Below, piece after piece: positions 1 to 64,000 of a DNA stretch of 64,000 nt. The notes under the pieces are model-generated. The model did no database searches. It saw only the letters and a program-made list of their open reading frames with translations, and was not told the DNA's origin. The translations under genes were made by a program, and so were the position numbers. The stretch comes from Aromatoleum aromaticum EbN1 (GTDB lineage Bacteria; Pseudomonadota; Gammaproteobacteria; Burkholderiales; Rhodocyclaceae): assembly GCF_000025965.1 (NCBI RefSeq), contig NC_006513.1:248001-312000 (forward strand), written 5' to 3'. Within the stretch, counting starts at the first letter, position 1, and each line of letters opens with the position of its first letter.

Positions 1-204
1 GAAGTGACGAGCTGGATCATGCGGCGGCTGACCAACTCCTTCGACGCCGTGGTCGTTCCCGCCGGCGGGGAGGTCGTGGTGCACATCGACACTGAGATCC
101 CGATCGACAAATCCCCCGAAGCCCGCCGGCTCGACTACGGGCGCCTGGACACCGGCTCCGCGCGACTTTCCCAACTCAGAGGCACCTACCATGGACTCGA
201 CTGA
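1..204 (+). CDS. conjugative element protein, TraB-like (PFL_4705/TIGR03752 type), C-terminal end only
   Basis: Only the last 67 codons are in the window; the reading frame is open from base 1 to the TGA at 202-204. The visible tail (VVVPAGGEVVVHIDTEIPI, then a RRLDY motif) resembles the end of the PFL_4705/TIGR03752 family, the TraB/VirB10-like periplasm-spanning scaffold of ICE-type type IV secretion systems. The family call rests on this short tail plus position: in such elements this gene directly precedes the lipoprotein and VirB4 genes, as here. Its 3' end overlaps the next start by 14 bases, so the two are probably translated together. Fairly sure of the family, since order and tail agree. 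Confidence 0.7.
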   Translation, partial: EVTSWIMRRLTNSFDAVVVPAGGEVVVHIDTEIPIDKSPEARRLDYGRLDTGSARLSQLRGTYHGLD

Positions 205-664
205 CCCGACCTGCCGAATCGTCTTGCCGCTCCTGGCTGCCATTACCGTCACAGCATGCAGCGTCGCCGGGCCGCGCTCCTCGCCCCTGCCCGCGGAGGG
301 GCCGACCATGGAGCAGATCTACCGGGATCGCACCGGCGAAGCCGACCGTAACCGCGCACGGGAAGCGCTGCCGCTGCGCCCGGCGGAGGAGATCCGCCCC
401 GGGCCCGTGCGCGAGTCGGCCCTGCAGCAGATCGAGCAGCGCTTCGCGCGGCTCGAGAACCCGGATCTCATCATGGTTGTCTTCCCGCACCTCGCCCACG
501 GCAAGTATCCGGTGCCCGCGTATGTGACCGCCTTCCCCATGTACGAGTCGGTGGAGTACCTGCTCCCCGGAGAGGGCGACGGCCCGCCCCGTCCAGAGAC
601 GCCCAGCGTGCCTTCGGCACTGGGCGGGAGCGAAACGACCGTCCGTGCCCCGGGCGGCAATTAG
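191..664 (+). CDS. conjugative transfer region lipoprotein (TIGR03751 family)
   Basis: A 157-residue protein beginning with a hydrophobic segment followed by the lipobox-like sequence ITVTACS, so an outer-membrane-anchored lipoprotein with the lipid on Cys23 is predicted. The conserved stretch NPDLIMVVFPHLA and the following YPVPAY/FPMYE segment are typical of the TIGR03751 lipoprotein of ICE type IV secretion systems, which is thought to act in the outer-membrane part of the transfer channel, as VirB7-like proteins do. The gene overlaps the upstream TraB-like gene and ends 13 bases before the VirB4 start. The last 30 residues (PRPETPSVPSALGGS) look disordered. Confidence 0.85.
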   Translation: MDSTDPTCRIVLPLLAAITVTACSVAGPRSSPLPAEGPTMEQIYRDRTGEADRNRAREALPLRPAEEIRPGPVRESALQQIEQRFARLENPDLIMVVFPHLAHGKYPVPAYVTAFPMYESVEYLLPGEGDGPPRPETPSVPSALGGSETTVRAPGGN

Positions 665-677
665 GGGGAGACGGCGC

Positions 678-3530
678 ATGTTCGGCTTCACCCGCATGCT
701 GGGCTTTGGCCCGAGCCACGACGATCCAACGAGCACGGGTGCGTCCCGGTCCGGCGAGCCCATCGTGCCCCGCCAGCCCTTCCGGATCCGCGACCGGCGC
801 CGCTTCGCGGCGCGTCCGCCCAGCATCACCGATCAGTTGCCCTGGGTGGACTACGAGCCGGAGACGAACACCTTCCTCTTGGAGGATGGTGTCTCCCGCG
901 CCCTCCTCTTCGAGCTCGAGCCCATTGCCACCGAGGCCAGCACCGACCAGTACCTGCAGGCGCGCTGCGTCGAGATCCAGTCAGCGCTGCAGGCGCTGCC
1001 GGAATACGACGAGGCGCCCTGGGTGGTGCAGTTCTTCTGCAACGACGACACGGATCTCTCCTGGCAGATCGAGCGCCTTCGGGATTACATCCTCTCGGTG
1101 CATGAGAAAGCCCCGGAACGCGCCCGCGCCATCCTGGAGAGCGACTTCACCCGGCATTTTTTCGGCGAGATGGCCGAACACTTGGCCCAGGTGTCGCGAC
1201 CGGAAGGGCTCTTCACCGACGAAGGCGTATCGGGCAACCGCTGGCGCGGCCAACTGCGGCGGGTGCGCTGCGCGATCTATCGCCGCTTTCCCGAGGGCTT
1301 TGACTTCTCGCGGGAAGTCCTCGACCCCGTCGAGAAGCTCCAGCAGACGGCCCGGGGCCTGATCGCCGGGCTCGGCCAGACGGGCGTCAAGGCCCGGCCC
1401 ATGAACGCCGCGGACTTCTACGCGTGGCTGCTGCCCTTTTTCAATCCCAAGCCGGACTTCGCGGCCACGGCCGGGGAGTTGCTGCGCCTGTGCACCTACC
1501 CCACCGAGGATGTGGCAGCGGAGGGGCTGGACCTCGCGGAACTCCTCTTCCTCTCCCCGCCGCGCTCGGATCACAAGGCCGGGCTGTGGTTCTTCGACGG
1601 GCGCCCGGTGCGCGCCCTGGCGCTCCAGTCCGTATCGAAGAGGCCGGAGATCGGTCATTTCACCGCGGAACGCGAGCACGCCGGCAAGCACTTCGCACGC
1701 TTCGAGCGGCTCCCCGACGGAACCATGCTCTCCGCGACCATGGTGATCTACCCGCAGGACACCATGCGCCGGCGGGTCGAGGGCATCAAGAGCGCTTCAC
1801 GCGCCAACACGATCGACGCGATCCACACCCATGACGAGGCCGTCCAGGTCCTCGACCACATGCGCGCCGACAAGCTCTACCCCTTGTACCTCGTGCTCTT
1901 CGTGCGAGGCGAGGACGTAAAGCAGCTGGGCCGCCAGGTGGCCGATCTCACCGCCGTGCTGCACACCTCGGGCCTCAAGCTGATCCAGCCCACCGACGAG
2001 TTGCAGGGCTGCGACGTCTTTCTGCGCGCGCTCCCGATGTGCTTCGACCCTGCCTATGACGGGAAGCAGCTCCGCCGCAGCCGGTTGATCTTCGCCTCCC
2101 AGATCGCCGCCTTGCTGCCCCTCTACGGCCGTGCCCGCGGGACCGGGCATCCGGGCTTCTGGCTGTGGAACCGGGGCGGTGAGCCCTTCCTCTTTGATCC
2201 GCTGAACCCCCGCGATCGCAACAAGAATGCCCACTTGCTCACGCTGGGCCCGACGGGAGCCGGCAAGTCGGCCACCCTCTGCTACCTCGCGATGCTGGTG
2301 ATGGCCATCTACCGCCCGCGGCTTTTCATCGTCGATGCGGGAAATTCCTTCGGCTTGCTGGGCGAGCACCTGCGCGCCCACGGCCTCACTGTCCATCGGG
2401 TGGAGCTCACCCCCGACGCGGACCTGTCGCTGCCGCCCTTCGTCATGGCGCCTCGGCTCTTCGAACAGGAGGAAGAGAAGGCGCTGGCGCGCGCCATGGA
2501 ATCGCCCGAGCTCGAAGCGCTTCCATCTGACAACTCGGAGCCACCACGGAAGGTGAAGGATGACGACGATGAAGAAGGCGCCGATCCCGGCAAACGGGAT
2601 GTCCTGGGCGAAATGATCATCGCGGCCACCCTGATGATCACCGGAGGCGAGGAAGGCGAGATGCGCAAGATGAGCCGTGCCGACCGCTACCTGATCGCGC
2701 GCGCCATCCTGACCGCGGCGCACCGTGCACGCGATGAGGGAAAGCCCCATCCACGGGCCCAGGACGTGGCCCAGACGCTCATGGCCATGCGCAACGACGA
2801 GAGCCTCGGGCTCGCCCGCCGCGATCGCGCCGAGGAGATGGGCCAGGCGATGATGGTCTTCTGCGACGGTCTGCGCGGGCGTCTCTTCGACCGCTATGGC
2901 ATGAATTGGCCGGACGTCGACGTGACCATCGTCGAGATGGGCACCCTGGCCCACGAGGGCTACGAGGACGCCCTTGCCGTCGCCTACACCTCGCTCGTGA
3001 ACCACGTCCAGGCCCTGGCGGAAGCCACCCAGCACGACCATCGACCCATCGTGAATCTGACCGACGAGGGCCACATCGTGACGATCAACGAGCTCCTCAA
3101 CGTCTATGTCGTCAAGATCACGAAGATGTGGCGCAAGCTCGGCGCGTGGTTCTGGCTGGGAACGCAGAACATGAAGGACTTTCCGGAGAGCGCCTCACGC
3201 ATGTTGAACATGTGCGAGCACTGGATGCTGCTCACGATGGACCGGGACGAGATCGAGCAGGTCGGCCGCTTCCGCACCCTCACCGCTGAACAGCGCGCCC
3301 TGATGGAATCGGCGCGCAAGGAGCCGCCGAAGTACACCGAGGGCGTCATCCTGAATCCGAAGATGCAGGCCCTCTTCCGCAACGTTCCGCCGCCCCTCGC
3401 CATCGCGCTGGCAATGACGGAGAAGCACGAGAAGGCGCAGCGACAGGACATCATGACCGCCACCGGGTGCACGGAGCTCGAGGCAGCCTATGCGATCGCC
3501 CGCGAGCTTGCGGCAAAGAGGGCCGCGTGA
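678..3530 (+). CDS. traC: conjugative transfer ATPase, TraC/VirB4 family (TIGR03744)
   Basis: The 950-residue energy-providing ATPase of the conjugation channel. A Walker A motif GPTGAGKS lies at about residues 524-531, and the Walker B segment IVNLTDEGH (Asp796, Glu797) fits VirB4/TraC ATPases. An acidic, probably disordered insert (KVKDDDDEEG) lies between about residues 625 and 645. I chose ATG 678 rather than the GTG at 645 because GGGGGAG (664-670) sits seven bases upstream of 678. The TGA overlaps the next ATG (TGATG at 3528-3532). The length is normal for the PFL_4706/TIGR03744 family. It hydrolyses ATP at the inner membrane to drive pilus assembly and substrate transfer. Confidence 0.95.
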   Translation: MFGFTRMLGFGPSHDDPTSTGASRSGEPIVPRQPFRIRDRRRFAARPPSITDQLPWVDYEPETNTFLLEDGVSRALLFELEPIATEASTDQYLQARCVEIQSALQALPEYDEAPWVVQFFCNDDTDLSWQIERLRDYILSVHEKAPERARAILESDFTRHFFGEMAEHLAQVSRPEGLFTDEGVSGNRWRGQLRRVRCAIYRRFPEGFDFSREVLDPVEKLQQTARGLIAGLGQTGVKARPMNAADFYAWLLPFFNPKPDFAATAGELLRLCTYPTEDVAAEGLDLAELLFLSPPRSDHKAGLWFFDGRPVRALALQSVSKRPEIGHFTAEREHAGKHFARFERLPDGTMLSATMVIYPQDTMRRRVEGIKSASRANTIDAIHTHDEAVQVLDHMRADKLYPLYLVLFVRGEDVKQLGRQVADLTAVLHTSGLKLIQPTDELQGCDVFLRALPMCFDPAYDGKQLRRSRLIFASQIAALLPLYGRARGTGHPGFWLWNRGGEPFLFDPLNPRDRNKNAHLLTLGPTGAGKSATLCYLAMLVMAIYRPRLFIVDAGNSFGLLGEHLRAHGLTVHRVELTPDADLSLPPFVMAPRLFEQEEEKALARAMESPELEALPSDNSEPPRKVKDDDDEEGADPGKRDVLGEMIIAATLMITGGEEGEMRKMSRADRYLIARAILTAAHRARDEGKPHPRAQDVAQTLMAMRNDESLGLARRDRAEEMGQAMMVFCDGLRGRLFDRYGMNWPDVDVTIVEMGTLAHEGYEDALAVAYTSLVNHVQALAEATQHDHRPIVNLTDEGHIVTINELLNVYVVKITKMWRKLGAWFWLGTQNMKDFPESASRMLNMCEHWMLLTMDRDEIEQVGRFRTLTAEQRALMESARKEPPKYTEGVILNPKMQALFRNVPPPLAIALAMTEKHEKAQRQDIMTATGCTELEAAYAIARELAAKRAA

Positions 3531-4057
3531 TGGACATCCTTCCTCACACGTGCAGCGAGTTTCCCTTTGCGGTCCGGCTCGACCGCGTGGTGGCCGAGGC
3601 CCGGCCGCATCACCGGTTGCTCTTCCTGGAGCATCTCCCGGACGACACGTTCATGCCCTGGGCTCGCGCGCGGGCGCTCGCCGAGCCCGAGAATGTGGCC
3701 CACCTCCATTTCTATGCCGATGGCCGAGGCCTCGTTACGGGCGTCGTCGCCGGCTATGACGTGGAAGGCGACGGCCTGGACGACGCCCTGCGTACGGTCC
3801 TCACCGGCCGCACCCTCGTCCTCGTCGCCGGCGCCGATACCGCGTTCAGGCGGCTCGGCGCGCCGTTCCTCGCGTGGCTCGACTGGGCCGCAGCCCATCT
3901 CCCCCTGACCGTTGCCTGCACCGGCCACGCCGGGCGCTTCCTCCCGGGGCTGCGCCAACACGCTGTGGTCGTCTCTCAGTTCTCCGACGCCCCGGTCGGC
4001 GACACGAGTGCCGGCCGCGCCGGCAATGCCGTCCAAACACCCCGCCAGGACTCGTAA
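3530..4057 (+). CDS. conserved ICE protein of unknown function downstream of traC
   Basis: A 175-residue cytoplasmic-looking protein with no signal peptide and no clear membrane helix. Its ATG overlaps the traC stop codon, and its TAA is two bases before the next start, so it is firmly inside the transfer operon. A hydrophobic core stretch (RTLVLVAGADTAFRRLGAPF) hints at a small alpha/beta fold. I recognise no catalytic motif. The C-terminal 25 residues are polar and low in complexity. A gene at this position is common in related elements, but I cannot assign a role beyond association with conjugative transfer. Confidence 0.75.
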   Translation: MDILPHTCSEFPFAVRLDRVVAEARPHHRLLFLEHLPDDTFMPWARARALAEPENVAHLHFYADGRGLVTGVVAGYDVEGDGLDDALRTVLTGRTLVLVAGADTAFRRLGAPFLAWLDWAAAHLPLTVACTGHAGRFLPGLRQHAVVVSQFSDAPVGDTSAGRAGNAVQTPRQDS

Positions 4058-4059
4058 CC

Positions 4060-5376
4060 ATGCGCGCCACGTCCCTCGCCCTACTCCTCGCTTTCGGCGC
4101 GGCGACCACGTCCGCGGAAGCCGTGGAGATCCCGAGCTCGGGATCCAGCCTCTATTACCGTCTCGGCGGCGGCGACCCCGCGTCACGGGCGCCGAACCCC
4201 TCCGGGGTGCCGTACAAGCTGGGGCTCTCCGGCGTGGCAAGGATGCACTACGCCTGCGGTGCGTACGACTTCGAGGTGTCGTTCCAGAACCTCATGAACC
4301 AGTTCGCCCACCTCGGCACCCAGGTGACCCATGCGGTCCAGGCCGGCATCGCCGCCCTGCCGCTGTATCTGTTCCAGCGCGCCTCACCCGGGCTGTACGA
4401 GCTGTTCCAGACCTACGCAAAGAAGGCCGAGGTGGCCATCCAGATCGCCACCAAGACCTGCGAGGAAATGGAGGCCCAGGTCAAGGCCGGAGAGGATCCC
4501 TATGAAGATTTCATCCGCGTGGCGCGCGGCGAGGCTTGGAAGAAAGAGGCCGCCGGCGGGAAGGATGTGGTGCAGGCGAAGGAGAACGTGGGGGCAAAGA
4601 ACGGAAACGATGGTGTGACCTGGGTGGGTGGCGTGAAAGCGGGCGGCGTTGGTCAGAAGGCGATCAAGATCGTCTACGACACAGTTTTCGGCGGGTTCAA
4701 CGTCACCATGGGCCAACCGCCGACTGCATCGGCCCCGGCCTATTCAGCAGTAAAGCTGACTGAAACTTTCTCAACCCCGGACGTGGCGGCCACCTATGCA
4801 ACCGATGTGCTCGGCGATCTTGAGATCTTTACCTGTACCGATGACTCGTGCCCTCCGCATCAGTCGAAGATGGGTCTCGGCCTCGTTCAGAAGTTCGAAC
4901 TCGAGATTCCGGATGCTCAATCGGAAGTTGAGATCTTGCTCGCCACGCAGGTGCCACGAGGAAACGACCTGAAGGCCGCGTCGGCCCCCGGTCTTCTAAT
5001 CACCCGCGAGGTGATCGACGCGATTCGAGAATTGCCTTCCATCGAACGCCACATTGCTAAGGAACGCTTGGCCCAAGACGTCGCCTTGGCACGAACGGTC
5101 GACAAGGCCTTGACGATCCGCAATTTACTTCTTACCGGCCGCATGATGCCCGAGGTCTATAAGACCGCGAACCAGCAGCTCGAAGCGAAGCTCGCCGAAC
5201 TGAACCGCCATATCGACGACGTGCTGTACGAGTCCAACGTCCGCAAGCGGGTCATCTCGGAGACCGCCGGAACGCTGCTCGACAGCTACCACGCGTTGCG
5301 CGCGGCATCGGCCGCAAACTCGGTTCAGCAGCCCGTCGACAAGCGTCCCCTCATCGACGGCCGGGTGAAGAAGTGA
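4060..5376 (+). CDS. integrating conjugative element protein, PFL_4711 family (TIGR03755)
   Basis: A 438-residue exported protein. The N-terminus (MRATSLALLLAFGAATTSAEA) is a signal peptide, probably cut after the AEA. The following SSLYYRLGGGDPASRAPN segment is the hallmark of the PFL_4711/TIGR03755 family, a periplasmic component of ICE transfer apparatuses that is comparable in position to TraH of F-type systems. The C-terminal third is strongly helical (residues about 330-420) with coiled-coil character. ATG 4060 is two bases after the previous stop, and the gene overlaps the following GTG start (GTGA). In many related elements this gene follows PFL_4710; here the two are about 3.5 kb apart, so the operon is rearranged. 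Confidence 0.85.
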   Translation: MRATSLALLLAFGAATTSAEAVEIPSSGSSLYYRLGGGDPASRAPNPSGVPYKLGLSGVARMHYACGAYDFEVSFQNLMNQFAHLGTQVTHAVQAGIAALPLYLFQRASPGLYELFQTYAKKAEVAIQIATKTCEEMEAQVKAGEDPYEDFIRVARGEAWKKEAAGGKDVVQAKENVGAKNGNDGVTWVGGVKAGGVGQKAIKIVYDTVFGGFNVTMGQPPTASAPAYSAVKLTETFSTPDVAATYATDVLGDLEIFTCTDDSCPPHQSKMGLGLVQKFELEIPDAQSEVEILLATQVPRGNDLKAASAPGLLITREVIDAIRELPSIERHIAKERLAQDVALARTVDKALTIRNLLLTGRMMPEVYKTANQQLEAKLAELNRHIDDVLYESNVRKRVISETAGTLLDSYHALRAASAANSVQQPVDKRPLIDGRVKK

Positions 5377-5741
5377 CCGTTCATCCGCTGCACCCATCGG
5401 CCCGGCGCCCGCGGCGTTTCCTTCGGACGGCCGTGATTACCGCCCTCGTCGTCCTGTCGCTGATTGTCTGCATGGTGCTCGCTCTCGTCCTTTTCGGACA
5501 GCAGGATGCCTTGTTGGCAGCGCATCACCGGATCCGGGCAGCCACGCCGTGGCTGGCGCTGTTCCAGTTGGCGGCAATCGCCGCCCTGTGGCTTGCCTGG
5601 CCATGGCTGGTGGACCGGCTTCGTACGCGCTGGCCGGAGGACGCCCGTGCCGCTTTGCTCGCCGCCCGCCACCGCATCTGCATCGGGCTCCTGCTAGTCG
5701 AACTCGTGGTCGTGCTCGGCCTCCCCTTCAACCTTCTCTGA
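5373..5741 (+). CDS. small three-helix membrane protein of the transfer operon
   Basis: A 122-residue protein starting with GTG at 5373, which overlaps the upstream TGA (GTGA), so translation is coupled. Three hydrophobic segments are visible at about residues 20-42, 62-78 and 103-120, separated by arginine-rich loops, giving an inner-membrane protein. It lies directly before the TraG-N gene. Small hydrophobic proteins are frequent at this place in PFL-type elements, but I cannot match this one to a named family. Confidence 0.75.
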   Translation: MTVHPLHPSARRPRRFLRTAVITALVVLSLIVCMVLALVLFGQQDALLAAHHRIRAATPWLALFQLAAIAALWLAWPWLVDRLRTRWPEDARAALLAARHRICIGLLLVELVVVLGLPFNLL

Positions 5742-5758
5742 CGAGGAGTACTCAAGCG

Positions 5759-7372
5759 ATGGGCGTCGACAGCTACCTCGAGCTCTTCACCACGATGTAC
5801 GGCTGGGCCTTCGCCGGTGTGATCCGCGACATCCTGGTGGAGACGGGCCTCATCTTCCTGCCGTTCCTCATCGTGCTCATCGACACCTGGCTCCACGCGC
5901 ACCAGATGAACGTCGGCGAAGGGGCGGATGCGGCGTGGATGGTCCGGAAGATGGAGGTGGAGTTCTGGAGCGCCGTCTTCGTGCTCGCCTTCTGTTTCAC
6001 CCCGGTCGGGACCAGCCTTCAGAACGTCAATCTCTACTACACTCCGCCTGCCACAGCGGTGAGCACGGCGCCCTTGAAAGCCACCGGATCAGTCTCGGAC
6101 AGCACCTTCGACGAGGCTTTCGAAGGGGTGCCGCAGCAGATCGCCTTGCCTCCGTGGTGGTTCACGGTGATGAGCCTGTCTGCGGGGTTCAACGATGCCG
6201 TGCGCGGCGGCATCTCGGGCGGTCTGAGCGGCTTGCGGCAAGTGGAGGAGCTGGCAAGAACCGCCGCGGTTGAGGATCCTGCACTGCGCGCCGAGACGCA
6301 GCGCTTCTACAACGAGTGCTACCTGCCCGCACGCTCCCGGTATCTCCCCAACGAGCTCTCGCCAGCGGCAGAAACAGCTCTGGCCGCCTACGGTGCAGCC
6401 GATCCGGACTGGATCGGCAGCCACGTGCTCCAGGCCGATCCCAAGCTGTACCCGGCGTTGCACGCCCGGTCCGGCGTGGCCGGTTTTCCCCTGGACATCG
6501 GCGATGGCGACGCCGACCTGGACGAGAACACGGTGGTCCCGGACCACGGACGGCCGACGTGCCTCGAATGGTGGCAGGACGGCACCAACGGACTGCGCGC
6601 CCGGCTTGCCCAAAGCATCGGAATGGTTGGCGCACTGGACGATACCCTGCCCCAGCAAGTCGCAGCCCTTTTCAGCTCCGTATCGGCCGAAGTCCGGCAG
6701 GACGGCCTCGCCCGCCTCGCCATGGGTCGCTCGGGCCCCGTGATCGCACCGGAAACCATGCTTCCCGACAGCCGGCCCTGGTATCAGGCACTGATGAGCG
6801 CCGTGCCCGACGTCGCCGGCATGGCAGGGATGGTGAACAAGGCAATCCACACCCAGGCGTCCCGCTTCCCGATCATCCAGTTCGCCACCATGGCCCAGCC
6901 CCTCATCCTGATGGCGATCTACATGTTCCTGCCGCTGATCCTCGTCTTCGGGCGCTACAGCCTGTCGATCATGTTCCTTGGCGCGCTGGCGATCTTCACA
7001 GTCAAGATGTGGGCCGTCATGTGGTTCATCGCCGCCTGGCTCGACGAGCATTTGTGGGTGGCCATGTACCCCTCCGCCGAGACGTTGTTCCACAACATCC
7101 TGCACCTCGAGTTCGATGCCGCCCTCAAGCGCAGCACGCTCAATACCTTGCTGATCGGTCTGTATGTGGGTCTTCCTTTGGTATGGAGCGGAATGATGGC
7201 TTGGGCCAGCCTTCACGTCGTGCACGGAATTGATTCGATGAAAACCAGTGCCATCAACGCTGGCATGGCCGCCGGACAGACAGGCACGTTCGCTCTGTCA
7301 GGCCGCCTAGGCCAATTTGGCCGAGCACTCAGCGCCGCTCGGCAGGCGCAACAGTGGGGACCACTACGATGA
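5759..7372 (+). CDS. conjugal transfer protein with TraG N-terminal domain (mating-pair stabilisation channel protein)
   Basis: A 537-residue polytopic membrane protein. ATG 5759 is preceded by GAGGAG (5743-5748). Hydrophobic segments lie at about residues 25-45 and 72-90 and in a cluster between 380 and 500, with a long soluble loop between. This is the layout of TraG N-terminal-domain proteins (PF07916), which act in pilus assembly and mating-pair stabilisation. The membrane-cluster sequence (PLILVFGRYSLSIMFLGALA) and the closing GTFALSGRLGQFGRALSAAR are typical. It is the usual late gene of this type of transfer operon. Confidence 0.88.
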   Translation: MGVDSYLELFTTMYGWAFAGVIRDILVETGLIFLPFLIVLIDTWLHAHQMNVGEGADAAWMVRKMEVEFWSAVFVLAFCFTPVGTSLQNVNLYYTPPATAVSTAPLKATGSVSDSTFDEAFEGVPQQIALPPWWFTVMSLSAGFNDAVRGGISGGLSGLRQVEELARTAAVEDPALRAETQRFYNECYLPARSRYLPNELSPAAETALAAYGAADPDWIGSHVLQADPKLYPALHARSGVAGFPLDIGDGDADLDENTVVPDHGRPTCLEWWQDGTNGLRARLAQSIGMVGALDDTLPQQVAALFSSVSAEVRQDGLARLAMGRSGPVIAPETMLPDSRPWYQALMSAVPDVAGMAGMVNKAIHTQASRFPIIQFATMAQPLILMAIYMFLPLILVFGRYSLSIMFLGALAIFTVKMWAVMWFIAAWLDEHLWVAMYPSAETLFHNILHLEFDAALKRSTLNTLLIGLYVGLPLVWSGMMAWASLHVVHGIDSMKTSAINAGMAAGQTGTFALSGRLGQFGRALSAARQAQQWGPLR

Positions 7373-7380
7373 TCACATGG

Positions 7381-7683
7381 TCAGTAATGGAGGATTGGAG
7401 CCCCAGAATACGCTCCGACCCGCTGCCCGTCGCGGCCCACGGCGATGGGCTCGCGCCCGTGCTCTGTGTACCCGGCATTACTGAAATCCCCGTTCTCGGC
7501 CGCACCGGCCCCGGAGTCGAACGGCGCAATGTCATTCCGCCCGAATACGCCAGCACCGCGTTCGCTGCGCTTCATTTCATCACGCTCGGTCACCAAGAAG
7601 AAATCCAGCAGTCTCGCCGCCGCCCCCAGGAGCACGGCGACGCCGACGAGCGCCGCGCGGCCAACACTCGCCAAGGTCTTCAT
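7381..7683 (-). CDS. small membrane protein on the opposite strand inside the transfer operon
   Basis: A 100-residue protein read against the operon. The ATG at 7683-7681 is preceded on the minus strand by AGGAGA with six bases of spacing, a good ribosome site. The N-terminus (KTLASVGRAALVGVAVLLGAA) is a signal anchor or membrane helix followed by a polar domain. It converges on the TraG-N gene (stops 8 bases apart) and diverges from the DsbC-like gene 26 bases away. A small gene convergent with traG is common in these elements (often DUF3742), but I do not see a convincing DUF3742 signature here. An overlapping plus-strand frame (7354-7698) looks less like a protein. Confidence 0.6.
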   Translation of the reverse strand: MKTLASVGRAALVGVAVLLGAAARLLDFFLVTERDEMKRSERGAGVFGRNDIAPFDSGAGAAENGDFSNAGYTEHGREPIAVGRDGQRVGAYSGAPILHY

Positions 7684-7709
7684 GCGTGTCTCCTGTGAGG
7701 ATTGATTTA

Positions 7710-8516
7710 ATGACAGTTACCCATTCTCAAACATACGCCACCCTCCCCTGGGCGGCCACTGCCAATCTGTGCCGCGCTGTAAGCGCCCTCGCTCTGGCTG
7801 CCGGCGCCTGCCTCGCCTTCGGCACCGAGTCACGAGCAGACGTGCATCTCGAAGCGATCAAGGCGGCGATTTCCCGTCATTCGAACGGCAACGTGCAGGT
7901 GGACGCGGTCGCGGCGACCCCCGTCCCGGGCATCTTCGAAGTCACCAACGGCCGGGAGGTCTTCTACGCCGATTCGACCGGTCGCTACGCCTTCGTGGAC
8001 GGTCGGCTCGTCGACATCGCGGAGAAGCGGGACCTTACCCAGGCCCGCCTCGAGCAGCTTGCTGCGATTCCCTTCGACGAGTTGCCCATCGACCTGGCAA
8101 TCAAGACGGTCCGCGGGAACGGCGCCCGCAAGCTGGCGGTGTTCGAGGATCCCGCCTGCCCGGTCTGCCGTTCCATGCAGGATACTCTGGCCGCTCTCGA
8201 CAACGTCACGATCTACACTTTCGCCTATCCGGTGGTCTCGCCCGAGTCGATCCCGGCCGCGGTTTCGGCCTGGTGCGAGCCGGGCGACCAGCGGGACCGG
8301 CAGTGGCAGACCTATATGGACGGCGCTCCGCCTCCCCAGGCGATCGCGCCGCAGTGCGAGCCGGCCATGCAGCAGGTGGGCCGCATCGTGGAGTTCGGCC
8401 GTACCCGGGAGATCCGGAGCACGCCGACGCTCGTCTTGGGCGACGGGCGGCGAATCGTGGGCGCGATGCCGCGCGAAGAGCTCGATGCGGCGCTGACGCG
8501 AGCGGCTGCGCGATGA
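7710..8516 (+). CDS. DsbC-like thiol:disulfide oxidoreductase of the transfer operon
   Basis: A 268-residue periplasmic protein. A signal peptide ends near the alanine-rich LAFGTESRADVH segment. The DsbC/DsbG N-terminal dimerisation region follows (IFEVTNGREVFYADSTGRYA), then a thioredoxin-fold domain with the active site CPVC at about residues 150-153 and a cis-proline loop (STPTLVLGDGRR). It should isomerise or reduce disulfides in cysteine-containing transfer proteins such as the PFL_4710 product encoded just downstream. ATG 7710 follows GTGAGG at 7695-7700; an upstream in-frame GTG at 7686 is less likely. The stop overlaps the next ATG (ATGA). Confidence 0.9.
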   Translation: MTVTHSQTYATLPWAATANLCRAVSALALAAGACLAFGTESRADVHLEAIKAAISRHSNGNVQVDAVAATPVPGIFEVTNGREVFYADSTGRYAFVDGRLVDIAEKRDLTQARLEQLAAIPFDELPIDLAIKTVRGNGARKLAVFEDPACPVCRSMQDTLAALDNVTIYTFAYPVVSPESIPAAVSAWCEPGDQRDRQWQTYMDGAPPPQAIAPQCEPAMQQVGRIVEFGRTREIRSTPTLVLGDGRRIVGAMPREELDAALTRAAAR

Positions 8517-8932
8517 GTAGCCTGCACACGCGGCTTGTGACCGCCCTGGTGGCCTCTATCTGGGCAGTTCCACCCGTCGGCGCGCAGGAACAGGTGGAGA
8601 TCTTCCTGCTCGCCACCCACGAGGTTCGGGGCGCCCAGGGGGCGAAGGTGTTCCATGTGGACGCGGTCGAGCACCTTGCCGCGTCGCTGTCGGCTGGTCT
8701 GCCAGCGGATCCGACCCAGGCCGCAGCCCTTGCGCGCCGACGTTTCGATGCCTTGAGCCAAGCCGAACGGCAGGGCGCCGGTGCGGGCGCGCAAGCCCTG
8801 GCGCTCGCCGCCCAGTACGGGCTGACGAAAGTGCCCGCGATCGTCTTCGATCGACGGGCCGTGGTCTACGGTGTCCTCGATGTCGAGGAGGCCCGGGCGC
8901 TTTACCATGCGTGGCGGGCGCGGGGCGGATGA
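8513..8932 (+). CDS. integrating conjugative element protein, PFL_4709 family (TIGR03757, TrbC-like)
   Basis: A 139-residue exported protein with an N-terminal signal peptide (cut near PVGAQE). The mature part follows the PFL_4709/TIGR03757 pattern: a strand VEIFLLATHEV, a helix VEHLAASLSAGLPADPTQA, and the C-terminal motif KVPAIVFDRRAVVYGVLDVE, a thioredoxin-like fold related to TrbC/TraW-type periplasmic factors. The start ATG overlaps the DsbC-like stop, and the stop overlaps the next start (ATGA). In known elements PFL_4709 precedes PFL_4710, exactly as here, so family and position agree. Confidence 0.85.
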   Translation: MSSLHTRLVTALVASIWAVPPVGAQEQVEIFLLATHEVRGAQGAKVFHVDAVEHLAASLSAGLPADPTQAAALARRRFDALSQAERQGAGAGAQALALAAQYGLTKVPAIVFDRRAVVYGVLDVEEARALYHAWRARGG

Positions 8933-9933
8933 GGGCCAAGCCAATGAGCCGCTTCGTCCGGCTCTTTGCTGCATCCCTGTGCGTCGGGACGCTGGCATCA
9001 CACGGCATGGCGGCTGAAGTGACCACGACCGCGGCACTCGTCGCCCAAGCCGTTGCGAGCTACCCGACCTGCAGCGCCTGGCATGCCTCGGGGATCTGCT
9101 TCTGGCTGGTGTGTTCGCCGTTCGGGTGCAGCGTTAAGACCTCGGTGCGATTCTCTCACTTTGCTCCGGATTTGGTGGTGAGCACCTACCACGATGTCGC
9201 CACGCATCCGTGGCCGGAGATCGGCATTCCCTTGGCGGCCGCGACCAAGACGACACTCAGTTCGCTCCTCACCACGCCGCTCTCCGACAGCGCGGGCACC
9301 CACTCCCGGGGCGACCGCACCGACAAGAACCGGCGTTTCCGCGACGCCGATGCCATTGGTCACCCTGCCACCCGCGTCGGCACCTGCCCCACGGCGGTCG
9401 ATCCGTTCGTTCCCTATTACCAGTCCACCCTGGACGCCATGGTGTGGCGGTCCTACCTGCCGGCCGAGTTGCTCTATCCGGCCTCATGGATCCCCGGCAT
9501 GCGTGAGGTGGGGTCCTGGCCGGCCAATACCTGGGGCAACGTCTATCCGCGTACCGGCGAGGTCGTGCAACAGCACGAGGTGAAAGGTGCCGCCGTGCTC
9601 TCCCAGCGGATCGCCGACTTCGTGACCCGCTCGGGTCAGCCGCACGTGTATGTGCCCGTGTCTTCAGGGAAGCGGGGGGTGCGCGACGGTCAGCTCGTCT
9701 GGGACCCACCGCCCGCCATGGAGACGAACCTCCTCGGCGGACTGTGGCAGATGAATGTGGCGGTCCCCACCGGCTGCCACGTCTTCGGCTTGAATGACAC
9801 GCTGAGCCCCGTCTCCTATGGGGATGCCAAGACGACGCAATCCGGGAGCTACGCCTATACCTTGTGGCGGCCGTACGCCTGCTGCCGCGTGAGGGGCAAG
9901 TTCATCGGGTATCTCCAGTGGGGCATGTGGTGA
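8929..9933 (+). CDS. integrating conjugative element protein, PFL_4710 family (TIGR03756, TraU-like)
   Basis: A protein of about 334 residues with a signal peptide and a cysteine-rich N-terminal domain: SAWHASGICFWLVCSPFGC, then VKTSVRFSHFAPDLVVSTY. This is the signature of TraU-like PFL_4710 proteins, secreted factors needed for DNA transfer and pilus function, whose cysteines probably depend on the DsbC-like protein upstream. I place the start at ATG 8929 because it overlaps the preceding TGA, as elsewhere in the operon; ATG 8944, with GAGGG nine bases upstream, is an equally reasonable start five codons later. The stop overlaps the next gene (TGATG). Confidence 0.88.
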   Translation: MRAKPMSRFVRLFAASLCVGTLASHGMAAEVTTTAALVAQAVASYPTCSAWHASGICFWLVCSPFGCSVKTSVRFSHFAPDLVVSTYHDVATHPWPEIGIPLAAATKTTLSSLLTTPLSDSAGTHSRGDRTDKNRRFRDADAIGHPATRVGTCPTAVDPFVPYYQSTLDAMVWRSYLPAELLYPASWIPGMREVGSWPANTWGNVYPRTGEVVQQHEVKGAAVLSQRIADFVTRSGQPHVYVPVSSGKRGVRDGQLVWDPPPAMETNLLGGLWQMNVAVPTGCHVFGLNDTLSPVSYGDAKTTQSGSYAYTLWRPYACCRVRGKFIGYLQWGMW

Positions 9934-10460
9934 TGACGATGCGTGTGCTCGTGTCTGCGATCGCCGGGACGCTGGCGTTCCCCGTCTGGCCGGCGGATCT
10001 TCCCGCCTTACCGCTTACCGTCATCCACGACGCCGGCGGTGTCCCGATCGCACCGGACCCGCGTCGCGAGGCTTCCCCGGCGCCGCGTCCGGTTTCGCCG
10101 GGGCCCGCTGCCGTGACGCGAGCCGCGGTTTCCTTCCCGGTGGTCTCCACCCGCGCCGGGCCTGGGCGATTGCTGCAGAATCCTATGCCCGCGAGACTGC
10201 CAGGCGGCCTTGGCCAGCCCATCTTTATCGTCGGCGACGATGCGCCGTCCCAGCAGTGGCTGCAGCGCAACCTGCAGGCGCTCCACGGCATGGGGGCGCG
10301 GGGCATCGTAGCGACCGTACGCTCGCCGGCGGATCTGGAGCGGCTGCGCATCGCCACAGGCCTGCCGATGGTACCGATGCCTGCCGACGACCTCCTGGAG
10401 GCAGCCGGCATCCGGGTCTGGCCCGTCCTGATCGCCGCCGACGGCTCGATCTCGCAATGA
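9933..10460 (+). CDS. integrating conjugative element protein, PFL_4695 family (TIGR03765)
   Basis: A 175-residue exported protein. After a short signal peptide comes LTVIHDAGG, then the PFL_4695/TIGR03765 core: LGQPIFIVGDDAPSQQWLQR, a helix, GIVATVRSPADLERL, and the ending IRVWPVLIAADGSI. In most related elements this gene sits near the traD end of the cluster, well away from PFL_4710; here it follows PFL_4710 directly with overlapping codons (TGATG). ATG 9933 is chosen for the overlap; ATG 9939 is an alternative two codons on. Confidence 0.85.
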   Translation: MTMRVLVSAIAGTLAFPVWPADLPALPLTVIHDAGGVPIAPDPRREASPAPRPVSPGPAAVTRAAVSFPVVSTRAGPGRLLQNPMPARLPGGLGQPIFIVGDDAPSQQWLQRNLQALHGMGARGIVATVRSPADLERLRIATGLPMVPMPADDLLEAAGIRVWPVLIAADGSISQ

Positions 10461-10470
10461 GGTGCCTCCT

Positions 10471-11028
10471 ATGAAGTGCTTCCCTTCGTTCCAGGCGTCC
10501 GTCATGGCCGCCCTCGCGCTGCTTCATCTCACCATGGGCCATGCCGCCGAACCGTCCGGTAAGGCTCACGTGCTTGCCGGCGCGCTGTTCGCATCGGTGC
10601 CGTCCGGCAGCCTTTCGGGCGCGGACCGCGCCGCAGTCGCCGCCCTCGCCCCCCTTGCCTTGCGCGACGGCGTGGTCGTCAGCACTGTCCGTGGCTGCGA
10701 AACCGCGATGCACCCGGAGGTCGCGCTCGAGGACCTTAACGGCGACCGTGTGCCCGAGGTGTTTATCCTGGCCGGCAACACTTGCACGTCCGGCATGACG
10801 GGCAAAAGCGTCTGGCTCTTCGCCAGGCGCCGCGACGGTCGTTGGGCCCAGCTGCTCGATGCCGGCGCCGCCGGCTACCGGATCCTGCCGACCGCAACCT
10901 TCGGCTGGCGCGACATCGCCCTGGGCGGGCGCGGCTTCTGCGAGGGACTCTGGCGCTTGGGCCCTCAGGGCGAGTACGACTATGCCCGGTCCATCCAGGC
11001 CGACGGCACGCCGTGTCCCGAGCGATAG
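10471..11028 (+). CDS. secreted protein of unknown function in the transfer operon
   Basis: A 185-residue protein with an N-terminal signal peptide (hydrophobic core VMAALALLHLTMG, cut near GHAAEP). Four cysteines in the mature part (CETAM, NTCTSG, GFCEG and TPCPER) suggest two disulfide bonds. The segment LEDLNGDRVPEVFILAGN resembles an FG-GAP/calcium-binding-like loop (DxNxDxxxE), so the fold may be a small beta-propeller-like unit, but this is inference. It starts 11 bases after the PFL_4695 stop, with GAGGTG upstream. Confidence 0.7.
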   Translation: MKCFPSFQASVMAALALLHLTMGHAAEPSGKAHVLAGALFASVPSGSLSGADRAAVAALAPLALRDGVVVSTVRGCETAMHPEVALEDLNGDRVPEVFILAGNTCTSGMTGKSVWLFARRRDGRWAQLLDAGAAGYRILPTATFGWRDIALGGRGFCEGLWRLGPQGEYDYARSIQADGTPCPER

Positions 11029-11038
11029 GAAGAGCACG

Positions 11039-11944
11039 ATGAGCCTACCCCGCCGCCTCTCCTGCCTGCTGCTCCTGGTGGCCACCTTCGCTTGGGCGGG
11101 CGTGACCTACACGGACTTCCTGAAGGCGCTGGCCCAGCGCGAAAGCAGCCTCAACCCGGCAGCGACCAACCTGCACGGTTATGCGGGCCTGTTCCAGTTC
11201 GGCGAGGCCGCTCTGGAGGACGTCGGTCTCTATGCGGGCGACGGGACTTCCAAGAACGACTGGAGCGGAAACTGGACGGGCAAGTTCGGCGTCACGTCCT
11301 TGGACGACTTCCTCGCGAACCCGGGCGCGCAGACGCAGGCGGTCGCCGCTTACCACGCACAGGTGTGGGACACGCTGAGGCGGGTCTACAGCGCCGACAA
11401 GTACGTCGGCTCCACCGTCAGCGGCATCACGATCACCCAGTCCGGCCTGGTCGCCGCGGCGCATCTCGTGGGGGCTGGAAAGGTCGGCGACTGGCTGAGT
11501 TCCGGAGGTGCCACGACCCCCAAGGACGGCAACGGTACGACGATGACCTCCTACCTCTCGGCCTTCGCGGGCTACACCGTCGGTGGCTCGGCGCCCTCCT
11601 GGGCAGAGGTGCTCGTCGGCAATCCGGCCCAGTCGGGAGGCGGAGGCTACGTCCATACCCCGCCACGAATGGAGGCGGGATCATCCGGGCTTCTGTCCGG
11701 GGTGAAGAGCCACGGCTTCGGGAGCGCAGGCGAAGGCTTCCGGGCGGCGACGGGGTATCAAATGGACGAGGTGCGCACTATGTTGACCGAGCTCGTAGCC
11801 ATGGTGCTGCTGACCTGGATTGCGTACGTGGCCATCAGCAAATGGCGAGCTTACGGCGCGGGGGGCGAAACAACTCGTGACATGACGTTCGATATTCTGC
11901 GGGCTATGGTCACCACATCCATCGTGCTGTTGTGGATGGCCTGA
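11039..11944 (+). CDS. lysozyme/transglycosylase-like domain fused to a PFL_4701 (DUF3262) membrane domain
   Basis: A 301-residue protein. After a signal sequence, residues about 22-200 resemble lysozyme-like or soluble lytic transglycosylase domains: a catalytic-type glutamate in FLKALAQRESSLNP, then LHGYAGLFQFGEAAL and later GLVAAAHLVGAGKV. A glycine-rich linker follows. The last 75 residues, GEGFRAATGYQMDEVRTMLT plus two hydrophobic segments, match the layout of the small PFL_4701/TIGR03758 (DUF3262) inner-membrane protein, normally a separate gene of about 70-80 codons. A peptidoglycan-cutting domain fused to an inner-membrane subunit would tether wall opening to the channel. AGGAAGAG precedes ATG 11039. 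Confidence 0.8.
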   Translation: MSLPRRLSCLLLLVATFAWAGVTYTDFLKALAQRESSLNPAATNLHGYAGLFQFGEAALEDVGLYAGDGTSKNDWSGNWTGKFGVTSLDDFLANPGAQTQAVAAYHAQVWDTLRRVYSADKYVGSTVSGITITQSGLVAAAHLVGAGKVGDWLSSGGATTPKDGNGTTMTSYLSAFAGYTVGGSAPSWAEVLVGNPAQSGGGGYVHTPPRMEAGSSGLLSGVKSHGFGSAGEGFRAATGYQMDEVRTMLTELVAMVLLTWIAYVAISKWRAYGAGGETTRDMTFDILRAMVTTSIVLLWMA

Positions 11945-11974
11945 AAGTTCTGTGGATCAAGTTAGGTGAGGACC

Positions 11975-12637
11975 ATGGAGACCGACTGGATGATGAGGCG
12001 ACTGCGCCACATCGGCTTGGCTTTGTTGCTTCCGGTGGCACTCGGCACCACGTCGGCGCGGGCCGACGTGCTCGACGGGATCGTGTTTGGCATGAAGTGC
12101 CTCGGGGCGGCGGATCGCCAAGCCTGCGAGGAGCGGTCAAAGCGCGAGGCGGAGGAGACGCGTGACCGGTTGAGGCAACGACCCGAAGCGTCGGATCGAG
12201 AACAGCGTGTAGGATCCTCTGAAGAGGAAGAGTCGGCAGGCGAGAAGGTTCACCGCAATTGGATCGTGAACGTCGTTTGTCGGCAATTCGCCAAACGTTC
12301 GCCGCGTGACGTAGACACGAACTATGCGCGCGCCATGACCCACTACAGCTTCATGACGCCAAGAGAAGCGAAAGCGCTACCTGGCTTCGGTGAAGGTGTT
12401 ATGCGTGCGGCAGGGTATTCACACGAGGTCACGCCAGGCGCCCTCTATCGTCTCGAACAAGTCGTCCATTCGCCCGACGTCGCCGGCGGGAAACGCCAGT
12501 ACAAGTTGATCCTCAACCTGGCGCGCAACGGCTCGGGGACACGCGTGACAGGCCAGTACTGCGTCACGACCGACGATCCGGCAGGGTGGCAGGATTTGCC
12601 ACCCCAGGTCCTTTCGAGTCTCAACAACACATTCTGA
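11975..12637 (+). CDS. exported protein of unknown function at the end of the transfer operon
   Basis: A 220-residue protein with a signal peptide (hydrophobic core IGLALLLPVALG, cut near SARAD). A highly charged helical stretch (residues about 50-80, rich in Glu, Arg and Gln) is followed by a compact domain with two cysteines (VVCRQF and QYCVTT) that could pair. ATG 11975 follows AGGTGAGG directly; the GTG three codons upstream is an alternative. I do not recognise a family. The codon use is still GC-rich, like the operon. Confidence 0.65.
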   Translation: METDWMMRRLRHIGLALLLPVALGTTSARADVLDGIVFGMKCLGAADRQACEERSKREAEETRDRLRQRPEASDREQRVGSSEEEESAGEKVHRNWIVNVVCRQFAKRSPRDVDTNYARAMTHYSFMTPREAKALPGFGEGVMRAAGYSHEVTPGALYRLEQVVHSPDVAGGKRQYKLILNLARNGSGTRVTGQYCVTTDDPAGWQDLPPQVLSSLNNTF

Positions 12638-12652
12638 CCCGGGAGACCAGCG

Positions 12653-12859
12653 ATGCTCGAGGATGAACGGCCCTGCCCATACTGTCGCAGCGCCCGCGAA
12701 AACAAGACGAACGTCGAACGGCCTTGTCGGGCCTGCGGCGGCTCCGGGCGTGAGCGGGGCTCAAACGACGACGTTTGCCGGGCATGCAACGGCCGGGGGA
12801 TGGAGTCGACGTGGGAGGACCAACCCTGCTCCGCGTGCCACGGCCGCGGATACCTGTAA
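12653..12859 (+). CDS. small DnaJ-type zinc-finger protein
   Basis: A 68-residue protein built almost entirely from CxxC units: CPYC, CRACGGSG, CRACNGRG and CSACHGRG. The repeated CxxCxGxG pattern is that of the central cysteine-rich domain of DnaJ, which binds two zinc ions, without a J domain. GGGAGA lies 10 bases before the ATG. It follows the exported protein gene by 15 bases and may be the last gene of the operon. Stand-alone DnaJ-type zinc fingers of this size occur on mobile elements, but their role is unknown to me. Confidence 0.7.
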   Translation: MLEDERPCPYCRSARENKTNVERPCRACGGSGRERGSNDDVCRACNGRGMESTWEDQPCSACHGRGYL

Positions 12860-12932
12860 AGCGTGCTTCGCCCCACAGTTAGGCAGCGCCCCCGTGGCCT
12901 GCAGCCGCGCCGCACGCCACGGTTGCGCACAC

Positions 12933-12970
12933 CTTATCCACAGAGCTGTCCCACGCTAGCTGTGGATAAG
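12933..12970. promoter_or_regulatory. inverted pair of DnaA-box-like sites (11-bp perfect inverted repeat)
   Basis: CTTATCCACAG at 12933-12943 and its exact reverse complement CTGTGGATAAG at 12960-12970 flank a 16-base spacer. Each arm contains the consensus DnaA box TTATCCACA. It could be a replication-initiation or oriV-like site of the conjugative element, or an unusual hairpin end of the transfer operon. No T-tract follows, so an intrinsic terminator is unlikely. Confidence 0.45.
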
Positions 12971-13590
12971 TCTGATCGAATCGTGGTGCATGCCTGGTCT
13001 GCTCGCGGCGGACTTCCGCAAGCTAGCCGTTGATGGCCGCTGTCATAGGGGTTTCGATGAGAATGACGGCGGCGCTGGGGCGACCCATCCCTGCCTGCGC
13101 TTTCGGTAAAACACGGACATCGTCTACGTCACCGTGGCCCGGCGCATGGCATACGTTTCGCGCCCATCCGACAATCGTCCAGCGACTCATCAGCAATAAG
13201 GCCCTCCGGATCGAAGAGTGCCCTGGCTCCGACAACTGAGCGCCCTGCCCTTCGTCCCCGACTCCGACTGCTAAGTCGGATGGCAACTTCACAAGAGCAC
13301 CTGACGTTCGCCGACCTACTGCTCTCGTCGCATCGCCGGCTTGAACTGCCGGCCAGCATGCCGTTCGGCGGCTTGCCAACGTCAGGTTTACGGCGCCCCC
13401 TCAGAATCACACTTCCGGCCATCACCCGCCGTTGGAGATCCGGCCAGGACTTCCCTCGCTGGATCGTCTTGGGTGACCGGTTTACGGCGGCCAACTTGCA
13501 CCCCGCCTTGGCTCGACCCGGCCAGAAGGAGACGGTAGAGATTTCGCCCAGTAGCGGCCATTGCCGCGCACGGGACAGGGTGGCGCCCGC
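12971..13590. other. stretch without a recognisable gene
   Basis: About 620 bases between the DnaA-box pair and the DUF4197 remnant. Several overlapping open frames exist on both strands (for example 13280-13618 plus and 13023-13379 minus), but none has a convincing start site or recognisable motif. It probably holds decayed sequence at the boundary of the conjugative element. Confidence 0.4.
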
Positions 13591-13842
13591 AGGACGCTTG
13601 AAATGGTCAGCGCCATGACCCGCGCGACCAAACAGGCTGGGACCAAGGCAATACCGTTGCTCGCGACTGCCATCGAGAACCTGAGCATGCAGGATGCGAA
13701 GGGCACCCTGAGCGGCGACGAAACCGCGGCGACGGAATATTTCCGCAGGACCACCAGCGACCAACTCACCCAAAAACTCCTGCCCCTCGGCACTCGGGCG
13801 ACGGGCCGGGTCGGCCTGGCGGAAAAATACAGGCCTTGCGAT
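13591..13842 (+). pseudogene. DUF4197 protein remnant (internal fragment)
   Basis: Translation in this frame gives TKAIPLLATAIENLSMQDAK, then an acidic turn, then ATEYFRRTTSDQLTQKLLPL and GRVGLAEKYR. This is the conserved middle of DUF4197 proteins (about 230 residues, periplasmic, function unknown). The normal N-terminal third and the C-terminal third are missing, and the match stops near 13842, just upstream of the end of the oxidase gene on the other strand. No start codon or ribosome site suits a functional gene. A long shadow frame continues beyond it but is antisense to the oxidase. Confidence 0.7.
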
Positions 13843-13902
13843 CGTGTACGTCCAGGCGTCGGTGTGGTGGAAGGCGTGCGCGCGGCGTGGCGTATCGAAC
13901 CA

Positions 13903-16900
13903 TCACGCCAGACCGCAGCGCCGCATGAAGATGTTGGTAAAGGTTCCGCCGCCCAACGCGCGCTGAACAGCCTTCCACGCATCGATGCGCGGATTGCCGT
14001 AGGTGCTCTCGAGATCGATGAAGCGCAGCATGCCGTTGCTCTGCCCCCAATGCAGCGCACCGCCTTCGTTGCGCGTGAGTTGCTCGACCAGGCGCACCAG
14101 GCCATGCCCGTCGGGACGGCCGATCAGCGACACCTCGACCATGCCGCTCGGATCGAAGCGCTCCATGCCCAGCCACGCGCTGGTGCGGCCGGTGACCCGC
14201 AGCGAGAGCCAGCCGGCGGGGAACATTTTGCTGTCGCTGGCGACACCCTGGTCGAAGGCGGCGAGCACGGTGTCGACAAAGGAAACCGCATCGGGCACCA
14301 CGACCATCAGCCCGGGCTGGTCGAGGCTCGGCACCTGCGGGAAGAAGCTGAAGGCGGCTTCCACCGAGGTGCCGCCCAGCGTCGGAAACGCGCGCTCGGT
14401 GCTTCCGCCGGCCATCACCTTGTAGCCCACGTCGATGGTCGGATCCGCGGGGTTGCCGGGCAGCGGAAAGGTCTTGCGCATCACCAGGTCGGTGACGGCG
14501 CGCACCGCCCACGGGTAATTGTTCTCCTTGCAGAAAACCAGCAACGCATGCAACTGGTCGAGCACGCTGCCTTCGCTCGAAGGGCCGTGAAAGTGGAAGT
14601 TGAGCGCCTCGTGATGGCCGAATTCAGGACTGTTGGTGATCGCGTTGCGGATATCGTCGGCGCTGACGTCGGTGGAGTTGGCGAGCGGTGCCACACCCTG
14701 CTTGCCCTGGAGCGGCACTTCGGCGCGGTTGCTGACGTAGCAGTTGTGGCTGCCGTCCGCATTGCGGATCGGATTCACCACGACTTGGGCGAAGCGATTG
14801 GGGGGGTTTCCCAGGTTCGGATTGGCGCGCAGAAAGTCGCGCATGCCGGTCCACGCCCCGTTGAAGAAGTCGGCAAACGCGTTGGGCGAGGTCTCCGCAT
14901 TGAAGGCCTCCCAAGTCGACCACCTGTTCCATTGCAGCAGCGAATACTGCGGCACGACCTCGAGGATCACCGCGTAGATGACGCCCATCGCCCCCATCGA
15001 CACGAGGGTCGCGCGGAACATGTCGTCGTCGTAGTGAATGGTGTCCGCAAGGCATGGGTAGACCCGCCGCAGGCGGGCCGGGTCGGTGACGTGCGCGGCC
15101 GGTTCGATCCAGTGATGCACGCCGCCGGCGCCGACCAGATAGAGGGCGCGGACCGCGTCGGCGAGCGGCGGACGATCGAAGTCACCGCCGTGCGTCCCGG
15201 TCGAGAAGGCGCCGGCGATGGTCTGGCCCGAGGAACCGCCCATCGTCCGCAGCGCGCGGCGAGGGCTCTGCTCGTCGAGGAGGGTGTTGAGAAAGTTGAG
15301 GGTCATGCCGGCTTCGACGAAGAAGAAACCGGCCGGGTCCTGGCCGTCGGCGAGCACCGCGGAGAGAAGCGGCTGCAGGCTGCGGTCGAGCGTCGTCGTC
15401 TCGACTGCGTGACCGAAATTGCCCTCGAAATTGCGCGCGAAGCTGTGGAGCTGCGCCTCGTTGAGCGCGCCGGCGAGCCCCAGCCGTCGCAGCGGTCCGG
15501 CCACGGCCTGGATCGCGCCTTGCATCGGGGTATCTTGCGGCAGCACGGTCTCCGAGAAGCCCCAGCCGCTGCCCAGCGCGCGCACGCTCTTGCCCTGCGC
15601 CTCGGCGTCGCGGATGGCGCTGGCGAGTTCGTACTGCGTCGTCGGGCGATACTGCGTGGGGGCCGGCAGAAAGCCGAGGAAGGTCTCGTCGGAGTCGACG
15701 ATGCCCCAGTTGCTCCACGGCTGGTCGCCCCGTGCCCACGCGCCCGACATGTCCTCGAGGGCTTGGCAGTGCTCGGCCGGCGACTGGAAGAACACGAAGA
15801 AGAGCCGCCCTTCTAGATGGCCCGAGGCCATCGCGCGCACCTCGACCGGGCCGCGCGCCGCCACGTCGGTGGCAAAGTCGACCGGCATGCGCGTCTGCCC
15901 CGGAGCGACCGGGACGGCGGCGGCCACCTGCAGCGCGTCCGGGCGGCTCGACAGCAGCCTTACCTCGATCCCGCCGGCTGGTGCAGGACAGGAGAGCTCG
16001 ACCACGAAGCGGCCGTTGCTGCCTGCGACCAGCTCGTCGCCGGCCGGCACGTCGCGGATGAGATCGAGGCGCGCCACGCGCTGAATGGTCAGCGCCAAGG
16101 GGTTCGCCTGGCCGCACGCCTGCGGGCCGGCAAGACTGCGCGCTTCCAGCGTGAACGTCTCTTCGCTCGCCGCATCGAGCGCCACGCAACCCTGCGCGCC
16201 GTCCTGCCGCACGATGTCGCCTGCGGCATTACGGATCACGACCTCGATGCGCGCGCAAGCCGGAAGCGACGCGCTGGGCAGCGGGTCGTCCAGTCGCACC
16301 TCCCAGCACAGGTTGATCAGCCGGCAGGCCTCGGCCACCACCACCGGTCCAGGGTCGCCATCTGCCATGAATGAGGCAATCACCGGCGGCTGGATGACGT
16401 TGATCAGCACGGGCGTATCAGGGGTCACCGAGCCGCCCGGGAAATCGGGAAAATCGAAACCGCACAGCCGCTCCAGGTTACCGCCCGCGCCGCGGCCGCC
16501 GGTGGCGAAGGGCCCGCGCAGGAAGACGTTGCCGGTGCGCGAGTTGGCAGGAATGCGGAATCGCAGCTCCTGCGCGGTCACACCGACCGCCGCGGCAGTG
16601 ATGTCCTGGCCGCGGAAGATCAGGCGCACGTCGGCCGGCAGCGGCACCGGAAATTCGCGCCCCGCTGCCGGGCGTCCGATGAAGATCAGGTTCGGATCGT
16701 AGTCATGGCACACGCAATCCGGCTCGACCGAGGCCAGCAGATCAAGATAGGGGTCGTCCAGCACGCCCGCCACCGCTTCCTCGTAGAGCGTCGCGCACAG
16801 GTCGGCCAAGTTCTCGCACCATCCTGGCTCCAGCTCGCCGGGACCACCCGAATCGGGCGGCGTCGGGATATCGGGGGGCGGCAGGCCGCCGTCGTCCGGT

Positions 16901-17101
16901 GGCAGGATGGGCTCCGAGGGGCCGCCGAAGCCGCCGCTCGGATCGGTCGGGTCGCCGAACCCGCCGAAATCCCCGCCGGTCGCGCCACTTGGCGCCTCGC
17001 CGGGCGTCGTACCGGCGCGCGTCGTGCCGCCCTCGACCGTCGCCTGCCACAGGGCGCTCTCGAACTGCGCCACCAGGCCGAGGCGGTTACGCAGATAGGT
17101 C
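13903..17101 (-). pseudogene. FAD-linked oxidase of the VAO/PCMH type, 3' part split by IS66
   Basis: The larger piece of a gene that starts at 20119 and is interrupted at 17101. If the IS66 and one 8-bp target copy are removed, the frame is continuous and gives 1255 residues. From about residue 657 of the rejoined protein comes an FAD-binding PCMH domain: ALGSGWGFSETVLPQD, then MGGSSGQTIAGAFSTGTHGG. It ends with a C-terminal domain carrying HWGQSN, like the HWGK motif of aldonolactone oxidases. Upstream lie a proline/glycine-rich linker, an IPT-like segment (LIFRGQDITAAAVGVT) and Ig-like strands. Such enzymes oxidise sugars, lactones or alcohols with FAD; the substrate is unknown. The protein is unusually long for the family. 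Confidence 0.8.
17094..17101. repeat. target-site duplication of IS66, left copy
   Basis: GATAGGTC, identical to 19543-19550 on the other side of the element. Confidence 0.95.
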
Positions 17102-17128
17102 GTAAGCGTCCGCCGCTTCCACGCCCTC

Positions 17129-18706
17129 TTACGCTTGCGCAGACTCTTTCTTTCTGATCGGCAGCAATTCGTCGATGCGGCTGTTGGGCCAGGCCGGCAG
17201 CTTCTCGAGGGTGTCGGAGAGCCACGCCAGGGGCTCGAAGCCATTGGCGCGTGCGGTGGCGAGCAGCGACTGAATCACCGCGGCCCGCTTGCCGGCGGCT
17301 TCGGAACCCGCAAACATCCAATTTTTCTTGCCCAGAGCGATCGGGCGGATGGCGTTCTCGATTGGATTATTGTCGATCGGCCAGTCGCCACGGCTCGCGT
17401 AACGCGCGAGCGCCGGCCAGCGCTTCAAGCTGTAGTCGATGGCGCGCGCCAGCGCCGCGCCATCGGCCACGGTCTTGCGGGTCTGCACGAGCCACAGGTA
17501 CATCGCCTCCAGACGCGGGCGGGCGTACTGCGCGCGCAGTTCGGCGCGCGCCTCGATCGAGACGTCGCGCGCCTGCTCTTCGAGCGCATACAATTCGCCG
17601 ATGCGCCGCAACGCCTCGGCCGCCACCGGGCTCTTGTTGGCCTGATGCAGTTCGAAGTACTTGCGTCTTGCATGGGCCATGCAGGCCAACTCGCCGATGT
17701 CGCCCCCCAGCAGCGCCTTGTACCCCGCGTAGTCATCGACCATGAGCATGCCCTTCCAGCCTTTCAGGAAGGCCTGGGGATATTGCCCGCCGCGCCCGGG
17801 CTGGTAATCGAAGAGGATGATGGGCGGGTCGGCGCCGAGCGTATTGCTGCGGTAGGCCCACAGATACGCCCGCTTCGTCTTGCCGCGCCCCGGATCGAGT
17901 TGCTCGACGGGGGTTTCGTCCGCATGCAGCACCGTACCCGCCAACAGATGCTCGACCAGTCGAGCGTAGAGGGGCGACAGCGCCACCCCGATACGCCCGA
18001 TCCACTCGGACTGTGTCGAGCGCGGTAGCGCCACCTCGCTGCGCCGGGCAATCTGTTCGAGCCGGTACAGCGGCAGATGATCGACGAACTTGCTCACCGT
18101 CACCCACGCCAGCAGCCCCGGCGCGGCCAGGCCGCCGTCGATGACCGCCGCCGGCACGGGGGCGGTCGAGACCGTCTCGCAGTGCCGGCAGGCGTACTGC
18201 GGACGGATGTGGCGATGCACGAAGAACTTGGCCGGGATGATGTCGAGCTGCTCGGAGACGTCCTCGCCGATCTTGACCAGATCCTGCCCGCACGCGGCGC
18301 AGCTGCAGGATTCGGGCTCGTGGCGGTGTTCGATGCGCTCGAGGTGTGCCGGCAACGGCGGGCGGCCGGCGCGGGGGCGCTCGGGCGGGGCCTTCGGAGA
18401 CGCTTCGGCTTCGGATGCCGCGGCGTCGCGCAGCGCCTCGAGCCGGGCTTCGCACGCGGCCAGATCGGCCGCGAGCGTCTCGTCGAACAAGTCCTTCATG
18501 CCCGCCGGCAGCGTCTCGCTGCGCGCGCCAAAGCGCAGGCGCTTGAGGGTGGCGATCTCGTGGACCAGGGCCTCGATCTTGAGCTTGCTCAGCTTGAGCT
18601 CGGCTTCCAGGCGGGCCACGTCGGCCGCCTGCGCGACCCACCGCTGAACCTGCTGCGCGAGCGCGGGCGGCAGGTCGAAAGCGGTCAGTTCGGCGGCGAA
18701 ATCCAT
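17129..18706 (-). CDS. tnpC: IS66 transposase TnpC
   Basis: A 525-residue transposase. In order: an N-terminal coiled coil (residues 30-60), a helix-turn-helix-like segment, a zinc-finger region (CSCAACGQDL and CRHCE), and a DDE catalytic domain with LHADETPVEQ, LMVDDYAGYK and the C-terminal NNPIENAIRPIALGKKNWMF block that carries the catalytic Glu. Start ATG 18706 is chosen from alignment to the usual short IS66 N-terminus. All expected motifs are present, so the enzyme looks functional. Confidence 0.95.
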   Translation of the reverse strand: MDFAAELTAFDLPPALAQQVQRWVAQAADVARLEAELKLSKLKIEALVHEIATLKRLRFGARSETLPAGMKDLFDETLAADLAACEARLEALRDAAASEAEASPKAPPERPRAGRPPLPAHLERIEHRHEPESCSCAACGQDLVKIGEDVSEQLDIIPAKFFVHRHIRPQYACRHCETVSTAPVPAAVIDGGLAAPGLLAWVTVSKFVDHLPLYRLEQIARRSEVALPRSTQSEWIGRIGVALSPLYARLVEHLLAGTVLHADETPVEQLDPGRGKTKRAYLWAYRSNTLGADPPIILFDYQPGRGGQYPQAFLKGWKGMLMVDDYAGYKALLGGDIGELACMAHARRKYFELHQANKSPVAAEALRRIGELYALEEQARDVSIEARAELRAQYARPRLEAMYLWLVQTRKTVADGAALARAIDYSLKRWPALARYASRGDWPIDNNPIENAIRPIALGKKNWMFAGSEAAGKRAAVIQSLLATARANGFEPLAWLSDTLEKLPAWPNSRIDELLPIRKKESAQA

Positions 18707-18802
18707 GCCGGAATTATACCCGATGAAGGCGCTGAATCCCAGCATCCACAAGGGTTTCAGGAATTTTTACGTGGCGGATCGTCGACGCTGCCGGCACACC
18801 GG

Positions 18803-19141
18803 TCACACCCGCCAGTGAGCCGGTGCGGCGGCACTCAGGCGCTGCCACTCGACCCCCGCCACGAGCCACTGCCACTGCTCGGCCGACAGCGCGAACACCG
18901 CCGTGTCGGCAGCGGGCCAGCTGAAGCTGCCCCGATGCAGACGCCGCTGACTCAGCCACACTCCGGTGCCATCCCACCGCAGCACCTTCACGCGCGTGCG
19001 GGCCCGGTTGATGAAGGCGTACGCACTGCCATCGCACGGCGCGCGGCCCAGGCTGTTCTGCAGCCGTGCCGACAGGCCGTCGATGCCCAGACGCATGTCG
19101 ATCGGCTCGACCGCGAGCCAGATCTGCTCCGGCGCAATCAT
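18803..19141 (-). CDS. tnpB: IS66 Orf2 accessory protein TnpB
   Basis: A 112-residue protein of the IS66 Orf2 family, recognisable from the start (QIWLAVEPIDMRLGIDGL) and the motif GSAYAFINRARTRVKVLRWD. It is needed with TnpA and TnpC for efficient IS66 transposition. Its ATG overlaps the tnpA stop codon (TGATG at 19143-19139), so the two are translationally coupled. Confidence 0.95.
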   Translation of the reverse strand: MIAPEQIWLAVEPIDMRLGIDGLSARLQNSLGRAPCDGSAYAFINRARTRVKVLRWDGTGVWLSQRRLHRGSFSWPAADTAVFALSAEQWQWLVAGVEWQRLSAAAPAHWRV

Positions 19142-19470
19142 CACGTCGCCCCGTGCGCGAGCACCTCGGCGAGCCACGGCGCCGGCGGCAGCGCACCGAA
19201 CTGCAGGCGCCAGCCCGACGGGCTGCACAGCGACAGCACATCCCCCGCTTGCCGTGGCGGCGCAACGCCGACAGGACGCGCCGCCACCAGCGTCAGGACC
19301 GAATCCGCCTCGCGCGCTGACTCGTGGCGCGACCGCCGAATCCAGTACCCCAGTGACTTCTTGCTCACGCCATGCGCGGCGCTGTAGGCCGCCTGCGTCT
19401 GACCGCTGCGGCGCCACCGCTCCACGTGCTCGCGCCAGCGCGCAACGCGCTCCGATTGTGTGCTCATCAC
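19141..19470 (-). CDS. tnpA: IS66 accessory protein TnpA
   Basis: A 109-residue protein with an N-terminal helix-turn-helix (RWRRSGQTQAAYSAAHGVSK, then KSLGYWIRR), the standard first gene of IS66 elements, presumably binding the element ends. The C-terminal part is less conserved. ATG ATG at the start; the second is one codon in. Confidence 0.93.
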   Translation of the reverse strand: MMSTQSERVARWREHVERWRRSGQTQAAYSAAHGVSKKSLGYWIRRSRHESAREADSVLTLVAARPVGVAPPRQAGDVLSLCSPSGWRLQFGALPPAPWLAEVLAHGAT

Positions 19471-19542
19471 GACCTCCGGGTGAAAATCAGGAGTGTCGGC
19501 AAAACCGGGGGGCTGTTACAGGTGGGAGCGGCGGACGCTTAC

Positions 19543-19550
19543 GATAGGTC
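19543..19550. repeat. target-site duplication of IS66, right copy
   Basis: GATAGGTC, identical to 17094-17101. Removing the IS and one copy restores the reading frame of the oxidase gene. Confidence 0.95.
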
Positions 19551-20119
19551 GTAGCGTGAGTGGTGTGCACCGGCTTTCTCGCCCCGTCGCGCACATCCAG
19601 CTGGAATCCCGCCTGCAGCACGTCGCGGGCGCCGCTCAGCACCTCGTCGCAGCGGCGCGCAGCGCCAGCCGACGCACCCGGGCCGCCGCCCGGCAGCGCG
19701 CCTTGCCCACTTGGCGCAGCACCGGAACCGGCGCCGTCGGCGCTACCCGAAGCGGCTCCGGCGGGGGCCGTCGCCGAGGCGAAAAGCGGCCCCAGGAATC
19801 CCCGCACGGGACGCGCAAGCTCGTCCCGCAACGCCTTTTCCGCATCCTTGCTCCCGCCCAGCACATTGCCCGCGAGCCGCGCAATGGCATTCAATTCGCG
19901 GATGGCGGTGGTGACAGCCTTCGGGGCGCGGGCGTGGCGCAGGCGGACGTTCTGCACCCACGCAGCCAGCGCGGCCAGCGCAACCAGCCGGTCGCGCGAA
20001 ATGATGGCAGAGCCGCGCGACGCAGCGGCAAGTTTGGCCGAAATCCTGCCAGCCGGAGAAGATCGTTGCGCCCTGGAGTCGTCGCTGCGCATGCCTTTCG
20101 ATACGTCGCGGTCCGTCAT
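19543..20119 (-). pseudogene. FAD-linked oxidase, 5' part split by IS66
   Basis: The first 192 codons of the interrupted oxidase. The ATG at 20119 is preceded on the minus strand by AGGAG with seven bases of spacing. The segment is alanine- and arginine-rich with a helical stretch (RDRLVALAALAAWVQNVRLR) and a glycine-rich tail, and has no recognisable domain. The frame runs into the IS66 end at 19542; base 19543 is the first position of a codon and base 17093 supplies the second, so precise excision restores the gene. Without excision, translation would stop inside the IS at 19487. Confidence 0.75.
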
Positions 20120-20306
20120 GAAGGTCTCCTGCCAGGGCACACCGCGCGCTCGTCCCGGCGCCTTCGCGATGACGTACCCCAAAAATAGACCATGAGACGC
20201 CACCGGCAAGTGGCCGGTCGCCCTGATCGGCGGAGCGACCTCGCGCGCGCCACACACACCGGTCGTTCGCGACAGCCGCACGGCGAGCGAGGGTCCGGGA
20301 GCCAAA

Positions 20307-20590
20307 TCAGGCCCGCCTCACGCCGCCTACCGTCCGGTAGAACTTGATGAAGGCCCTGACCTTGCGCGGCGTACGCTGCCCGGGCGGATGCACGGCATAC
20401 ACGCCGCCGGTCGGGAGCAACCGCTGCGGCAACAGGCGAACGAGGTTGCCGCTCGCGAAATCAGCTTCGACGCTGAAGTGATCCAGCCCGAAGATCGCGG
20501 CGGGCGCCGTGTCGGATCAGCGCGCGCAGGGTGGCGGCCGAGTCCCCTGCGGCCGCGGCGGTTCTCAAACCGAAGGCCCGTCACAGCAAC
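20307..20590 (-). pseudogene. LysR-family regulator, C-terminal remnant with frameshift
   Basis: On the minus strand, the frame ending at the TGA 20309-20307 gives FASGNLVRLLPQRLLPTGGV, then YAVHPP, then PRKVRAFIKFYR: the end of a LysR effector-binding domain. Just upstream the similarity continues in another frame (ATLRALIRHGA), so there is at least one frameshift near 20500. The DNA-binding domain is absent. It lies immediately upstream of the oxidase gene and may once have regulated it. Confidence 0.7.
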
Positions 20591-20843
20591 CGCCGACCGC
20601 GCAGCCTCAATCGTCGTCTCCGGTACCCACGGCACCCTCGCAACCTACTGCGCCGCCTTCACCCGTCGCAGCAACCACTCGTAGCGACAGTACTGCTTGG
20701 AGCGGGTGGATAGCCGTCGGCGGCGTCGGAAACCCACCCCCGGGGGTGTTCGCGAGGGGGCGAGCTTGTCCAGAGCTATCGCGCAGTCTGCTTTCCTCAC
20801 CGGCCTCAAGCGAAGCGAAAATTCCAGTGCTGGCGCGAGTAAC

Positions 20844-20939
20844 GTCCAACCCCTCCATCGAGCGGACCGCCACAAGCAAGCTTCGCCTGCCAAGCAAGCT
20901 TCGCCTGCGTGCGTCTGCCGCTCAAGTCGAACGTTGGGC
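20844..20939 (+). repeat. integron attC site 1
   Basis: The 5' core GTCCAAC (20844-20850) fits RYYYAAC, and the 3' core GTTGGGC (20933-20939) fits GTTRRRY. Inside, TCCATCGAGCGGAC and GTCTGCCGCTCAAG can pair with small bulges, as attC stems do. The loop contains a tandem duplication of an 18-base unit (CAAGCAAGCTTCGCCTGC). About 96 bp long, a normal attC size. Confidence 0.8.
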
Positions 20940-20984
20940 GTCAGGAGTATCATCGTGGGTGGGCGCGACGAAGGAGGTCAAGTC

Positions 20985-21389
20985 ATGCCGAACGTGAAGG
21001 CAGCGGTCACCATCGAGGTCTTACAAGCCTTTGCCGAGGCGTGGAATCGCCATGATACTGAGGCCCTCATGTCGTTCATGAGCGATGACTGTGTCTTTGA
21101 AGCCTCTGCAGGCCCGGAAATCTGCGGCACCCGCTACGCGGGCCGTGAGGCAGTGCGGGCTGGCTTCGCTGAAGTCTGGGCAACCTTCCCCGATGCTCAC
21201 TGGGGCAACGCGCGCCATTTCGTCCACGCGGACAGGGGAGTGTCCGAGTGGACGTTCACGGGAACGCGGGCGGACGGCACTCGCGTCGAAGTACAGGGTT
21301 GTGATCTGTTCACCTTTCGAGACGGCAAGATCGTGCTGAAGAACTCCTACCGCAAGAACCGTCCGCCTCTCGGTAGCCCGAAGGGCTGA
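20985..21389 (+). CDS. cassette-borne SnoaL/NTF2-like protein
   Basis: A 134-residue protein with the SnoaL-like (NTF2-like) fold: an N-terminal helix pair ending AWNRHDTEALMSFMSDDCVF, then GTRYAGREAVRAGFAEVWAT, then strands ending DGKIVLKNSYRKNRP. Family members are small polyketide cyclases, isomerases or simple ligand-binding proteins; no substrate can be assigned. AAGGAGGT lies seven bases before the ATG. It sits between two attC sites with a short non-coding lead, the normal layout of an integron gene cassette. Confidence 0.85.
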   Translation: MPNVKAAVTIEVLQAFAEAWNRHDTEALMSFMSDDCVFEASAGPEICGTRYAGREAVRAGFAEVWATFPDAHWGNARHFVHADRGVSEWTFTGTRADGTRVEVQGCDLFTFRDGKIVLKNSYRKNRPPLGSPKG

Positions 21390-21401
21390 GTCTGCGGGGG
21401 C

Positions 21402-21497
21402 GCCGAGCCCATGACGCGCAACCTTTCCATCGATCGGACGTCTTCCGCCGGCAAGCTTCGCCTGCTTGCGTCTGCCGCTCAAGTCGAACGTCGGCGC
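21402..21497 (+). repeat. integron attC site 2 (degenerate cores)
   Basis: It shares with attC site 1 the inner stem TTTCCATCGATCGGACG with CGTCTGCCGCTCAAGTCG and the same AAGCTTCGCCTGC loop. The outer cores are degenerate: GCCGAGC (21402-21408) or GCGCAAC (21416-21422) on the left, and GTCGGCG (21490-21496) on the right. Confidence 0.65.
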
Positions 21498-21521
21498 CTT
21501 GTGCGCGCCGAAGGAGCATGA

Positions 21522-21764
21522 ATGCACCCCATCGTCTATATCGACACCTCCTCGATCCGCGACGGAAAACTCGAGGAACTTAAGGTGGCCATGAAAGGCT
21601 TGGCCGCGTTCGTGGAAGCGAATATGCCGCAGCTAACGTCGTATGGCTTCTTCCTCGATGAGACCCAAACACAGATGACCGTCGTCGCCGTTCATCCCAA
21701 CTCGGAATCGCTTGAATTCCACATGGATGTAGGTAGCGGCGAGTTCCGAAAATTCGTGCATCTC
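21522..21764 (+). pseudogene. second cassette gene, 5' part, split by an IS3-type element
   Basis: The first 81 codons of a 124-codon gene. AAGGAG precedes ATG 21522. It encodes HPIVYIDTSSIRDGKLEELK and later TVVAVHPNSESLEFHMDVG, resembling small ferredoxin-like (antibiotic biosynthesis monooxygenase type) cassette proteins. The frame reaches the IS at codon CTC (21762-21764) and resumes in frame with the CTC at 23236. Confidence 0.75.
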
Positions 21765-21854
21765 AGAGCGGGCCCCGGAAATTCGGACAGCCGGATAGGT
21801 GGTAGCCTTGCCCCAGCGATGGCCGCGTGAGCGGCCCTGAAATGGAGCAAGAGC

Positions 21855-22160
21855 ATGACGAGAAGGAAACGGCGAAACCACTCGCCGGCGTTCAAGGCGC
21901 AAGTGGCGGTGGCCGCGCTCAAAGGAGACAAGACGCTGGCCGAGCTGGCGCAGCAGTTCGACGTCCATCCGAACCAGATCGCCGACTGGAAGAGCCAGTT
22001 GATGGAGCGCGCCGCGCACGTGTTCGGTGACGCCTCGGCGACCGCGACCGCCGCACCGGATCTGACGAAGCTGCACGCCAAGATCGGGCAGCTGACGCTG
22101 GAGAATGATTTTTTAGAAAGCGCGCTCACCAAGGCGGGCCTGCTGAGCGCAAGAAAATGA
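21855..22160 (+). CDS. IS3 OrfA
   Basis: A 101-residue helix-turn-helix protein (HSPAFKAQVAVAALKGDKTL, then FDVHPNQIADWK) with a C-terminal leucine zipper, which binds the IS ends. It overlaps orfB by four bases (ATGA at 22157-22160), so OrfB can be made by reinitiation or by frameshifting near the AAGAAAATGA tract. Confidence 0.93.
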   Translation: MTRRKRRNHSPAFKAQVAVAALKGDKTLAELAQQFDVHPNQIADWKSQLMERAAHVFGDASATATAAPDLTKLHAKIGQLTLENDFLESALTKAGLLSARK

Positions 22161-22990
22161 TCGACCGCACCCATGAACTGCCGCTGACGCAGCAATGCCG
22201 GATTCTGCGTCTGGCGCGCTCGTCGATGTACTACACGCCGCGAGAAGTGTCGGCGCACGATCTGGCGCTGATGCGCCGGATGGACGAACTGCATCTCGAG
22301 CACCCGTTTGCCGGAGCGCGGATGCTGCGGGATTTGCTGCGCGCCGAGGGGCATGCGATCGGGCGCAAGCACGTCGGCACGCTGATGCGCCGCATGGGCA
22401 TCGAGGCGCTCTATCGCAAGCCCAACACGTCCCGGCGCCGCCGCGGTGACGAGATCTATCCGTACCTGCTGCGGGATCTGAAGATCGAACGCCCCAACCA
22501 GGCGTGGGCCGCCGACATCACCTACATCCCGATGCGCAAGGGTTTCGTGTATCTGTTCGCCATCATCGATTGGTCCTCGCGCCGAGTGCTGGCGTGGCGG
22601 CTGTCGAACACGCTGACCACCGACTTCTGCCTCGATGCGGTGCGCGAAGCGCTGCATCGCTACGGCCGCCCGGAGATCTTCAACACCGATCAGGGATGCC
22701 AGTTCACCAGCACCGATTTCACCGACCTGCTCAAAGACAACGGCATCCAGATCAGCATGGACGGCAAGGGCTGCTGGCGCGACAACGTCTTCGTCGAGCG
22801 GCTGTGGAAGAGCGTGAAATACGAAGAGGTGTACCTCAAGGCCTATGACAGCGTCGCCGAGGCCAAGGCCCACCTGGGCGCCTACCTGCGCTTCTACAAC
22901 GAACGCCGGCCGCACCGCGCTCACGACGGGCGCACCCCCGACCAGGCGTACTTCGGCGCGCTCCGCGATGAGACGCCGCTGGCGGCATGA
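22157..22990 (+). CDS. IS3 OrfB transposase (DDE integrase fold)
   Basis: A 277-residue transposase. An N-terminal HTH_21 segment is followed by an rve integrase core with WAADITYIPMRKGFVYLFAI (first Asp), FNTDQGCQFTS (second Asp) and the GCWRDNVFVERLWKSVKYEE block (catalytic Glu). All three catalytic residues are present. Confidence 0.95.
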   Translation: MIDRTHELPLTQQCRILRLARSSMYYTPREVSAHDLALMRRMDELHLEHPFAGARMLRDLLRAEGHAIGRKHVGTLMRRMGIEALYRKPNTSRRRRGDEIYPYLLRDLKIERPNQAWAADITYIPMRKGFVYLFAIIDWSSRRVLAWRLSNTLTTDFCLDAVREALHRYGRPEIFNTDQGCQFTSTDFTDLLKDNGIQISMDGKGCWRDNVFVERLWKSVKYEEVYLKAYDSVAEAKAHLGAYLRFYNERRPHRAHDGRTPDQAYFGALRDETPLAA

Positions 22991-23235
22991 CGGCACAAAG
23001 GCTGGCTCCGTGGATTTATGGACGATGCGCTTCGCGCACCGGGCCGCTTGCCGTGGAAAAGTCTGACGACTTTCCCACCGCGCAGCCCTTCGCCCACAAG
23101 CTCCACCGAGCTCGAACCGATTTTTATAAAATATGAGAAAGTCAAAACCAACCCAGACCTCGGGCCCCCGGCCCTAACCGGCAAGGCTCCACTTATCGAA
23201 CCGGATTCCCTGTCCAGACAATCGGGGCCACCTCT

Positions 23236-23370
23236 CTCATCGACCTATCGAAGATCGAAGTCTACGGGCGAGTTAGCGAGGGGGTGCTTGAGCGGCTGCA
23301 CCAGAAGGCACGAATGCTGGGGAGCGGGACCGTGGCCGTTTATGAGTTCTATGCAGGGTTCGCTCGGTGA
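23236..23370 (+). pseudogene. second cassette gene, 3' part
   Basis: It continues the split cassette gene in frame: LIDLSKIEVYGRVSEGVLER, then KARMLGSGTVAVYEFYAGFA, stop TGA at 23368-23370. Joined with 21522-21764 it gives a 124-residue protein with no gap. Confidence 0.75.
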
Positions 23371-23434
23371 GAACGAAGCGCTCAGCCTACTTCAGCCAAT
23401 AATGCTGCCGCAATCTGTGCTTAGCGAGCATGCC

Positions 23435-23497
23435 GCCCAGCCATCACTTGCAGGGGGCGCGCCGCAAGCGGCGCGTCCCTGAAACAGAACGTTGAAC
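23435..23497 (+). repeat. attC-like site 3
   Basis: A compact site with left core GCCCAGC (23435-23441) and right core GTTGAAC (23491-23497). TTGCAGGG pairs with CCCTGAA leaving one bulged base, as extrahelical bases do in attC, and the centre is a GC-rich hairpin (GCGCCGCAAGCGGCGC). It follows the second cassette gene by 65 bases, the expected place. Confidence 0.55.
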
Positions 23498-23646
23498 GAC
23501 AGCGTCGCGCCAGTCTCGATGACGGCAATGGGTCGAAAGTTCGAGTTCATCGGCCGCAGAAGCCGCCATTGACCGTCAGCAGCGGCTGAACGGCGGTTGT
23601 CCGGCACATTGCGGCCCGACTCAGGCTACAAGACCAACGGCCGTTC

Positions 23647-23734
23647 AGGCCGAGATGCTGAAGCACAGCATCCGGCAGGTCTCGGAGCGGAACAGCCATT
23701 CGAAAGTCCGTTGTCGAGAGAAGGTGACCGGCCG
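23647..23734 (-). repeat. dispersed intergenic repeat R1, copy A
   Basis: About 88 bases that reappear on the opposite strand at 44840-44932 with roughly 85-90% identity by eye, including GAGACCTGCCGGATGCTGT and CACCTTCTCTCGAC. No coding role is seen. Confidence 0.7.
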
Positions 23735-23820
23735 GCAGCAGGCGGGATTTCTCGCTCGGCGAGCACCGCGACCTGCCGTTCGTCGCTGACACGGCATCCG
23801 CATCAGCCGTGCCGAGCGGC

Positions 23821-23913
23821 CCGATCGCAGCGATATCAATCTTTCTCATCCCCATCATGGCTTCGAACGCGCTGAGCCGCAGCTGGATCAGGATCGGTGA
23901 TGGCGGCTGTCAG
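23821..23913 (-). pseudogene. VOC/glyoxalase-like (3-demethylubiquinone methyltransferase-like) C-terminal remnant
   Basis: The minus strand reads LTAAITDPDPAAAQR and then, after a one- or two-base frameshift, AMMGMRKIDIAA. This resembles the conserved C-terminal helix of PhnB-type VOC proteins (DPDPARAQRVMQAMM..KIDIAAL). Only about 30 codons remain. Confidence 0.5.
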
Positions 23914-24132
23914 GGCGCGTGGCCTGATTTGCCACAACAGTCTCCACTTGTCTTTGCACTCGCCGCATGCGCTTTCCTGTCCGTCATTTTCTACAGTCGC
24001 CTTCCACAGGAGGTCCGTTTCAGTCTGGTCGTTGGTCCAACCTGAAATCCCACGGCAACAACATCTGCGGGCGCCGAGTTAATGGTAGGTGGCACGTGCC
24101 AGCATCCAACTCATGCGCCAAGGCGAACGGGG

Positions 24133-24633
24133 TTACGCCAGCACGATCGGTACCATGGCCCAGCCGCCAACTGGAGACACGGCCCGCTCGGCTGGCCGCT
24201 GCGAGTCGAGTGCAATCGACGACGTCGCGGCGAGGAGTTCTTGCATCGCGATGCGCATTTCCAGCGTCGCCAGCAAGCGTCCGGGGCACGCGTGCCTTCC
24301 GATGCCGTACACCAGGTTTCGGTCGGCGTTGCGCTCCGGATCCATGGCGTCCGGGTCGCCGAAGACCGCCTCGTCCCGGTTCGCGGACGTCCAGTTCAGT
24401 TTCACGCGTGCGCCTTGCGGCAGTTCCGCGCCACCGATCGTGACAGGGCACGTCGTCACGCGGCGATTGGACACGAACGGGTCGTCGATCCGAAGGATCT
24501 CATCAATGATGGCATCGATCTCGGCGTCAGGCACGCCCGAGCGCAGATAATCCTGCACAGCTGGGTGCGTCGCCAAGTAATGGACCAGCACGCCAATACA
24601 CTGTGCGATGGAGCCCAGGTCCCCACCCGTCCA
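24133..24633 (-). pseudogene. cytochrome P450, 3' part split by an IS200/IS605 element
   Basis: The last 166 residues of a P450, in frame with the 5' part across the insertion. It contains the I-helix start WTGGDLGSIAQ, the ExxR-region sequence EIDAIIDEILRIDDPF, and the haem loop YGIGRHACPGRLLATLEM with the axial cysteine. The rejoined protein is 383 residues, normal for a soluble bacterial P450. Substrate unknown. Confidence 0.88.
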
Positions 24634-25257
24634 GTCAAATACCACCGGCAAAGCCGGTGGCTTGATTTTGTGAGCGCCTCAAAGGCGCCCATGAAACCGT
24701 GGGCCGCCCCTGGCGGCTACGCCATCGGAAGCCTCATCTGATCGTAACGCTCGTCCTCCTCTTCCTGAGCGCGGATGTACGCCCGCACGATCGCTTCGTC
24801 CAGACCAACCGTAGAAACGAAGTAGCCGCGCGCCCAGAAGTTCTCGCCAGTAAAGTTCTTCTGTCGGCCGCCGAACCGTCGCGCGATCTGGATCGCACTC
24901 TTGCCCTTCAGATACCCGACCACGTTTGAGACCGCATACTTGGGAGGAATGCTCAGGCACATGTGCACGTGATCGCCCATCAGATGCCCCTCCACAATCT
25001 TCGACTCCTTGTGTGCCGCCAACTCGTGGAGCATCTCCCCAAGATGCCGACGTAACGCCCCGAACAGCTTCTTCTGGCGCCTCTTCGGTATGAACACCAC
25101 GTGATACTTACAGTCCCATCTCGTGTGACTCAGGCTCTGATACTCTTTCATCGTGAATCTCCTTCTCTTGGCGGAGATCGAAAATTCACGCTGACCGTCG
25201 TATAGGTCAAACCTCTGTGAGTCCCCCGGCAAAGCCGGGGGCTTACCTCATTACTGA
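24634..25257 (-). mobile_element. IS200/IS605-family element (tnpA only)
   Basis: A 624-bp element without target duplication, inserted between AAC and TGG of the P450 gene. Both ends carry palindromes: CCACCGGCAAAGCCGGTGG near 24643 and CCCCCGGCAAAGCCGGGGG near 25223, the foldback structures recognised by Y1 transposases. No tnpB/IscB gene is present. Removing 24634-25257 restores the P450 frame. Confidence 0.93.
24717..25151 (-). CDS. tnpA: IS200/IS605 Y1 transposase TnpA
   Basis: A 144-residue HUH transposase: CKYHVVFIPKRRQKKLFG at the start, the HUH motif GDHVHMCLSIPP, and a C-terminal helix (STVGLDEAIVRAYIRAQEEE) with the catalytic tyrosine. AAGGAG precedes ATG 25151. It is complete and probably active. 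Confidence 0.95.
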   Translation of the reverse strand: MKEYQSLSHTRWDCKYHVVFIPKRRQKKLFGALRRHLGEMLHELAAHKESKIVEGHLMGDHVHMCLSIPPKYAVSNVVGYLKGKSAIQIARRFGGRQKNFTGENFWARGYFVSTVGLDEAIVRAYIRAQEEEDERYDQMRLPMA

Positions 25258-25908
25258 GTTACGCAGAACCGACACGATCTCCGCGTCGGTCAGCGGCCGG
25301 CCGTTCACTTCGGTGCGCATGAGCCGGGCGGTGACATCGTCTGCGCCGTCCTCGTGCGCAGCGCCGCGGCGCGGCTCGAGCACGGAGCGGATCAGGTCGT
25401 CGAACGACTCCGCCACCCGCTGCGTCCACGACCGATCGCCCGAGCGCGTCGCGGCATGGTTCTCGGCAACCCAGTCCACGAGGCGATCTTCGAGATCGGC
25501 CGGCCAGCCCAACCACGCGCTTTGCGCCCGGACCGCAAACCGGACGCCCACTTGGGACACGGCGTCGACGGCAACGCCCCTGGGCAGCGACGCGGCCAAG
25601 CCGGTCGCCACCCGACGGAATCGCTCACGGAAGGGCGCGAGCGCCTCCGGGGTGAGGAAGCCGTCCACGGCCTCCCGGTATGCCGTGTGCTCGGCCGAGT
25701 CCATGCCGTTCGGGACGTGGAGATGGCTCGACACCGCGCTGGAAAACCGGTCATCGCTCAGCGCAGCCTGCACGACCAGTTCGTGTCTCAGCAACACCCA
25801 CTCGCCCTGGGCGTTGCGCACGACGCCGTGCCGGGGACGCAACTCGTCGGTGTAGGCCCTCAGGTCCCTGCCAGTGGCAGACAGATCATCAGGCATGTGG
25901 TCGGTCAT
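25258..25908 (-). pseudogene. cytochrome P450, 5' part
   Basis: The first 217 codons of the split P450. ATG 25908 has GGAGGGG upstream with good spacing. It includes DDRFSSAVSSHLHVPNGMDS and the C/D-helix HTAYREAVDGFLTPEALAPF typical of bacterial P450s. It lies 48 bases downstream of ilvD in the same direction, so the two were probably co-transcribed. Confidence 0.85.
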
Positions 25909-25956
25909 CCCTATCCCCTCCATGCGTTCCAGGCAGACGGCGGTCGATGCCGACAC

Positions 25957-27660
25957 CTACAAGTCCAGATCGGTAACCGCGCCCTTGCTCGCGGAACTGG
26001 CGAACTTCGCAAACTTCGCCAGCACGCCGCGGGTGTAGCGCGGGGACGGCGGCGTCCAGTCGGCGGCTCGGCGCGCGAGCTCTTCATCACCGACATTCAG
26101 CTGGACGAGCTGCCGGTGCGCGTCGATCGTGACCGAGTCCCCTTCGCGAACCAGCGCAATCGGGCCACCGACGAACGCTTCGGGGGAAACGTGGCCGACG
26201 ACCATGCCCCAGGTGCCTCCCGAGAAGCGGCCGTCAGTGATCAGCCCGACCGACTCTCCCAGCCCCTGCCCGACGAGCGCCGACGTCGGGGCGAGCATCT
26301 CGCGCATGCCGGGGCCGCCCTTGGGTCCCTCGTAGCGGATTACCACGACGTCACCCTCCACGATCCGGCGCGCCATGATCGCCGCCATCGCGTCGTCCTC
26401 GGAGTCGAAGACGCGCGCCGGGCCGGTGATGGCGGGATTCTTCAGGCCCGAAATCTTCGCCACGCAGCCTTCCGGCGAGAGGTTGCCCCTGAGGATCGCC
26501 AGATGGCCCTCCGCGTACAGCGGATCGGACAGCGTCCGGATGACGCCCTGATCGGCACGCGGTGCCGCCGGCACGTTCTCCAGGACCTCCGCGATCGTCT
26601 GCCCGGTGATCGTGACGCACGCGCCATGCAGCAGCCCGGCGTCGAGCAGCAGCTTCATCACCTGCGGGATGCCGCCTGCCTGATGGAGATCGGTCGCGAG
26701 GTAGCGCCCGGACGGCTTCATGTCGACGATGACCGGCACGCGACGCCGAATGCGCTCGAAGTCGTCGATTGTCCACGGCACTTCGGCCGCGTGGGCAATC
26801 GCCAGAAAGTGCAGCACCGCGTTGGTCGAGCCTCCCGTCGCCATGATCACGCTGACAGCGTTCTCGATCGCCTCCCGGGTGACGATGTCGCGCGGGCGAA
26901 GGCCGCGTTTGATCGCCTCCACCAGCACCCGGGCGGACTCCGCGGCGCTCGCGAGCTTCTCAGCGTCCTCGTTGGCCATCGTCGAAGAATATGGCAGGCT
27001 CATGCCGAGCGCCTCGAACGCGGCGCTCATCGTGTTTGCCGTGTACATCCCGCCGCACGAGCCGCTGCCGGGGCAGGCGCGCTTTTCGATTTCCTTGAAA
27101 TCGACCGGGTCGAGCTGCCCCGCGATGAATTCCCCCACCGCCTCGAAAACCGAGACGATGTTCAGATCCCTGCCCTTGTAATGCCCCGGTTTGATCGTGC
27201 CGCCATAGACATAGATTCCAGGCACGTTGGTGCGGACAAGCGCCATCATGCCGCCGGGCATGTTCTTGTCGCATCCGCCGATCACGACGACCCCGTCCTG
27301 CCACAGCCCATTGACGCAGGTCTCGATGCTGTCGGCGATCACTTCCCGCGATACCAGCGAATACTTCATGCCCTCGGTGCCCATGCCGATGCCGTCGGAC
27401 ACGGTGGGAGTACCGAACAGTTGCGGATTGGCCCCGGCCTCCTTCAAGGCCGCGGCCACGGTATCGGCCAGCGGTTGCAGCCCGCTGTTGCAGGGCGTGA
27501 TCGTCGAATGTGCGCTCGCCACGCCAACCATCGGCTTGCCGAAATCAGTTTCCCGATAGCCCATCGCGTAGTACATCGATCGATTGGGCGCCCGCATCAC
27601 GCCTTCGGTCACGTTGCGGGAACGTTCATCGATCCGGGCTGGACGGGTAGGGTCGGACAT
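25957..27660 (-). CDS. ilvD: dihydroxy-acid dehydratase
   Basis: A 567-residue enzyme dehydrating 2,3-dihydroxy-isovalerate and -methylvalerate in valine, isoleucine and coenzyme A precursor synthesis. Iron-sulfur cysteines are seen in [22 protein letters not shown] and [19 protein letters not shown]; the ending [20 protein letters not shown] is the usual C-terminal block. AAGGAG precedes the ATG. Shorter than the E. coli enzyme but normal for the bacterial short form. Core metabolism, complete. Confidence 0.97.
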
Positions 27661-27855
27661 ATCGTCTCCTTGCTGGTAGCGGTTCGCATCCCCGGCTTCA
27701 GGGCATCGGCCGCGCCCCGATGTTCCTGTAAATCATAGGCCGAGGCGCCCACGGCCGCACTGGCCGGCTGCGCCGCCCGCCGAGGTCGCGAGCGAGCCTA
27801 GAATGAAGCAAGACGCGCATATAGCGGGCCGAAGTCGGCCGATGAGGCAAGGACG

Positions 27856-28500
27856 ATGGACGTAGACATTCCCGACCCAGCCTACACGAGTTCCGAGCGC
27901 GCCCGCGCGAGCTTCCGCCTCGCGTTCAGGATCGCGCTCTGCCTGGTCGCTTTCCTGTGGCTGATCCAGTCGGTGAACACGGCGCTCGACCTGGGCCTCG
28001 AGCGGTTCGGCGTGCGCCCTCGCGAGTGGAGCGGACTGCCCGGCATCGTACTGGCGCCGCTGCTGCACGGCAGCTTCGGCCACCTGATCGCCAACACGGC
28101 GCCGCTGCTGGTGTTGCTTACGGCGATGCTGCACCTCTATCCGGGCTCGGCCGTCCGGGCACTCCCGGCGATCTTCCTCGGCCCCGGCGCCGCGGTGTGG
28201 CTGCTCGGCCGCGCATCGGTCCATATCGGTGCGAGCGGTGTGGTCTACGGTTTGGTCGCTCACATTTTCCTGGCCGGCGTGATCCGACGCGATCGGCGCG
28301 CATTCGCCGCGTCCCTGCTCGTGTACTTTCTCTACGGCAGTCTGGCCTGGGGAGTCCTACCGATTCAGCAGGGGCTGTCGTGGGAAACTCACCTGGCAGG
28401 TGGCCTGATCGGCGCGCTGTCGGCGATAGCGCTGCGGCGTCTCGATATCCCGCCTCGCCGCCGCTATGCCTGGGAGGACGAAGAAGGCGGGCGCGAATGA
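27856..28500 (+). CDS. rhomboid-family intramembrane serine protease
   Basis: A 214-residue polytopic protein of the rhomboid family. The catalytic serine is in the motif VHIGASGVVYGL and the catalytic histidine in SWETHLAGGLIGAL, with the HGSFGHLIANTAPL block in an earlier helix. About six membrane segments are visible. It cleaves membrane proteins within the bilayer; the substrate cannot be deduced. Divergent from ilvD with 195 bp between. The C-terminus is charged. Confidence 0.9.
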   Translation: MDVDIPDPAYTSSERARASFRLAFRIALCLVAFLWLIQSVNTALDLGLERFGVRPREWSGLPGIVLAPLLHGSFGHLIANTAPLLVLLTAMLHLYPGSAVRALPAIFLGPGAAVWLLGRASVHIGASGVVYGLVAHIFLAGVIRRDRRAFAASLLVYFLYGSLAWGVLPIQQGLSWETHLAGGLIGALSAIALRRLDIPPRRRYAWEDEEGGRE

Positions 28501-28633
28501 TCCATTGCATGGCGCGACGAAAACCGGCCACCCGCGCGTGAAGCGCCGCGAGAGCGTCCCTTGCGGTCACTTCTGCCGCCGCGCCGCCGCGATGGATCGC
28601 CCCCACTCGTATTCACGACAACATCACGCTGCG

Positions 28634-30040
28634 TCAGGAGAACGTCTGGATGAGTTGACGTAGACGATCGCATGCGACGGGGAGATGAGCTTCGGGTGTT
28701 GTGGCGACACCGAGAAGAAGCCCCGGGCGTTGAATTCCGGCGGGACTGAACCACGTAGACAGTGGAGACGGCGCCAGCCCGAAGGCCAGTGCTTCTCGGG
28801 CGATAACGCTGTCGCGCGCCCCTTCGGGTAGCCATAGCAGTACGCCGAGGCCTGCCGGACGGGCGGGATATCCCATGGACTGCACCATTGCAAGGAGCGC
28901 ATTACTCCGACCAGCATATACGCGCTTCATGCGACGTAGATGCCGCATGTAGTGCCCGTCGCGCATGAACTCCGCCGTTGCCCACTGCACCGCGGGACCG
29001 GGAGCGGGAGCGAGACACAGGACCGTTTCGGCAAATTGCGGCACCAAGGCAGGAGGCACGACGACGAAGCCGAGCCGCAGCGTGGGACTGATCGTCTTGC
29101 TGAACGAGCCGATGTGGACCACACGTCCGCTGCTGTCCAGTGATGCCAGCGCGGGGGCCGCCCGGCGCTTTAGCTGGAGCTCACCGAGATAGTCATCCTC
29201 GATAATCCATGCGCCGGCGCGCGTTGCCCATTCGATCAGTCGAACCCGGCGGGCGAGCGACAGCGGGACTCCGGTCGGAGCCTGCTGCCCGGGCGTCACC
29301 AGCGCCAAGGCCGCATCCGGCGCATGCTGCATGCCGTAAGCAACGTCGATGCCGTCGTCGTCAACGGGGATCGGGACCGGGGCGAGCCGAGCGATTTCAA
29401 GCGCTTTGCGGCTGGGAGGAAAACCGGGATTCTCCACCCAGGCGGATCGCCCTTCCGGCTGGAGGACCCTGAGCGCGACGCCGAGTGCGCCGGAAAAACC
29501 CGCCGTGATGAAGATCTGGGACGGACGGCATTCGATACCCCGCGAAAGTGCCAGATGCGCCGCAATCTCGCGTCTGAGTTCGGGTTCGCCGCGCGGATCA
29601 GGATAGACGAGCGGAGCGGCGACTTCGGCGCGGGCGGCCTGAGCGCGCAATCGGGCGAAAAGTGCGACCGGAAAGCTGTCCGAGGCGGGCACGCCGTTCT
29701 GGAACACGGCTGTCCCGCTAAGGAAGTCCTGGTACAACTGCGGCAACGCATCCGCCGTCCTGGACGGGTCCGGAGCTGCGCGCTTCGCCGGATGGTCCGC
29801 CACTCGCGTACCGCCGGAACGCGACGAGACGACGAGCTGCTTATCCGCCAATCGCTCGTAAGCGGTCTTGACGGTGCCCCGTGCGACGCCCAGTTGTGCG
29901 GCGAGGTCCAGCCACGAGGGCAATCGTGCGCCGGGCGCGAGCACTCCGCTGTCGATCGCTGCCGTGACGCCGATGCGGATCTGTTCGGCCAGGGAGGTCC
30001 CGGCCGTTCGATCGAGCTTGAGATCGAGGATCTTCGCCAT
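28634..30040 (-). CDS. MocR/PdxR-type transcriptional regulator (GntR HTH plus aminotransferase domain)
   Basis: A 468-residue protein. Residues 1-75 form a GntR winged helix (RLPSWLDLAAQLGVARGTVK, then AYERLADKQLVV). The rest is a fold-type I aminotransferase domain with a PLP-lysine region in VVHIGSFSKTISPTLRLGFV and the IIEDDYLGELQ strand. MocR proteins sense PLP or amino compounds and usually control divergent genes. Here the AhpD-like gene pair starts 108 bases away on the other strand and is the likely target. Confidence 0.92.
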   Translation of the reverse strand: MAKILDLKLDRTAGTSLAEQIRIGVTAAIDSGVLAPGARLPSWLDLAAQLGVARGTVKTAYERLADKQLVVSSRSGGTRVADHPAKRAAPDPSRTADALPQLYQDFLSGTAVFQNGVPASDSFPVALFARLRAQAARAEVAAPLVYPDPRGEPELRREIAAHLALSRGIECRPSQIFITAGFSGALGVALRVLQPEGRSAWVENPGFPPSRKALEIARLAPVPIPVDDDGIDVAYGMQHAPDAALALVTPGQQAPTGVPLSLARRVRLIEWATRAGAWIIEDDYLGELQLKRRAAPALASLDSSGRVVHIGSFSKTISPTLRLGFVVVPPALVPQFAETVLCLAPAPGPAVQWATAEFMRDGHYMRHLRRMKRVYAGRSNALLAMVQSMGYPARPAGLGVLLWLPEGARDSVIAREALAFGLAPSPLSTWFSPAGIQRPGLLLGVATTPEAHLPVACDRLRQLIQTFS

Positions 30041-30071
30041 GCTCCATGGTACATCCTGAATATACGTTTTT

Positions 30072-30089
30072 GGTTCTTTTTAATGAACC
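30072..30089. promoter_or_regulatory. inverted repeat between the MocR-type gene and the AhpD-like genes
   Basis: GGTTC N8 GAACC in an AT-rich stretch of the divergent intergenic region. The spacing and place suit an operator for the regulator, but this is inference from position. Confidence 0.4.
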
Positions 30090-30148
30090 TCAGCGACTAC
30101 ATACTCCTGTCCACACGATCCCGTGCTCCCGAGAAATAGGTTTTTGAA

Positions 30149-30610
30149 ATGAGTGAAAGACTGGATTACACGAAAACCTCGCCCGGTGGCGTGAAAGCCT
30201 TCGGCAGCGTCTACGGCTACGTCATGCAATCCGGGCTCGATGACGTGCTGGTCGACCTGGTCTATCTGCGCGTGAGCCAGATCAATGGATGTGCCTATTG
30301 CCTGGACATGCACACTCGCGACCTCGTCAAGAAAGGGGTGAAGGTCGAGAAGTTGGCGCTCGTGCAGGTGTGGCAGGAGGCCGGGGAACTGTTCAGCGAT
30401 CGCGAACGGGCAGCCTTTGCGTGGGCGGAAACGGTGACCCGGGTGGCGCAGACCGGCGTTCCGGATGCCGAGCTCGAAGCCGTCAGCCGCATCTTCAACG
30501 AGAAGGAACTGGCTGACCTGACGATGGCCATCGGCTTGATGAACGCCTACAACCGCCTCGCGATCAGCTTCCGTCGCACACCGGAAGCGGTTCTTGCAGC
30601 CAGGTCCTGA
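30149..30610 (+). CDS. carboxymuconolactone decarboxylase/AhpD-like protein, copy 1
   Basis: A 153-residue all-helical protein with the redox motif QINGCAYCLDMHTRD (CxxC followed by His), as in AhpD-type alkylhydroperoxidases. These proteins use the CxxC pair to reduce peroxides or act in stress response. A second, related copy lies 65 bases downstream, suggesting a tandem pair under the divergent MocR-type regulator. Confidence 0.9.
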   Translation: MSERLDYTKTSPGGVKAFGSVYGYVMQSGLDDVLVDLVYLRVSQINGCAYCLDMHTRDLVKKGVKVEKLALVQVWQEAGELFSDRERAAFAWAETVTRVAQTGVPDAELEAVSRIFNEKELADLTMAIGLMNAYNRLAISFRRTPEAVLAARS

Positions 30611-30675
30611 AAAGGGTTCGAATTTTTTCTACCCGACGACGGCAGTTCGCGTCGCTTCAATTACAGGTTGAACAC

Positions 30676-31116
30676 ATGGAACAGCGATTCGACATCACCA
30701 AACTTATCCCCGAGGGCTATAAAACCATGTACGCGCTGCACACCTACGTGCAGGGCGCCGGTCTCGATCTCGGCCTGCTCGAACTGGTGCGCCTACGCGT
30801 GTCGCAGACGAACGGTTGCGGCTTCTGCGTCGCCATGCATATTCCGCTGGCGCGAAAGTACGGCCTCACCGAACATCAGATCAATCTCGTCGCCACCTGG
30901 AAGGAATCGCCGGTCTTCAGTGTTCGCGAGCGGGCGGCACTGGCTTGGGCCGATGCGGTGACAGCACTTGCCGGACAGGAGGTGCCGGATACGGTCTATG
31001 AACAAGTGAAGGCCGAGTTCAGCACTGAGGAGATTGCCAACCTCACGCTGTGCATTGGTGAGATCAACACCTGGAATCGCCTCATGATTGCGTCGCGCAC
31101 GCCGCCAGCGCTGTAA
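30676..31116 (+). CDS. carboxymuconolactone decarboxylase/AhpD-like protein, copy 2
   Basis: A 146-residue paralogue of the upstream gene with the motif QTNGCGFCVAMHIPLARKYG. It shares the RERAALAWADAVT block with copy 1 but is clearly diverged, so the duplication is old. Same predicted thiol-dependent peroxidase-type activity. Confidence 0.9.
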   Translation: MEQRFDITKLIPEGYKTMYALHTYVQGAGLDLGLLELVRLRVSQTNGCGFCVAMHIPLARKYGLTEHQINLVATWKESPVFSVRERAALAWADAVTALAGQEVPDTVYEQVKAEFSTEEIANLTLCIGEINTWNRLMIASRTPPAL

Positions 31117-31507
31117 AGGCGGCGTCGGCCGATCGTTTCAGAAACGATTCGCAGTGAGTGCGAGCAGACTGCTGTTCTTCGAATCCAGCCCACGCGGCGA
31201 CAAGGCGAAGAGCAGCGAGTTCGGTTTCCCTCTGCTGTCGGCGATCACGGCACCATCGCGCGTGGGCTGAGGGCTCGCCCCCGGCCCACAATTTCACTGT
31301 GCCGGCGGCGCCCGAGACTTGGGACCACCTGGTCAAGTTGATTACTTGAACGTTGTCAGTTCTTTGTCGTCGGTATCCACTACAAAGATTGCAAGCAGCT
31401 TTGCGGGTTTGGTTTTGCTCGCGTTGCGGCTCACTGGATGACTGGCGCCCGGCGGCTCCGACCAACTCTGCCCAGCCGTGTAGATTCGGCGTGAGAGGAC
31501 AACCCCG
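31117..31507. other. intergenic stretch with a short azoreductase-like remnant
   Basis: Starting at GTG 31154, the plus strand reads VSASRLLFFESSPRGDKAKS, close to the flavodoxin-like N-terminus of FMN-dependent NADH-azoreductases (LLxIESSPRGD). Similarity ends near 31218 and the rest of such a gene is missing. The remaining bases show no gene. Confidence 0.4.
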
Positions 31508-32746
31508 ATGGAAACTTCGCCAAACCCGATCGATATTATCGAGAAGTATTTCGACGCCGAACTCAGGCCGGAAACTCTAGGGGAGTTCGATGGCATCGAT
31601 CCCGAGCGATGGATCGACTTCTCCAAGCACTATCTCGCTGCGATGAAGAGCGGCTTCGCCAACGCATATCTCGATGCACAAGCAGCTCCGGCCCACGCCG
31701 TCCGGCTCTACTTCGAGCCTTCAATCGCCCACGACTGGGCAGAGGCCCTGCAGAAACGCTTCGTCGAAACGCCGCTGCTCGGCTACAGAGCGTTCCTCCC
31801 CGGAAACCCTCGGATCACTCGCGAGCAGGTTTCTGAGTTTCTCAATCCGCTAAAGAAACATCTACTGCTGGCGGACTCGGTATTTGTCAAAGATAACTTC
31901 TACTACTGCTTCGATATGGTCGCCGACACAGTCAGCCGCAACGGTTGGCGGGCTGACCCCAACGTGGTGTCGCTCGTTGATATGAGTATCGCCCGGATAC
32001 GAGCCTATCTGCCCATCCTGGCCGAACTGCGCGACCTCATTTGGTCTAACGCGCTAGTGTTCATGCCGTACTACATCACGCCGACCTTTCCGTATGCCAA
32101 CGTGCCGGCCAAGCTCAATGGTCATGTCGAGCGACTGCGTATCGTTGACCCATCTGGGGAGGTATGGAAGGACGGCATCCCAGCGCACGAGTTCGAGAAA
32201 GTCCTTGTGCCTTGGCTCAATGCCCGCCTCCTGGGCCTGGACCCTGTTTACCTGACGGACGCGATGGCTCGGATCGGAGGGACGCTGAGCTTCGACGGCG
32301 ATGCAGCTACGTCTCCGGCGAGTGACTTGCTATCGGTGAGTATCCTACCCTTCGGCGGAGCGGGCGAGATCGATCTGGACACGCTCTGGGATATGCGCCG
32401 CAATGAATCCGTTTTCGCACATGTTCGCTTGCTAACTGCCCAGTGCAAGAAGCATCTGGAGGACAACCTCGGCCAAGGGGCGACACCGAAGGCCGCAAAC
32501 GCATTGGGCAGGCAGTTCCTGCAGGACCACCTTGCGTCCCTCCCAACGCAAAAAGTCATTTCCTTCGCGGAGAAACCGTCGGTGTCGTTGGTCTGGCGGA
32601 CCGCGCTCGCTGTCGCCACGCTTGGCACATCAGAGATCGTCGGCCCATTGGCATCCGCCGTCCTGGACAGTAGCGTCGCCAAAGCTGCCCTCTCTCGCCT
32701 AGCCCCCGAACGCCGAGCAATCGCCTACCTAAACGCTGCCCTATGA
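31508..32746 (+). CDS. orphan 412-residue protein of unknown function
   Basis: A soluble-looking protein with no signal peptide or clear membrane segment. It has an N-terminal amphipathic helix (PIDIIEKYFDAELRPETLGE), several aromatic-rich helices (DNFYYCFDMVADTVSRNGWR; MPYYITPTFPYANVPAK), and a C-terminal alanine-rich helix (VWRTALAVATLGTSEIVGPL). I recognise no catalytic motif. Codon use is less GC-biased than the flanks. It ends 74 bases before an attC-like site, so it could be a long integron cassette gene; RIT elements start 267 bp downstream. Confidence 0.6.
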   Translation: METSPNPIDIIEKYFDAELRPETLGEFDGIDPERWIDFSKHYLAAMKSGFANAYLDAQAAPAHAVRLYFEPSIAHDWAEALQKRFVETPLLGYRAFLPGNPRITREQVSEFLNPLKKHLLLADSVFVKDNFYYCFDMVADTVSRNGWRADPNVVSLVDMSIARIRAYLPILAELRDLIWSNALVFMPYYITPTFPYANVPAKLNGHVERLRIVDPSGEVWKDGIPAHEFEKVLVPWLNARLLGLDPVYLTDAMARIGGTLSFDGDAATSPASDLLSVSILPFGGAGEIDLDTLWDMRRNESVFAHVRLLTAQCKKHLEDNLGQGATPKAANALGRQFLQDHLASLPTQKVISFAEKPSVSLVWRTALAVATLGTSEIVGPLASAVLDSSVAKAALSRLAPERRAIAYLNAAL

Positions 32747-32819
32747 TCGTTGCTTTCCATTTTTTGTGTCGCAGTATTCCTCACCCGCGTAGCCGGGAGC
32801 TTGTCTCTACGCGCAGGCC

Positions 32820-32883
32820 GCCCAACAACCGGTTGCAGCGGACGGTCCGCTGCGCCACCCGCCGCTGAACGGCGACGTTGAAC
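32820..32883 (+). repeat. attC-like site 4
   Basis: The left core GCCCAAC (32820-32826) fits RYYYAAC and the right core GTTGAAC (32877-32883) fits GTTRRRY. TTGCAGCGG pairs with CCGCTGAA leaving one bulged base, as in attC sites, around a hairpin GCAGCGGACGGTCCGCTGC. The bases that follow (GAACGACAGC) also follow attC-like site 3. Confidence 0.5.
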
Positions 32884-33012
32884 GACAGCTTTCGTCAAAA
32901 GTCAACGGCGGCATTGGGTCGAACTGACTCATCAGCGAGCGGCCGCTTACGGGAACCGAACCTCCAACGGCGGCTTTCCGGCGATGAATTCGAAGAGTTG
33001 TCGGTCGCAACC

Positions 33013-33047
33013 CGACCCCTATGTGCAGGACGCAACTATGCGCAGTT
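33013..33047 (+). repeat. outer RIT terminal inverted repeat, left
   Basis: The exact reverse complement of 39923-39957, 35 bp. Confidence 0.93.
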
Positions 33048-33114
33048 GGCTGGATATTGTCGGTGCCGACCTTGATTCGGCGAGGATTTGGGCCGGCACC
33101 GTCTGCGCATAGTT

Positions 33115-33327
33115 TCAAAGGGTCTGCAGGAAGCGCATGAGCGAGTCAGGCGCCTGGAACCGACGGATGGTGGTGTCGGGTGGGTCCAGTCGTGCGAGTG
33201 CCTTCTCCTTCATTGCGAGGTCGGCCTCGACGTAGCGGTGGGTGGTCGTGGCGCTTTCGTGACCAAGCCATAGGGAAATCACGTTGAAGGGCACACCCGC
33301 TTGCAGCAGATGCATGGCCGTCGTGTG
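33115..33327 (-). pseudogene. outer RIT recombinase C, 3' part
   Basis: The C-terminal 70 codons of the split third recombinase: HTTAMHLLQAGVPFNVISLW, then LGHESATTTHRYVEADLAMK with the catalytic His and the nucleophilic Tyr. The first codon, CAC at 33327-33325, is the same histidine that ends the 5' part at 36781-36779. Confidence 0.88.
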
Positions 33328-33353
33328 CCTCCTATGTCGCTGAAGAGATAGTC

Positions 33354-33381
33354 GCCACTATCTACCCTTCCTGACTATGTC
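33354..33381 (+). repeat. inner RIT inverted repeat, left
   Basis: Begins GCCACTATCTACCCTTCC; exact reverse complement at 36756-36783. Confidence 0.9.
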
Positions 33382-33474
33382 GAGTGACCCAGAGGAGCTT
33401 TCACGATCGTTCGACAAATCGCGTGGTGCCTTGCGTGGTGCCTTACACATCACCCGACATAGTTTTTGTCTGCC

Positions 33475-34473
33475 CTACAGACTATTCAAGAAGTTCAGGA
33501 GCTGGTCTCCCGGTTTATAGCGCCCGGGCGTGCCGTGGGGTGGAGCTGTCTTCGCAAGGGCCTGCTCCTTCATTTCGAGGTTCGCATCGAGATAGATCTG
33601 CGTGGTCTCCACCGATTCGTGTCCGAGCCACAAGGCAATCACCGAACGATCAACGCCCGCTTGAAGCAGGTCCATGGCCATCGTGTGCCTCAAGCGGTGA
33701 ACAGTGATTCGCTTCTGCGTCAACGAAGGGCACGCCTCCGAGGCCGCCAAGCGATGCTTGTTCAGCAAGTACTGCACGCCGTGGACGCTGAGACGCTCGC
33801 CCTTGGCGCTGGGGAAGAGCACGTCGCCCTCTCCGCGTTGCGGCTCGCGCAGCCAGGCTTTCAACACGGTGAGCGTGGACTTGGCCAGCGGCGTACAGCG
33901 TTCCTTGCGACCCTTGCCCACCACGCGCACGTGAGCGCCGGCCCCGAGGATGAGGTCGTCGCGTTTGAGCCCGGTCATTTCAGACAAACGTAGCCCTGTC
34001 TGCACCGCCACCAGCAAAAAGGCGTGATCGCGCCGGCCAGACCACGTGTGCTGATCCGGAGCCGCCAGCAAGGCATCGACTTCGGCACGTGCGAGAAACG
34101 AGACCAAGTTGCGCGTGAAGCGCTTGCTGGGGATGGCGAGCACCCGCTGGATCTGCGCGGAATGCTCGGGGGCCTCGAATGCCACGTAACGAAAGAAGGA
34201 GTGGATCGCAGTGAGGCGCAGATTACGGCTACGGATGCTCACCCGTCTGCACTTCTCCAAGTCATCGAGAAACGCCACGATCAATGGGGCATCGATCTCC
34301 TCCAGGCTCAGCCGTGACGGTGACTTATGCAGCCGTTGCTGAACGAATTTCAGAAATTGACGAAAGGTATCGCGATAGGAGCTGATCGTGTGCGGACTCG
34401 CTTGGCGTTGCTGCATCAGGCGCTGGGTAAAGAAACGCTCCAACAGCGCAGCAAAGCTGGCAGGGGTGATCAT
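33475..34473 (-). CDS. inner RIT tyrosine recombinase C
   Basis: A 332-residue tyrosine recombinase with an N-terminal SAM-like core-binding domain and a C-terminal catalytic domain: TGLRLSEMTGL (Arg), VVGKGRKER (Lys), HRLRHTMAMDL (HxxR), LGHESVETTQIYLDANL (His and Tyr). ATG 34473 overlaps the stop of recombinase B (ATGA). It is complete. Confidence 0.93.
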   Translation of the reverse strand: MITPASFAALLERFFTQRLMQQRQASPHTISSYRDTFRQFLKFVQQRLHKSPSRLSLEEIDAPLIVAFLDDLEKCRRVSIRSRNLRLTAIHSFFRYVAFEAPEHSAQIQRVLAIPSKRFTRNLVSFLARAEVDALLAAPDQHTWSGRRDHAFLLVAVQTGLRLSEMTGLKRDDLILGAGAHVRVVGKGRKERCTPLAKSTLTVLKAWLREPQRGEGDVLFPSAKGERLSVHGVQYLLNKHRLAASEACPSLTQKRITVHRLRHTMAMDLLQAGVDRSVIALWLGHESVETTQIYLDANLEMKEQALAKTAPPHGTPGRYKPGDQLLNFLNSL

Positions 34474-35414
34474 GGCCGATCCTCCCAGCGCCGCTCGAGC
34501 CGGCGCATCGCCTCGCGCATCAGTTCCGGAGAACTGCTCAAGTACCACTGCGTATCCTCGACGTGGACATGGCCGAGGTAGGCGGACAGGATCGGCAGCT
34601 GACGCTGCGGATCTTGATCACATTGGTACCAGCGCACGAGGGTATTTGTCGCAAATGCGTGCCTCATGTCGTGCAGGCGTGGTCCGTGACTGTCCGATAC
34701 CCCGCGTAATCCAATCTGCCGCGACAAGGCGTAGAAAGTTCGGTGAATATCGCCGCCGTCCAAACGATTGCCCGAGCTGGATACGAACAGGTAGGAGGAC
34801 ACCGGCCGTGCCTCCCAATGACGGTTGCGTCGCGCGATGTAGTCGGCAAGTACTTCGCAGGTGGAGCCATGCAAAGGTACGAGTCGAGACTTGCCGAACT
34901 TGGCACCGCGAATCGTCAACGCCGCCGCCTCGAGATCCACGTCCTGAAGCTGGAGGTTGCGGGCTTCGCCCAGGCGCAGGCCCGAGACGCTCAGTAACCC
35001 GAAAAGGGCATGGAAGGTCCACGGGCGCAGCGCACCGCGTTCATAACGGCACGGCATCGTGAGCGCCGCGCCCAGCAAGCGCCGAATCTCCTCATCCGAG
35101 TACAGGTACGGGCGCGCTCGCTTGGGTTGAAACGGCAACAAGCCCGGCGGCGGAATCTGCGTGCGTGGGTCCGTGGCACTGTGATGGCGAGCAAATCCGC
35201 GTACGAAACTCAGTCGCTGCGCCCAGTGCGCCGGTTGGACGTTTGAAGGTTGTTGCGCCCAGGCGAGCGCCAACTCATGCGTTACATAGTCGGCGCGGCG
35301 CCGCTCCATGAACGTGACGAAGTCATGTAACGCCTTGCCCGCCTCGCGCAGCTTGAACCCCAGAGCGCGCCGCAGACTCAGGTACTCTTGAACGGCCTGT
35401 CGCAGCGTGTTCAT
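34470..35414 (-). CDS. inner RIT tyrosine recombinase B
   Basis: A 314-residue tyrosine recombinase. Catalytic residues are visible in VSGLRLGEARNL (Arg), GAKFGKSRLVPLH (Lys region), HDMRHAFATNTLV (HxxR) and YLGHVHVEDTQWYLSSSPEL (His, Tyr). ATG 35414 overlaps the stop of recombinase A. Upstream in-frame sequence to 35651 is antisense-like and not used. Confidence 0.92.
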   Translation of the reverse strand: MNTLRQAVQEYLSLRRALGFKLREAGKALHDFVTFMERRRADYVTHELALAWAQQPSNVQPAHWAQRLSFVRGFARHHSATDPRTQIPPPGLLPFQPKRARPYLYSDEEIRRLLGAALTMPCRYERGALRPWTFHALFGLLSVSGLRLGEARNLQLQDVDLEAAALTIRGAKFGKSRLVPLHGSTCEVLADYIARRNRHWEARPVSSYLFVSSSGNRLDGGDIHRTFYALSRQIGLRGVSDSHGPRLHDMRHAFATNTLVRWYQCDQDPQRQLPILSAYLGHVHVEDTQWYLSSSPELMREAMRRLERRWEDRP

Positions 35415-36649
35415 CGCGCACCTCCGGGCCACGGCAGAGCCAGGGTGCGCAATGCCTCGAGGTCGACCTTGGTGTAGATCTTCGTGGTCTGTGGATGGCG
35501 GTGACCCAGCAGCTCGCCGATCTCGCCCAGCGAGGCGCCCTGGCGCAACATCTCGGTGGCCAATCCGTGGCGAAACTGATGCGCCCCCCTCGTAGGGGCG
35601 TGGATGCCGGCGCGCTCGATCGCGTGCCGGACCAGGGAGCACACACCGCACGCTCCCTGGAAACCGCGGTTCGGCGCTCTGGTACGCAAGAATACGCGAC
35701 GGCTGGCGCTACGCGGGCGCCCCGAGTGCAGGTAGGCGACGATCGCTTCGCCGACCTCGACCGGCAAGGGAAACTCGTTTCGCTGGCCACCTTTGCCGCG
35801 TACATGCAATTGTCCTGCGTTCCAGTCGATGTCATCGAGTTCGAGAAATGCCACTTCGCCCGAACGCAAGCCCAGTCGTGCGAGCAGCAGCAAGATGGCA
35901 TAGTCACGGCGCCCTGTCGGCTGATCCCGATCGATGCTGCCCAGCAACTGACGGACTTCTTCGGCTGCGATCGCCCGCGGGATCGACGTCATCGACCAGT
36001 TCGCCACGACCGGTACGGCGGCGGCCAGATCCCGGGTGACGTCGCCACGATAACGCGCATAGCGCAGGAAGGAGCGCAGCGCGGTGGTCATGAGCTTCGC
36101 GCGCTTCAGATGCAGGCGCGGAACTTGGCCCTGCACAAATCTCACGACATCGCTGGCATTCAGGCGCGAGAGCGTGGCGCCTTCCTCGCCAAATTGTTGC
36201 TTGAGAAACTCCCGGACGAACGGCACGTAGTTGATGATCGTTGCTGTGGCTAAACCACGTGCTTCGCACAAATACTGCGCATAGTCTTGGACACAGTGCT
36301 CAACTGCGGTCAGTCGGGTGGGCTCGACCTTCTCCTGCGGAATCACGCCCTCACGGCGCAGAAAGGTAATGAGGTGTTGAAGCACCGCCGTATCACCGCG
36401 ACCAGGTCGCAGATACCGGGCGCGATCACGTAAATACTCGACGGCGTGCGCACTGCAGATGCTGTCCACCTGGATTCCGCTTTGTCCAAGCCATCGACTA
36501 AAACCTGCAGCGATCCGAACGTGCCGCCTCAGCGAAAAAACGCTGTACCCCTGTTCGCCCACGAAGTTCGCAAATGACGCAAGGTGTGCCGCCAGCGGCC
36601 CTTCAGGCGGCCGCGATAGAACGACTTGCTCATGGATGAAGTAGGTCAT
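35411..36649 (-). CDS. inner RIT tyrosine recombinase A
   Basis: A 412-residue recombinase, the longest of the trio, with a larger N-terminal region. Catalytic motifs: LGLRSGEVAFLEL (Arg), RGKGGQRNEFPLP (Lys), HQFRHGLATEMLR (HxxR), LGHRHPQTTKIYTKVDLE (His, Tyr). It is first in the minus-strand operon A-B-C. Confidence 0.93.
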   Translation of the reverse strand: MTYFIHEQVVLSRPPEGPLAAHLASFANFVGEQGYSVFSLRRHVRIAAGFSRWLGQSGIQVDSICSAHAVEYLRDRARYLRPGRGDTAVLQHLITFLRREGVIPQEKVEPTRLTAVEHCVQDYAQYLCEARGLATATIINYVPFVREFLKQQFGEEGATLSRLNASDVVRFVQGQVPRLHLKRAKLMTTALRSFLRYARYRGDVTRDLAAAVPVVANWSMTSIPRAIAAEEVRQLLGSIDRDQPTGRRDYAILLLLARLGLRSGEVAFLELDDIDWNAGQLHVRGKGGQRNEFPLPVEVGEAIVAYLHSGRPRSASRRVFLRTRAPNRGFQGACGVCSLVRHAIERAGIHAPTRGAHQFRHGLATEMLRQGASLGEIGELLGHRHPQTTKIYTKVDLEALRTLALPWPGGAR

Positions 36650-36755
36650 GATCGACTCCTCTCCCCGAATTACGGGGGGTGCTGAGAGGAGTCCAGATTA
36701 TCTTTCTCTAAGCTGCTGCAAGTACTTGAAACTTCGGGATCTAGCGGCACAACGA

Positions 36756-36783
36756 GACATAGTCAGGAAGGGTAGATAGTGGC
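36756..36783 (-). repeat. inner RIT inverted repeat, right
   Basis: Reverse complement of 33354-33381; its outer end coincides with the insertion junction. Confidence 0.9.
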
Positions 36784-37582
36784 GCAGCACGTGCGGCGAG
36801 ACATGCTTCTTCAAGAGGCTGGGCTCCTCTTCAGACGCGCGGGCGACCGCGAGTTTCAAGCGCTGGGCGACATTGGATCGGGACATCGCCTGTCCATCAC
36901 GATTGGGTAGCAAGGCGGCCTCGCCACGGCGTGTCGGATTCAGCCGCAGCCAGGCGCGGATCTCTTGAACCGTCGTCTTCCACAAGGGCACCGATCGCTG
37001 CTTCCGCCCTTTGCCACGCAGGTGGACGCAGGCCGCGCTGTCGAGCACGACATCGATCACACGTACGCCGATGATTTCGGAAACCCGTGCGCCGGTGTTG
37101 TAGAGCAATGCGAACAGCAAGTGGTCACGCTGCGAGGACCAAGTTGCTCCGGGCTGTCCGAGCACCGCTACCATTTCCTCCCGCGTGAGGAAGCCCACCA
37201 TGGGCCGCTCGAAACGCTTCATGGGCACCGCCAAGGCTCGTTCGACGACGTACAGAGATGCCACGTCACGTCGGCCGGCGAACTTCAGGAACGCACGCAT
37301 TGCGGTCAGCCGCAAGTTGCGGGTCCGAATGGCGTTGTGCCGCTCGTGTTCCAGATGGTCCAGAAACGCCAAAATCATATCGGGCTGGAGGTCGGCCAGT
37401 TGCAAGGCGGTCGGTGTCTTACCCAATTTCTGAGCGGCGAAGTCAAGAAACAACATCAGCGCATCGCGGTAGCAGGCCACCGTGCGCGGACTGACTGCCC
37501 GCTGGGCGACCAGATACTCGGTGAAGAATTGCTGGACCAGCGCGGCAAATGACGGCGGCTTCGGGGTGGCGGTATTACGCAT
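36779..37582 (-). pseudogene. outer RIT recombinase C, 5' part
   Basis: The first 268 codons of the third outer recombinase, ending at HVSPHVLRH, where the second H is the HxxR histidine region; the frame then runs into the inner element and stops at 36698. The catalytic Arg (TGARVSEIIGV) and Lys (RGKGRKQRSVP) are here, while His and Tyr of the last motif are at 33115-33327. Starts inside the end of recombinase B. Confidence 0.88.
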
Positions 37583-38552
37583 CTGGCACCTCCGCCTGCG
37601 ACATGAACGACTCGAAGCACCCTGCGGCCAACGACATCAACTCCGGCACCGCCGAGAGATACCAGTAGGTATTGGTCACCATCGCGTGCCCGACATAGGT
37701 CGATAGCGACAGCATCGCCTGATCGATGTCCACGCCTTGGGCTTGCCACTGCACGATCCGTCTCACGACAAAGGTGTGCCTTAGGTCGTGGATGCGCGGG
37801 GCATGGTGCGTGCCGCGGTTGTTCCAGGCCAGTTGCTTACGCAGGCCGGCGAAGACGCGTTCTACCTCGTTCCTGGTCAGGGGCGAGCCTCGCCGTTGCC
37901 CGCGGGTGACGACGAAGAACGGTGCATCGGCCCGCGCAGACTCGATGACGAGGTCGCGCATCCAGCGATAGCGACGCAGCGCTTCGACGGTGCTCGGGTG
38001 CATGGGCACGTAGCGCGACTTGGCGAACTTGGTCCGCACGATGGTGAGCATGCCGTACTTGAGGTCGACGTCGGTGTCGCTCAGCGCCACCGCTTCCGAG
38101 ACGCGCAGGCCGGTGCTGGCGAGCAGACCGAACAGGGTTTCGTAGACGAGCCCCCGCAAACCGGGCGCCGCTCCCAGCCGCCGGGCCGCGGCCAGCAGCG
38201 CGACGATCTCGCCTTCGCTGTAGATGTGCGGAGCCTGCCGCTGCGGCAGCCGGCCGAAGATCGCGTCATCGGGGACTTCGGTGCGCGGCTCGAACTGCTG
38301 CAGCCAGCGCGTGAAGGAACGCAAGCACTTGAGCCGGCGCGCCCAGGTGCTCGGATCGGTGCTGGCGTGGCTATCACGCCGCGCCCAGTCGGCCATGACC
38401 TCCACGGTCAACGGGCCGTGGTGACCGACGGCTTCAACATGACGGGCGAAACTATGCAGCGCATAACCCGGCGTGCTCAAGGCGAAGCCCAGGCCACGAC
38501 GCTCGGCCAGATAGTGCTCGACGTGCGTCTGCACGGAGATCGCGGAGCTCAT
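37575..38552 (-). CDS. outer RIT tyrosine recombinase B
   Basis: A 325-residue recombinase: TGLRVSEAVALSD (Arg), RTKFAKSRYVPMH (Lys), HDLRHTFVVRRIV (HxxR), YVGHAMVTNTYWYLSAVPEL (His, Tyr). ATG 38552 overlaps the stop of recombinase A. It resembles inner recombinase B in length and layout but the sequences are clearly different. Confidence 0.92.
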   Translation of the reverse strand: MSSAISVQTHVEHYLAERRGLGFALSTPGYALHSFARHVEAVGHHGPLTVEVMADWARRDSHASTDPSTWARRLKCLRSFTRWLQQFEPRTEVPDDAIFGRLPQRQAPHIYSEGEIVALLAAARRLGAAPGLRGLVYETLFGLLASTGLRVSEAVALSDTDVDLKYGMLTIVRTKFAKSRYVPMHPSTVEALRRYRWMRDLVIESARADAPFFVVTRGQRRGSPLTRNEVERVFAGLRKQLAWNNRGTHHAPRIHDLRHTFVVRRIVQWQAQGVDIDQAMLSLSTYVGHAMVTNTYWYLSAVPELMSLAAGCFESFMSQAEVPDA

Positions 38553-39802
38553 ACTGCGCTCCCCGGCCAAGGCAAGGCGACCTCGGCAAGCTTGCGACTG
38601 TCGAGCTTGGCGTAGATGAGGGTGGTGTTCAGCGAGCGGTGACGTAGGACATCGGCGACTTCCTTGAGGGAGGCCCCTCCCGCCAACAACCTGTTGGCCA
38701 TCGTGTGGCGAAGCAGGTGCGAGCGCGTGTAGGGCAAGCCGGCGCGCTTGAAGGCCTGACGAATCGTCTTGCGCACAAGGTCGGGACCGGCCGGCTGATC
38801 GCGTGGTGCCACATGGCGGACGAAGATCGCGCGGTTGTGCGTCTTGGGGCGTTCGTGCTTCAGATAGGCAGCGATAGCGGCGCCCGTGGTCACCGGTAGC
38901 GGCAGCACGTCGTCGTGGCGACCCTTGGTGTGGCGTACCGTGATCGTGCCCGCGCGCCAGTCGATGTCGTCGAGGCTGAGTCGGGCGACTTCACCGCTGC
39001 GCAGCCCGAGATCCAGGGCGCAGCGCACGATGGCGTCGGCACGCCGCAGGGAGCGCCCCGCCTGACCGAGCGAGCCGACCAGCTGCTCGACTTCTTCTGT
39101 AGTCAGGGTCTTGGGAAGTGAAGCCAACTGCCAGTTGGCAGGGTACGAGACCGCGCCGATCAGGCCGTGCACGGCGTCGCCAAGCGAAGCGCGGTAGCGG
39201 AAATACCCGCGCAGCGCTGCCACCACCGTGCCAGCGTTTGCCGGCTTGCTGTAGAGCTTGGCTTGCTGCGCGAAGAAGCGCCGCACATGGTCGGGCCTGA
39301 CGGCAGCGACGTCGATCTCGTCCTCGCCGAAACGGGTAACCAGCAATCGTCTCACGATACGCAAAGCCGAGCTTCTGGTCTTGGGGGCCAGACCGCGTAT
39401 ATGGTCCATGTGCTCGTCGTAACGACGCAGCTCCTCGTCCACTGGCGTTGTGCGCATCGTTGGCGGGGCAACTACGCCCTCTGCTCGCAATACCGCCAGC
39501 AGATGCGCGAGGGCGGCGCTCAAATTGCGTCGATCACGGTGAACAGCGCCGGTGCAACGACATCTCGGAAGATGATCGTCAAGAAACTCGGCGATGGCCG
39601 CCTCATTGATTTGGCTGACGGGCAGGCGACCGTCATGCATCCACTGAGCGAAGTGGGCAACGCTGCCGACGCAATTGACGAACGTAGTCTTGGCGTAGCC
39701 GCGGTCAGTCAGGTACTGCTTGAATGCATCAACATGAGGCGCGAGAGGCCCTTCGGCGAGCCAGTCGATGCAGGCGGGTCGAGGCGATCGTGTGTTTCCC
39801 AT
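38549..39802 (-). CDS. outer RIT tyrosine recombinase A
   Basis: A 417-residue recombinase with AGGAG six bases before ATG 39802. Motifs: LGLRSGEVARLSL (Arg), HTKGRHDDVLPLP (Lys), HLLRHTMANRLLA (HxxR), LRHRSLNTTLIYAKLDSRKL (second His and Tyr). First gene of the outer trio. Confidence 0.93.
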   Translation of the reverse strand: MGNTRSPRPACIDWLAEGPLAPHVDAFKQYLTDRGYAKTTFVNCVGSVAHFAQWMHDGRLPVSQINEAAIAEFLDDHLPRCRCTGAVHRDRRNLSAALAHLLAVLRAEGVVAPPTMRTTPVDEELRRYDEHMDHIRGLAPKTRSSALRIVRRLLVTRFGEDEIDVAAVRPDHVRRFFAQQAKLYSKPANAGTVVAALRGYFRYRASLGDAVHGLIGAVSYPANWQLASLPKTLTTEEVEQLVGSLGQAGRSLRRADAIVRCALDLGLRSGEVARLSLDDIDWRAGTITVRHTKGRHDDVLPLPVTTGAAIAAYLKHERPKTHNRAIFVRHVAPRDQPAGPDLVRKTIRQAFKRAGLPYTRSHLLRHTMANRLLAGGASLKEVADVLRHRSLNTTLIYAKLDSRKLAEVALPWPGSAV

Positions 39803-39922
39803 GGTGGTCTCCTGAGGTGGAGCCACCACTGCACTCGGCAGCGGAAACTATGTCGAGGATTGCGATGACCGAGCCCGTCGGACACCGGGCCACGGCTCGT
39901 TGGATCAAGTGCCCCCTGCAGG

Positions 39923-39957
39923 AACTGCGCATAGTTGCGTCCTGCACATAGGGGTCG
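39923..39957 (-). repeat. outer RIT terminal inverted repeat, right
   Basis: The exact reverse complement of 33013-33047. No target duplication is visible outside. Confidence 0.93.
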
Positions 39958-40021
39958 ATACCGCCAGTTCGATCAATTGGACACCTGCCGTTCGACGGCG
40001 CTGAACGCCGTGGGACGGTTT

Positions 40022-40070
40022 TCCGCAGCACTGCCGCCACTCAATCGGGCGTGTCTGGCCGGCGGCTGAG
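40022..40070 (+). repeat. dispersed repeat R2, copy A
   Basis: CAGCACTGCCGCC, CTCAATC and CTGGCCGGC followed by CTGAG recur in the same order at 52161-52212. Confidence 0.5.
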
Positions 40071-40118
40071 CAGCACCTTGGCGCCCCGGCGAAGGGTGAC
40101 GTCCTTGAGGGTGATCAT
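40041..40118 (-). pseudogene. ABC-F ATPase N-terminal remnant
   Basis: ATG 40118 on the minus strand gives MITLKDVTLRRGAKVLL, the start of YheS/Uup-type ABC-F proteins, and then runs into repeat R2 sequence and a stop at 40043-40041. Only about 17 codons match; the rest of the gene is missing. Confidence 0.65.
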
Positions 40119-40307
40119 GAAGTCAGGGCTCTGATAGGGGGTTGCGGTTGCGGGCGGATAGGGGAAAGAACGCGCGCGGGGACCGCACTGCGGAGCTCGA
40201 CCGAATCGGGACGGACGCAAGGATACGTGCTTTGGCGAAGTTCACCGAATAGGCCGTCGCCGAAGTGTACTATCCGGCTTTGCCCACTCACGAGACGTAA
40301 TCTCCGA

Positions 40308-41630
40308 ATGCAAAGCGAAGTCCAGGGAAAGCCCACGTACGCCGTCGCCGCGGCCGTCCAACTGCCGAACGTGAGCGATGTCGAGTTCGAGGCGTCACTG
40401 ACCGAGCTGCGCGAGCTTGCGAAGACCTTGGGGCTGACGGTCGTCCACACCTTCATCCAGAAGCGTTCCGGCTTCGACACGACCGCCTACCTCGGCACCG
40501 GCAAGCGGCAGGAAATCCGCGAGTTCGTCGACGCCGGCGGCGTCGTCGACGGCAAGTCCCACGAGATCGACGTGATCCTGGTCGACCACGAGATTTCGCC
40601 GTCGCAGGCGCGCCACCTCGAGCTGGAGGTGGGCTGCGAGGTGACGGACCGCACGATGGTCATCCTTGAAATCTTCCATCGCAATGCGCGCTCCCGCGCA
40701 GCCCGCGCGCAGGTGGAGATCGCACGCCTCGGCTACATGGCCCCGCGCCTGCGTGAGGCGGCGAAGCTCGCGGGACCGCAAGGTCGGCAGCGCAGCGGCA
40801 CCGGCGGCCGGGGCGCCGGCGAGTCGCACACCGAGCTCGACCGACGCAAAGTGCGAGACCGCATCGCCGAACTGCAGGAGGAAATCGATGCGATGGAGGT
40901 CGAGCGCAAGACGCAGCGCGCGCGTCGGCAAGGGCGTCAGAGCGTTGCGAACGTCGCGCTCGTCGGCTATACGAACGCCGGCAAGTCGACTTTGATGCGG
41001 GCGCTCACCGGCAGCGAGGTGCTGGTCGCCAACAAGCTTTTCGCGACGCTCGACACCACCGTGCGGGTCATCTACCCGGAGAGCGTGCCGAGGGTGCTCG
41101 TCAGCGACACGGTCGGATTCATCAAGAACCTGCCGCACGGGCTCGTCGCGTCATTCAAATCGACGCTCGATGAAGCGCTGGATGCCTCGCTACTGCTCCA
41201 CGTCATCGACGCCAGCGATCCCGGTTTCGAGCGCCAGCGGGAGGTCACGGACCAGGTGCTGGCGGAAATCGGCGCCGATGTGCTGCCGCGCCTGCGCGTC
41301 TTCAACAAGATCGACCACGTCGGCGATGCCGAGGCGCAAGCCGAACGCGAAGCGGCGTTGCGGGCGCAGTACCCGGACTGCGTCGTGATGAGCGCCCGTC
41401 GTCCGGAAGACGTGGCGAAGCTGCGCCAGCGGATCGTCACCTTTTTCCAGCAGGACCTTGTCGCCGCCGAACTCTTCCTTCCCTGGTCGGCACAGCAATG
41501 GCGCAAGGACATCTACGCGAATTGCGAGGTGGTGGACGAGCGGGCGGACGACGAGGGCGCGTTCTTCCACGTGCGCGGGGAGCGCGACACCGTGGAGAGC
41601 CTGCGCGAGCAGTTCGAGCAGGTGCGATGA
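40308..41630 (+). CDS. hflX: GTPase HflX
   Basis: A 440-residue ribosome-associated GTPase that splits ribosomes, especially after heat stress. It shows the HflX N-terminal domain (TAYLGTGKRQEIREFV), the coiled coil (residues about 150-200), and a G domain with G1 GYTNAGKST, G3 DTVGF (including IKNLPHGLVASF) and G4 NKID. ATG 40308 is chosen over the upstream frame extension because similarity begins there. In many proteobacteria it follows hfq; here it follows mobile-element debris. Confidence 0.96.
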   Translation: MQSEVQGKPTYAVAAAVQLPNVSDVEFEASLTELRELAKTLGLTVVHTFIQKRSGFDTTAYLGTGKRQEIREFVDAGGVVDGKSHEIDVILVDHEISPSQARHLELEVGCEVTDRTMVILEIFHRNARSRAARAQVEIARLGYMAPRLREAAKLAGPQGRQRSGTGGRGAGESHTELDRRKVRDRIAELQEEIDAMEVERKTQRARRQGRQSVANVALVGYTNAGKSTLMRALTGSEVLVANKLFATLDTTVRVIYPESVPRVLVSDTVGFIKNLPHGLVASFKSTLDEALDASLLLHVIDASDPGFERQREVTDQVLAEIGADVLPRLRVFNKIDHVGDAEAQAEREAALRAQYPDCVVMSARRPEDVAKLRQRIVTFFQQDLVAAELFLPWSAQQWRKDIYANCEVVDERADDEGAFFHVRGERDTVESLREQFEQVR

Positions 41631-41960
41631 GCTGAGGGTATCGGCTCTACAAGCGAGCGAAGAACCAGCGCCCGTCCAGTTTGACAGACCGGCGCTGCGC
41701 TCCGCTGCCAAGCGGTATGCCGCGAAGCTCGTTCGGCCACTTCCGTTCGGTCCCCTTGGCTTCAGAGCCGACATTCGAGCGCCCGCTCGACGCTGCCATT
41801 TGCCCGATTGCCAGATAGTGCAGTTCGGCCGAAACTGCCTGCCAGCTCGCACAACATGAGGGGCGGCAATGCGCGCTTACACTGGCCGCCCAGTTCTCAC
41901 GCGGATTGAACGGCAGATCACGACCGCCTCGATCTGACGGTTTCGACCCAGACCCACCAA
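41631..41960. other. intergenic, no gene seen
   Basis: 330 bases between hflX and the GNAT gene. Several short palindromic stretches (CGAAGCTCGTTCGG, GGGCGGCAAT) suggest repeat debris. No start site or coding pattern is convincing. Confidence 0.5.
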
Positions 41961-42470
41961 TCACCTGGTCATGCCAAATGCGTGATGATAGGTGACCGTG
42001 CCAGTCGCCATCGGTTGTCCGAACGACAGTGCCATGAAGTATTCGGGAGGCACGTCTGGCAACACGAGACCGGCCTCGTTCGCAAAACCGAATCGCTTGT
42101 AATAGGAAGGGTCACCAAGGACAACGCAGCCTGATGCACCTTGTGCGGAAAGCCGAGCGAGCGCCTCGCGCATCAGTTGCGCCCCGATGCCGCGTCCCTG
42201 CAGCTCGGGAATGACCGATACAGGCCCCACCCCGAACCATCCTGCCGCGCCACTGGATATGGAAACCGGTGAAAGGACGACATTCCCGACGATTACCCCA
42301 TCCATTTCAGCGACCAGCGAAACCGAGAGCGCGCCGGCATCGCGCAACGCCGCAAGGATGAACTGTTCGTTGTGGTCCGAATGAGGCGCGTGGCGAAAAG
42401 CTGATTCCGTTACGGCCTCGATTGCCGCAGCGTCTTCTGGAGCTTCGGAACGGATGATTAGTTTCGTCAT
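41961..42470 (-). CDS. GNAT-family N-acetyltransferase
   Basis: A 169-residue acetyltransferase: GPVSVIPELQGRGIGAQLMR is the acetyl-CoA pyrophosphate-binding loop (motif A). The later GDPSYYKRFGFANEAGLVLP segment places it in the YhbS-like group. Substrate unknown. Start ATG 42470 is preferred over the in-frame start seven codons upstream. Confidence 0.9.
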   Translation of the reverse strand: MTKLIIRSEAPEDAAAIEAVTESAFRHAPHSDHNEQFILAALRDAGALSVSLVAEMDGVIVGNVVLSPVSISSGAAGWFGVGPVSVIPELQGRGIGAQLMREALARLSAQGASGCVVLGDPSYYKRFGFANEAGLVLPDVPPEYFMALSFGQPMATGTVTYHHAFGMTR

Positions 42471-42678
42471 GTGGGTCACTGTAGGTGGCAACAGACGCTT
42501 CTGGCCGATACTTCCCTGCCGGCATAGGCCCCGCAGGCGCCCGCTCGGCGCAAATCGTCCAGGCGCCGAGCGGCTGCTTGCTGGAGCGGTTCCGAAGGGA
42601 TCGTATCGGCCAGAGGCGCAATTTTGTCCGCTTGGTAGTTGTCGTCAAAACGACGATTTCACTCGGCAAGCCGTCGGA
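42471..42678. other. intergenic with inverted repeats, no gene seen
   Basis: CTGGCCGATA near 42500 and its partner TATCGGCCAG near 42606 form a long-range inverted repeat, and GGCGCCCGCTCGGCG pairs with CGCCGAGCGGC. It probably folds into a stem and may be a small repeat element. Confidence 0.4.
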
Positions 42679-43911
42679 TCAGGTGCGCATCGCCACACAA
42701 AACGAACCCTTGATCAGTTTCTCAATCTCGCCTACGGCGGTGCCCAGCCCATCTTCCTTTTCCATCTGCTCGCCAAGCTGCGCTGCCCGCTTCTGGACCC
42801 CCTCGCCTTCGACAAAGCCTATCGCCTTCCCCAGCAGCCCGGCCTCCAGCTTCGCCGCATCGAGTGCTGGCGGCGCGACGCCCAGACGATTCAGGCGTTC
42901 GGCCCAGAAGGCTTGATCGCCGGCAAATGGGATGACGACGGACGGCTTGCCAGCGCGGGTGGCGGAATGGGTCGTACCGGAGCCACCATGATGGATGACG
43001 GCGCTGGTGCGCGGGAGCAGCCAGTCGTGCGGGGTGGTACCGATACGCAGGATGTTGTCAGGCAGCCCGACGTCGTCCATGCCGCTCCAGCCGGGGTAGA
43101 AAAGTGCGCGGCGGCCGGCCAACGCAGTCACCAGCGTTTCTGCCATGTGTTGCCCATCTATCCCGGCCATGCTGCCGAAGCCGACATAGACTGGCGGCGG
43201 GCCGGCGTCGAGAAAGTCGGTGAGTTCGGGCGGTGGCGTGAAATCGGCGACCGGCGTCTGCCATTGGCCGCACAGGCGCGCGTGGGCCGGCCAATCTCCG
43301 GGCTGCGGCAGGATCGTCGGTGAAATGCCGTAGAGCATCGGATGTTCGATCGGCAGATCTCGACGCGGCGGCAGCCTGAGCACACTCTGGCGCGCTTCAT
43401 TCAGGGTTTTCCTGAAAGCAAACCAGAGCAACTGGTTCGTTGCCCGGAGGCTGGCATGGTTGAGCCAGCGTGGCACCAGAGCGGCGGGCAGGAAAGGCGA
43501 AGGAAACTCGCGCGAAGGCGTGAGCGGAATCATTCCGCTGCCGATGACCGGGATGCTCAGGCGTTCGGCCACCGATAGGCCGATGAAGCCCGCCAGGCCG
43601 GACGTGAGGATGGCGTCGCAGCCTTCGGCAGCCGCCAAGGTTTGAACCGTCCAGGCGCGGGTGTTGGCGTTGGTCAGTTCCACCAGTGCCTTGGCCGTGC
43701 CTTTTGGTCCGTGGCGGCTCCATTCGGAGAACAACTGGCGGACGTCGCCGGGCAGCGCCGAGTTGGCCAGGCCGAGTTCTTTGGCCGAGCCGAGGGCGCG
43801 CGCATCGCCGAGCAGATGGACAGCGTGGCCGCTCCTGCGCAGCGCGTGGCCAACGGCGACGAGCGGCCGGGTGTCGCCTTCCGTGCCGTACGTGAGGATC
43901 AGCAGTTTCAT
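42679..43911 (-). CDS. GT1-family glycosyltransferase (UGT/MGT-like)
   Basis: A 410-residue GT-B glycosyltransferase. N-terminal KLLILTYGTEGDTRPLVAVG resembles UDP-glycosyltransferases acting on small hydrophobic molecules. The C-terminal donor-binding block contains HHGGSGTTHSATRAGKPSVV, then FAGDQAFWAERL. Acceptor unknown; similar enzymes glycosylate antibiotics, sterols or rhamnolipid-type acceptors. Divergent from the TetR gene with an operator-like palindrome between, so likely repressed by it. Confidence 0.9.
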   Translation of the reverse strand: MKLLILTYGTEGDTRPLVAVGHALRRSGHAVHLLGDARALGSAKELGLANSALPGDVRQLFSEWSRHGPKGTAKALVELTNANTRAWTVQTLAAAEGCDAILTSGLAGFIGLSVAERLSIPVIGSGMIPLTPSREFPSPFLPAALVPRWLNHASLRATNQLLWFAFRKTLNEARQSVLRLPPRRDLPIEHPMLYGISPTILPQPGDWPAHARLCGQWQTPVADFTPPPELTDFLDAGPPPVYVGFGSMAGIDGQHMAETLVTALAGRRALFYPGWSGMDDVGLPDNILRIGTTPHDWLLPRTSAVIHHGGSGTTHSATRAGKPSVVIPFAGDQAFWAERLNRLGVAPPALDAAKLEAGLLGKAIGFVEGEGVQKRAAQLGEQMEKEDGLGTAVGEIEKLIKGSFCVAMRT

Positions 43912-43926
43912 AGAAACGCCCTAAAC

Positions 43927-43943
43927 AGTATACGTCGTATACT
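43927..43943. promoter_or_regulatory. 17-bp palindrome, candidate TetR operator
   Basis: AGTATACG T CGTATACT is a perfect 8-bp inverted repeat around one base, 16 bp upstream of the glycosyltransferase start and 26 bp upstream of the TetR start. A second half-like TATACT lies at 43955. The size fits a TetR dimer site. Confidence 0.65.
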
Positions 43944-43968
43944 TTAGCGTCCTTTATACTTCTCGGCC

Positions 43969-44622
43969 ATGATCTCTCTGACCGATCTGGAAACCCCTAC
44001 CAAGGTGCTCGCGAGCGGCCGGCGACCGCTGAAGAAGGCGCACCTGATGGAACGCATTGCCGCTGCTGCGGGGGAATTATTTCAAGCCGCTGGCTACATG
44101 ACCGTGACGATGGAGCAGATTGCCGCCGCCGCCCAGGTCTCCAAGCGCACGTTGTACAAGTATTTCCCGGCCAAGGAGGCGGTGCTGGCGCATCTGCTGG
44201 AACGGGAACTGGCGCGCGACCTTGCCGGCCGCGGTTTACGATTCGACCTGAACGCTCCGTTCCGTGCCAACGTCTCCGCACTACTGGCGGAGTCGGCTGC
44301 CTGGTGCGAGCGTCATCCCGACTATCTGCTGCCCTATATCCGCTACAAGTTCGCCAGCTTCGAGCCGAATGCCGAAACCGCCGACAAACCCGCCGACAGC
44401 GGGGACATGGTGCAGATGTGGACGCTGCTGATCGCTGCGGCCCAGCAGCGCGGCGAACTCGATGCGACACGCCCGGCCGAACAACTGGCGATCTATTTCC
44501 ATTACCTGTATTTCGGCGCGCTGATGCGCTGGATCACGGATCGGCGGCTCGATCTGAAGCAGGAGTTCACGACAGTGGTATCGCTGTTCGTCGATGGTGC
44601 CTGCGCTGCAAGGCGACAGTAG
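43969..44622 (+). CDS. TetR-family transcriptional regulator
   Basis: A 217-residue repressor. The HTH is clear: FQAAGYMTVTMEQIAAAAQV, then SKRTLYKYFPAKEAVLAHLL. The C-terminal ligand domain resembles the TetR_C_7/AefR-like group. Divergent from the glycosyltransferase, it probably binds the palindrome between the two genes and responds to a hydrophobic molecule. Confidence 0.92.
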   Translation: MISLTDLETPTKVLASGRRPLKKAHLMERIAAAAGELFQAAGYMTVTMEQIAAAAQVSKRTLYKYFPAKEAVLAHLLERELARDLAGRGLRFDLNAPFRANVSALLAESAAWCERHPDYLLPYIRYKFASFEPNAETADKPADSGDMVQMWTLLIAAAQQRGELDATRPAEQLAIYFHYLYFGALMRWITDRRLDLKQEFTTVVSLFVDGACAARRQ

Positions 44623-45016
44623 TATTCCCCTGCAAAGCCGCGGAATTTACATTATGAGCATGTCAAAGCGGCAATTCGGGGGCTAACGGGATCCCGGTCC
44701 TTTATGGCAACTTTTAAGGTTATCGATCACTGCACGGGTGGTCCGGGCGCAGTCCGTCGGAGGCGGACAGAGCGGCCGCTCGAACGAATTTGCGTACGGG
44801 CTGCCGCGTCCAGTACCGGCCGAACGGCAAGTCCCGGCCCCGGCCGGTCGATCACCTTCTCTCGACGACAGACTTTCGAGGGGCTGTTTCGCCCCGAGAC
44901 CTGCCGGATGCTGTACTTCAGCATCTCGGCCTATGCTGACGTTTGACCCCCTTCAAGACAAGGACGGCTCTGAATCCAAGAGCAGTCCTTGGCATATCTA
45001 TGAAAGCCGGGGCGAC
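44623..45016. other. intergenic stretch carrying repeat R1 copy B
   Basis: About 390 bases with no convincing gene. R1 copy B occupies 44840-44932. The flanking bases are rich in CCGGCC/GGCCGG motifs. Confidence 0.5.
44840..44932 (+). repeat. dispersed intergenic repeat R1, copy B
   Basis: Matches the reverse complement of 23647-23734, e.g. CACCTTCTCTCGAC, ACTTTCGA, GGCTGTT and GAGACCTGCCGGATGCTGT, with a handful of mismatches. Confidence 0.7.
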
Positions 45017-45709
45017 TCACCATCGAAGAGGCATTGATCGAGGAGTTGCGAACTCCGTCGGCTCCTTTCCCCGTGGGAATGCAATCACGTAAAGCACTGT
45101 GACGGGCATTGGCTTCGCATCCGGCACACCACCTTTAACAACCATTTTGCGGGTTGCGTATCGCAGTGACACCCCAAGTGCGTCGAGCGCGTCGATGTGT
45201 TCTTGAAGGACGTCGTAGATGGAAAACTTGTCCCGCTGCGAGTATATGTCGGCGCAATCCCTATAATCTCGGAAGTAGTCAACCAACTCAGCGAAGCACT
45301 CGTCGGCTTCACGGCACAATTCGAAGGCCGGTGTAGACAGGTCCATTGAGGCTAATTCCACCAGGCTGGCCAGCTCTTTTCCTGTGCTTAGCGGCAGTGC
45401 CTGCAGCGTGATGTTTTCCTTGTCGAACTTCTCCTTCGACGCATTCAATTCGTCTTCGGTCGGGATGACGTAGGGCTTGTTGAACGCGTCAATATCCTCG
45501 ATCTCAAAGGCTCGTGCCAAAGCCCTGCGTGTATCAAGGTCAGAGGCTTTGCCACCCTCCACGCGTTGTATGGTTCGGGTGCTCAGGCCAGAAAGCTCGC
45601 CCAGTTGCTCTTGCGACCACTGTCGTAGCTCACGGTGAAGCTTCACCACCATGCCCAGTTCTTCCGGCGTGAGTAGGCGGGATCGTTGTGCTTTGTCATT
45701 AACAGACAT
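45017..45709 (-). CDS. XRE-family helix-turn-helix regulator
   Basis: A 230-residue protein. Residues about 15-70 form a Cro/CI-type HTH: VVKLHRELRQWSQEQLGELS, then GLSTRTIQRVEGG. The C-terminal two thirds are helical (STPAFELCREADECFAELVD) and of unknown function. ATG 45709 follows GGAG; an ATG one codon upstream is possible. It lies 265 bp downstream of the retron-type operon on the same strand and could be its regulator, or be unrelated. Confidence 0.85.
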   Translation of the reverse strand: MSVNDKAQRSRLLTPEELGMVVKLHRELRQWSQEQLGELSGLSTRTIQRVEGGKASDLDTRRALARAFEIEDIDAFNKPYVIPTEDELNASKEKFDKENITLQALPLSTGKELASLVELASMDLSTPAFELCREADECFAELVDYFRDYRDCADIYSQRDKFSIYDVLQEHIDALDALGVSLRYATRKMVVKGGVPDAKPMPVTVLYVIAFPRGKEPTEFATPRSMPLRW

Positions 45710-45974
45710 CATCGTTCTCCATCGGTTGTTTGATGGAAGCAGTGTGGATCGCATCGATGAACGGCAACACGACAGCAGGACGACAGTACGACGACACGGG
45801 TCCAAAGTGGAGCTTTGGCTTCCTATGCGTGCTACTCGGCCGTTCCTGCGGCCAATCCGCACTGATTGAGCGGCGGCTATTTTTCCCGCGGATTGTCAGC
45901 TGCCAGATCTCCGGGTCTCATCCGGAGGTAACGGCGGATTAGACGGCGGTGTAACCTAATCCGCGCGCAGACGT

Positions 45975-47894
45975 TTAGGGCATAACCGGCGGTGGCGGAG
46001 TCGGAGCGGGTGGAGGTGCGGTCGGTTTCGCAGAGGGCGCCGCCGTCGCAGGCGAGGCAGGCGCAGCTGCACTCGCTGCGGGCACGAGTACCGCCGGCGC
46101 GACCAGCGATGCTTTGTATGCTGCAATTAGCTCATCGATGATCTCGATGCACAAGTTTTCGTCATGCCCATCGCCCATGTACGCTCCGCGTTGAGCCATG
46201 CCCGCAACTCGGAAGCGGTCATCGGTGAACGGGCCTCCGCTGTTGCCGGGCCGGATGCTGCCTGCGCCGGTGATCGTGAAACTGTTCATCCCTGCGTGTG
46301 GCGATGTTCTGTTCAGGACCGTTTGACTGTTGACGTCCGCCAAGTTCCACTGTTTCCACGCCGGGTAGCCGATGAGAAATCCTTTCGCACCGGGTTCGAT
46401 GGGGTTGTCCATCGCAGAGAAATATCGGTGCTGTGGTGGGTCTTCGAAGGCGAGCAGGGCAAAATCCATCTGTTCGTTCCGGTAAAGAATCTTTGCGTCC
46501 CATGACTTCTTCGTTCCCGGCTGAATCAGTTTCAAGGCCTTGTCGGAGAGGAACGGGCTTTCGTAGTCGATCTGCGCAAGGAACTTCCCCTCTTCGCCGT
46601 TCTGCCATTCAAGTACGTGATTGCAGGTGACGAGCAGGTTCAGTTCGCGGTAGACGAAAGCGGTTCCCTGACTGATCGGGACCTCGGTTCCGACTCCCGG
46701 TTCATCATAATCACCCATCCACTCCACGACGAAGCAGGCGTCCCGTGCCGTCTCTTTGTCACGCACGACGGGTTCGACCGGCAGTTTGGGGGCCGTGAAC
46801 GTGCCAGTAGCGGCGGTGATCAGTACCGCGCTGTTGTAGCGTTCGGCAAGCCGGGTATAGATCAAGTCATCCTTGCCGCGCACCATGCGCAAGTAGAGCA
46901 ACTTCCCCCACAAGACGTTCTTTAGGTCGGGCACCTGACCGCGCCGGGTTTGACGCTTCCACGGCTTCTTTTCGTAGGCGCCGCTTCTTGCGGCCGTCAC
47001 TCGCTCGTTCCACACTTTGTTCGCCGCTGCGTAGCCATGGCTCTCCCAAGCGATCAACGCACCGCGAATCCGATCAATGAAGACACGCGGGACGTTGGGG
47101 AACTGGTTTATCGTCAGCCCTGTTACCTCCATTCGTCGGTTCCGGTCGCAAAGACGCGTTTTCGCAGAGTTGATCTTGAAGTGATGCTGATTGACGATAA
47201 TGTCGTGCAGTTCTGTTCCGATCACTGTGTCTCCGTCGCTATCGACGGAGCAGATCGCGGCCGGCAGTTTGATCGTCTTACGGGTGCGAAACGAAAACGT
47301 GATGTCGTCGGCGTACCGGGAATATCGCGCGAGGCAACGGCGGGCGAGCTCAGTCAGGTCGCGGTCCAGCGTCCGGCATACGAGGTTGGACAGAAAGGGT
47401 GAGGTCGGAGCCCCTTGCGGCAGCGTCTTGTCGAGCGTGCAGATGTGCGCGATGACGGTCGCAACTTCGTGTGAGAACTTGAACGGGTGGTGCAAAAGCA
47501 CCCCGCGGACGCGGTAGAAGGTGATGCTTGGGAAGAAGTCTTCAAGGTCGATGTTGAAGATGTGGTGATTCTTCGGGGAGCAATGCACCTGTGCGTTGGT
47601 AAGGATGCTGCGCTTGGCGACGAACCCATGCACCGCGGGCTTCAATGGCGTGGAGCGCTTTTGAAGGAAATCCAGCACCTTCAACTGTATGACTTTAAGC
47701 CGCTTGCGCGGCTCGAAGATCGTGCGGTCCGAGCCGTCCCGCTTTTTGATAGTGAAACTCTTATATGGCGGGCGTGGGTATATGATCGCCTTCAGGCTGT
47801 CGTACGGCATGCCAAGCACGTCTCGTGAGAATGAGGCTGGCTCACTCCGGACCAGTGCCTCGACAATCTGGTCTAAGCTCAGCAAGATCGCCAT
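45975..47894 (-). CDS. retron-type reverse transcriptase fused to a trypsin-like serine protease
   Basis: A 639-residue two-domain protein. Residues 1-350: reverse transcriptase with the retron hallmarks NAxxH (Asn100-His104), catalytic Asp116 in NIDLEDFFPSI, QGAPTSP (160-166), YADD (194-197) and VTG (257-259). Residues about 375-595: trypsin-like peptidase with His426 in VTCNHVLEW, Asp477 in EQMDFALLAF and Ser552 in RPGNSGGPF, a complete triad. The tail is Ala/Pro-rich and disordered. Retron RTs make msDNA from a neighbouring ncRNA and guard a toxic effector; here the protease is the built-in effector candidate. Some retron RT lineages are known to carry proteases. The ncRNA is expected just upstream. 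Confidence 0.92.
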   Translation of the reverse strand: MAILLSLDQIVEALVRSEPASFSRDVLGMPYDSLKAIIYPRPPYKSFTIKKRDGSDRTIFEPRKRLKVIQLKVLDFLQKRSTPLKPAVHGFVAKRSILTNAQVHCSPKNHHIFNIDLEDFFPSITFYRVRGVLLHHPFKFSHEVATVIAHICTLDKTLPQGAPTSPFLSNLVCRTLDRDLTELARRCLARYSRYADDITFSFRTRKTIKLPAAICSVDSDGDTVIGTELHDIIVNQHHFKINSAKTRLCDRNRRMEVTGLTINQFPNVPRVFIDRIRGALIAWESHGYAAANKVWNERVTAARSGAYEKKPWKRQTRRGQVPDLKNVLWGKLLYLRMVRGKDDLIYTRLAERYNSAVLITAATGTFTAPKLPVEPVVRDKETARDACFVVEWMGDYDEPGVGTEVPISQGTAFVYRELNLLVTCNHVLEWQNGEEGKFLAQIDYESPFLSDKALKLIQPGTKKSWDAKILYRNEQMDFALLAFEDPPQHRYFSAMDNPIEPGAKGFLIGYPAWKQWNLADVNSQTVLNRTSPHAGMNSFTITGAGSIRPGNSGGPFTDDRFRVAGMAQRGAYMGDGHDENLCIEIIDELIAAYKASLVAPAVLVPAASAAAPASPATAAPSAKPTAPPPAPTPPPPVMP

Positions 47895-48232
47895 AGCAGC
47901 CCGTTGCGCGTGTTGAAGTTGGGGGATGCCGCCCCCGTCCGTCTTTCTCCTGTATCTGTGGATCGCGCAATATTGCTAAGCGACGATCGGCGAACCGCGC
48001 GGGGTTACCTCGTGGGAAGCCTACGTTAACGTGGGCCCGGTTAAGCTCCGGAGGGGGCGACGAGCGATTGTAAGGGCTGGCGCAATCGAGATGCAACTTT
48101 CCAAGCGGCGCTTTTCTTACATAGCAAGGATGTGATTAGGGGCCCGAACTAGGGATAGGAAAAACTCATAGTATCAAAGGAATGGCACGAACGGCACGCC
48201 GAGCAGCATGATGGTCGCCCAAACCTAAATGC
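47895..48232 (-). ncRNA. candidate retron msr-msd region
   Basis: 338 non-coding bases between the membrane-protein gene and the reverse transcriptase, the place where retron ncRNAs are encoded. Read on the minus strand it has a possible -10 (TACTAT near 48170), stems such as ACGTTAACGT (palindrome near 48030), AACC..GGTT near 48000, and GGGGG..CCCCC near 47930 inside a TTGCGCG/CGCGCAA pair. I could not find a convincing long a1/a2 pair, so boundaries are not set. Confidence 0.4.
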
Positions 48233-49759
48233 TCACTTTGGGCGGACGGCATCTTTCGGCTTCACGTCCAGCTCACGCCCTCCGACGCTTGCGGGCCTAG
48301 CCGGCTCACTGGAAACATCCTTCCGGTTGCCATCATCCGCCGCGCTACCGCTGGCCGCCGAAGATCGACCTACATCGCTAGTCGCATCTGGAACCGCCCG
48401 CGCCGGTATCTCAGGCGAGGGTTCAACCGTTTTGACGGTTGCTGCACCTCTACCCCACCAACCAAAAATTACGATGGCTGTTAGTACTGCAACCCCAACG
48501 CCCCCTCCCCACGCCACCTTGAAGAAAGTGCGCTCCGCTCGATTGGCGGGCTTACTGACCATGCTCTCGTATTCAGATCGCGGCAGAAAACGGTACAGCC
48601 GCGGCTGCCAATCCCTCCTCAACTGGCGTTGGAGCTGTATAAAACCGTAGCCAGAATAGATAACCACCCCGACGTACGCAGCCACAACGGCCATTACCGC
48701 TACAATCAACTCATAGCTTGCTGCGGTGCTAACGCGGGCGGCAATAAGGCCAAGGCTGATCGCCAACGCGCCGGCGACCGCGGTTACCAGCTGTCTCGTC
48801 GCGTCGGTAACCTTGGCGGTTTCCTCCGTCACGGCCTTTCGCAGATCGGCCAACATCTTCAGCGTATCGCGCCCAAGATCTGAGAGTGATACTTGATAGG
48901 CAACCTTCGCTCCATCAAGTGAAGATGAAATATTGCTAATGAAACACTGGAAATCATCACCATTGCCGCCAGCGGAACGAGCAATGTCATTTGCCAGCAA
49001 ACCGTGGCGCAGTTCTGCCTCGCGCTCGTTCTCAAAAACCCAGCTCGCGGCACGCTGAAGGTTATTAAAGTGATCAACGCCGATATCATCGGCCAAGCTA
49101 GCGCGTTCAGCGGGCACGCTGATAGAAAGCTTAGGAGGCCCCTTGAACTTCAACTTCTTATCTATCGGATCGATCTCGTCAGCCAGCGAGTTGAGGAGAG
49201 CAAGTGAAGATGCCCTCATCCAGACTTTGGAAGCCGGATCCTCAAATGAGGAACTTACCTCCTCTCGGAGAAGCCATGGGCGAACATCCTCTGGCGCCAA
49301 TCGTTCTGCGCCGAACTCACGGACCAAAGAGCGAGGGCTCTTAGTATTGGCTGAAGGTTGATATGGTTCTACTTCACCCCACGATTGGAGCACCCTCGCA
49401 TGGGTGACTATCCGCTGTGTCAGTCTCGCCACTTGCCAATTGACAGCGGTGTGACCAACTCTGAGCCACTCAGCAAGACCAGTATTGGTCAATAATACAA
49501 GCGCATCGCCACCAAAAGATGGCTTTCGGAGCCGTAGCCGATACGGCCCGAAATCCTGAAGTAGCTCATTATCCCGCCACTCCGTCCCTGCGCTGTCATA
49601 CAGATCGAAGCTCCAACCCAGCTCATTGCATATTTCAATAATGTTCTTAGCTGCGTTAGTCGCCAAGCCCGACACCGAGATGTCATTCTCAGACTCTCTA
49701 ATGAAGGCTTCATCGGTGCTCAATCGATCGAGCAGCTCAGCGAGCAGGATCACGGACAA
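48233..49759 (-). CDS. three-helix membrane protein of the putative defence operon
   Basis: A 508-residue protein. Residues 1-310 are cytoplasmic-looking with mixed helices, including a C-terminal helical stretch (LKMLADLRKAVTEETAKVTD) that may be a coiled coil. Three hydrophobic segments lie at about 323-342, 349-373 and 411-436, followed by a disordered Ser/Pro/Asp tail. I recognise no family. Its start overlaps the end of the NA37-like gene by 23 bases. The GC content is lower than in the flanking chromosome. A membrane protein beside a retron RT could be a membrane-acting effector, but that is inference. Confidence 0.75.
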   Translation of the reverse strand: MSVILLAELLDRLSTDEAFIRESENDISVSGLATNAAKNIIEICNELGWSFDLYDSAGTEWRDNELLQDFGPYRLRLRKPSFGGDALVLLTNTGLAEWLRVGHTAVNWQVARLTQRIVTHARVLQSWGEVEPYQPSANTKSPRSLVREFGAERLAPEDVRPWLLREEVSSSFEDPASKVWMRASSLALLNSLADEIDPIDKKLKFKGPPKLSISVPAERASLADDIGVDHFNNLQRAASWVFENEREAELRHGLLANDIARSAGGNGDDFQCFISNISSSLDGAKVAYQVSLSDLGRDTLKMLADLRKAVTEETAKVTDATRQLVTAVAGALAISLGLIAARVSTAASYELIVAVMAVVAAYVGVVIYSGYGFIQLQRQLRRDWQPRLYRFLPRSEYESMVSKPANRAERTFFKVAWGGGVGVAVLTAIVIFGWWGRGAATVKTVEPSPEIPARAVPDATSDVGRSSAASGSAADDGNRKDVSSEPARPASVGGRELDVKPKDAVRPK

Positions 49760-50786
49760 GCTTGTCCTCCGTTACGCAGGCGGTTTCGATCGTAAACCTC
49801 TCCGCACCGGCAGCCAGTCTCTCACGCCGAACGGTAATCCCTTCTGCATCATCCGGATAAGTCAGTGTTACCCCTTCCGTTGTGCGAACTTTACGAAGAG
49901 GCGCTCGCCGTAGCACCTGTCTGTCCGGTCTGAACTCTAGCCCTTCAAGCTTGGCCACACGAATCCTACGTCGAGTGGTTGACTGTATCGTACTCCTGAC
50001 CTCTTCATCCTCAGGGTTGCCAGCAGCTGCCAGTACCGCGTCCGTTATCGCTGCCTCATTTATCTCCTGGCGGTCACGAAGAATTCCCTGCGCTCGCCGA
50101 AATGCACTAGGGACGTCCTGCTCAGGAAGCAGTTCCTTACAGGCAGTCAGCGTCGTTCGCAGGACTTCGATAGTCTTCTTGTTCAAATCTTCATCGCTGA
50201 GCGTTCTGGAAACGTCGAGAAAGGTGGCAAAGTAGTCACCGATCTCCGGAGAGGACTTCATCCGATCTCGGGCGGAGATGGGCAACTCTGCGACGCCGCC
50301 AACCACACGCACGATGGTTGACTTCTGAATCGCCTTTTTATCGGCGATGAACGCCGTGACTATTCGTCGCAACAGGCCACCTTCATCCACCGCGGCTTGC
50401 TCGATCGCCTCGCGGTAATCATACTTCACGAAACTGTATATCTTTGTCACTGGGTCATGTGTGGACAGCTCAAAGATAAACAACGCACCGTCACGGCTAC
50501 TGCCCACGTGCAAACGCGAAAACTCCCGCGATAGCGCCTGAGCTCCTTCCTCGAAGCTCACTGCACCAGTTGCAATCAGTTCAATCTGCCCCTTTGTATT
50601 AGAGGTTTCCTTGAAGCTGTAGACCGGAGATACGTCCGTATCACGAATTCGATCAATGAAGAATTCTTCATGCTCGACTGCGCGCGCCGGTTGCGGTGAG
50701 AAGGCGCCATCACCTACCACGTGAAGAATCATGCTGGTGATATGAAGTGAGCCGACCTCTTCGTCCGTAAAGAAACCCAAGTCCAT
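49737..50786 (-). CDS. NdpA/NA37-like nucleoid-associated protein
   Basis: A 349-residue protein resembling YejK/NdpA (NA37, PF04245) in order of features: an N-terminal strand with His (LHITSMILHVVGDG), the middle DGALFIFELSTHD plus SFVKYDYREAI, the helical YFATFLDVSRTLSDEDLNKK segment, and C-terminal paired strands GVTLTYPDDAEGITVRR. The similarity is distant. KwaB-like (DUF4868) proteins have a comparable look and are an alternative. It is first in the minus-strand operon leading to the membrane protein and the retron-type RT. Confidence 0.6.
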   Translation of the reverse strand: MDLGFFTDEEVGSLHITSMILHVVGDGAFSPQPARAVEHEEFFIDRIRDTDVSPVYSFKETSNTKGQIELIATGAVSFEEGAQALSREFSRLHVGSSRDGALFIFELSTHDPVTKIYSFVKYDYREAIEQAAVDEGGLLRRIVTAFIADKKAIQKSTIVRVVGGVAELPISARDRMKSSPEIGDYFATFLDVSRTLSDEDLNKKTIEVLRTTLTACKELLPEQDVPSAFRRAQGILRDRQEINEAAITDAVLAAAGNPEDEEVRSTIQSTTRRRIRVAKLEGLEFRPDRQVLRRAPLRKVRTTEGVTLTYPDDAEGITVRRERLAAGAERFTIETACVTEDKLVRDPAR

Positions 50787-50995
50787 TCCCCCGTTATTGG
50801 TGTGGCGAGGACTGATACATCCTCATTATGTTCTCCACCCTCGCTTGCAAGCCGAGAGCGCCGTCGCCAGCTTCCCTATGGTGAACTCCGACCGCAAGCG
50901 GCAGCGGGGGTGAATATTATACCGGCGTGATGCGACACTGCTCGGCAGCGTTTGGAGCCGAGGAGGAGTGAATCGCGCAGGCTTCACCACCTGCT
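50787..50995. promoter_or_regulatory. upstream region of the putative defence operon
   Basis: Non-coding; on the minus strand it should hold the promoter. TATAAT-like GGTATAATATTC (near 50915-50925, minus strand) is a plausible -10. Confidence 0.45.
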
Positions 50996-51079
50996 TTAGA
51001 GCCTCTGCCAGAACTGTCATGGCGAAACCTGAGTTGATGGCGTCAGGTCCAATGGCTTTGGCGTTGAAGGAGTGCAGCT

Positions 51080-51499
51080 ATGGCCGTGGAGCTTTTGCCG
51101 GACGCGCTGTGGGCGGAGATCGAGCCGTTGTTGCCCGAACACGATCCGTCGCCGTCGATCGACGGCGGCCGGCCGCGGATACCCGACCGAGTGGCGCTCA
51201 AAGGCATCATCTTCGTGCTGACCTACAGTATTCCGTGGAACAAGCTGCCCAAGGACTTGGGGTTTGGCAGCGGCCGGACGTGCCTGCGTCGCCTGCAGGA
51301 ATGGCAGGAGGCCGGAGTCTGGGCGGCGTTACACCAGAAGCTGCTGGCCCATCTGAATCAGGCCGATCAGATCGACTGGTCAAGGGCCGCCGTGGACGCC
51401 GGGAGCGTCCCTTCCCCCCCTGGGCGGCGAAGACACGGGCCCAAACCCAACCGACCGCGGCAAGCTCGGCACCAAGCATCACTTGCTGGTCGACCGTAA
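51080..51499 (+). CDS. IS5-family transposase, first frame
   Basis: A 139-codon frame with the DUF4096-type N-terminal domain (LLPDALWAEIEPLLPEHDPS, PSIDGGRPRIPDRVALKGI). The catalytic domain begins at VDAGSVPSPPG, after which this frame diverges; the rest of the transposase continues in the frame of 51483-51893. A C-run (TTCCCCCCC near 51413) is the probable frameshift site. Confidence 0.88.
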   Translation: MAVELLPDALWAEIEPLLPEHDPSPSIDGGRPRIPDRVALKGIIFVLTYSIPWNKLPKDLGFGSGRTCLRRLQEWQEAGVWAALHQKLLAHLNQADQIDWSRAAVDAGSVPSPPGRRRHGPKPNRPRQARHQASLAGRP

Positions 51500-51893
51500 C
51501 GGCCTGCCGCTGGCCGTGGCGCTCTCGGCGGCCAACACCCACGACAGCCAAGTCTTCATTCCGCTGCTCGACGGCGCGAGAGCGATCGCCGGAAAGCGCG
51601 GCCGGCCCCGCTGGCGACCTCACAAGCTTCACGCTGACAAGGGCTACGACTTCCGCTTCTGTCGTGACTACCTGCGCCGCCAGGGCATCCTTCATCGCAT
51701 CGCCCGGCGCGGCATCGAGTCCAAGGAGCGCCTCGGCCGACACCGCTGGGTGGTCGAGCGAACGATCTCCTGGCTTCATCGATTCCGACGCCTTCGGATC
51801 CGGTACGACAAGCGCTCCGCCATTCACTTGGCTTTTCTCCTGCTCGCTTGTTCGATCATCGCGTGGCGCTTTGTACAACGGTTTTGTCACTGA
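51483..51893 (+). CDS. IS5-family transposase, second frame
   Basis: A 136-codon frame with the second half of the DDE domain: LVDRNGLPLAVALSAANTHD, HADKGYDFRFCRDYLRR (second Asp) and GRHRWVVERTISWLHRFRRL (Glu). In IS427-type elements the two frames are joined by programmed frameshifting. Confidence 0.88.
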   Translation: MLVDRNGLPLAVALSAANTHDSQVFIPLLDGARAIAGKRGRPRWRPHKLHADKGYDFRFCRDYLRRQGILHRIARRGIESKERLGRHRWVVERTISWLHRFRRLRIRYDKRSAIHLAFLLLACSIIAWRFVQRFCH

Positions 51894-51896
51894 CTC

Positions 51897-52499
51897 TTAA
51901 AGCCCGAACGGCGCTTGTGGGCCGATGCAGTGAATTCGAGCATTCCGATACCGGCCGCTGGCACGGTATGAGCCTTGGGCGGCAGGTGTCGAAAATACTG
52001 CGGCCGCTGAAACGTGGGCGCTGGCCGGCAGCTTCGGCCGAGGAGGCGTCTCCGACCAATCGTCTCCAACGGCCGCTGTACTTCATCACCTGCCCTTTGG
52101 TCAGACGCTGCACGAAGGCCTGCAGGCGCAGGCTCTAATGTGTTGCGTCCCCCGGGTGAATCCGCCTCAGCACTGCCGCCGCTCAATCTGCGCGGGCTGG
52201 CCGGCAACTGAGGCCCACTTCCGGTCCTGGGCCGGAACGGACATTGACAATCCGATCCATGGACGTCCGCGGCGATCAAAATGGTGACCGGACGTAGAGC
52301 AAGAAACCGACTTCTGGACTCGCTCGAGATAGCTCCGGTGCCGCCGCATTCCGTCGCCTCGCCGCAGGGGGTGAAGAGGAAGATCTCTCGTTTCCGGTCC
52401 CGGGCGAGGCGTTGTTCCGGCCTGTCAGGCACTTCCCCGCCGACACGCGAAAAACCGGGGAGTCCCCGGCTGCTCCGTGTGCTGCGCAATGGATCCCGC
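51897..52499. other. intergenic, repeat-bearing, no gene seen
   Basis: About 600 bases. R2 copy B lies at 52161-52212. Other frames have poor coding character. Confidence 0.45.
52161..52212 (+). repeat. dispersed repeat R2, copy B
   Basis: Same ordered blocks as 40022-40070 (CAGCACTGCCGCC, CTCAATC, CTGGCCGGC, CTGAG). Confidence 0.5.
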
Positions 52500-52985
52500 T
52501 TACTGCACGCGCACCTCGACGCGACGCGCCTCGGCGGCGTCACCACCACCCGACGTGACGGCCGGACGGCGCAGCAGCACGCGCTCGGCAGGCACGCCGG
52601 CAGCCAGAAGCGCCTCGCGCACCGACAGCCCGCGGTTCTTCGCCACCTCGGCGTTCACCGCGGCGCCACCGGTCTCGTCGTGAAAGCCGGACAGCAGCGC
52701 CTTCTTCTCCGGCGCCGCCTCCAGTGCGGCGATGACGGTCGCCAAGTCGGCCGACGCGTTCGCGGGCAGCGCCGTTTCGCCGACACCAAAGTAGAACTTC
52801 ACCAGCGGCTCGCCGACTTCCGCAACTTCAACGAATCCGCCTGCCGTCGTGGCCAACGCCGGTTCCGCATCGGCCGCACGCAGCGTCCAGGCTCCAAGTC
52901 CGATGACCAGCGCGATCACAAGCGCTATGACGCCGAAGAGTACACCGATGACGACGTTGAGTTCGCCGTCTTCCTGATCGAACAT
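52500..52985 (-). CDS. OmpA-family C-terminal domain protein with one membrane helix
   Basis: A 161-residue protein. An N-terminal helix (NVVIGVLFGVIALVIALVIG) anchors it in the inner membrane. The rest is an OmpA-like peptidoglycan-binding domain (VKFYFGVGETALPANASADL, ALLSGFHDETGGAAVNAEVA, NRGLSVREALLAAGVPAERV). Related small proteins sit beside cytochrome oxidase or cell-envelope genes; none of those is present here. Confidence 0.88.
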   Translation of the reverse strand: MFDQEDGELNVVIGVLFGVIALVIALVIGLGAWTLRAADAEPALATTAGGFVEVAEVGEPLVKFYFGVGETALPANASADLATVIAALEAAPEKKALLSGFHDETGGAAVNAEVAKNRGLSVREALLAAGVPAERVLLRRPAVTSGGGDAAEARRVEVRVQ

Positions 52986-53398
52986 GTCCTAAGCTCCAGT
53001 CATGGGTTGTCCCGTGCAGCCGGGGTCGGGCGAGAGTTTAGCCCAATCCCGTGCGGTCACCGTTATTCATGGCGAATTCCGAATGTGGAGATCGGCAGCT
53101 TCGTTCGCAGGCCGTAGGCATCGCCACTTGCCAGCTTCAGCCGCAGCGTGGTGACGGAAGGAGAACCGGGCGGACTTCGGGCTGCACGGCGATCGTTGGG
53201 GCGGTGCCACACCTATGGTAGTGGCCATTGGCCTTTATGACGCCGCAAACCCGTAGAGCACGTTTCTTCGTTCGATTTCATCATGGGCAAGGGCTATCGG
53301 ATTTGACGGACGCGTTCGTCTCGGATCGGCCCACTTTTGCCTCATCCCCCAAGCGGAATCGCCCCCCGGCTCAGGCCTGTCGGCAGCAGCACACTTTC
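52986..53398. other. intergenic, no gene seen
   Basis: About 410 bases with no recognisable coding pattern; frames on both strands are short and have rare starts. Confidence 0.4.
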
Positions 53399-53671
53399 TT
53401 ACCGGGCACGCACCATCCATTCCTGCACCACGCCGCGCTCACCCACCCGCTCATAGCCGCGCCACAGTTGCACGCCATGGCGGGCGCTGATCAGCACCGG
53501 CTCGTAGAGTTCCACGGGCGCGTAGCCGCTCGTCCACGGACTCTTGAGGCGAAGCCGGCGCGCGCCGTTGGCTACATCCAGGACGAACTCTCCCGAGTGC
53601 TCGGTCTGACTCGCCGCCTCGTCGCGCGCCAAACGCACGCCATCGCGGCGCATCACGCGCACGTCGAACAC
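53399..53671 (-). CDS. small protein of unknown function
   Basis: A 90-residue beta-rich-looking protein (FVLDVANGARRLRLKSPWTS; VLISARHGVQLWRGYERVGE). It overlaps the zinc-ribbon gene by 19 bases and follows it on the minus strand, suggesting co-translation. No family recognised. Confidence 0.5.
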   Translation of the reverse strand: MFDVRVMRRDGVRLARDEAASQTEHSGEFVLDVANGARRLRLKSPWTSGYAPVELYEPVLISARHGVQLWRGYERVGERGVVQEWMVRAR

Positions 53672-53886
53672 GCCCGCCCCGCGTCGTCGCCACTTGCTTC
53701 GCCGTTGCGCTCAACCGGCGGTGAACCCGCCGCTGGGCCCGCGAGGAAGAGCGCTTGATCGCACTCCGGACACACCCGGCAGACCGCCTGACCGCACTGC
53801 GCATGCTCGAACGAGCTGATCGGAACCGAGGTATGGCAATAGGGGCAAACGGCGTGCGGGGCGTTACGAGGATCAGTGTTCATCAT
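53653..53886 (-). CDS. small zinc-ribbon protein
   Basis: A 77-residue protein with CPYCHTSVP and CRVCPECDQALF, a two-CxxC zinc ribbon, and a disordered tail. AGGAG lies before ATG 53886. The IS1595 element sits 30 bases upstream and separates it from earlier sequence on the same strand; a longer frame crossing the joined flanks cannot be excluded. Confidence 0.6.
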   Translation of the reverse strand: MMNTDPRNAPHAVCPYCHTSVPISSFEHAQCGQAVCRVCPECDQALFLAGPAAGSPPVERNGEASGDDAGRACSTCA

Positions 53887-53906
53887 GGCGGGGCTCCTAT
53901 GAACTG

Positions 53907-53916
53907 TATTTTCGTA
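53907..53916. repeat. target-site duplication of the IS1595 element, left copy
   Basis: TATTTTCGTA, identical to 54961-54970. Confidence 0.85.
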
Positions 53917-54960
53917 GGGGGTATCCACTTAGCTCCACCGACCCCGGAGTGCTGTATATTTATATATATGATAGCTCCGGTTGCAGGGATGGACTACCCC
54001 CGAACGTGGAACGAGTTCTTGGACTGGTTCCCGACGGAGGAGGCCTGCATGGCCTTTGTCGAGCGGCTTCGCTGGCCGCACGGTTTCACCTGTCCGGCGT
54101 GTGGGGTGGTCGAGCCGCCGTAACGCGCCAGTCGGGGACGCTTGATGTGCCGCAGTTGCCGGCATCAGACGTCGGTCACGACCGGCACGATCTTCGAGAA
54201 GACGCGCACGCCGTTGCGCGTATGGTTGGCGGGGGCTTGGTATGCAACCAACCAGAAGCTGGGCGTGAGTGCCCTCGGCTTGCAGCGGGTGCTTGGCCGA
54301 GGCAGTTACCAGACGGCGTGGACGATGCTGCGCCGCTTTCGCCGAGCCATGGTGCGCCCGGAGCGCGAAAAACTGCATGGGCTGGTCGAAGTCGATGAAA
54401 CCTATTTGGCCCTCACCGACCGGCAGTTACCCCTTACGGCCGCGGGGCGCAAGAGCAAGACCACCAAGGTCCTGGTCGTCATGGCGGTGGAAATCCACCA
54501 GCCGAAGGGGTTCGGGCGAATTCGGCTGCGCCGGGTGAGCGACGATAGTGCTGCGAGCGTAATTCCGTTCGTTCAGGAAGCCGGCGACGCCGCGGCCGTC
54601 GTGCGTACCGACGGCTCGGCTGCCTATCTGGGATTGAAGTCGCTCGGATATGGGCACGAGCGCAAAGTCATGCTCGGCGCGGAGGATGCGGCCCATGTCG
54701 CAATGCCCGGCGTCCACCGGGTCGCGTCGTTGGTGAAGCGGTGGATTCTCGGTACGCACCAAGGCTCAGTGCAGCCCGACCAGCTCGACTTCTACCTGGA
54801 TGAATTCGTGTTCCGTTTCAACCGCCGCGCCTCGCGCTCACGCGGCATGCTGTTCTACCGGCTGATGGAGCAGGCTGTGCGGACTCCACCTGTAACGTAC
54901 GCCGATGTTGCACGGAAACGGCGACCACCTCAGGCTTAATGGAGCTAAGTGGATACTCCT
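53917..54960 (+). mobile_element. IS1595-family insertion sequence with a nonsense mutation
   Basis: About 1.04 kb with inverted repeats containing GTATCCACTTAGCTCCA (left) and TGGAGCTAAGTGGATAC (right). The flanks carry an identical 10-base TATTTTCGTA; the family normally makes 8-bp duplications, so the exact ends may be off by two bases. Confidence 0.88.
53989..54939 (+). pseudogene. IS1595-family transposase, interrupted by an in-frame stop
   Basis: The N-terminal zinc ribbon (RWPHGFTCPACGVVEPP) is followed by TAA at 54121-54123, after which the same frame continues with RLMCRSCRHQTSVTTGTIFE and the ISXO2-like DDE domain (LHGLVEVDETYLALTD; AAVVRTDGSAAYLG; HRVASLVKRWILGTHQGSV). Related transposases have a sense codon at the stop position, so the element is probably dead unless the stop is read through. 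Confidence 0.85.
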
Positions 54961-54970
54961 TATTTTCGTA
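54961..54970. repeat. target-site duplication of the IS1595 element, right copy
   Basis: TATTTTCGTA, identical to 53907-53916. Confidence 0.85.
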
Positions 54971-55428
54971 CAGTCTTTCTGCCTCTTCAAGAGCCGATCG
55001 CCCACGTTCGAGAATTTGTCTCCTAACGAGCTGATCCTGCAACCGTCGAGTTCGGCGCACTCCACTACGAGAATGGAATGTTCTACGCGCGACCTCTTCT
55101 TTCGGCCGGGGCGAATGTCTACGGCCCGCTATGGAGGATCGCGGTCGCCTTGCAGCCTCTCGATTGGCCGATGATTGAGAGTGACTCGGCGCGCAGGAAG
55201 CGACGCGCGAGCACGTCGAGGCGCCGCAGGCGAGCTAAACGTCTTGACTGGGTCGGCTGCCGCGCCTATGAATATTCTGTCTGGTCGAAAGACTGCACGG
55301 CATCCGGTCAGCCCCTGTAACCGGAACGGCTTTCGGGCTCGGGGTCACTTCGTAGGTTCATGTTCAATCCCGTGGGGAGTTCCTCCCCCACGGAGAGACG
55401 GCTCTCCGCATTGTCCAAGGAGACGCCG
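54971..55428. other. stretch without a clear gene between IS1595 and the RadC-like gene
   Basis: A minus-strand frame (about 55110-54971) reads HSILVVECAELDGCRISSLG and KFSNVGDRLLKRQKDCTKI with good third-position GC, but it has an upstream stop and no start. The opposite strand has a competing frame (55078-55320). It may be the cut-off end of a gene upstream of the zinc-ribbon gene. Confidence 0.35.
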
Positions 55429-56019
55429 ATGTTGCCCTTCTACGCTTCGCCTACTTCGCTCGCGGATGCCGCCCTGCTCGAGCGTTTCTTCGGCCCCGAG
55501 GCCGAGGACGTCTGGGAAAGCTGCGGCGGCTCGTGGAGCCGGGTCGTCGAGTTCGCCCGCGAGCCCCGCACGCCAGCTTGGGACGCATTGTCCAGCGCGC
55601 TCGAAATTCTGCAGCGCAGTTTTGCCGAGCAGCTTGCCGCGGGGGACGTTCTCGACGCCCCCGATGTGGTCAAGCCGTTCCTTCGAACTTTCTTCGCGGG
55701 GCGACCCTACGAAGTTTTCGTGGCCCTCTATCTCAACGCCCGCAACCACCTCATCCTCGCCGAAGAGGCTTTTCGCGGCACGCTGACGCAAACGAGCGTC
55801 TATCCGCGCGAGATCGTGCGCCGGGCGCTCGAGCTTCGCGCGGCCGGCGTGATCTTTTCGCACCAGCATCCGTCCGGCGCCTGCGAGCCGTCGCTCGCGG
55901 ACGAACTGCTCACGCGAACGCTCACTTCTGCGCTCGCGATGGTCGAGGTGCGGGTGCTCGACCACTTCGTCGTTGCCGGGCACTCGACGGTCTCGTTCGC
56001 CGAGCGGGGTCTTCTCTAG
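55429..56019 (+). CDS. RadC-like JAB/MPN-domain protein
   Basis: A 196-residue protein. The C-terminal half has the RadC metalloprotease-like motif: VIFSHQHPSGACEPSLADEL, i.e. HxHPS...SxxD, then LDHFVVAGHSTVSFAERGLL. AAGGAG precedes ATG 55429. RadC-like proteins of this size are common in genomic islands and phages, where their function is unsettled. It is the first recognisable gene of the island that ends with the serine recombinase. Confidence 0.88.
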   Translation: MLPFYASPTSLADAALLERFFGPEAEDVWESCGGSWSRVVEFAREPRTPAWDALSSALEILQRSFAEQLAAGDVLDAPDVVKPFLRTFFAGRPYEVFVALYLNARNHLILAEEAFRGTLTQTSVYPREIVRRALELRAAGVIFSHQHPSGACEPSLADELLTRTLTSALAMVEVRVLDHFVVAGHSTVSFAERGLL

Positions 56020-56077
56020 ACGCGCACCGAAGCTCAGGTTTCCTCGCGCTTCGCGCGGCCACTGCACCTTGCACGTG

Positions 56078-56116
56078 GCCGCTTTTCTCAGGCGGCCGAT
56101 GCCTGAGAAAAGCGGC
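56078..56116. terminator. perfect 16-bp hairpin downstream of the RadC-like gene
   Basis: GCCGCTTTTCTCAGGC at 56078-56093 and its exact complement at 56101-56116, with a 7-base loop. No T-tract follows, so it may be a bidirectional stem or a protein-binding site instead of a classical terminator. Confidence 0.5.
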
Positions 56117-56416
56117 TCCGCCGCCCAACAATCCTCCACGACCGTCACCGCACATCCCGTCACCACGCCTCCTTGCCAACGCGCAGCCGAGGCACTAGAT
56201 TGAACACGCTGGCCGATCGGCATCCTGCCGCATCCACAGACGCGCGGATCCCTAGCTCCGTCTTCTAGCACGCTCTCGCTTCCTTTCCTTGCTCGTCGAG
56301 CGGCGCCCTGCGCTGCTCGAACATCGTCCCGAATCCTTACGCGTCGCCGGTCCATGAGCTGCTCATCGGACCGAAGGCCGGCGCCCGGACCCACGAACCT
56401 CAGCAAGGAGAAGGAC
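56117..56416. other. intergenic, no gene seen
   Basis: About 300 bases with no convincing coding frame; a leader for the HD-like gene with AAGGAG at 56405. Confidence 0.4.
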
Positions 56417-56989
56417 ATGAAGCACGATTACTCCGGCCTACGGGCAGCGCGCCGTATCGCCCACGGCAAGATCCGCCCCGCGACCGACCCTGGCAACGCC
56501 ACCATGCCGGCCGATCGCGTGCGCATCGAAGACATCGCGCACGTACTGGCCACGACGTGGTGCTTCGCAGGCCAGACGAAGACTTTCTACTCGCTCGCGC
56601 AGCACGACTATCTCGCGAGCGTGATGGTCCCCGCTCAAGACGCCCTCCCCGCCCTGCTGCTCGATATCGAGGAAGCGCTCCGGCAGTTGCTGGCGAGCCG
56701 CGAGACGAACGGCCGTACCACCGCGGCGATTCGGGTGAAGTTCGGGGTCTCGGGCGCCCTGCCTTCCTCGGTCCGGGATGCCGATCTCATTCTTCGCGCC
56801 ACCGAACAACGCGACCTCGAGCGACCGCGAGACAGCCTGTGCCCCGCCCTCTTCCAGGTTCGGCCGTTGTCGCTCAAGCTGCAGCCGCTTCCGCCGATCG
56901 TCGCGAAGCACCTTTTCATCGATCGCTACTACGAGCTGCGGCCCCAGGCTGATCCGAGGCGCCGCCACCCTGAGGAGGGCGTGACATGA
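56417..56989 (+). CDS. HD-phosphohydrolase-like protein with a degenerate metal site
   Basis: A 190-residue protein. VRIEDIAHVLATTWCFAGQT and KTFYSLAQHDYLASVMVP match YfbR-like HD-domain proteins of mobile elements. In the usual LLHDAAEA motif this protein has LLLDIEEA, so the HD histidine is replaced by leucine and metal-dependent hydrolysis is unlikely. The C-terminal third (RPLSLKLQPLPPIVAKHLFI) differs from catalytic relatives. AAGGAG precedes ATG 56417. Confidence 0.75.
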   Translation: MKHDYSGLRAARRIAHGKIRPATDPGNATMPADRVRIEDIAHVLATTWCFAGQTKTFYSLAQHDYLASVMVPAQDALPALLLDIEEALRQLLASRETNGRTTAAIRVKFGVSGALPSSVRDADLILRATEQRDLERPRDSLCPALFQVRPLSLKLQPLPPIVAKHLFIDRYYELRPQADPRRRHPEEGVT

Positions 56990-57258
56990 GGCGCGACGAC
57001 ACCCCGGTCGGTTTCGGCGGCGCTCGACGGATCTACCGCTTCCACTTCGGGTGGTCGACCTCCGGTCGCGTCAACCACTTCAATCTGGCTGCACCGCCCC
57101 GACAAAAGCCCGGCTGCGCCAGCGAGGAGGTGATTCAACGTACGCCGGGCGGCAGCTTCCCGGGCAATGGAAGCGCCGAATTGAGAACTTCGGCTCAAGC
57201 CGGTCGCCACCGAACACGCCGCCGCGCCAACGCTGCTGGCAGGAGGGTCGGCGAATGA
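56986..57258 (+). CDS. small arginine-rich protein, function unknown
   Basis: A 90-residue frame whose ATG overlaps the HD-like stop (ATGA), suggesting coupled translation. Composition is Gly/Arg-rich with no motif. Low-confidence call based on the overlap. Confidence 0.4.
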   Translation: MRRDDTPVGFGGARRIYRFHFGWSTSGRVNHFNLAAPPRQKPGCASEEVIQRTPGGSFPGNGSAELRTSAQAGRHRTRRRANAAGRRVGE

Positions 57259-57282
57259 GTCGGCAACAAAGCGCTACCTCAC

Positions 57283-57489
57283 ATGGCGAACAAAACGCTG
57301 CCACTCGCCCCGACAAGTGGAAGAACCTGTCACATCGAGGCGTTGAAACGAGCTCCGCTGCTCCGGCGGGTCGGCGCGTACCTACTCACGCACGGAGGAG
57401 CGTTCCTGGAGCAGTTCCTGCCGCCGAGCGGGAAGACCGTCCTCGAGCACGCGACGGCGGCGAAATCGCTGCCGGCGCCGAAGGAGTGA
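57283..57489 (+). CDS. small protein upstream of the serine recombinase
   Basis: A 68-residue frame: RAPLLRRVGAYLLTHGGAFL and EQFLPPSGKTVLEHATAAK look like a compact helical protein. No strong ribosome site is visible. An overlapping frame from ATG 57255 has GGAGGG before it and is an alternative. Confidence 0.45.
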   Translation: MANKTLPLAPTSGRTCHIEALKRAPLLRRVGAYLLTHGGAFLEQFLPPSGKTVLEHATAAKSLPAPKE

Positions 57490-57494
57490 ATCGG

Positions 57495-57647
57495 ATGAGC
57501 GCGCTCACCCCTGCCCACCTCGCCCTGATTCGCCTCATTGCACGGCAGGCTGTTCGGGACCATTTGACACCACAACGCAAGAAGCCGCGCGGCATGGAGC
57601 CAGAGCGTTCAAATCGTGCCGTTCAAAGCCGGCGGGCAACCCGATAA
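57495..57647 (+). CDS. small helical protein immediately upstream of the recombinase
   Basis: A 50-residue protein (HLALIRLIARQAVRDHLTPQ) with AAGGAG ten bases before its ATG. It ends 10 bases before the recombinase start. Short basic proteins at this place often accompany serine recombinases in islands. Confidence 0.5.
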   Translation: MSALTPAHLALIRLIARQAVRDHLTPQRKKPRGMEPERSNRAVQSRRATR

Positions 57648-57657
57648 GCTATTTCAG

Positions 57658-59187
57658 ATGCGAACCGCCGCTTACTGCCGATTCTCGTCCGACGCTCAGC
57701 GCGAGACCTCGATCCGCGACCAGCTCCGAAACATCGAGGTCTATTGCCAGCGCGTGGGTTGGCAGGCCCCGGTCCTCTACCAGGACCAGGCGGTCTCAGG
57801 TTCGCGCAGCGATCGTCCCGGGTACCAGGCGATGCTCGAGGCGGCCGAGCTCGGTGCCTTCGATGTGCTGCTGGTCGATGACCTCTCGCGCCTGTCGCGG
57901 GACCACATTGAGAGCGCGCAAGCAGTGCGCCGGCTCAAGTTCTCCGGGATCCGCATCATTGGCGTGTCGGACGGAACGGACACCAGTCGCGACGGCTACA
58001 AGCTCGAGACGGGCCTTCGCGGGTTGATGAGCGAGTGGTACCTCGACGATCTGGCGAAGAAGACGCACCGCGGCCTCATGGGCCAGGCGCTGGAGGGCTA
58101 CAGCGCGGGAGGTCTGCCCTATGGGTACCGAAGCGAGTTTGACGGCAATGGCCACCGCCGTCTCATCGAAGAGGAGCAGGCGCGCTGGGTCCACTTCGTC
58201 TTCGAGCGCTATGCCGCGGGCGCGAGTCCACGACAGATCGCCGACGAGCTCAACCGTCGGGGCGTTGCGAGCCCCCGTGGCGGCACCTGGGCGCACTCTG
58301 CGCTCTACCCCGACAGCAAGGGCGTGGGCATGCTCGGCAATCCCATCTACAACGGCCGCCAAGTGTGGAACCGCACCGCCTGGATCAAGGATCCGGCAAC
58401 CGGCCGGCGCCGGCGCACGCTGCGCCCGATGTCCGAGTGGGTGATTATCGACTCGCCCGAACTCAAGATCGTCGACGACGAGCTGTGGAGAGCATGCGAG
58501 GCGCGCGCCCGGGCGGTGAAGCGTAACACCGCGGCAAAACGGAAAGCCGGCAAGGGCTCTGGCGGACGTGCGCCGAAATACCTTTTCTCCGGGCTCCTGA
58601 AGTGCGGTGAGTGTGGTGGAGCGTTCGTGATCCAGGGGCGCACGGACTACGGCTGCGCGACGCACAAGAACCGCGGTCCGTCGGTGTGTGAGAACCGGTT
58701 GAAGGTGCGGCGCGCGACCATCGAAAAGGTACTGCTGGCCGGCATCAAAGACTCGCTTCTTTCGGACGAGGCCTACCGGGCCTTCGAAACGGAGGCATGT
58801 GCGCTGTTGAAGCAGGCCAAGCCTGACCCGGGCGTCGCAAAGCGGAAGCTTGCGCACGCGCACAAGGAGCTCGACAACCTGATGGCGGCGATCCGCGCTG
58901 GCATCATCACCCCCACCACCAAGGCGGCACTGATGGAGGCCGAGCGCCAGGCCGCCGATGCGCAGGCCGAGCTTACCGCGATCGAGCGCTTCGAGCCGAC
59001 GCAGATCCTACCCAGGGCCCGCGAGATCTACCGCGACCTGGTGGCCAGACTGGAAGCGGTCGAGGACATCACCAGCGCACGCGAGGCGATCCGCAAGATC
59101 GTGGGCGGCGAAGTCCGCCTTATTCCGGAAAACGGTGCGCTGACTGCCGAACTGGCGGAGCCGGTTTTTTTTTGCTTGGTGAAATAA
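57658..59187 (+). CDS. large serine recombinase (island integrase)
   Basis: A 509-residue site-specific recombinase. Resolvase catalytic domain: YCRFSSDAQRETSIRDQL with the active serine (SS), LLVDDLSRLSRD, and the arginine-rich helix. A recombinase domain follows (GLPYGYRSEFDGNGHRRLIE), then a zinc ribbon (LLKCGECGGAFVIQ ... CATHKNRGPSVCENR) and a coiled coil (residues about 390-450). ATG 57658 is chosen because similarity starts at MRTAAYCRFSS. The stop lies 3 bases before an initiator-tRNA 3' end, which is the probable attachment site. Confidence 0.95.
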   Translation: MRTAAYCRFSSDAQRETSIRDQLRNIEVYCQRVGWQAPVLYQDQAVSGSRSDRPGYQAMLEAAELGAFDVLLVDDLSRLSRDHIESAQAVRRLKFSGIRIIGVSDGTDTSRDGYKLETGLRGLMSEWYLDDLAKKTHRGLMGQALEGYSAGGLPYGYRSEFDGNGHRRLIEEEQARWVHFVFERYAAGASPRQIADELNRRGVASPRGGTWAHSALYPDSKGVGMLGNPIYNGRQVWNRTAWIKDPATGRRRRTLRPMSEWVIIDSPELKIVDDELWRACEARARAVKRNTAAKRKAGKGSGGRAPKYLFSGLLKCGECGGAFVIQGRTDYGCATHKNRGPSVCENRLKVRRATIEKVLLAGIKDSLLSDEAYRAFETEACALLKQAKPDPGVAKRKLAHAHKELDNLMAAIRAGIITPTTKAALMEAERQAADAQAELTAIERFEPTQILPRAREIYRDLVARLEAVEDITSAREAIRKIVGGEVRLIPENGALTAELAEPVFFCLVK

Positions 59188-59190
59188 CGA

Positions 59191-59212
59191 TCAAATCCTG
59201 CCCCCGCAACCA
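59191..59212 (+). other. att-site scar: 3' end of an initiator tRNA (tRNA-fMet)
   Basis: TCAAATCCTGCCCCCGCAAC followed by CA is the T-loop, T-stem 3' strand, acceptor 3' strand and CCA end of bacterial initiator tRNA. The 5' part of the tRNA is missing and is replaced by recombinase sequence, as expected at the distal end of an integrated element. Confidence 0.8.
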
Positions 59213-59223
59213 ATAAAGTACAG

Positions 59224-59257
59224 AAAACCCAATCACTTCACGGTGGCTGGGTTTTTT
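59224..59257 (+). terminator. rho-independent terminator behind the tRNA end
   Basis: AAAACCCAATCAC pairs with GTGGCTGGGTTTT around a TTCACG loop, followed by a T-run. It was probably the terminator of the original initiator tRNA gene. Confidence 0.75.
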
Positions 59258-59509
59258 GCTTTTGGGGTGCGCCGAGCGCGGCGCCCGCACTTGCTCGCTG
59301 CTCAACGTGCTGCTGGTTGCCGTCACCCTCCCTTTCGCAAGAACGCTGGCAAGGAAAGGTCCTTCGAATGGCTGATGCAGGCATGTTCATGATCTGCCAA
59401 TTCGCGTCATCGACACTACGTCAGCTCGATGGCGTAACCGGCTCGCCAGGAAACTTTCGCGTCGCGCGCTTCCCGCATCTCGCGGGCCTCTGACAGGAAA
59501 CTGCCCAGC

Positions 59510-60610
59510 TCAGCGGCGCGCCGTACGACGGAGCAGCAGGTCGCCGAACACCGTGCATTCACCGTCCTTGCGCGCAGGGCCGGGCGAATCGTAGAGGACG
59601 ATCCATCCCGGCGCGGGCAGGCCGAGCTCACGCGGCACCGCGCAAATGGCCTCGGCCCGGTTGACGCCCCGTCCGTGCGGCAGCGACAGTCGCTGCGGCA
59701 CGGCCGCTTCGAAATGCACCGGCTCGCGGTTCTCGGCCAGCACGGAACGGGCGTTTGCCCACCTGAACACGCGAATGTCGCCGTCGAGCACCATTGTCGG
59801 CCCGGCGAGGAGGTGCAGATCGTCTCCGGAAAAGTGCAGGTCGCGGATGCCGAGGCCCTCGAGTTGCAGGAAATGCTTGCGGATGAGCGTGTCGCCGTCG
59901 TCGAGCGGAGCCAGCCGCAAGTCTTCGCCGTGCGCTTCGACGGCGATCTCGAGCAAACCGGCCCAGCCTCGCAGCACGGGGCCTCGCAGCCCCAGCAACA
60001 GCCGCTTCCCATCCACTGCCAGCCCTTCGATGTCGAAGCCGTTATCCTTGCCGGAGATGGCCAGGTACGGTCCGAAATGAGGGTCATCGTCGAGCAGCGC
60101 TGTGAGCTCGTTCGAGCGGGCGTCACCGGCGAGCTTCTGCGCGCGACGCCCGTCCCTGGCCTCGCGCACGAGACATGGCACGCCGTCCCGATCTGGCTCG
60201 ATCGGAAGGCGCGCGAGCACTCTTCTGTTCGCGTCGAGCGTCACCTTCGCGAGCCGCTTCGCGTTGTCGGCATGCGATCGGCTGACTTTCGGGTTCTTGC
60301 GCTTCAGCCCGTGCGAGCCGACTACCCAGAGGTAGCCGTCGACGACTGCCATCCCTTCCAGGTCGGCCTCTTCATCGGGCTCGCCGGGCAGGTCCAGCAG
60401 GTCGGCAAGGGAAACGTTGTGAGGATCGCCGTACCGGAGCGCTTCGGCACCGACCGGATCGAGACGCCGCAGACGATCGATGGCGCAGGCTTCATCGCCT
60501 GCGACCCACAACCAGTCTCCCGAAAAAGCGGCCCCCGAGAGGTTGGTGTGGACGAGCGAGCCCGGCGAGAATTCCAGACGTACCGCGTTGCCGATGCGTG
60601 AATTGGGCAT
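59510..60610 (-). CDS. DUF3616 protein
   Basis: A 366-residue protein of the DUF3616 family, recognisable from LSGAAFSGDWLWVAGDEACA, DLEGMAVVDGYLWVVGSHGL and FDIEGLAVDGKRLLLGLRGP: repeated blades of a beta-propeller. GAGGTG precedes ATG 60610. Function unknown; relatives are presumed periplasmic or cytoplasmic sugar-phosphate-lactonase-like propellers. Divergent from the dioxygenase gene. Confidence 0.85.
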   Translation of the reverse strand: MPNSRIGNAVRLEFSPGSLVHTNLSGAAFSGDWLWVAGDEACAIDRLRRLDPVGAEALRYGDPHNVSLADLLDLPGEPDEEADLEGMAVVDGYLWVVGSHGLKRKNPKVSRSHADNAKRLAKVTLDANRRVLARLPIEPDRDGVPCLVREARDGRRAQKLAGDARSNELTALLDDDPHFGPYLAISGKDNGFDIEGLAVDGKRLLLGLRGPVLRGWAGLLEIAVEAHGEDLRLAPLDDGDTLIRKHFLQLEGLGIRDLHFSGDDLHLLAGPTMVLDGDIRVFRWANARSVLAENREPVHFEAAVPQRLSLPHGRGVNRAEAICAVPRELGLPAPGWIVLYDSPGPARKDGECTVFGDLLLRRTARR

Positions 60611-60695
60611 GAGTTTCACCTCAGCAGGATTCAACCGTACGGCGCCGCAAGTGGTACTTTTGCAGCGTTTGCGTTTCCCCAGGAGAGTGGCGCAT

Positions 60696-61532
60696 ATGTC
60701 AGCAACTACGCAAGCCGTCCCCGCGCGCGTCGATTCCCGGATGCCGACCCTGTTCATTCCCCATGGTGCCGGCCCCTGCTTCTTCATGGACTGGAACCCG
60801 CCCACGGCATGGGACGCGATGGCGGGCTTCCTCAAGAGCGTGGCCGGCACCCTGCCGCAACGCCCGCAAGCCGTGCTCCTCGTTTCAGCGCACTGGCTGG
60901 AGCCCGTGTTCAGCGTCACCAGCGGCGCACGGCCGGAGCTGATCTACGACTACCACGGTTTCCCGCCGCACACGTACGAACTGCGCTATGACGCTCGTGG
61001 CGACCCCCGCCTCGCGGAGCGGATCACCACGCTGCTCGGCGAGGCGCAGCTCGCGGCGAAAACGGACGCCCACCGCGGCTTCGATCACGGCATGTTCATT
61101 CCGTTGAAGCTGATGTTCCCGACTGCCGATATTCCGGTGGTGCAACTGTCGCTACGCCGGGGTCTCGACCCGCTGGCGCACCTGCAGGCAGGTCGGGCGC
61201 TCGCGGCGCTGCGTGACGAAGGGGTGTTGATCGTCGGCAGCGGCATGAGTTTTCACAACATGCGCGGCTACGGCGACCCCCGTTTCGGGCCCGTGTCCGA
61301 CGAGTTCGATCGCTGGCTTACCGGGGCAGTCGAGGCGCCGCCGCAGTCTCGCCATCAGGCGCTGGTCGACTGGGCGCAGGCACCTTCGGCCCGTCTTTCG
61401 CACCCGCTGCAGGCCGAAGAGCATCTGCTGCCGCTGATGGTGGTCGCCGGTGCCGCCGGCGAGGACGGTGGTCAGCGCGTCTTCTCGGATCACGTGCTCG
61501 AAACCACGCTTTCCGGTTTCCGGTTCGGCTGA
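60696..61532 (+). CDS. class III extradiol dioxygenase (DODA/YgiD family)
   Basis: A 278-residue enzyme related to 4,5-DOPA dioxygenase. Metal-site histidines are seen in TLFIPHGAGPC, LLVSAHWLEP, GFDHGMFIPLKLMFP and GSGMSFHNMRGYG, and the active-site stretch SHPLQAEEHLLPLMVVAGAA is present. It opens catecholic rings or a related substrate; the physiological substrate is unknown. AGGAGA lies upstream. Confidence 0.92.
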   Translation: MSATTQAVPARVDSRMPTLFIPHGAGPCFFMDWNPPTAWDAMAGFLKSVAGTLPQRPQAVLLVSAHWLEPVFSVTSGARPELIYDYHGFPPHTYELRYDARGDPRLAERITTLLGEAQLAAKTDAHRGFDHGMFIPLKLMFPTADIPVVQLSLRRGLDPLAHLQAGRALAALRDEGVLIVGSGMSFHNMRGYGDPRFGPVSDEFDRWLTGAVEAPPQSRHQALVDWAQAPSARLSHPLQAEEHLLPLMVVAGAAGEDGGQRVFSDHVLETTLSGFRFG

Positions 61533-61578
61533 AGCGACGACACGACTGCTGCCCGCGGGAATCGCTTCGCGGCCCGGT

Positions 61579-62046
61579 TCAGGAGTGCGCGACGTGCGCA
61601 CTCCGTTCTTGTGCAGGAGGAAACCACCTGAGCAATTTTTCCAGACGTTGCGGATCCTGCTGAAGATCGCTCAGGCTGTATTTCCCGAGCACTGCCAGGA
61701 ACGCTTCCTGCGCCTCGTCCATGATGCCAACCAGCCGGCATGACGGGAGGATTCGGCAGGTCGGCTCGTGGCAGTTTATCGGCGTCAGCGTCTCCTCGAC
61801 GGCCTCGACCACGGTGCGCAAGTTGATTTTCGTCGCCGGACGATTCAGGCGAATGCCGCCGCCTTTTCCCCTCAGGGCTTCGATGTAGCCCAGCCTGGCC
61901 AAGTGGTTCACGATCTTGACCAGATGATTGCGGGGAATGTCGAAATGCTCCGACACGATGGAGATCGTTACCAGTTCGGCGGGTTTTTGCAGTCCGAGAA
62001 AAATCAGCGTACGGAACGCATAATCAGTGTATCGGGTCAGTTGCAT
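61579..62046 (-). CDS. nsrR: NsrR-like Rrf2-family repressor
   Basis: A 155-residue Rrf2 protein: MQLTRYTDYAFRTLIFLGLQ, a helix-turn-helix (HFDIPRNHLVKIVNHLARLG), and the Fe-S cluster cysteines CHEPTCRILPSC in the NsrR arrangement. NsrR loses repression when its cluster reacts with nitric oxide. Start ATG 62046 is the conserved NsrR N-terminus; the long upstream frame is not used. The adjacent nitric-oxide-detoxifying fusion gene is the expected target. Confidence 0.92.
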   Translation of the reverse strand: MQLTRYTDYAFRTLIFLGLQKPAELVTISIVSEHFDIPRNHLVKIVNHLARLGYIEALRGKGGGIRLNRPATKINLRTVVEAVEETLTPINCHEPTCRILPSCRLVGIMDEAQEAFLAVLGKYSLSDLQQDPQRLEKLLRWFPPAQERSAHVAHS

Positions 62047-62156
62047 CGCGGGCTCTTCGCATGTCCCGGCACTTCTGCCCTCCTCCCGCTGGCAGACCCA
62101 AACGGGACGGACCGGGCAATCGGCCGTACACGACAGATTAGCACGTGGCCATCGAT

Positions 62157-62178
62157 AGGTGTATCTGGCATGCAGCTT
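62157..62178. promoter_or_regulatory. NsrR-like operator between the flavorubredoxin fusion and nsrR
   Basis: Read on the minus strand, AAGCTGCATGCCAGATACACCT resembles the inverted NsrR consensus AAGATGCATTT around a spacer in about 15 of 22 positions. It lies 111 bases upstream of nsrR, so it may control nsrR itself. Confidence 0.45.
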
Positions 62179-62271
62179 ATGAGGAAGCGAGCGGCCCTTT
62201 CGAGCCGCCCGCATTCTGTTTCTGCTCGTCACCGAAGGCGACGCAGCGATCGTCGATAGCGCTAACGGGCC

Positions 62272-64000
62272 TCAGAGCAGTGCCGGCAACTGTTGCAGCA
62301 GCGCCATGCCGTTGCCGAGATGCTTGCCGGTCACGACGTATCCCACCAGTTCGCCCTCGTCATTGACCGCCTTGCCCGTCAGGCCGGTTTCATCGGCATC
62401 CACCGTCCATTGAAGGCCGTCGGCGACCGTCACGCCGCCGACCTGGATCGGCATCGCGGGCGTTTTCACCATCGTCGGCATCGCCGGCAGGCGCAACCCG
62501 GTGCGCTCGCCAGCGAGCGTTTTCGCCAGCGCCTGGGCCGCCAGCGACAGCGGATGCATGAACGGCAGCACCCGTCCTTCGATCTCGGCGCAGTCGCCCA
62601 GCGCATAGATATGCGCGCTGCTGCTCTGCAACTGCGGATCGACCCGGATTCCCCGATTGACCTGGAGGCCGGCTGCCTCCGCGAGTTCAGTGCGCGGCCG
62701 CACGCCCGCCGCCGACACCACCGTATCCACTTCAAACGTTTCCCCGTCCGAAAGCCGCACGGTGGCCCCTCCGGCGCTCGAGTCGATCGACACGATGTTT
62801 TGGCCCAGATGCAGCCGGCACCCTTTCTGCACCAGCCTGGCTTCCAGTTCCTGGCTGACGAACTCGGGCAACACCTTGGCAAGCGTACGGGGGGCGATGT
62901 CGGTCAGCCACACCTGCTGCCCGCCTTCGGCCAGATCGAGCGCAACCTCGGTGCCGGTCAGGCCCGCTCCGATCACCAGCACCCGCTTTCCCTGCGAGAG
63001 CTGGTGCAGATACGTTTCGTAGTCCGCGAGATTGTTCAGCGTGATCACCCGATCGACAGCGTTTCCTTCGAGCGGAGGGATCCACGGAGTTGCACCGAGC
63101 GCGAGGACGAGATCCCTGTAAGGCTGGATTTCGCCCGCGAAACTGATCGTCTTCGCTTCGGCGTCGATCGAATCCACCCGCGTATGCGTCTTGATCGTGA
63201 CGTTGAACTCGCGGGCGAGCTCTTCTGGTGAACGCTGCACCAGATCCGATGGCCCGAGCTTGCGGCTGAAGCCATGGACCAGTTGGGGCTTCGGATAGTC
63301 CGCGCCAGCGTCCGCGGTGATCACCAGCACCGGAGTGTCCTGATCCTGTGCGCGGAAAGCCCGGACCAGTTGGTAAGTGGCGCTGCCGCCGCCGATGATC
63401 ACGACCGGCGCGGGCTGCAGTCCGTCCCCCCGGGAAGCGTCCGCCGCGCCGTCCCGACGCGGATGCAGGGGCTCGAACTCGGTTTTGCCGAGGAGGCATT
63501 CGGGGCACAGGAACGTTTCCGGCACCTCGGACCATGGCGTGCCGGCATGGACGCCCTGCCCCGATTCTCCCTTGGCCGGGTCATAAACCCAGCCGCAGGT
63601 CCGGCACCTCATCGAACCGCCGTCAGCCTCCGCGACGTTCGGGGTCGCAGTCGCTGCTGCAACGGGCTTTGCGGCCGGGCGGACCGGTTGTCGGGCGAAC
63701 GCTGACGCAGGAGCGCTATCCCCGGCCTCGACAGGGACGTAATCGCCACGCCATTGCTGCGCAACGCGCCGGCCGAACGCGAGGCATTCGTCGAGCGCGC
63801 CGTCGGTGGGCTTCCAGACCGCTTCGATCCCGCCGCTGACCTTGAAGCCCGCCTCCTCCAGCCGCTGAGCGATCCGGTCCACGGCGCCGCCGGCCCAGCC
63901 GTGGCTGCCGAACGAGGCCGCGTGCTTGCCGCGGAAACGCAGGCCGCGCATTTCTTCGAGCAGCGCCGCGACATGGGGCAGCATGCCGTTGTTGACGGTC
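62272..64000 (-). CDS. flavorubredoxin/rubredoxin:NAD reductase fusion (NorVW-like), C-terminal part
   Basis: Partial; the N-terminal part lies beyond the window, since the frame is open to base 64000 with VNNGMLPHVAALLEEM. In order: the end of a flavodoxin domain (ASFGSHGWAGGAVDRIAQRL), a rubredoxin (MRCRTCGWVYDPAKG ... FLCPECLLGKTEFEPL), and a NorW/rubredoxin reductase with FAD and NAD sites (VVIIGGGSATYQLVRAFRA; KRVLVIGAGLTGTEVALDLA; IYALGDCAEI). It detoxifies nitric oxide or oxygen; fusing the reductase makes a self-contained system. Confidence 0.93.
   Translation of the reverse strand, partial: TVNNGMLPHVAALLEEMRGLRFRGKHAASFGSHGWAGGAVDRIAQRLEEAGFKVSGGIEAVWKPTDGALDECLAFGRRVAQQWRGDYVPVEAGDSAPASAFARQPVRPAAKPVAAATATPNVAEADGGSMRCRTCGWVYDPAKGESGQGVHAGTPWSEVPETFLCPECLLGKTEFEPLHPRRDGAADASRGDGLQPAPVVIIGGGSATYQLVRAFRAQDQDTPVLVITADAGADYPKPQLVHGFSRKLGPSDLVQRSPEELAREFNVTIKTHTRVDSIDAEAKTISFAGEIQPYRDLVLALGATPWIPPLEGNAVDRVITLNNLADYETYLHQLSQGKRVLVIGAGLTGTEVALDLAEGGQQVWLTDIAPRTLAKVLPEFVSQELEARLVQKGCRLHLGQNIVSIDSSAGGATVRLSDGETFEVDTVVSAAGVRPRTELAEAAGLQVNRGIRVDPQLQSSSAHIYALGDCAEIEGRVLPFMHPLSLAAQALAKTLAGERTGLRLPAMPTMVKTPAMPIQVGGVTVADGLQWTVDADETGLTGKAVNDEGELVGYVVTGKHLGNGMALLQQLPALL

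Follow-up and report, generated by a model that had tools for sequence, protein, structure and literature searches.

A type XI retron of Aromatoleum aromaticum EbN1: a predicted reverse transcriptase-protease fusion gene and its covarying upstream RNA

Introduction

What would a retron reverse transcriptase (RT) do with a protease attached to it, and is the unit that carries such a fusion complete? Retrons are small bacterial systems that reverse-transcribe an RNA of their own and probably defend against viruses. Both questions are raised by a locus of Aromatoleum aromaticum EbN1, where an original prediction, made from the DNA letters, described a retron-type RT joined to an intact trypsin-like protease in a distinctive genomic context. 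The fusion type is already catalogued as type XI in PADLOC, in keeping with the prediction's remark that protease-carrying retron RTs exist, and the EbN1 locus is a further member of it. Retron type names reportedly stem from Mestre et al. 2020. A search of the open literature, outside which most subscription papers lie, returned no account of the targets cut by a retron-fused protease. Here, we analyze the gene, its upstream RNA, its relatives and its neighbors, and we weigh what the protease may do. All coordinates refer to the window, i.e., the whole 64-kb stretch of DNA (64,000 nucleotides) that was analyzed.

The RT-protease gene and its protein

The gene and the regions of its product are as follows.

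45975-47894 (stop codon included), minus strand: RT-protease fusion gene, 639 aa, a single uninterrupted ORF with an ATG start
Residues about 25-365 of the fusion: RT domain
Residues about 390-597 of the fusion: protease domain
Residues 600-639 of the fusion: proline/alanine-rich tail

The single 639-residue ORF was confirmed and lies on the minus strand. The retron RT signatures and the His426-Asp477-Ser552 triad of the original prediction were likewise found on the translation at the positions it had given: NAQVH at 100-104, D116, YADD at 194-197, and VTG at 257-259 in the RT half (NAxxH, YADD, and VTG being the names of retron RT motifs), and H426, D477, and Ser552, the latter within GNSGGP (550-555), in the protease half. 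Pfam profiles RVT_1 (residues 49-262, E 4.9e-20) and Trypsin_2 (residues 410-566, E 9e-14) both match above their curated cut-offs. The best PADLOC profile is RT-Protease_XI (539 bits, E 3e-162), which PADLOC describes as ‘RT-Protease, single gene’ and which aligns residues 25-590 to positions 14-504 of its 506; the next models, RT-TIR_XII (347 bits, residues 26-355) and RT-Toprim_I-C, cover the RT part alone. Together, the PADLOC and Pfam matches uphold the proposed fusion of a retron RT to a complete trypsin-like protease.

We aligned 14 type XI proteins, the 13 members other than EbN1 sharing 28-72% identity with the EbN1 protein. N100, A101, H104, D116, YADD, VTG, H426, D477, and S552 are invariant in all 14, EbN1 included, and since the catalytic residues of both halves are thus preserved, both activities look selected. 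The linker and the tail vary among the relatives. No PDZ domain was found in the fusion by Pfam up to E 1. The one hydrophobic stretch, a marginal one that starts at residue 589 (mean 1.68), falls within the last predicted helix, so the protein is probably cytoplasmic. As predicted from its sequence, the protein is a retron RT followed by an intact His-Asp-Ser trypsin-like (HtrA-like) protease, and we regard the retron identity of the locus as practically certain.

The original prediction had proposed structure prediction of both domains, and at the level of overall fold the result agrees with its assignment. An AlphaFold2 model built on ten alignment rows has a mean pLDDT of 78 and a pTM of 0.48, with 473 of the 639 residues at 70 or higher; flexibility or low confidence is predicted for the linker (~361-380) and for the tail rich in proline and alanine. 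Among the Foldseek matches listed (the best 50 of 557 at E 0.001), the RT half pairs first with retron Eco2 (9lm3_A, E 5.5e-20), followed by other retrons, and Eco2 is also its nearest solved structure by sequence search. The protease half pairs, among the matches listed, with the catalytic domains of HtrA/Deg proteins, namely Deg2, Deg9, DegP, HtrA1, HtrA3, and Rv3671c, and reaches a TM-score of 0.74 (Foldseek, normalized by target) against HtrA1 (3tjn_D). At a pTM of 0.48, the mutual arrangement of the domains stays loose, so the model lends no structural support to gating of one half by the other.

The upstream msr-msd RNA

A retron ncRNA, absent from the original prediction, is present upstream of the gene. 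Its parts are listed in the direction of transcription.

48067-48072, minus strand: TACAAT, a -10-like box (TANAAT in 6/6 loci, 22-24 nt upstream of the TTAA found after a1)
47921-48066, minus strand: msr-msd ncRNA of about 146 nt with approximate, sequence-derived ends, ending 26 nt before the ATG
48049-48061, minus strand: a1 arm of the closing stem, pairing with a2 (duplex -28.1 kcal/mol, one bulged base)
48017-48038, minus strand: msr hairpin with a TTAA loop, covarying within the EbN1 clade
47961-47988, minus strand: variable hairpin, the presumed msd stem, seen in single-sequence folds only and differing in sequence in each relative
47942-47950, minus strand: GGAGAAAGA, conserved as GGWGAAAGA in 6/6 loci directly before a2, the presumed start of the reverse-transcription template
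47928-47941, minus strand: a2 arm of the closing stem, pairing with a1

EbN1 and five relatives share one block order: TANAAT, a1, CTTAA, the TTAA-loop hairpin, GTA..CCC, a variable hairpin-folding stretch, GGWGAAAGA, and a2. A weak -35-like TTGCAT lies 18 nt farther upstream of the TACAAT box; a general sigma-70 scan of 45600-48300 reported no promoter, this box included. Other retrons have a conserved priming G after a1 for 2'-5' branching. Such a G is not clear in the EbN1 block, because four of the six loci have G and two have A directly before the conserved CTTAA, and because G is missing altogether from the stretch that separates a1 from the msr hairpin in the ncRNA of locus L009 (3236-3374, minus strand).

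The closing stem was assessed by exchanging arms between loci. For six loci, a1 x a2 duplexes average -27.0 kcal/mol with the locus's own partner and -17.0 kcal/mol in cross-pairings, and just 2 of the 720 possible assignments are as good or better, counting the true one; the second is the swap between EbN1 and L006. When four loci from a second type XI subclade were added, none of 200000 random assignments equaled the true one, and in nine of ten rows no a2 surpassed the locus's own, L056 being the exception; cross-pairing inside a subclade is also good, so part of this ten-locus signal reflects relatedness. An ungapped inverted-repeat search misses the EbN1 arms (score 27 against 12 shuffles with a mean of 26 and a maximum of 37), which pair in a bulged stem and were recovered by the duplex test. 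By the same search, five of the ten loci (L040, L041, L042, L053, and L057) beat all 12 shuffles and five (EbN1, L006, L039, L056, and L058) do not; in L041 and L057, the 3' arm extends beyond the assumed start codon.

The closing stem and the msr hairpin covary. In alignment A2, 88.5% of the cells are paired, against 37-55% in slid versions, and both-side changes occur at 10 of 16 pairs, against a shuffled mean of 3.4, with 0/500 shuffles as high. The four-sequence alignment A9 gives 80.9% paired cells and both-side changes at 11 of 17 pairs (shuffled mean 4.3, 0/500 as high). A measure of further pair types is weaker, with 22 and 23 of 500 shuffles equally high.

No Rfam match was found over the 64-kb window or over the upstream region alone. 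PADLOC employs msr-msd covariance models (PMC9252829). We built three models for this family. R3 was trained on four loci, leaving out EbN1 and Rhodocyclus tenuis, with an alignment and structure that were set when EbN1 was already known; it scores 72.9 bits on the EbN1 ncRNA and 72.4 on that of R. tenuis, and across the 4.7-Mb EbN1 genome its sole match at E 1 or better is this ncRNA (E 4e-13). R1, built for the EbN1 subclade, was run on 294 family genomes and matches 4 of them strongly, exactly those with the full-length gene; all four are in its training set or are copies, so the result shows absence elsewhere and no new finds. A match in a fifth family genome (G062, L052 1501-1637) was weak (E 0.028) and was taken as chance. 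R2, built from the second type XI subclade, was not trained on L054 and finds an RNA there (E 3.4e-10) that ends 24 nt ahead of a further type XI match. R1 gives no match in the distant type XI loci searched, and R2 does not find the EbN1 ncRNA. Considering the layout, the pairing and the covariation, we assign the ncRNA at 48066-47921 to the retron with very high confidence. The locus is thus predicted to be a complete, apparently intact type XI retron composed of one ncRNA and one RT-protease gene.

Relatives, distribution and RT phylogeny

Full-length relatives of the fusion are found in Rhodocyclus tenuis (72% identity), Advenella faeciporci (64%), and a Zoogloea MAG (60%), and two more occur within EbN1's own family (49% and 44%). 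Distant relatives, at 28-34%, are encoded on plasmids of Pseudomonas luteola, Bacillus arachidis, Haematobacter massiliensis, and a Pseudoalteromonas, and in further genomes. Type XI is rare among the genomes sampled. Counting EbN1 each time, the PADLOC profile gives near-complete matches in 4 of 297 family genomes; in the order sample at E 1e-100, the one match among 399 genomes is EbN1 itself; at E 1e-90, the class sample gives 4 of 369 (one of them the RT part alone) and the phylum sample 8 of 398 (four of them the RT part alone). L055, the one scanned among these five RT-part-alone matches, is an RT-Toprim. A close-relative scan of viral contigs for the RT-protease gave none, and phage records returned seven partial RT matches, none reaching 80% query coverage.

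We placed the EbN1 RT in a tree of 38 rows that contains no group II, DGR or other non-retron outgroup. EbN1 and five relatives form a subclade with 100/100 support, nested in a 98/98 clade of 23 rows. Besides 14 type XI rows, this clade holds L043, L044, and seven more; the three of these seven that were scanned (L013, L014, and L055) belong to RT-Toprim type I-C. On the tree, the 14 type XI rows, L043 lying outside this labelled group, require three label changes, a count compatible with a single as well as with a repeated origin.

Several members of the wider set are altered. On a Phaeobacter plasmid (L043, 4980-6521), the type XI gene overlaps an IS3 transposase gene and looks broken, and its Trypsin_2 match ends at position 108 of the 144 of the Pfam model, as in a truncated gene. 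The type XI gene of L054 also looks broken, with one in-frame stop reported by the search. On the Picosynechococcus plasmid pAQ5 (L044, 3881-5888), an RT that scores best against RT-Protease_XI among the PADLOC models (E 2e-138) stops after the RT part and is directly followed by a gene for a 301-aa protein that has no Pfam match at E 0.01 and is a possible unfused or exchanged effector.

Genomic neighborhood

Neighboring genes were compared across ten type XI loci, EbN1 included, at E 1e-6, using ORFs of at least 70 aa and flanks of at least 3.5 kb on most sides. No EbN1 neighbor gene has a homologue in the nine other loci, where the RT-protease alone is common; the remaining matches to EbN1 ORFs are to reverse-strand ORFs inside the RT-protease gene. 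The distinctive genomic context of the original prediction was therefore not sustained, there being no EbN1 neighbor shared with any of the nine other type XI loci and the upstream gene pair also occurring on plasmids. That pair consists of overlapping minus-strand genes (48233-50786), same-strand and just upstream of the RT-protease gene, which encode a 508-aa membrane protein (48233-49759) and a 349-aa, weakly NA37-like protein (49737-50786). The 508-aa protein has three hydrophobic stretches, from residues 323, 351, and 415. Neither protein has a PADLOC or NCBIfam match or a Pfam match above cut-off, and relatives of the two are encoded next to each other on plasmids of Methylocystis, Rhizobium, Pantoea, and Sinorhizobium, which suggests a two-gene module, perhaps for defense. 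Just downstream of the RT-protease lies a gene for a helix-turn-helix (HTH) protein (45017-45862).

The flanking genes (45017-45862 and 48233-50786) have a GC fraction of 0.54-0.55, the RT-protease gene 0.59, and the whole window 0.64. A transposase of the IS4/5 kind (51080-51893, plus strand), in two overlapping frames matching DUF4096 and then DDE_Tnp_1, sits at the edge of this lower-GC stretch containing the retron. The low-GC flanks and the transposase would fit an acquired island. The neighbors of the RT-protease are not parts of the retron.

Other type XI loci have surroundings of their own. The R. tenuis locus lies near genes which, named from sequence, encode a GntR-type regulator and a ribonucleotide reductase. 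In two unrelated type XI loci (L007, 7089-11304; L041, 6603-10818), the neighbors are homologous, and those of L041 are annotated as an ATP-dependent endonuclease and a UvrD-like helicase, which we take to be the Gabija gene pair; this Gabija-type pair beside both retrons suggests that type XI retrons can sit in defense islands.

Comparison with known systems

The EbN1 locus resembles retron type XI in domain order, full-length profile match, single-gene organization, and invariant RT and protease residues; it differs in its RNA, as the ncRNA model of the EbN1 subclade misses other type XI RNAs and vice versa. Its RT half also matches retron type XII (RT-TIR; 347 bits over 26-355), whose effector is a TIR domain in place of the protease. 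With HtrA/Deg proteases, it shares the catalytic-domain fold, the His-Asp-Ser order and GNSGG, whereas the EbN1 protein has no PDZ match in Pfam and is fused to an RT. Trypsin-like proteases fused to defense enzymes are also described for Hachiman, AVAST, Lamassu, and DRT protease-nuclease loci (PMC12799240), but there the protease is N-terminal and stands beside an MBL-fold nuclease gene, whereas that of EbN1 is C-terminal and no MBL-type nuclease was found among the scanned proteins, neighbors in 42682-51893 included. The closest comparison is with retron Eco2/Ec67 (type I-C, RT-Toprim), likewise a one-gene RT-effector fusion with an ncRNA, which supplies the nearest solved structure by sequence and by fold among the matches listed and whose RT-Toprim type falls in the same 98/98 clade. 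The two differ in the effector, i.e., a Toprim nuclease acting as an RNase in Eco2 (PMC12405507) and a protease domain in EbN1.

Proposed mechanism and alternatives

Anti-phage function of the retron is highly probable. The original prediction suggested that msDNA or the RT domain controls proteolysis on infection, and with Eco2 as the model this may be so. PMC12405507 describes the Eco2 msDNA-RT-Toprim trimer as self-inhibited, reports toxicity for isolated Toprim fragments but none for the full fusion, and implicates the phage nuclease DenB in activating the system. By analogy, the EbN1 RT would reverse-transcribe the msd, the resulting msDNA would remain attached to the fusion protein, and in this complex the HtrA-like protease would be kept inactive, as proposed for the Eco2 Toprim. 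Phage activity that degrades or alters the msDNA would then free or re-assemble the protease, which would cleave host or phage proteins encoded outside the locus and so halt phage propagation at the cell's expense. HtrA proteases are switched through loop ordering and assembly, so gating by an RNA-DNA scaffold would suit the protease half. The mechanism is carried over by analogy, since the Eco2 effector is a Toprim and not a protease, and we lean towards, without pressing, the view that the protease is the effector and is restrained by msDNA. The whole msDNA-gated explanation is favored to the same degree, its confidence having been set to that of its least certain central step.

The scheme presupposes a retron, and it is most improbable that the RT is instead that of a group II intron or of a diversity-generating retroelement. 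Such an origin could be argued from further RVT_1 matches in the EbN1 genome and from a weak match of the protein to a group II maturase model, yet this match scores 51 bits against a model cut-off of 300, compared with 310 bits for the retron TIR model and 539 for type XI. NAxxH and VTG are invariant in the 14 type XI proteins, a retron-like ncRNA precedes the gene, and solved retrons come first by sequence and, among the Foldseek matches listed, by fold. The case rests on these scores and not on the tree, which has no group II or DGR outgroup.

Three other readings accept the retron and assign the protease a different task. It might activate a linked pro-effector, i.e., the 508-aa membrane protein, the NA37-like protein or the HTH protein: two of the candidate genes are close upstream neighbors in the same orientation, the third follows directly downstream, and a proenzyme nuclease activated by a partner trypsin-like protease, as in some Hachiman and AVAST loci, is on record (PMC12799240). 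We consider this quite improbable, because the three candidates have no homologue in the nine other type XI loci, the 508/349-aa pair also occurs on plasmids, where two annotated regions list no RT gene, and no MBL-type nuclease is among the proteins scanned. The protease might rather turn on its own chain and split the RT from the protease, the released part being the effector or regulator. HtrA-type proteases can self-cleave, and the linker and tail, flexible or of low confidence in the model, would offer accessible sites, but both are poorly conserved among relatives and no conserved cleavage site was seen, which leaves self-processing unlikely. About equally doubtful is a direct antiviral protease that removes a phage protein and protects the cell or the system, so that the cell survives; it would fit a locus without a dedicated substrate gene, whereas characterized retrons work by abortive infection (PMC12548924 and PMC13405049).

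We thus retain the msDNA-gated protease. No EbN1 neighbor gene has a counterpart in any of the nine other type XI loci, and the comparison therefore revealed no linked substrate. As a partner gene is not conserved, an unlinked protein is the most likely substrate; that it is not encoded beside the retron we consider likely. More tentatively, and with rather less than even confidence, infection might be sensed through the reverse-transcribed DNA and answered by direct proteolysis of an essential host or phage protein, using one polypeptide and one RNA and no dedicated substrate nearby.

Conclusions

If this reading is true, the EbN1 retron would be a compact unit of one gene and one RNA, with approximate boundaries backed by covariation, and it would let the substrate and the switch of the protease be asked about directly.
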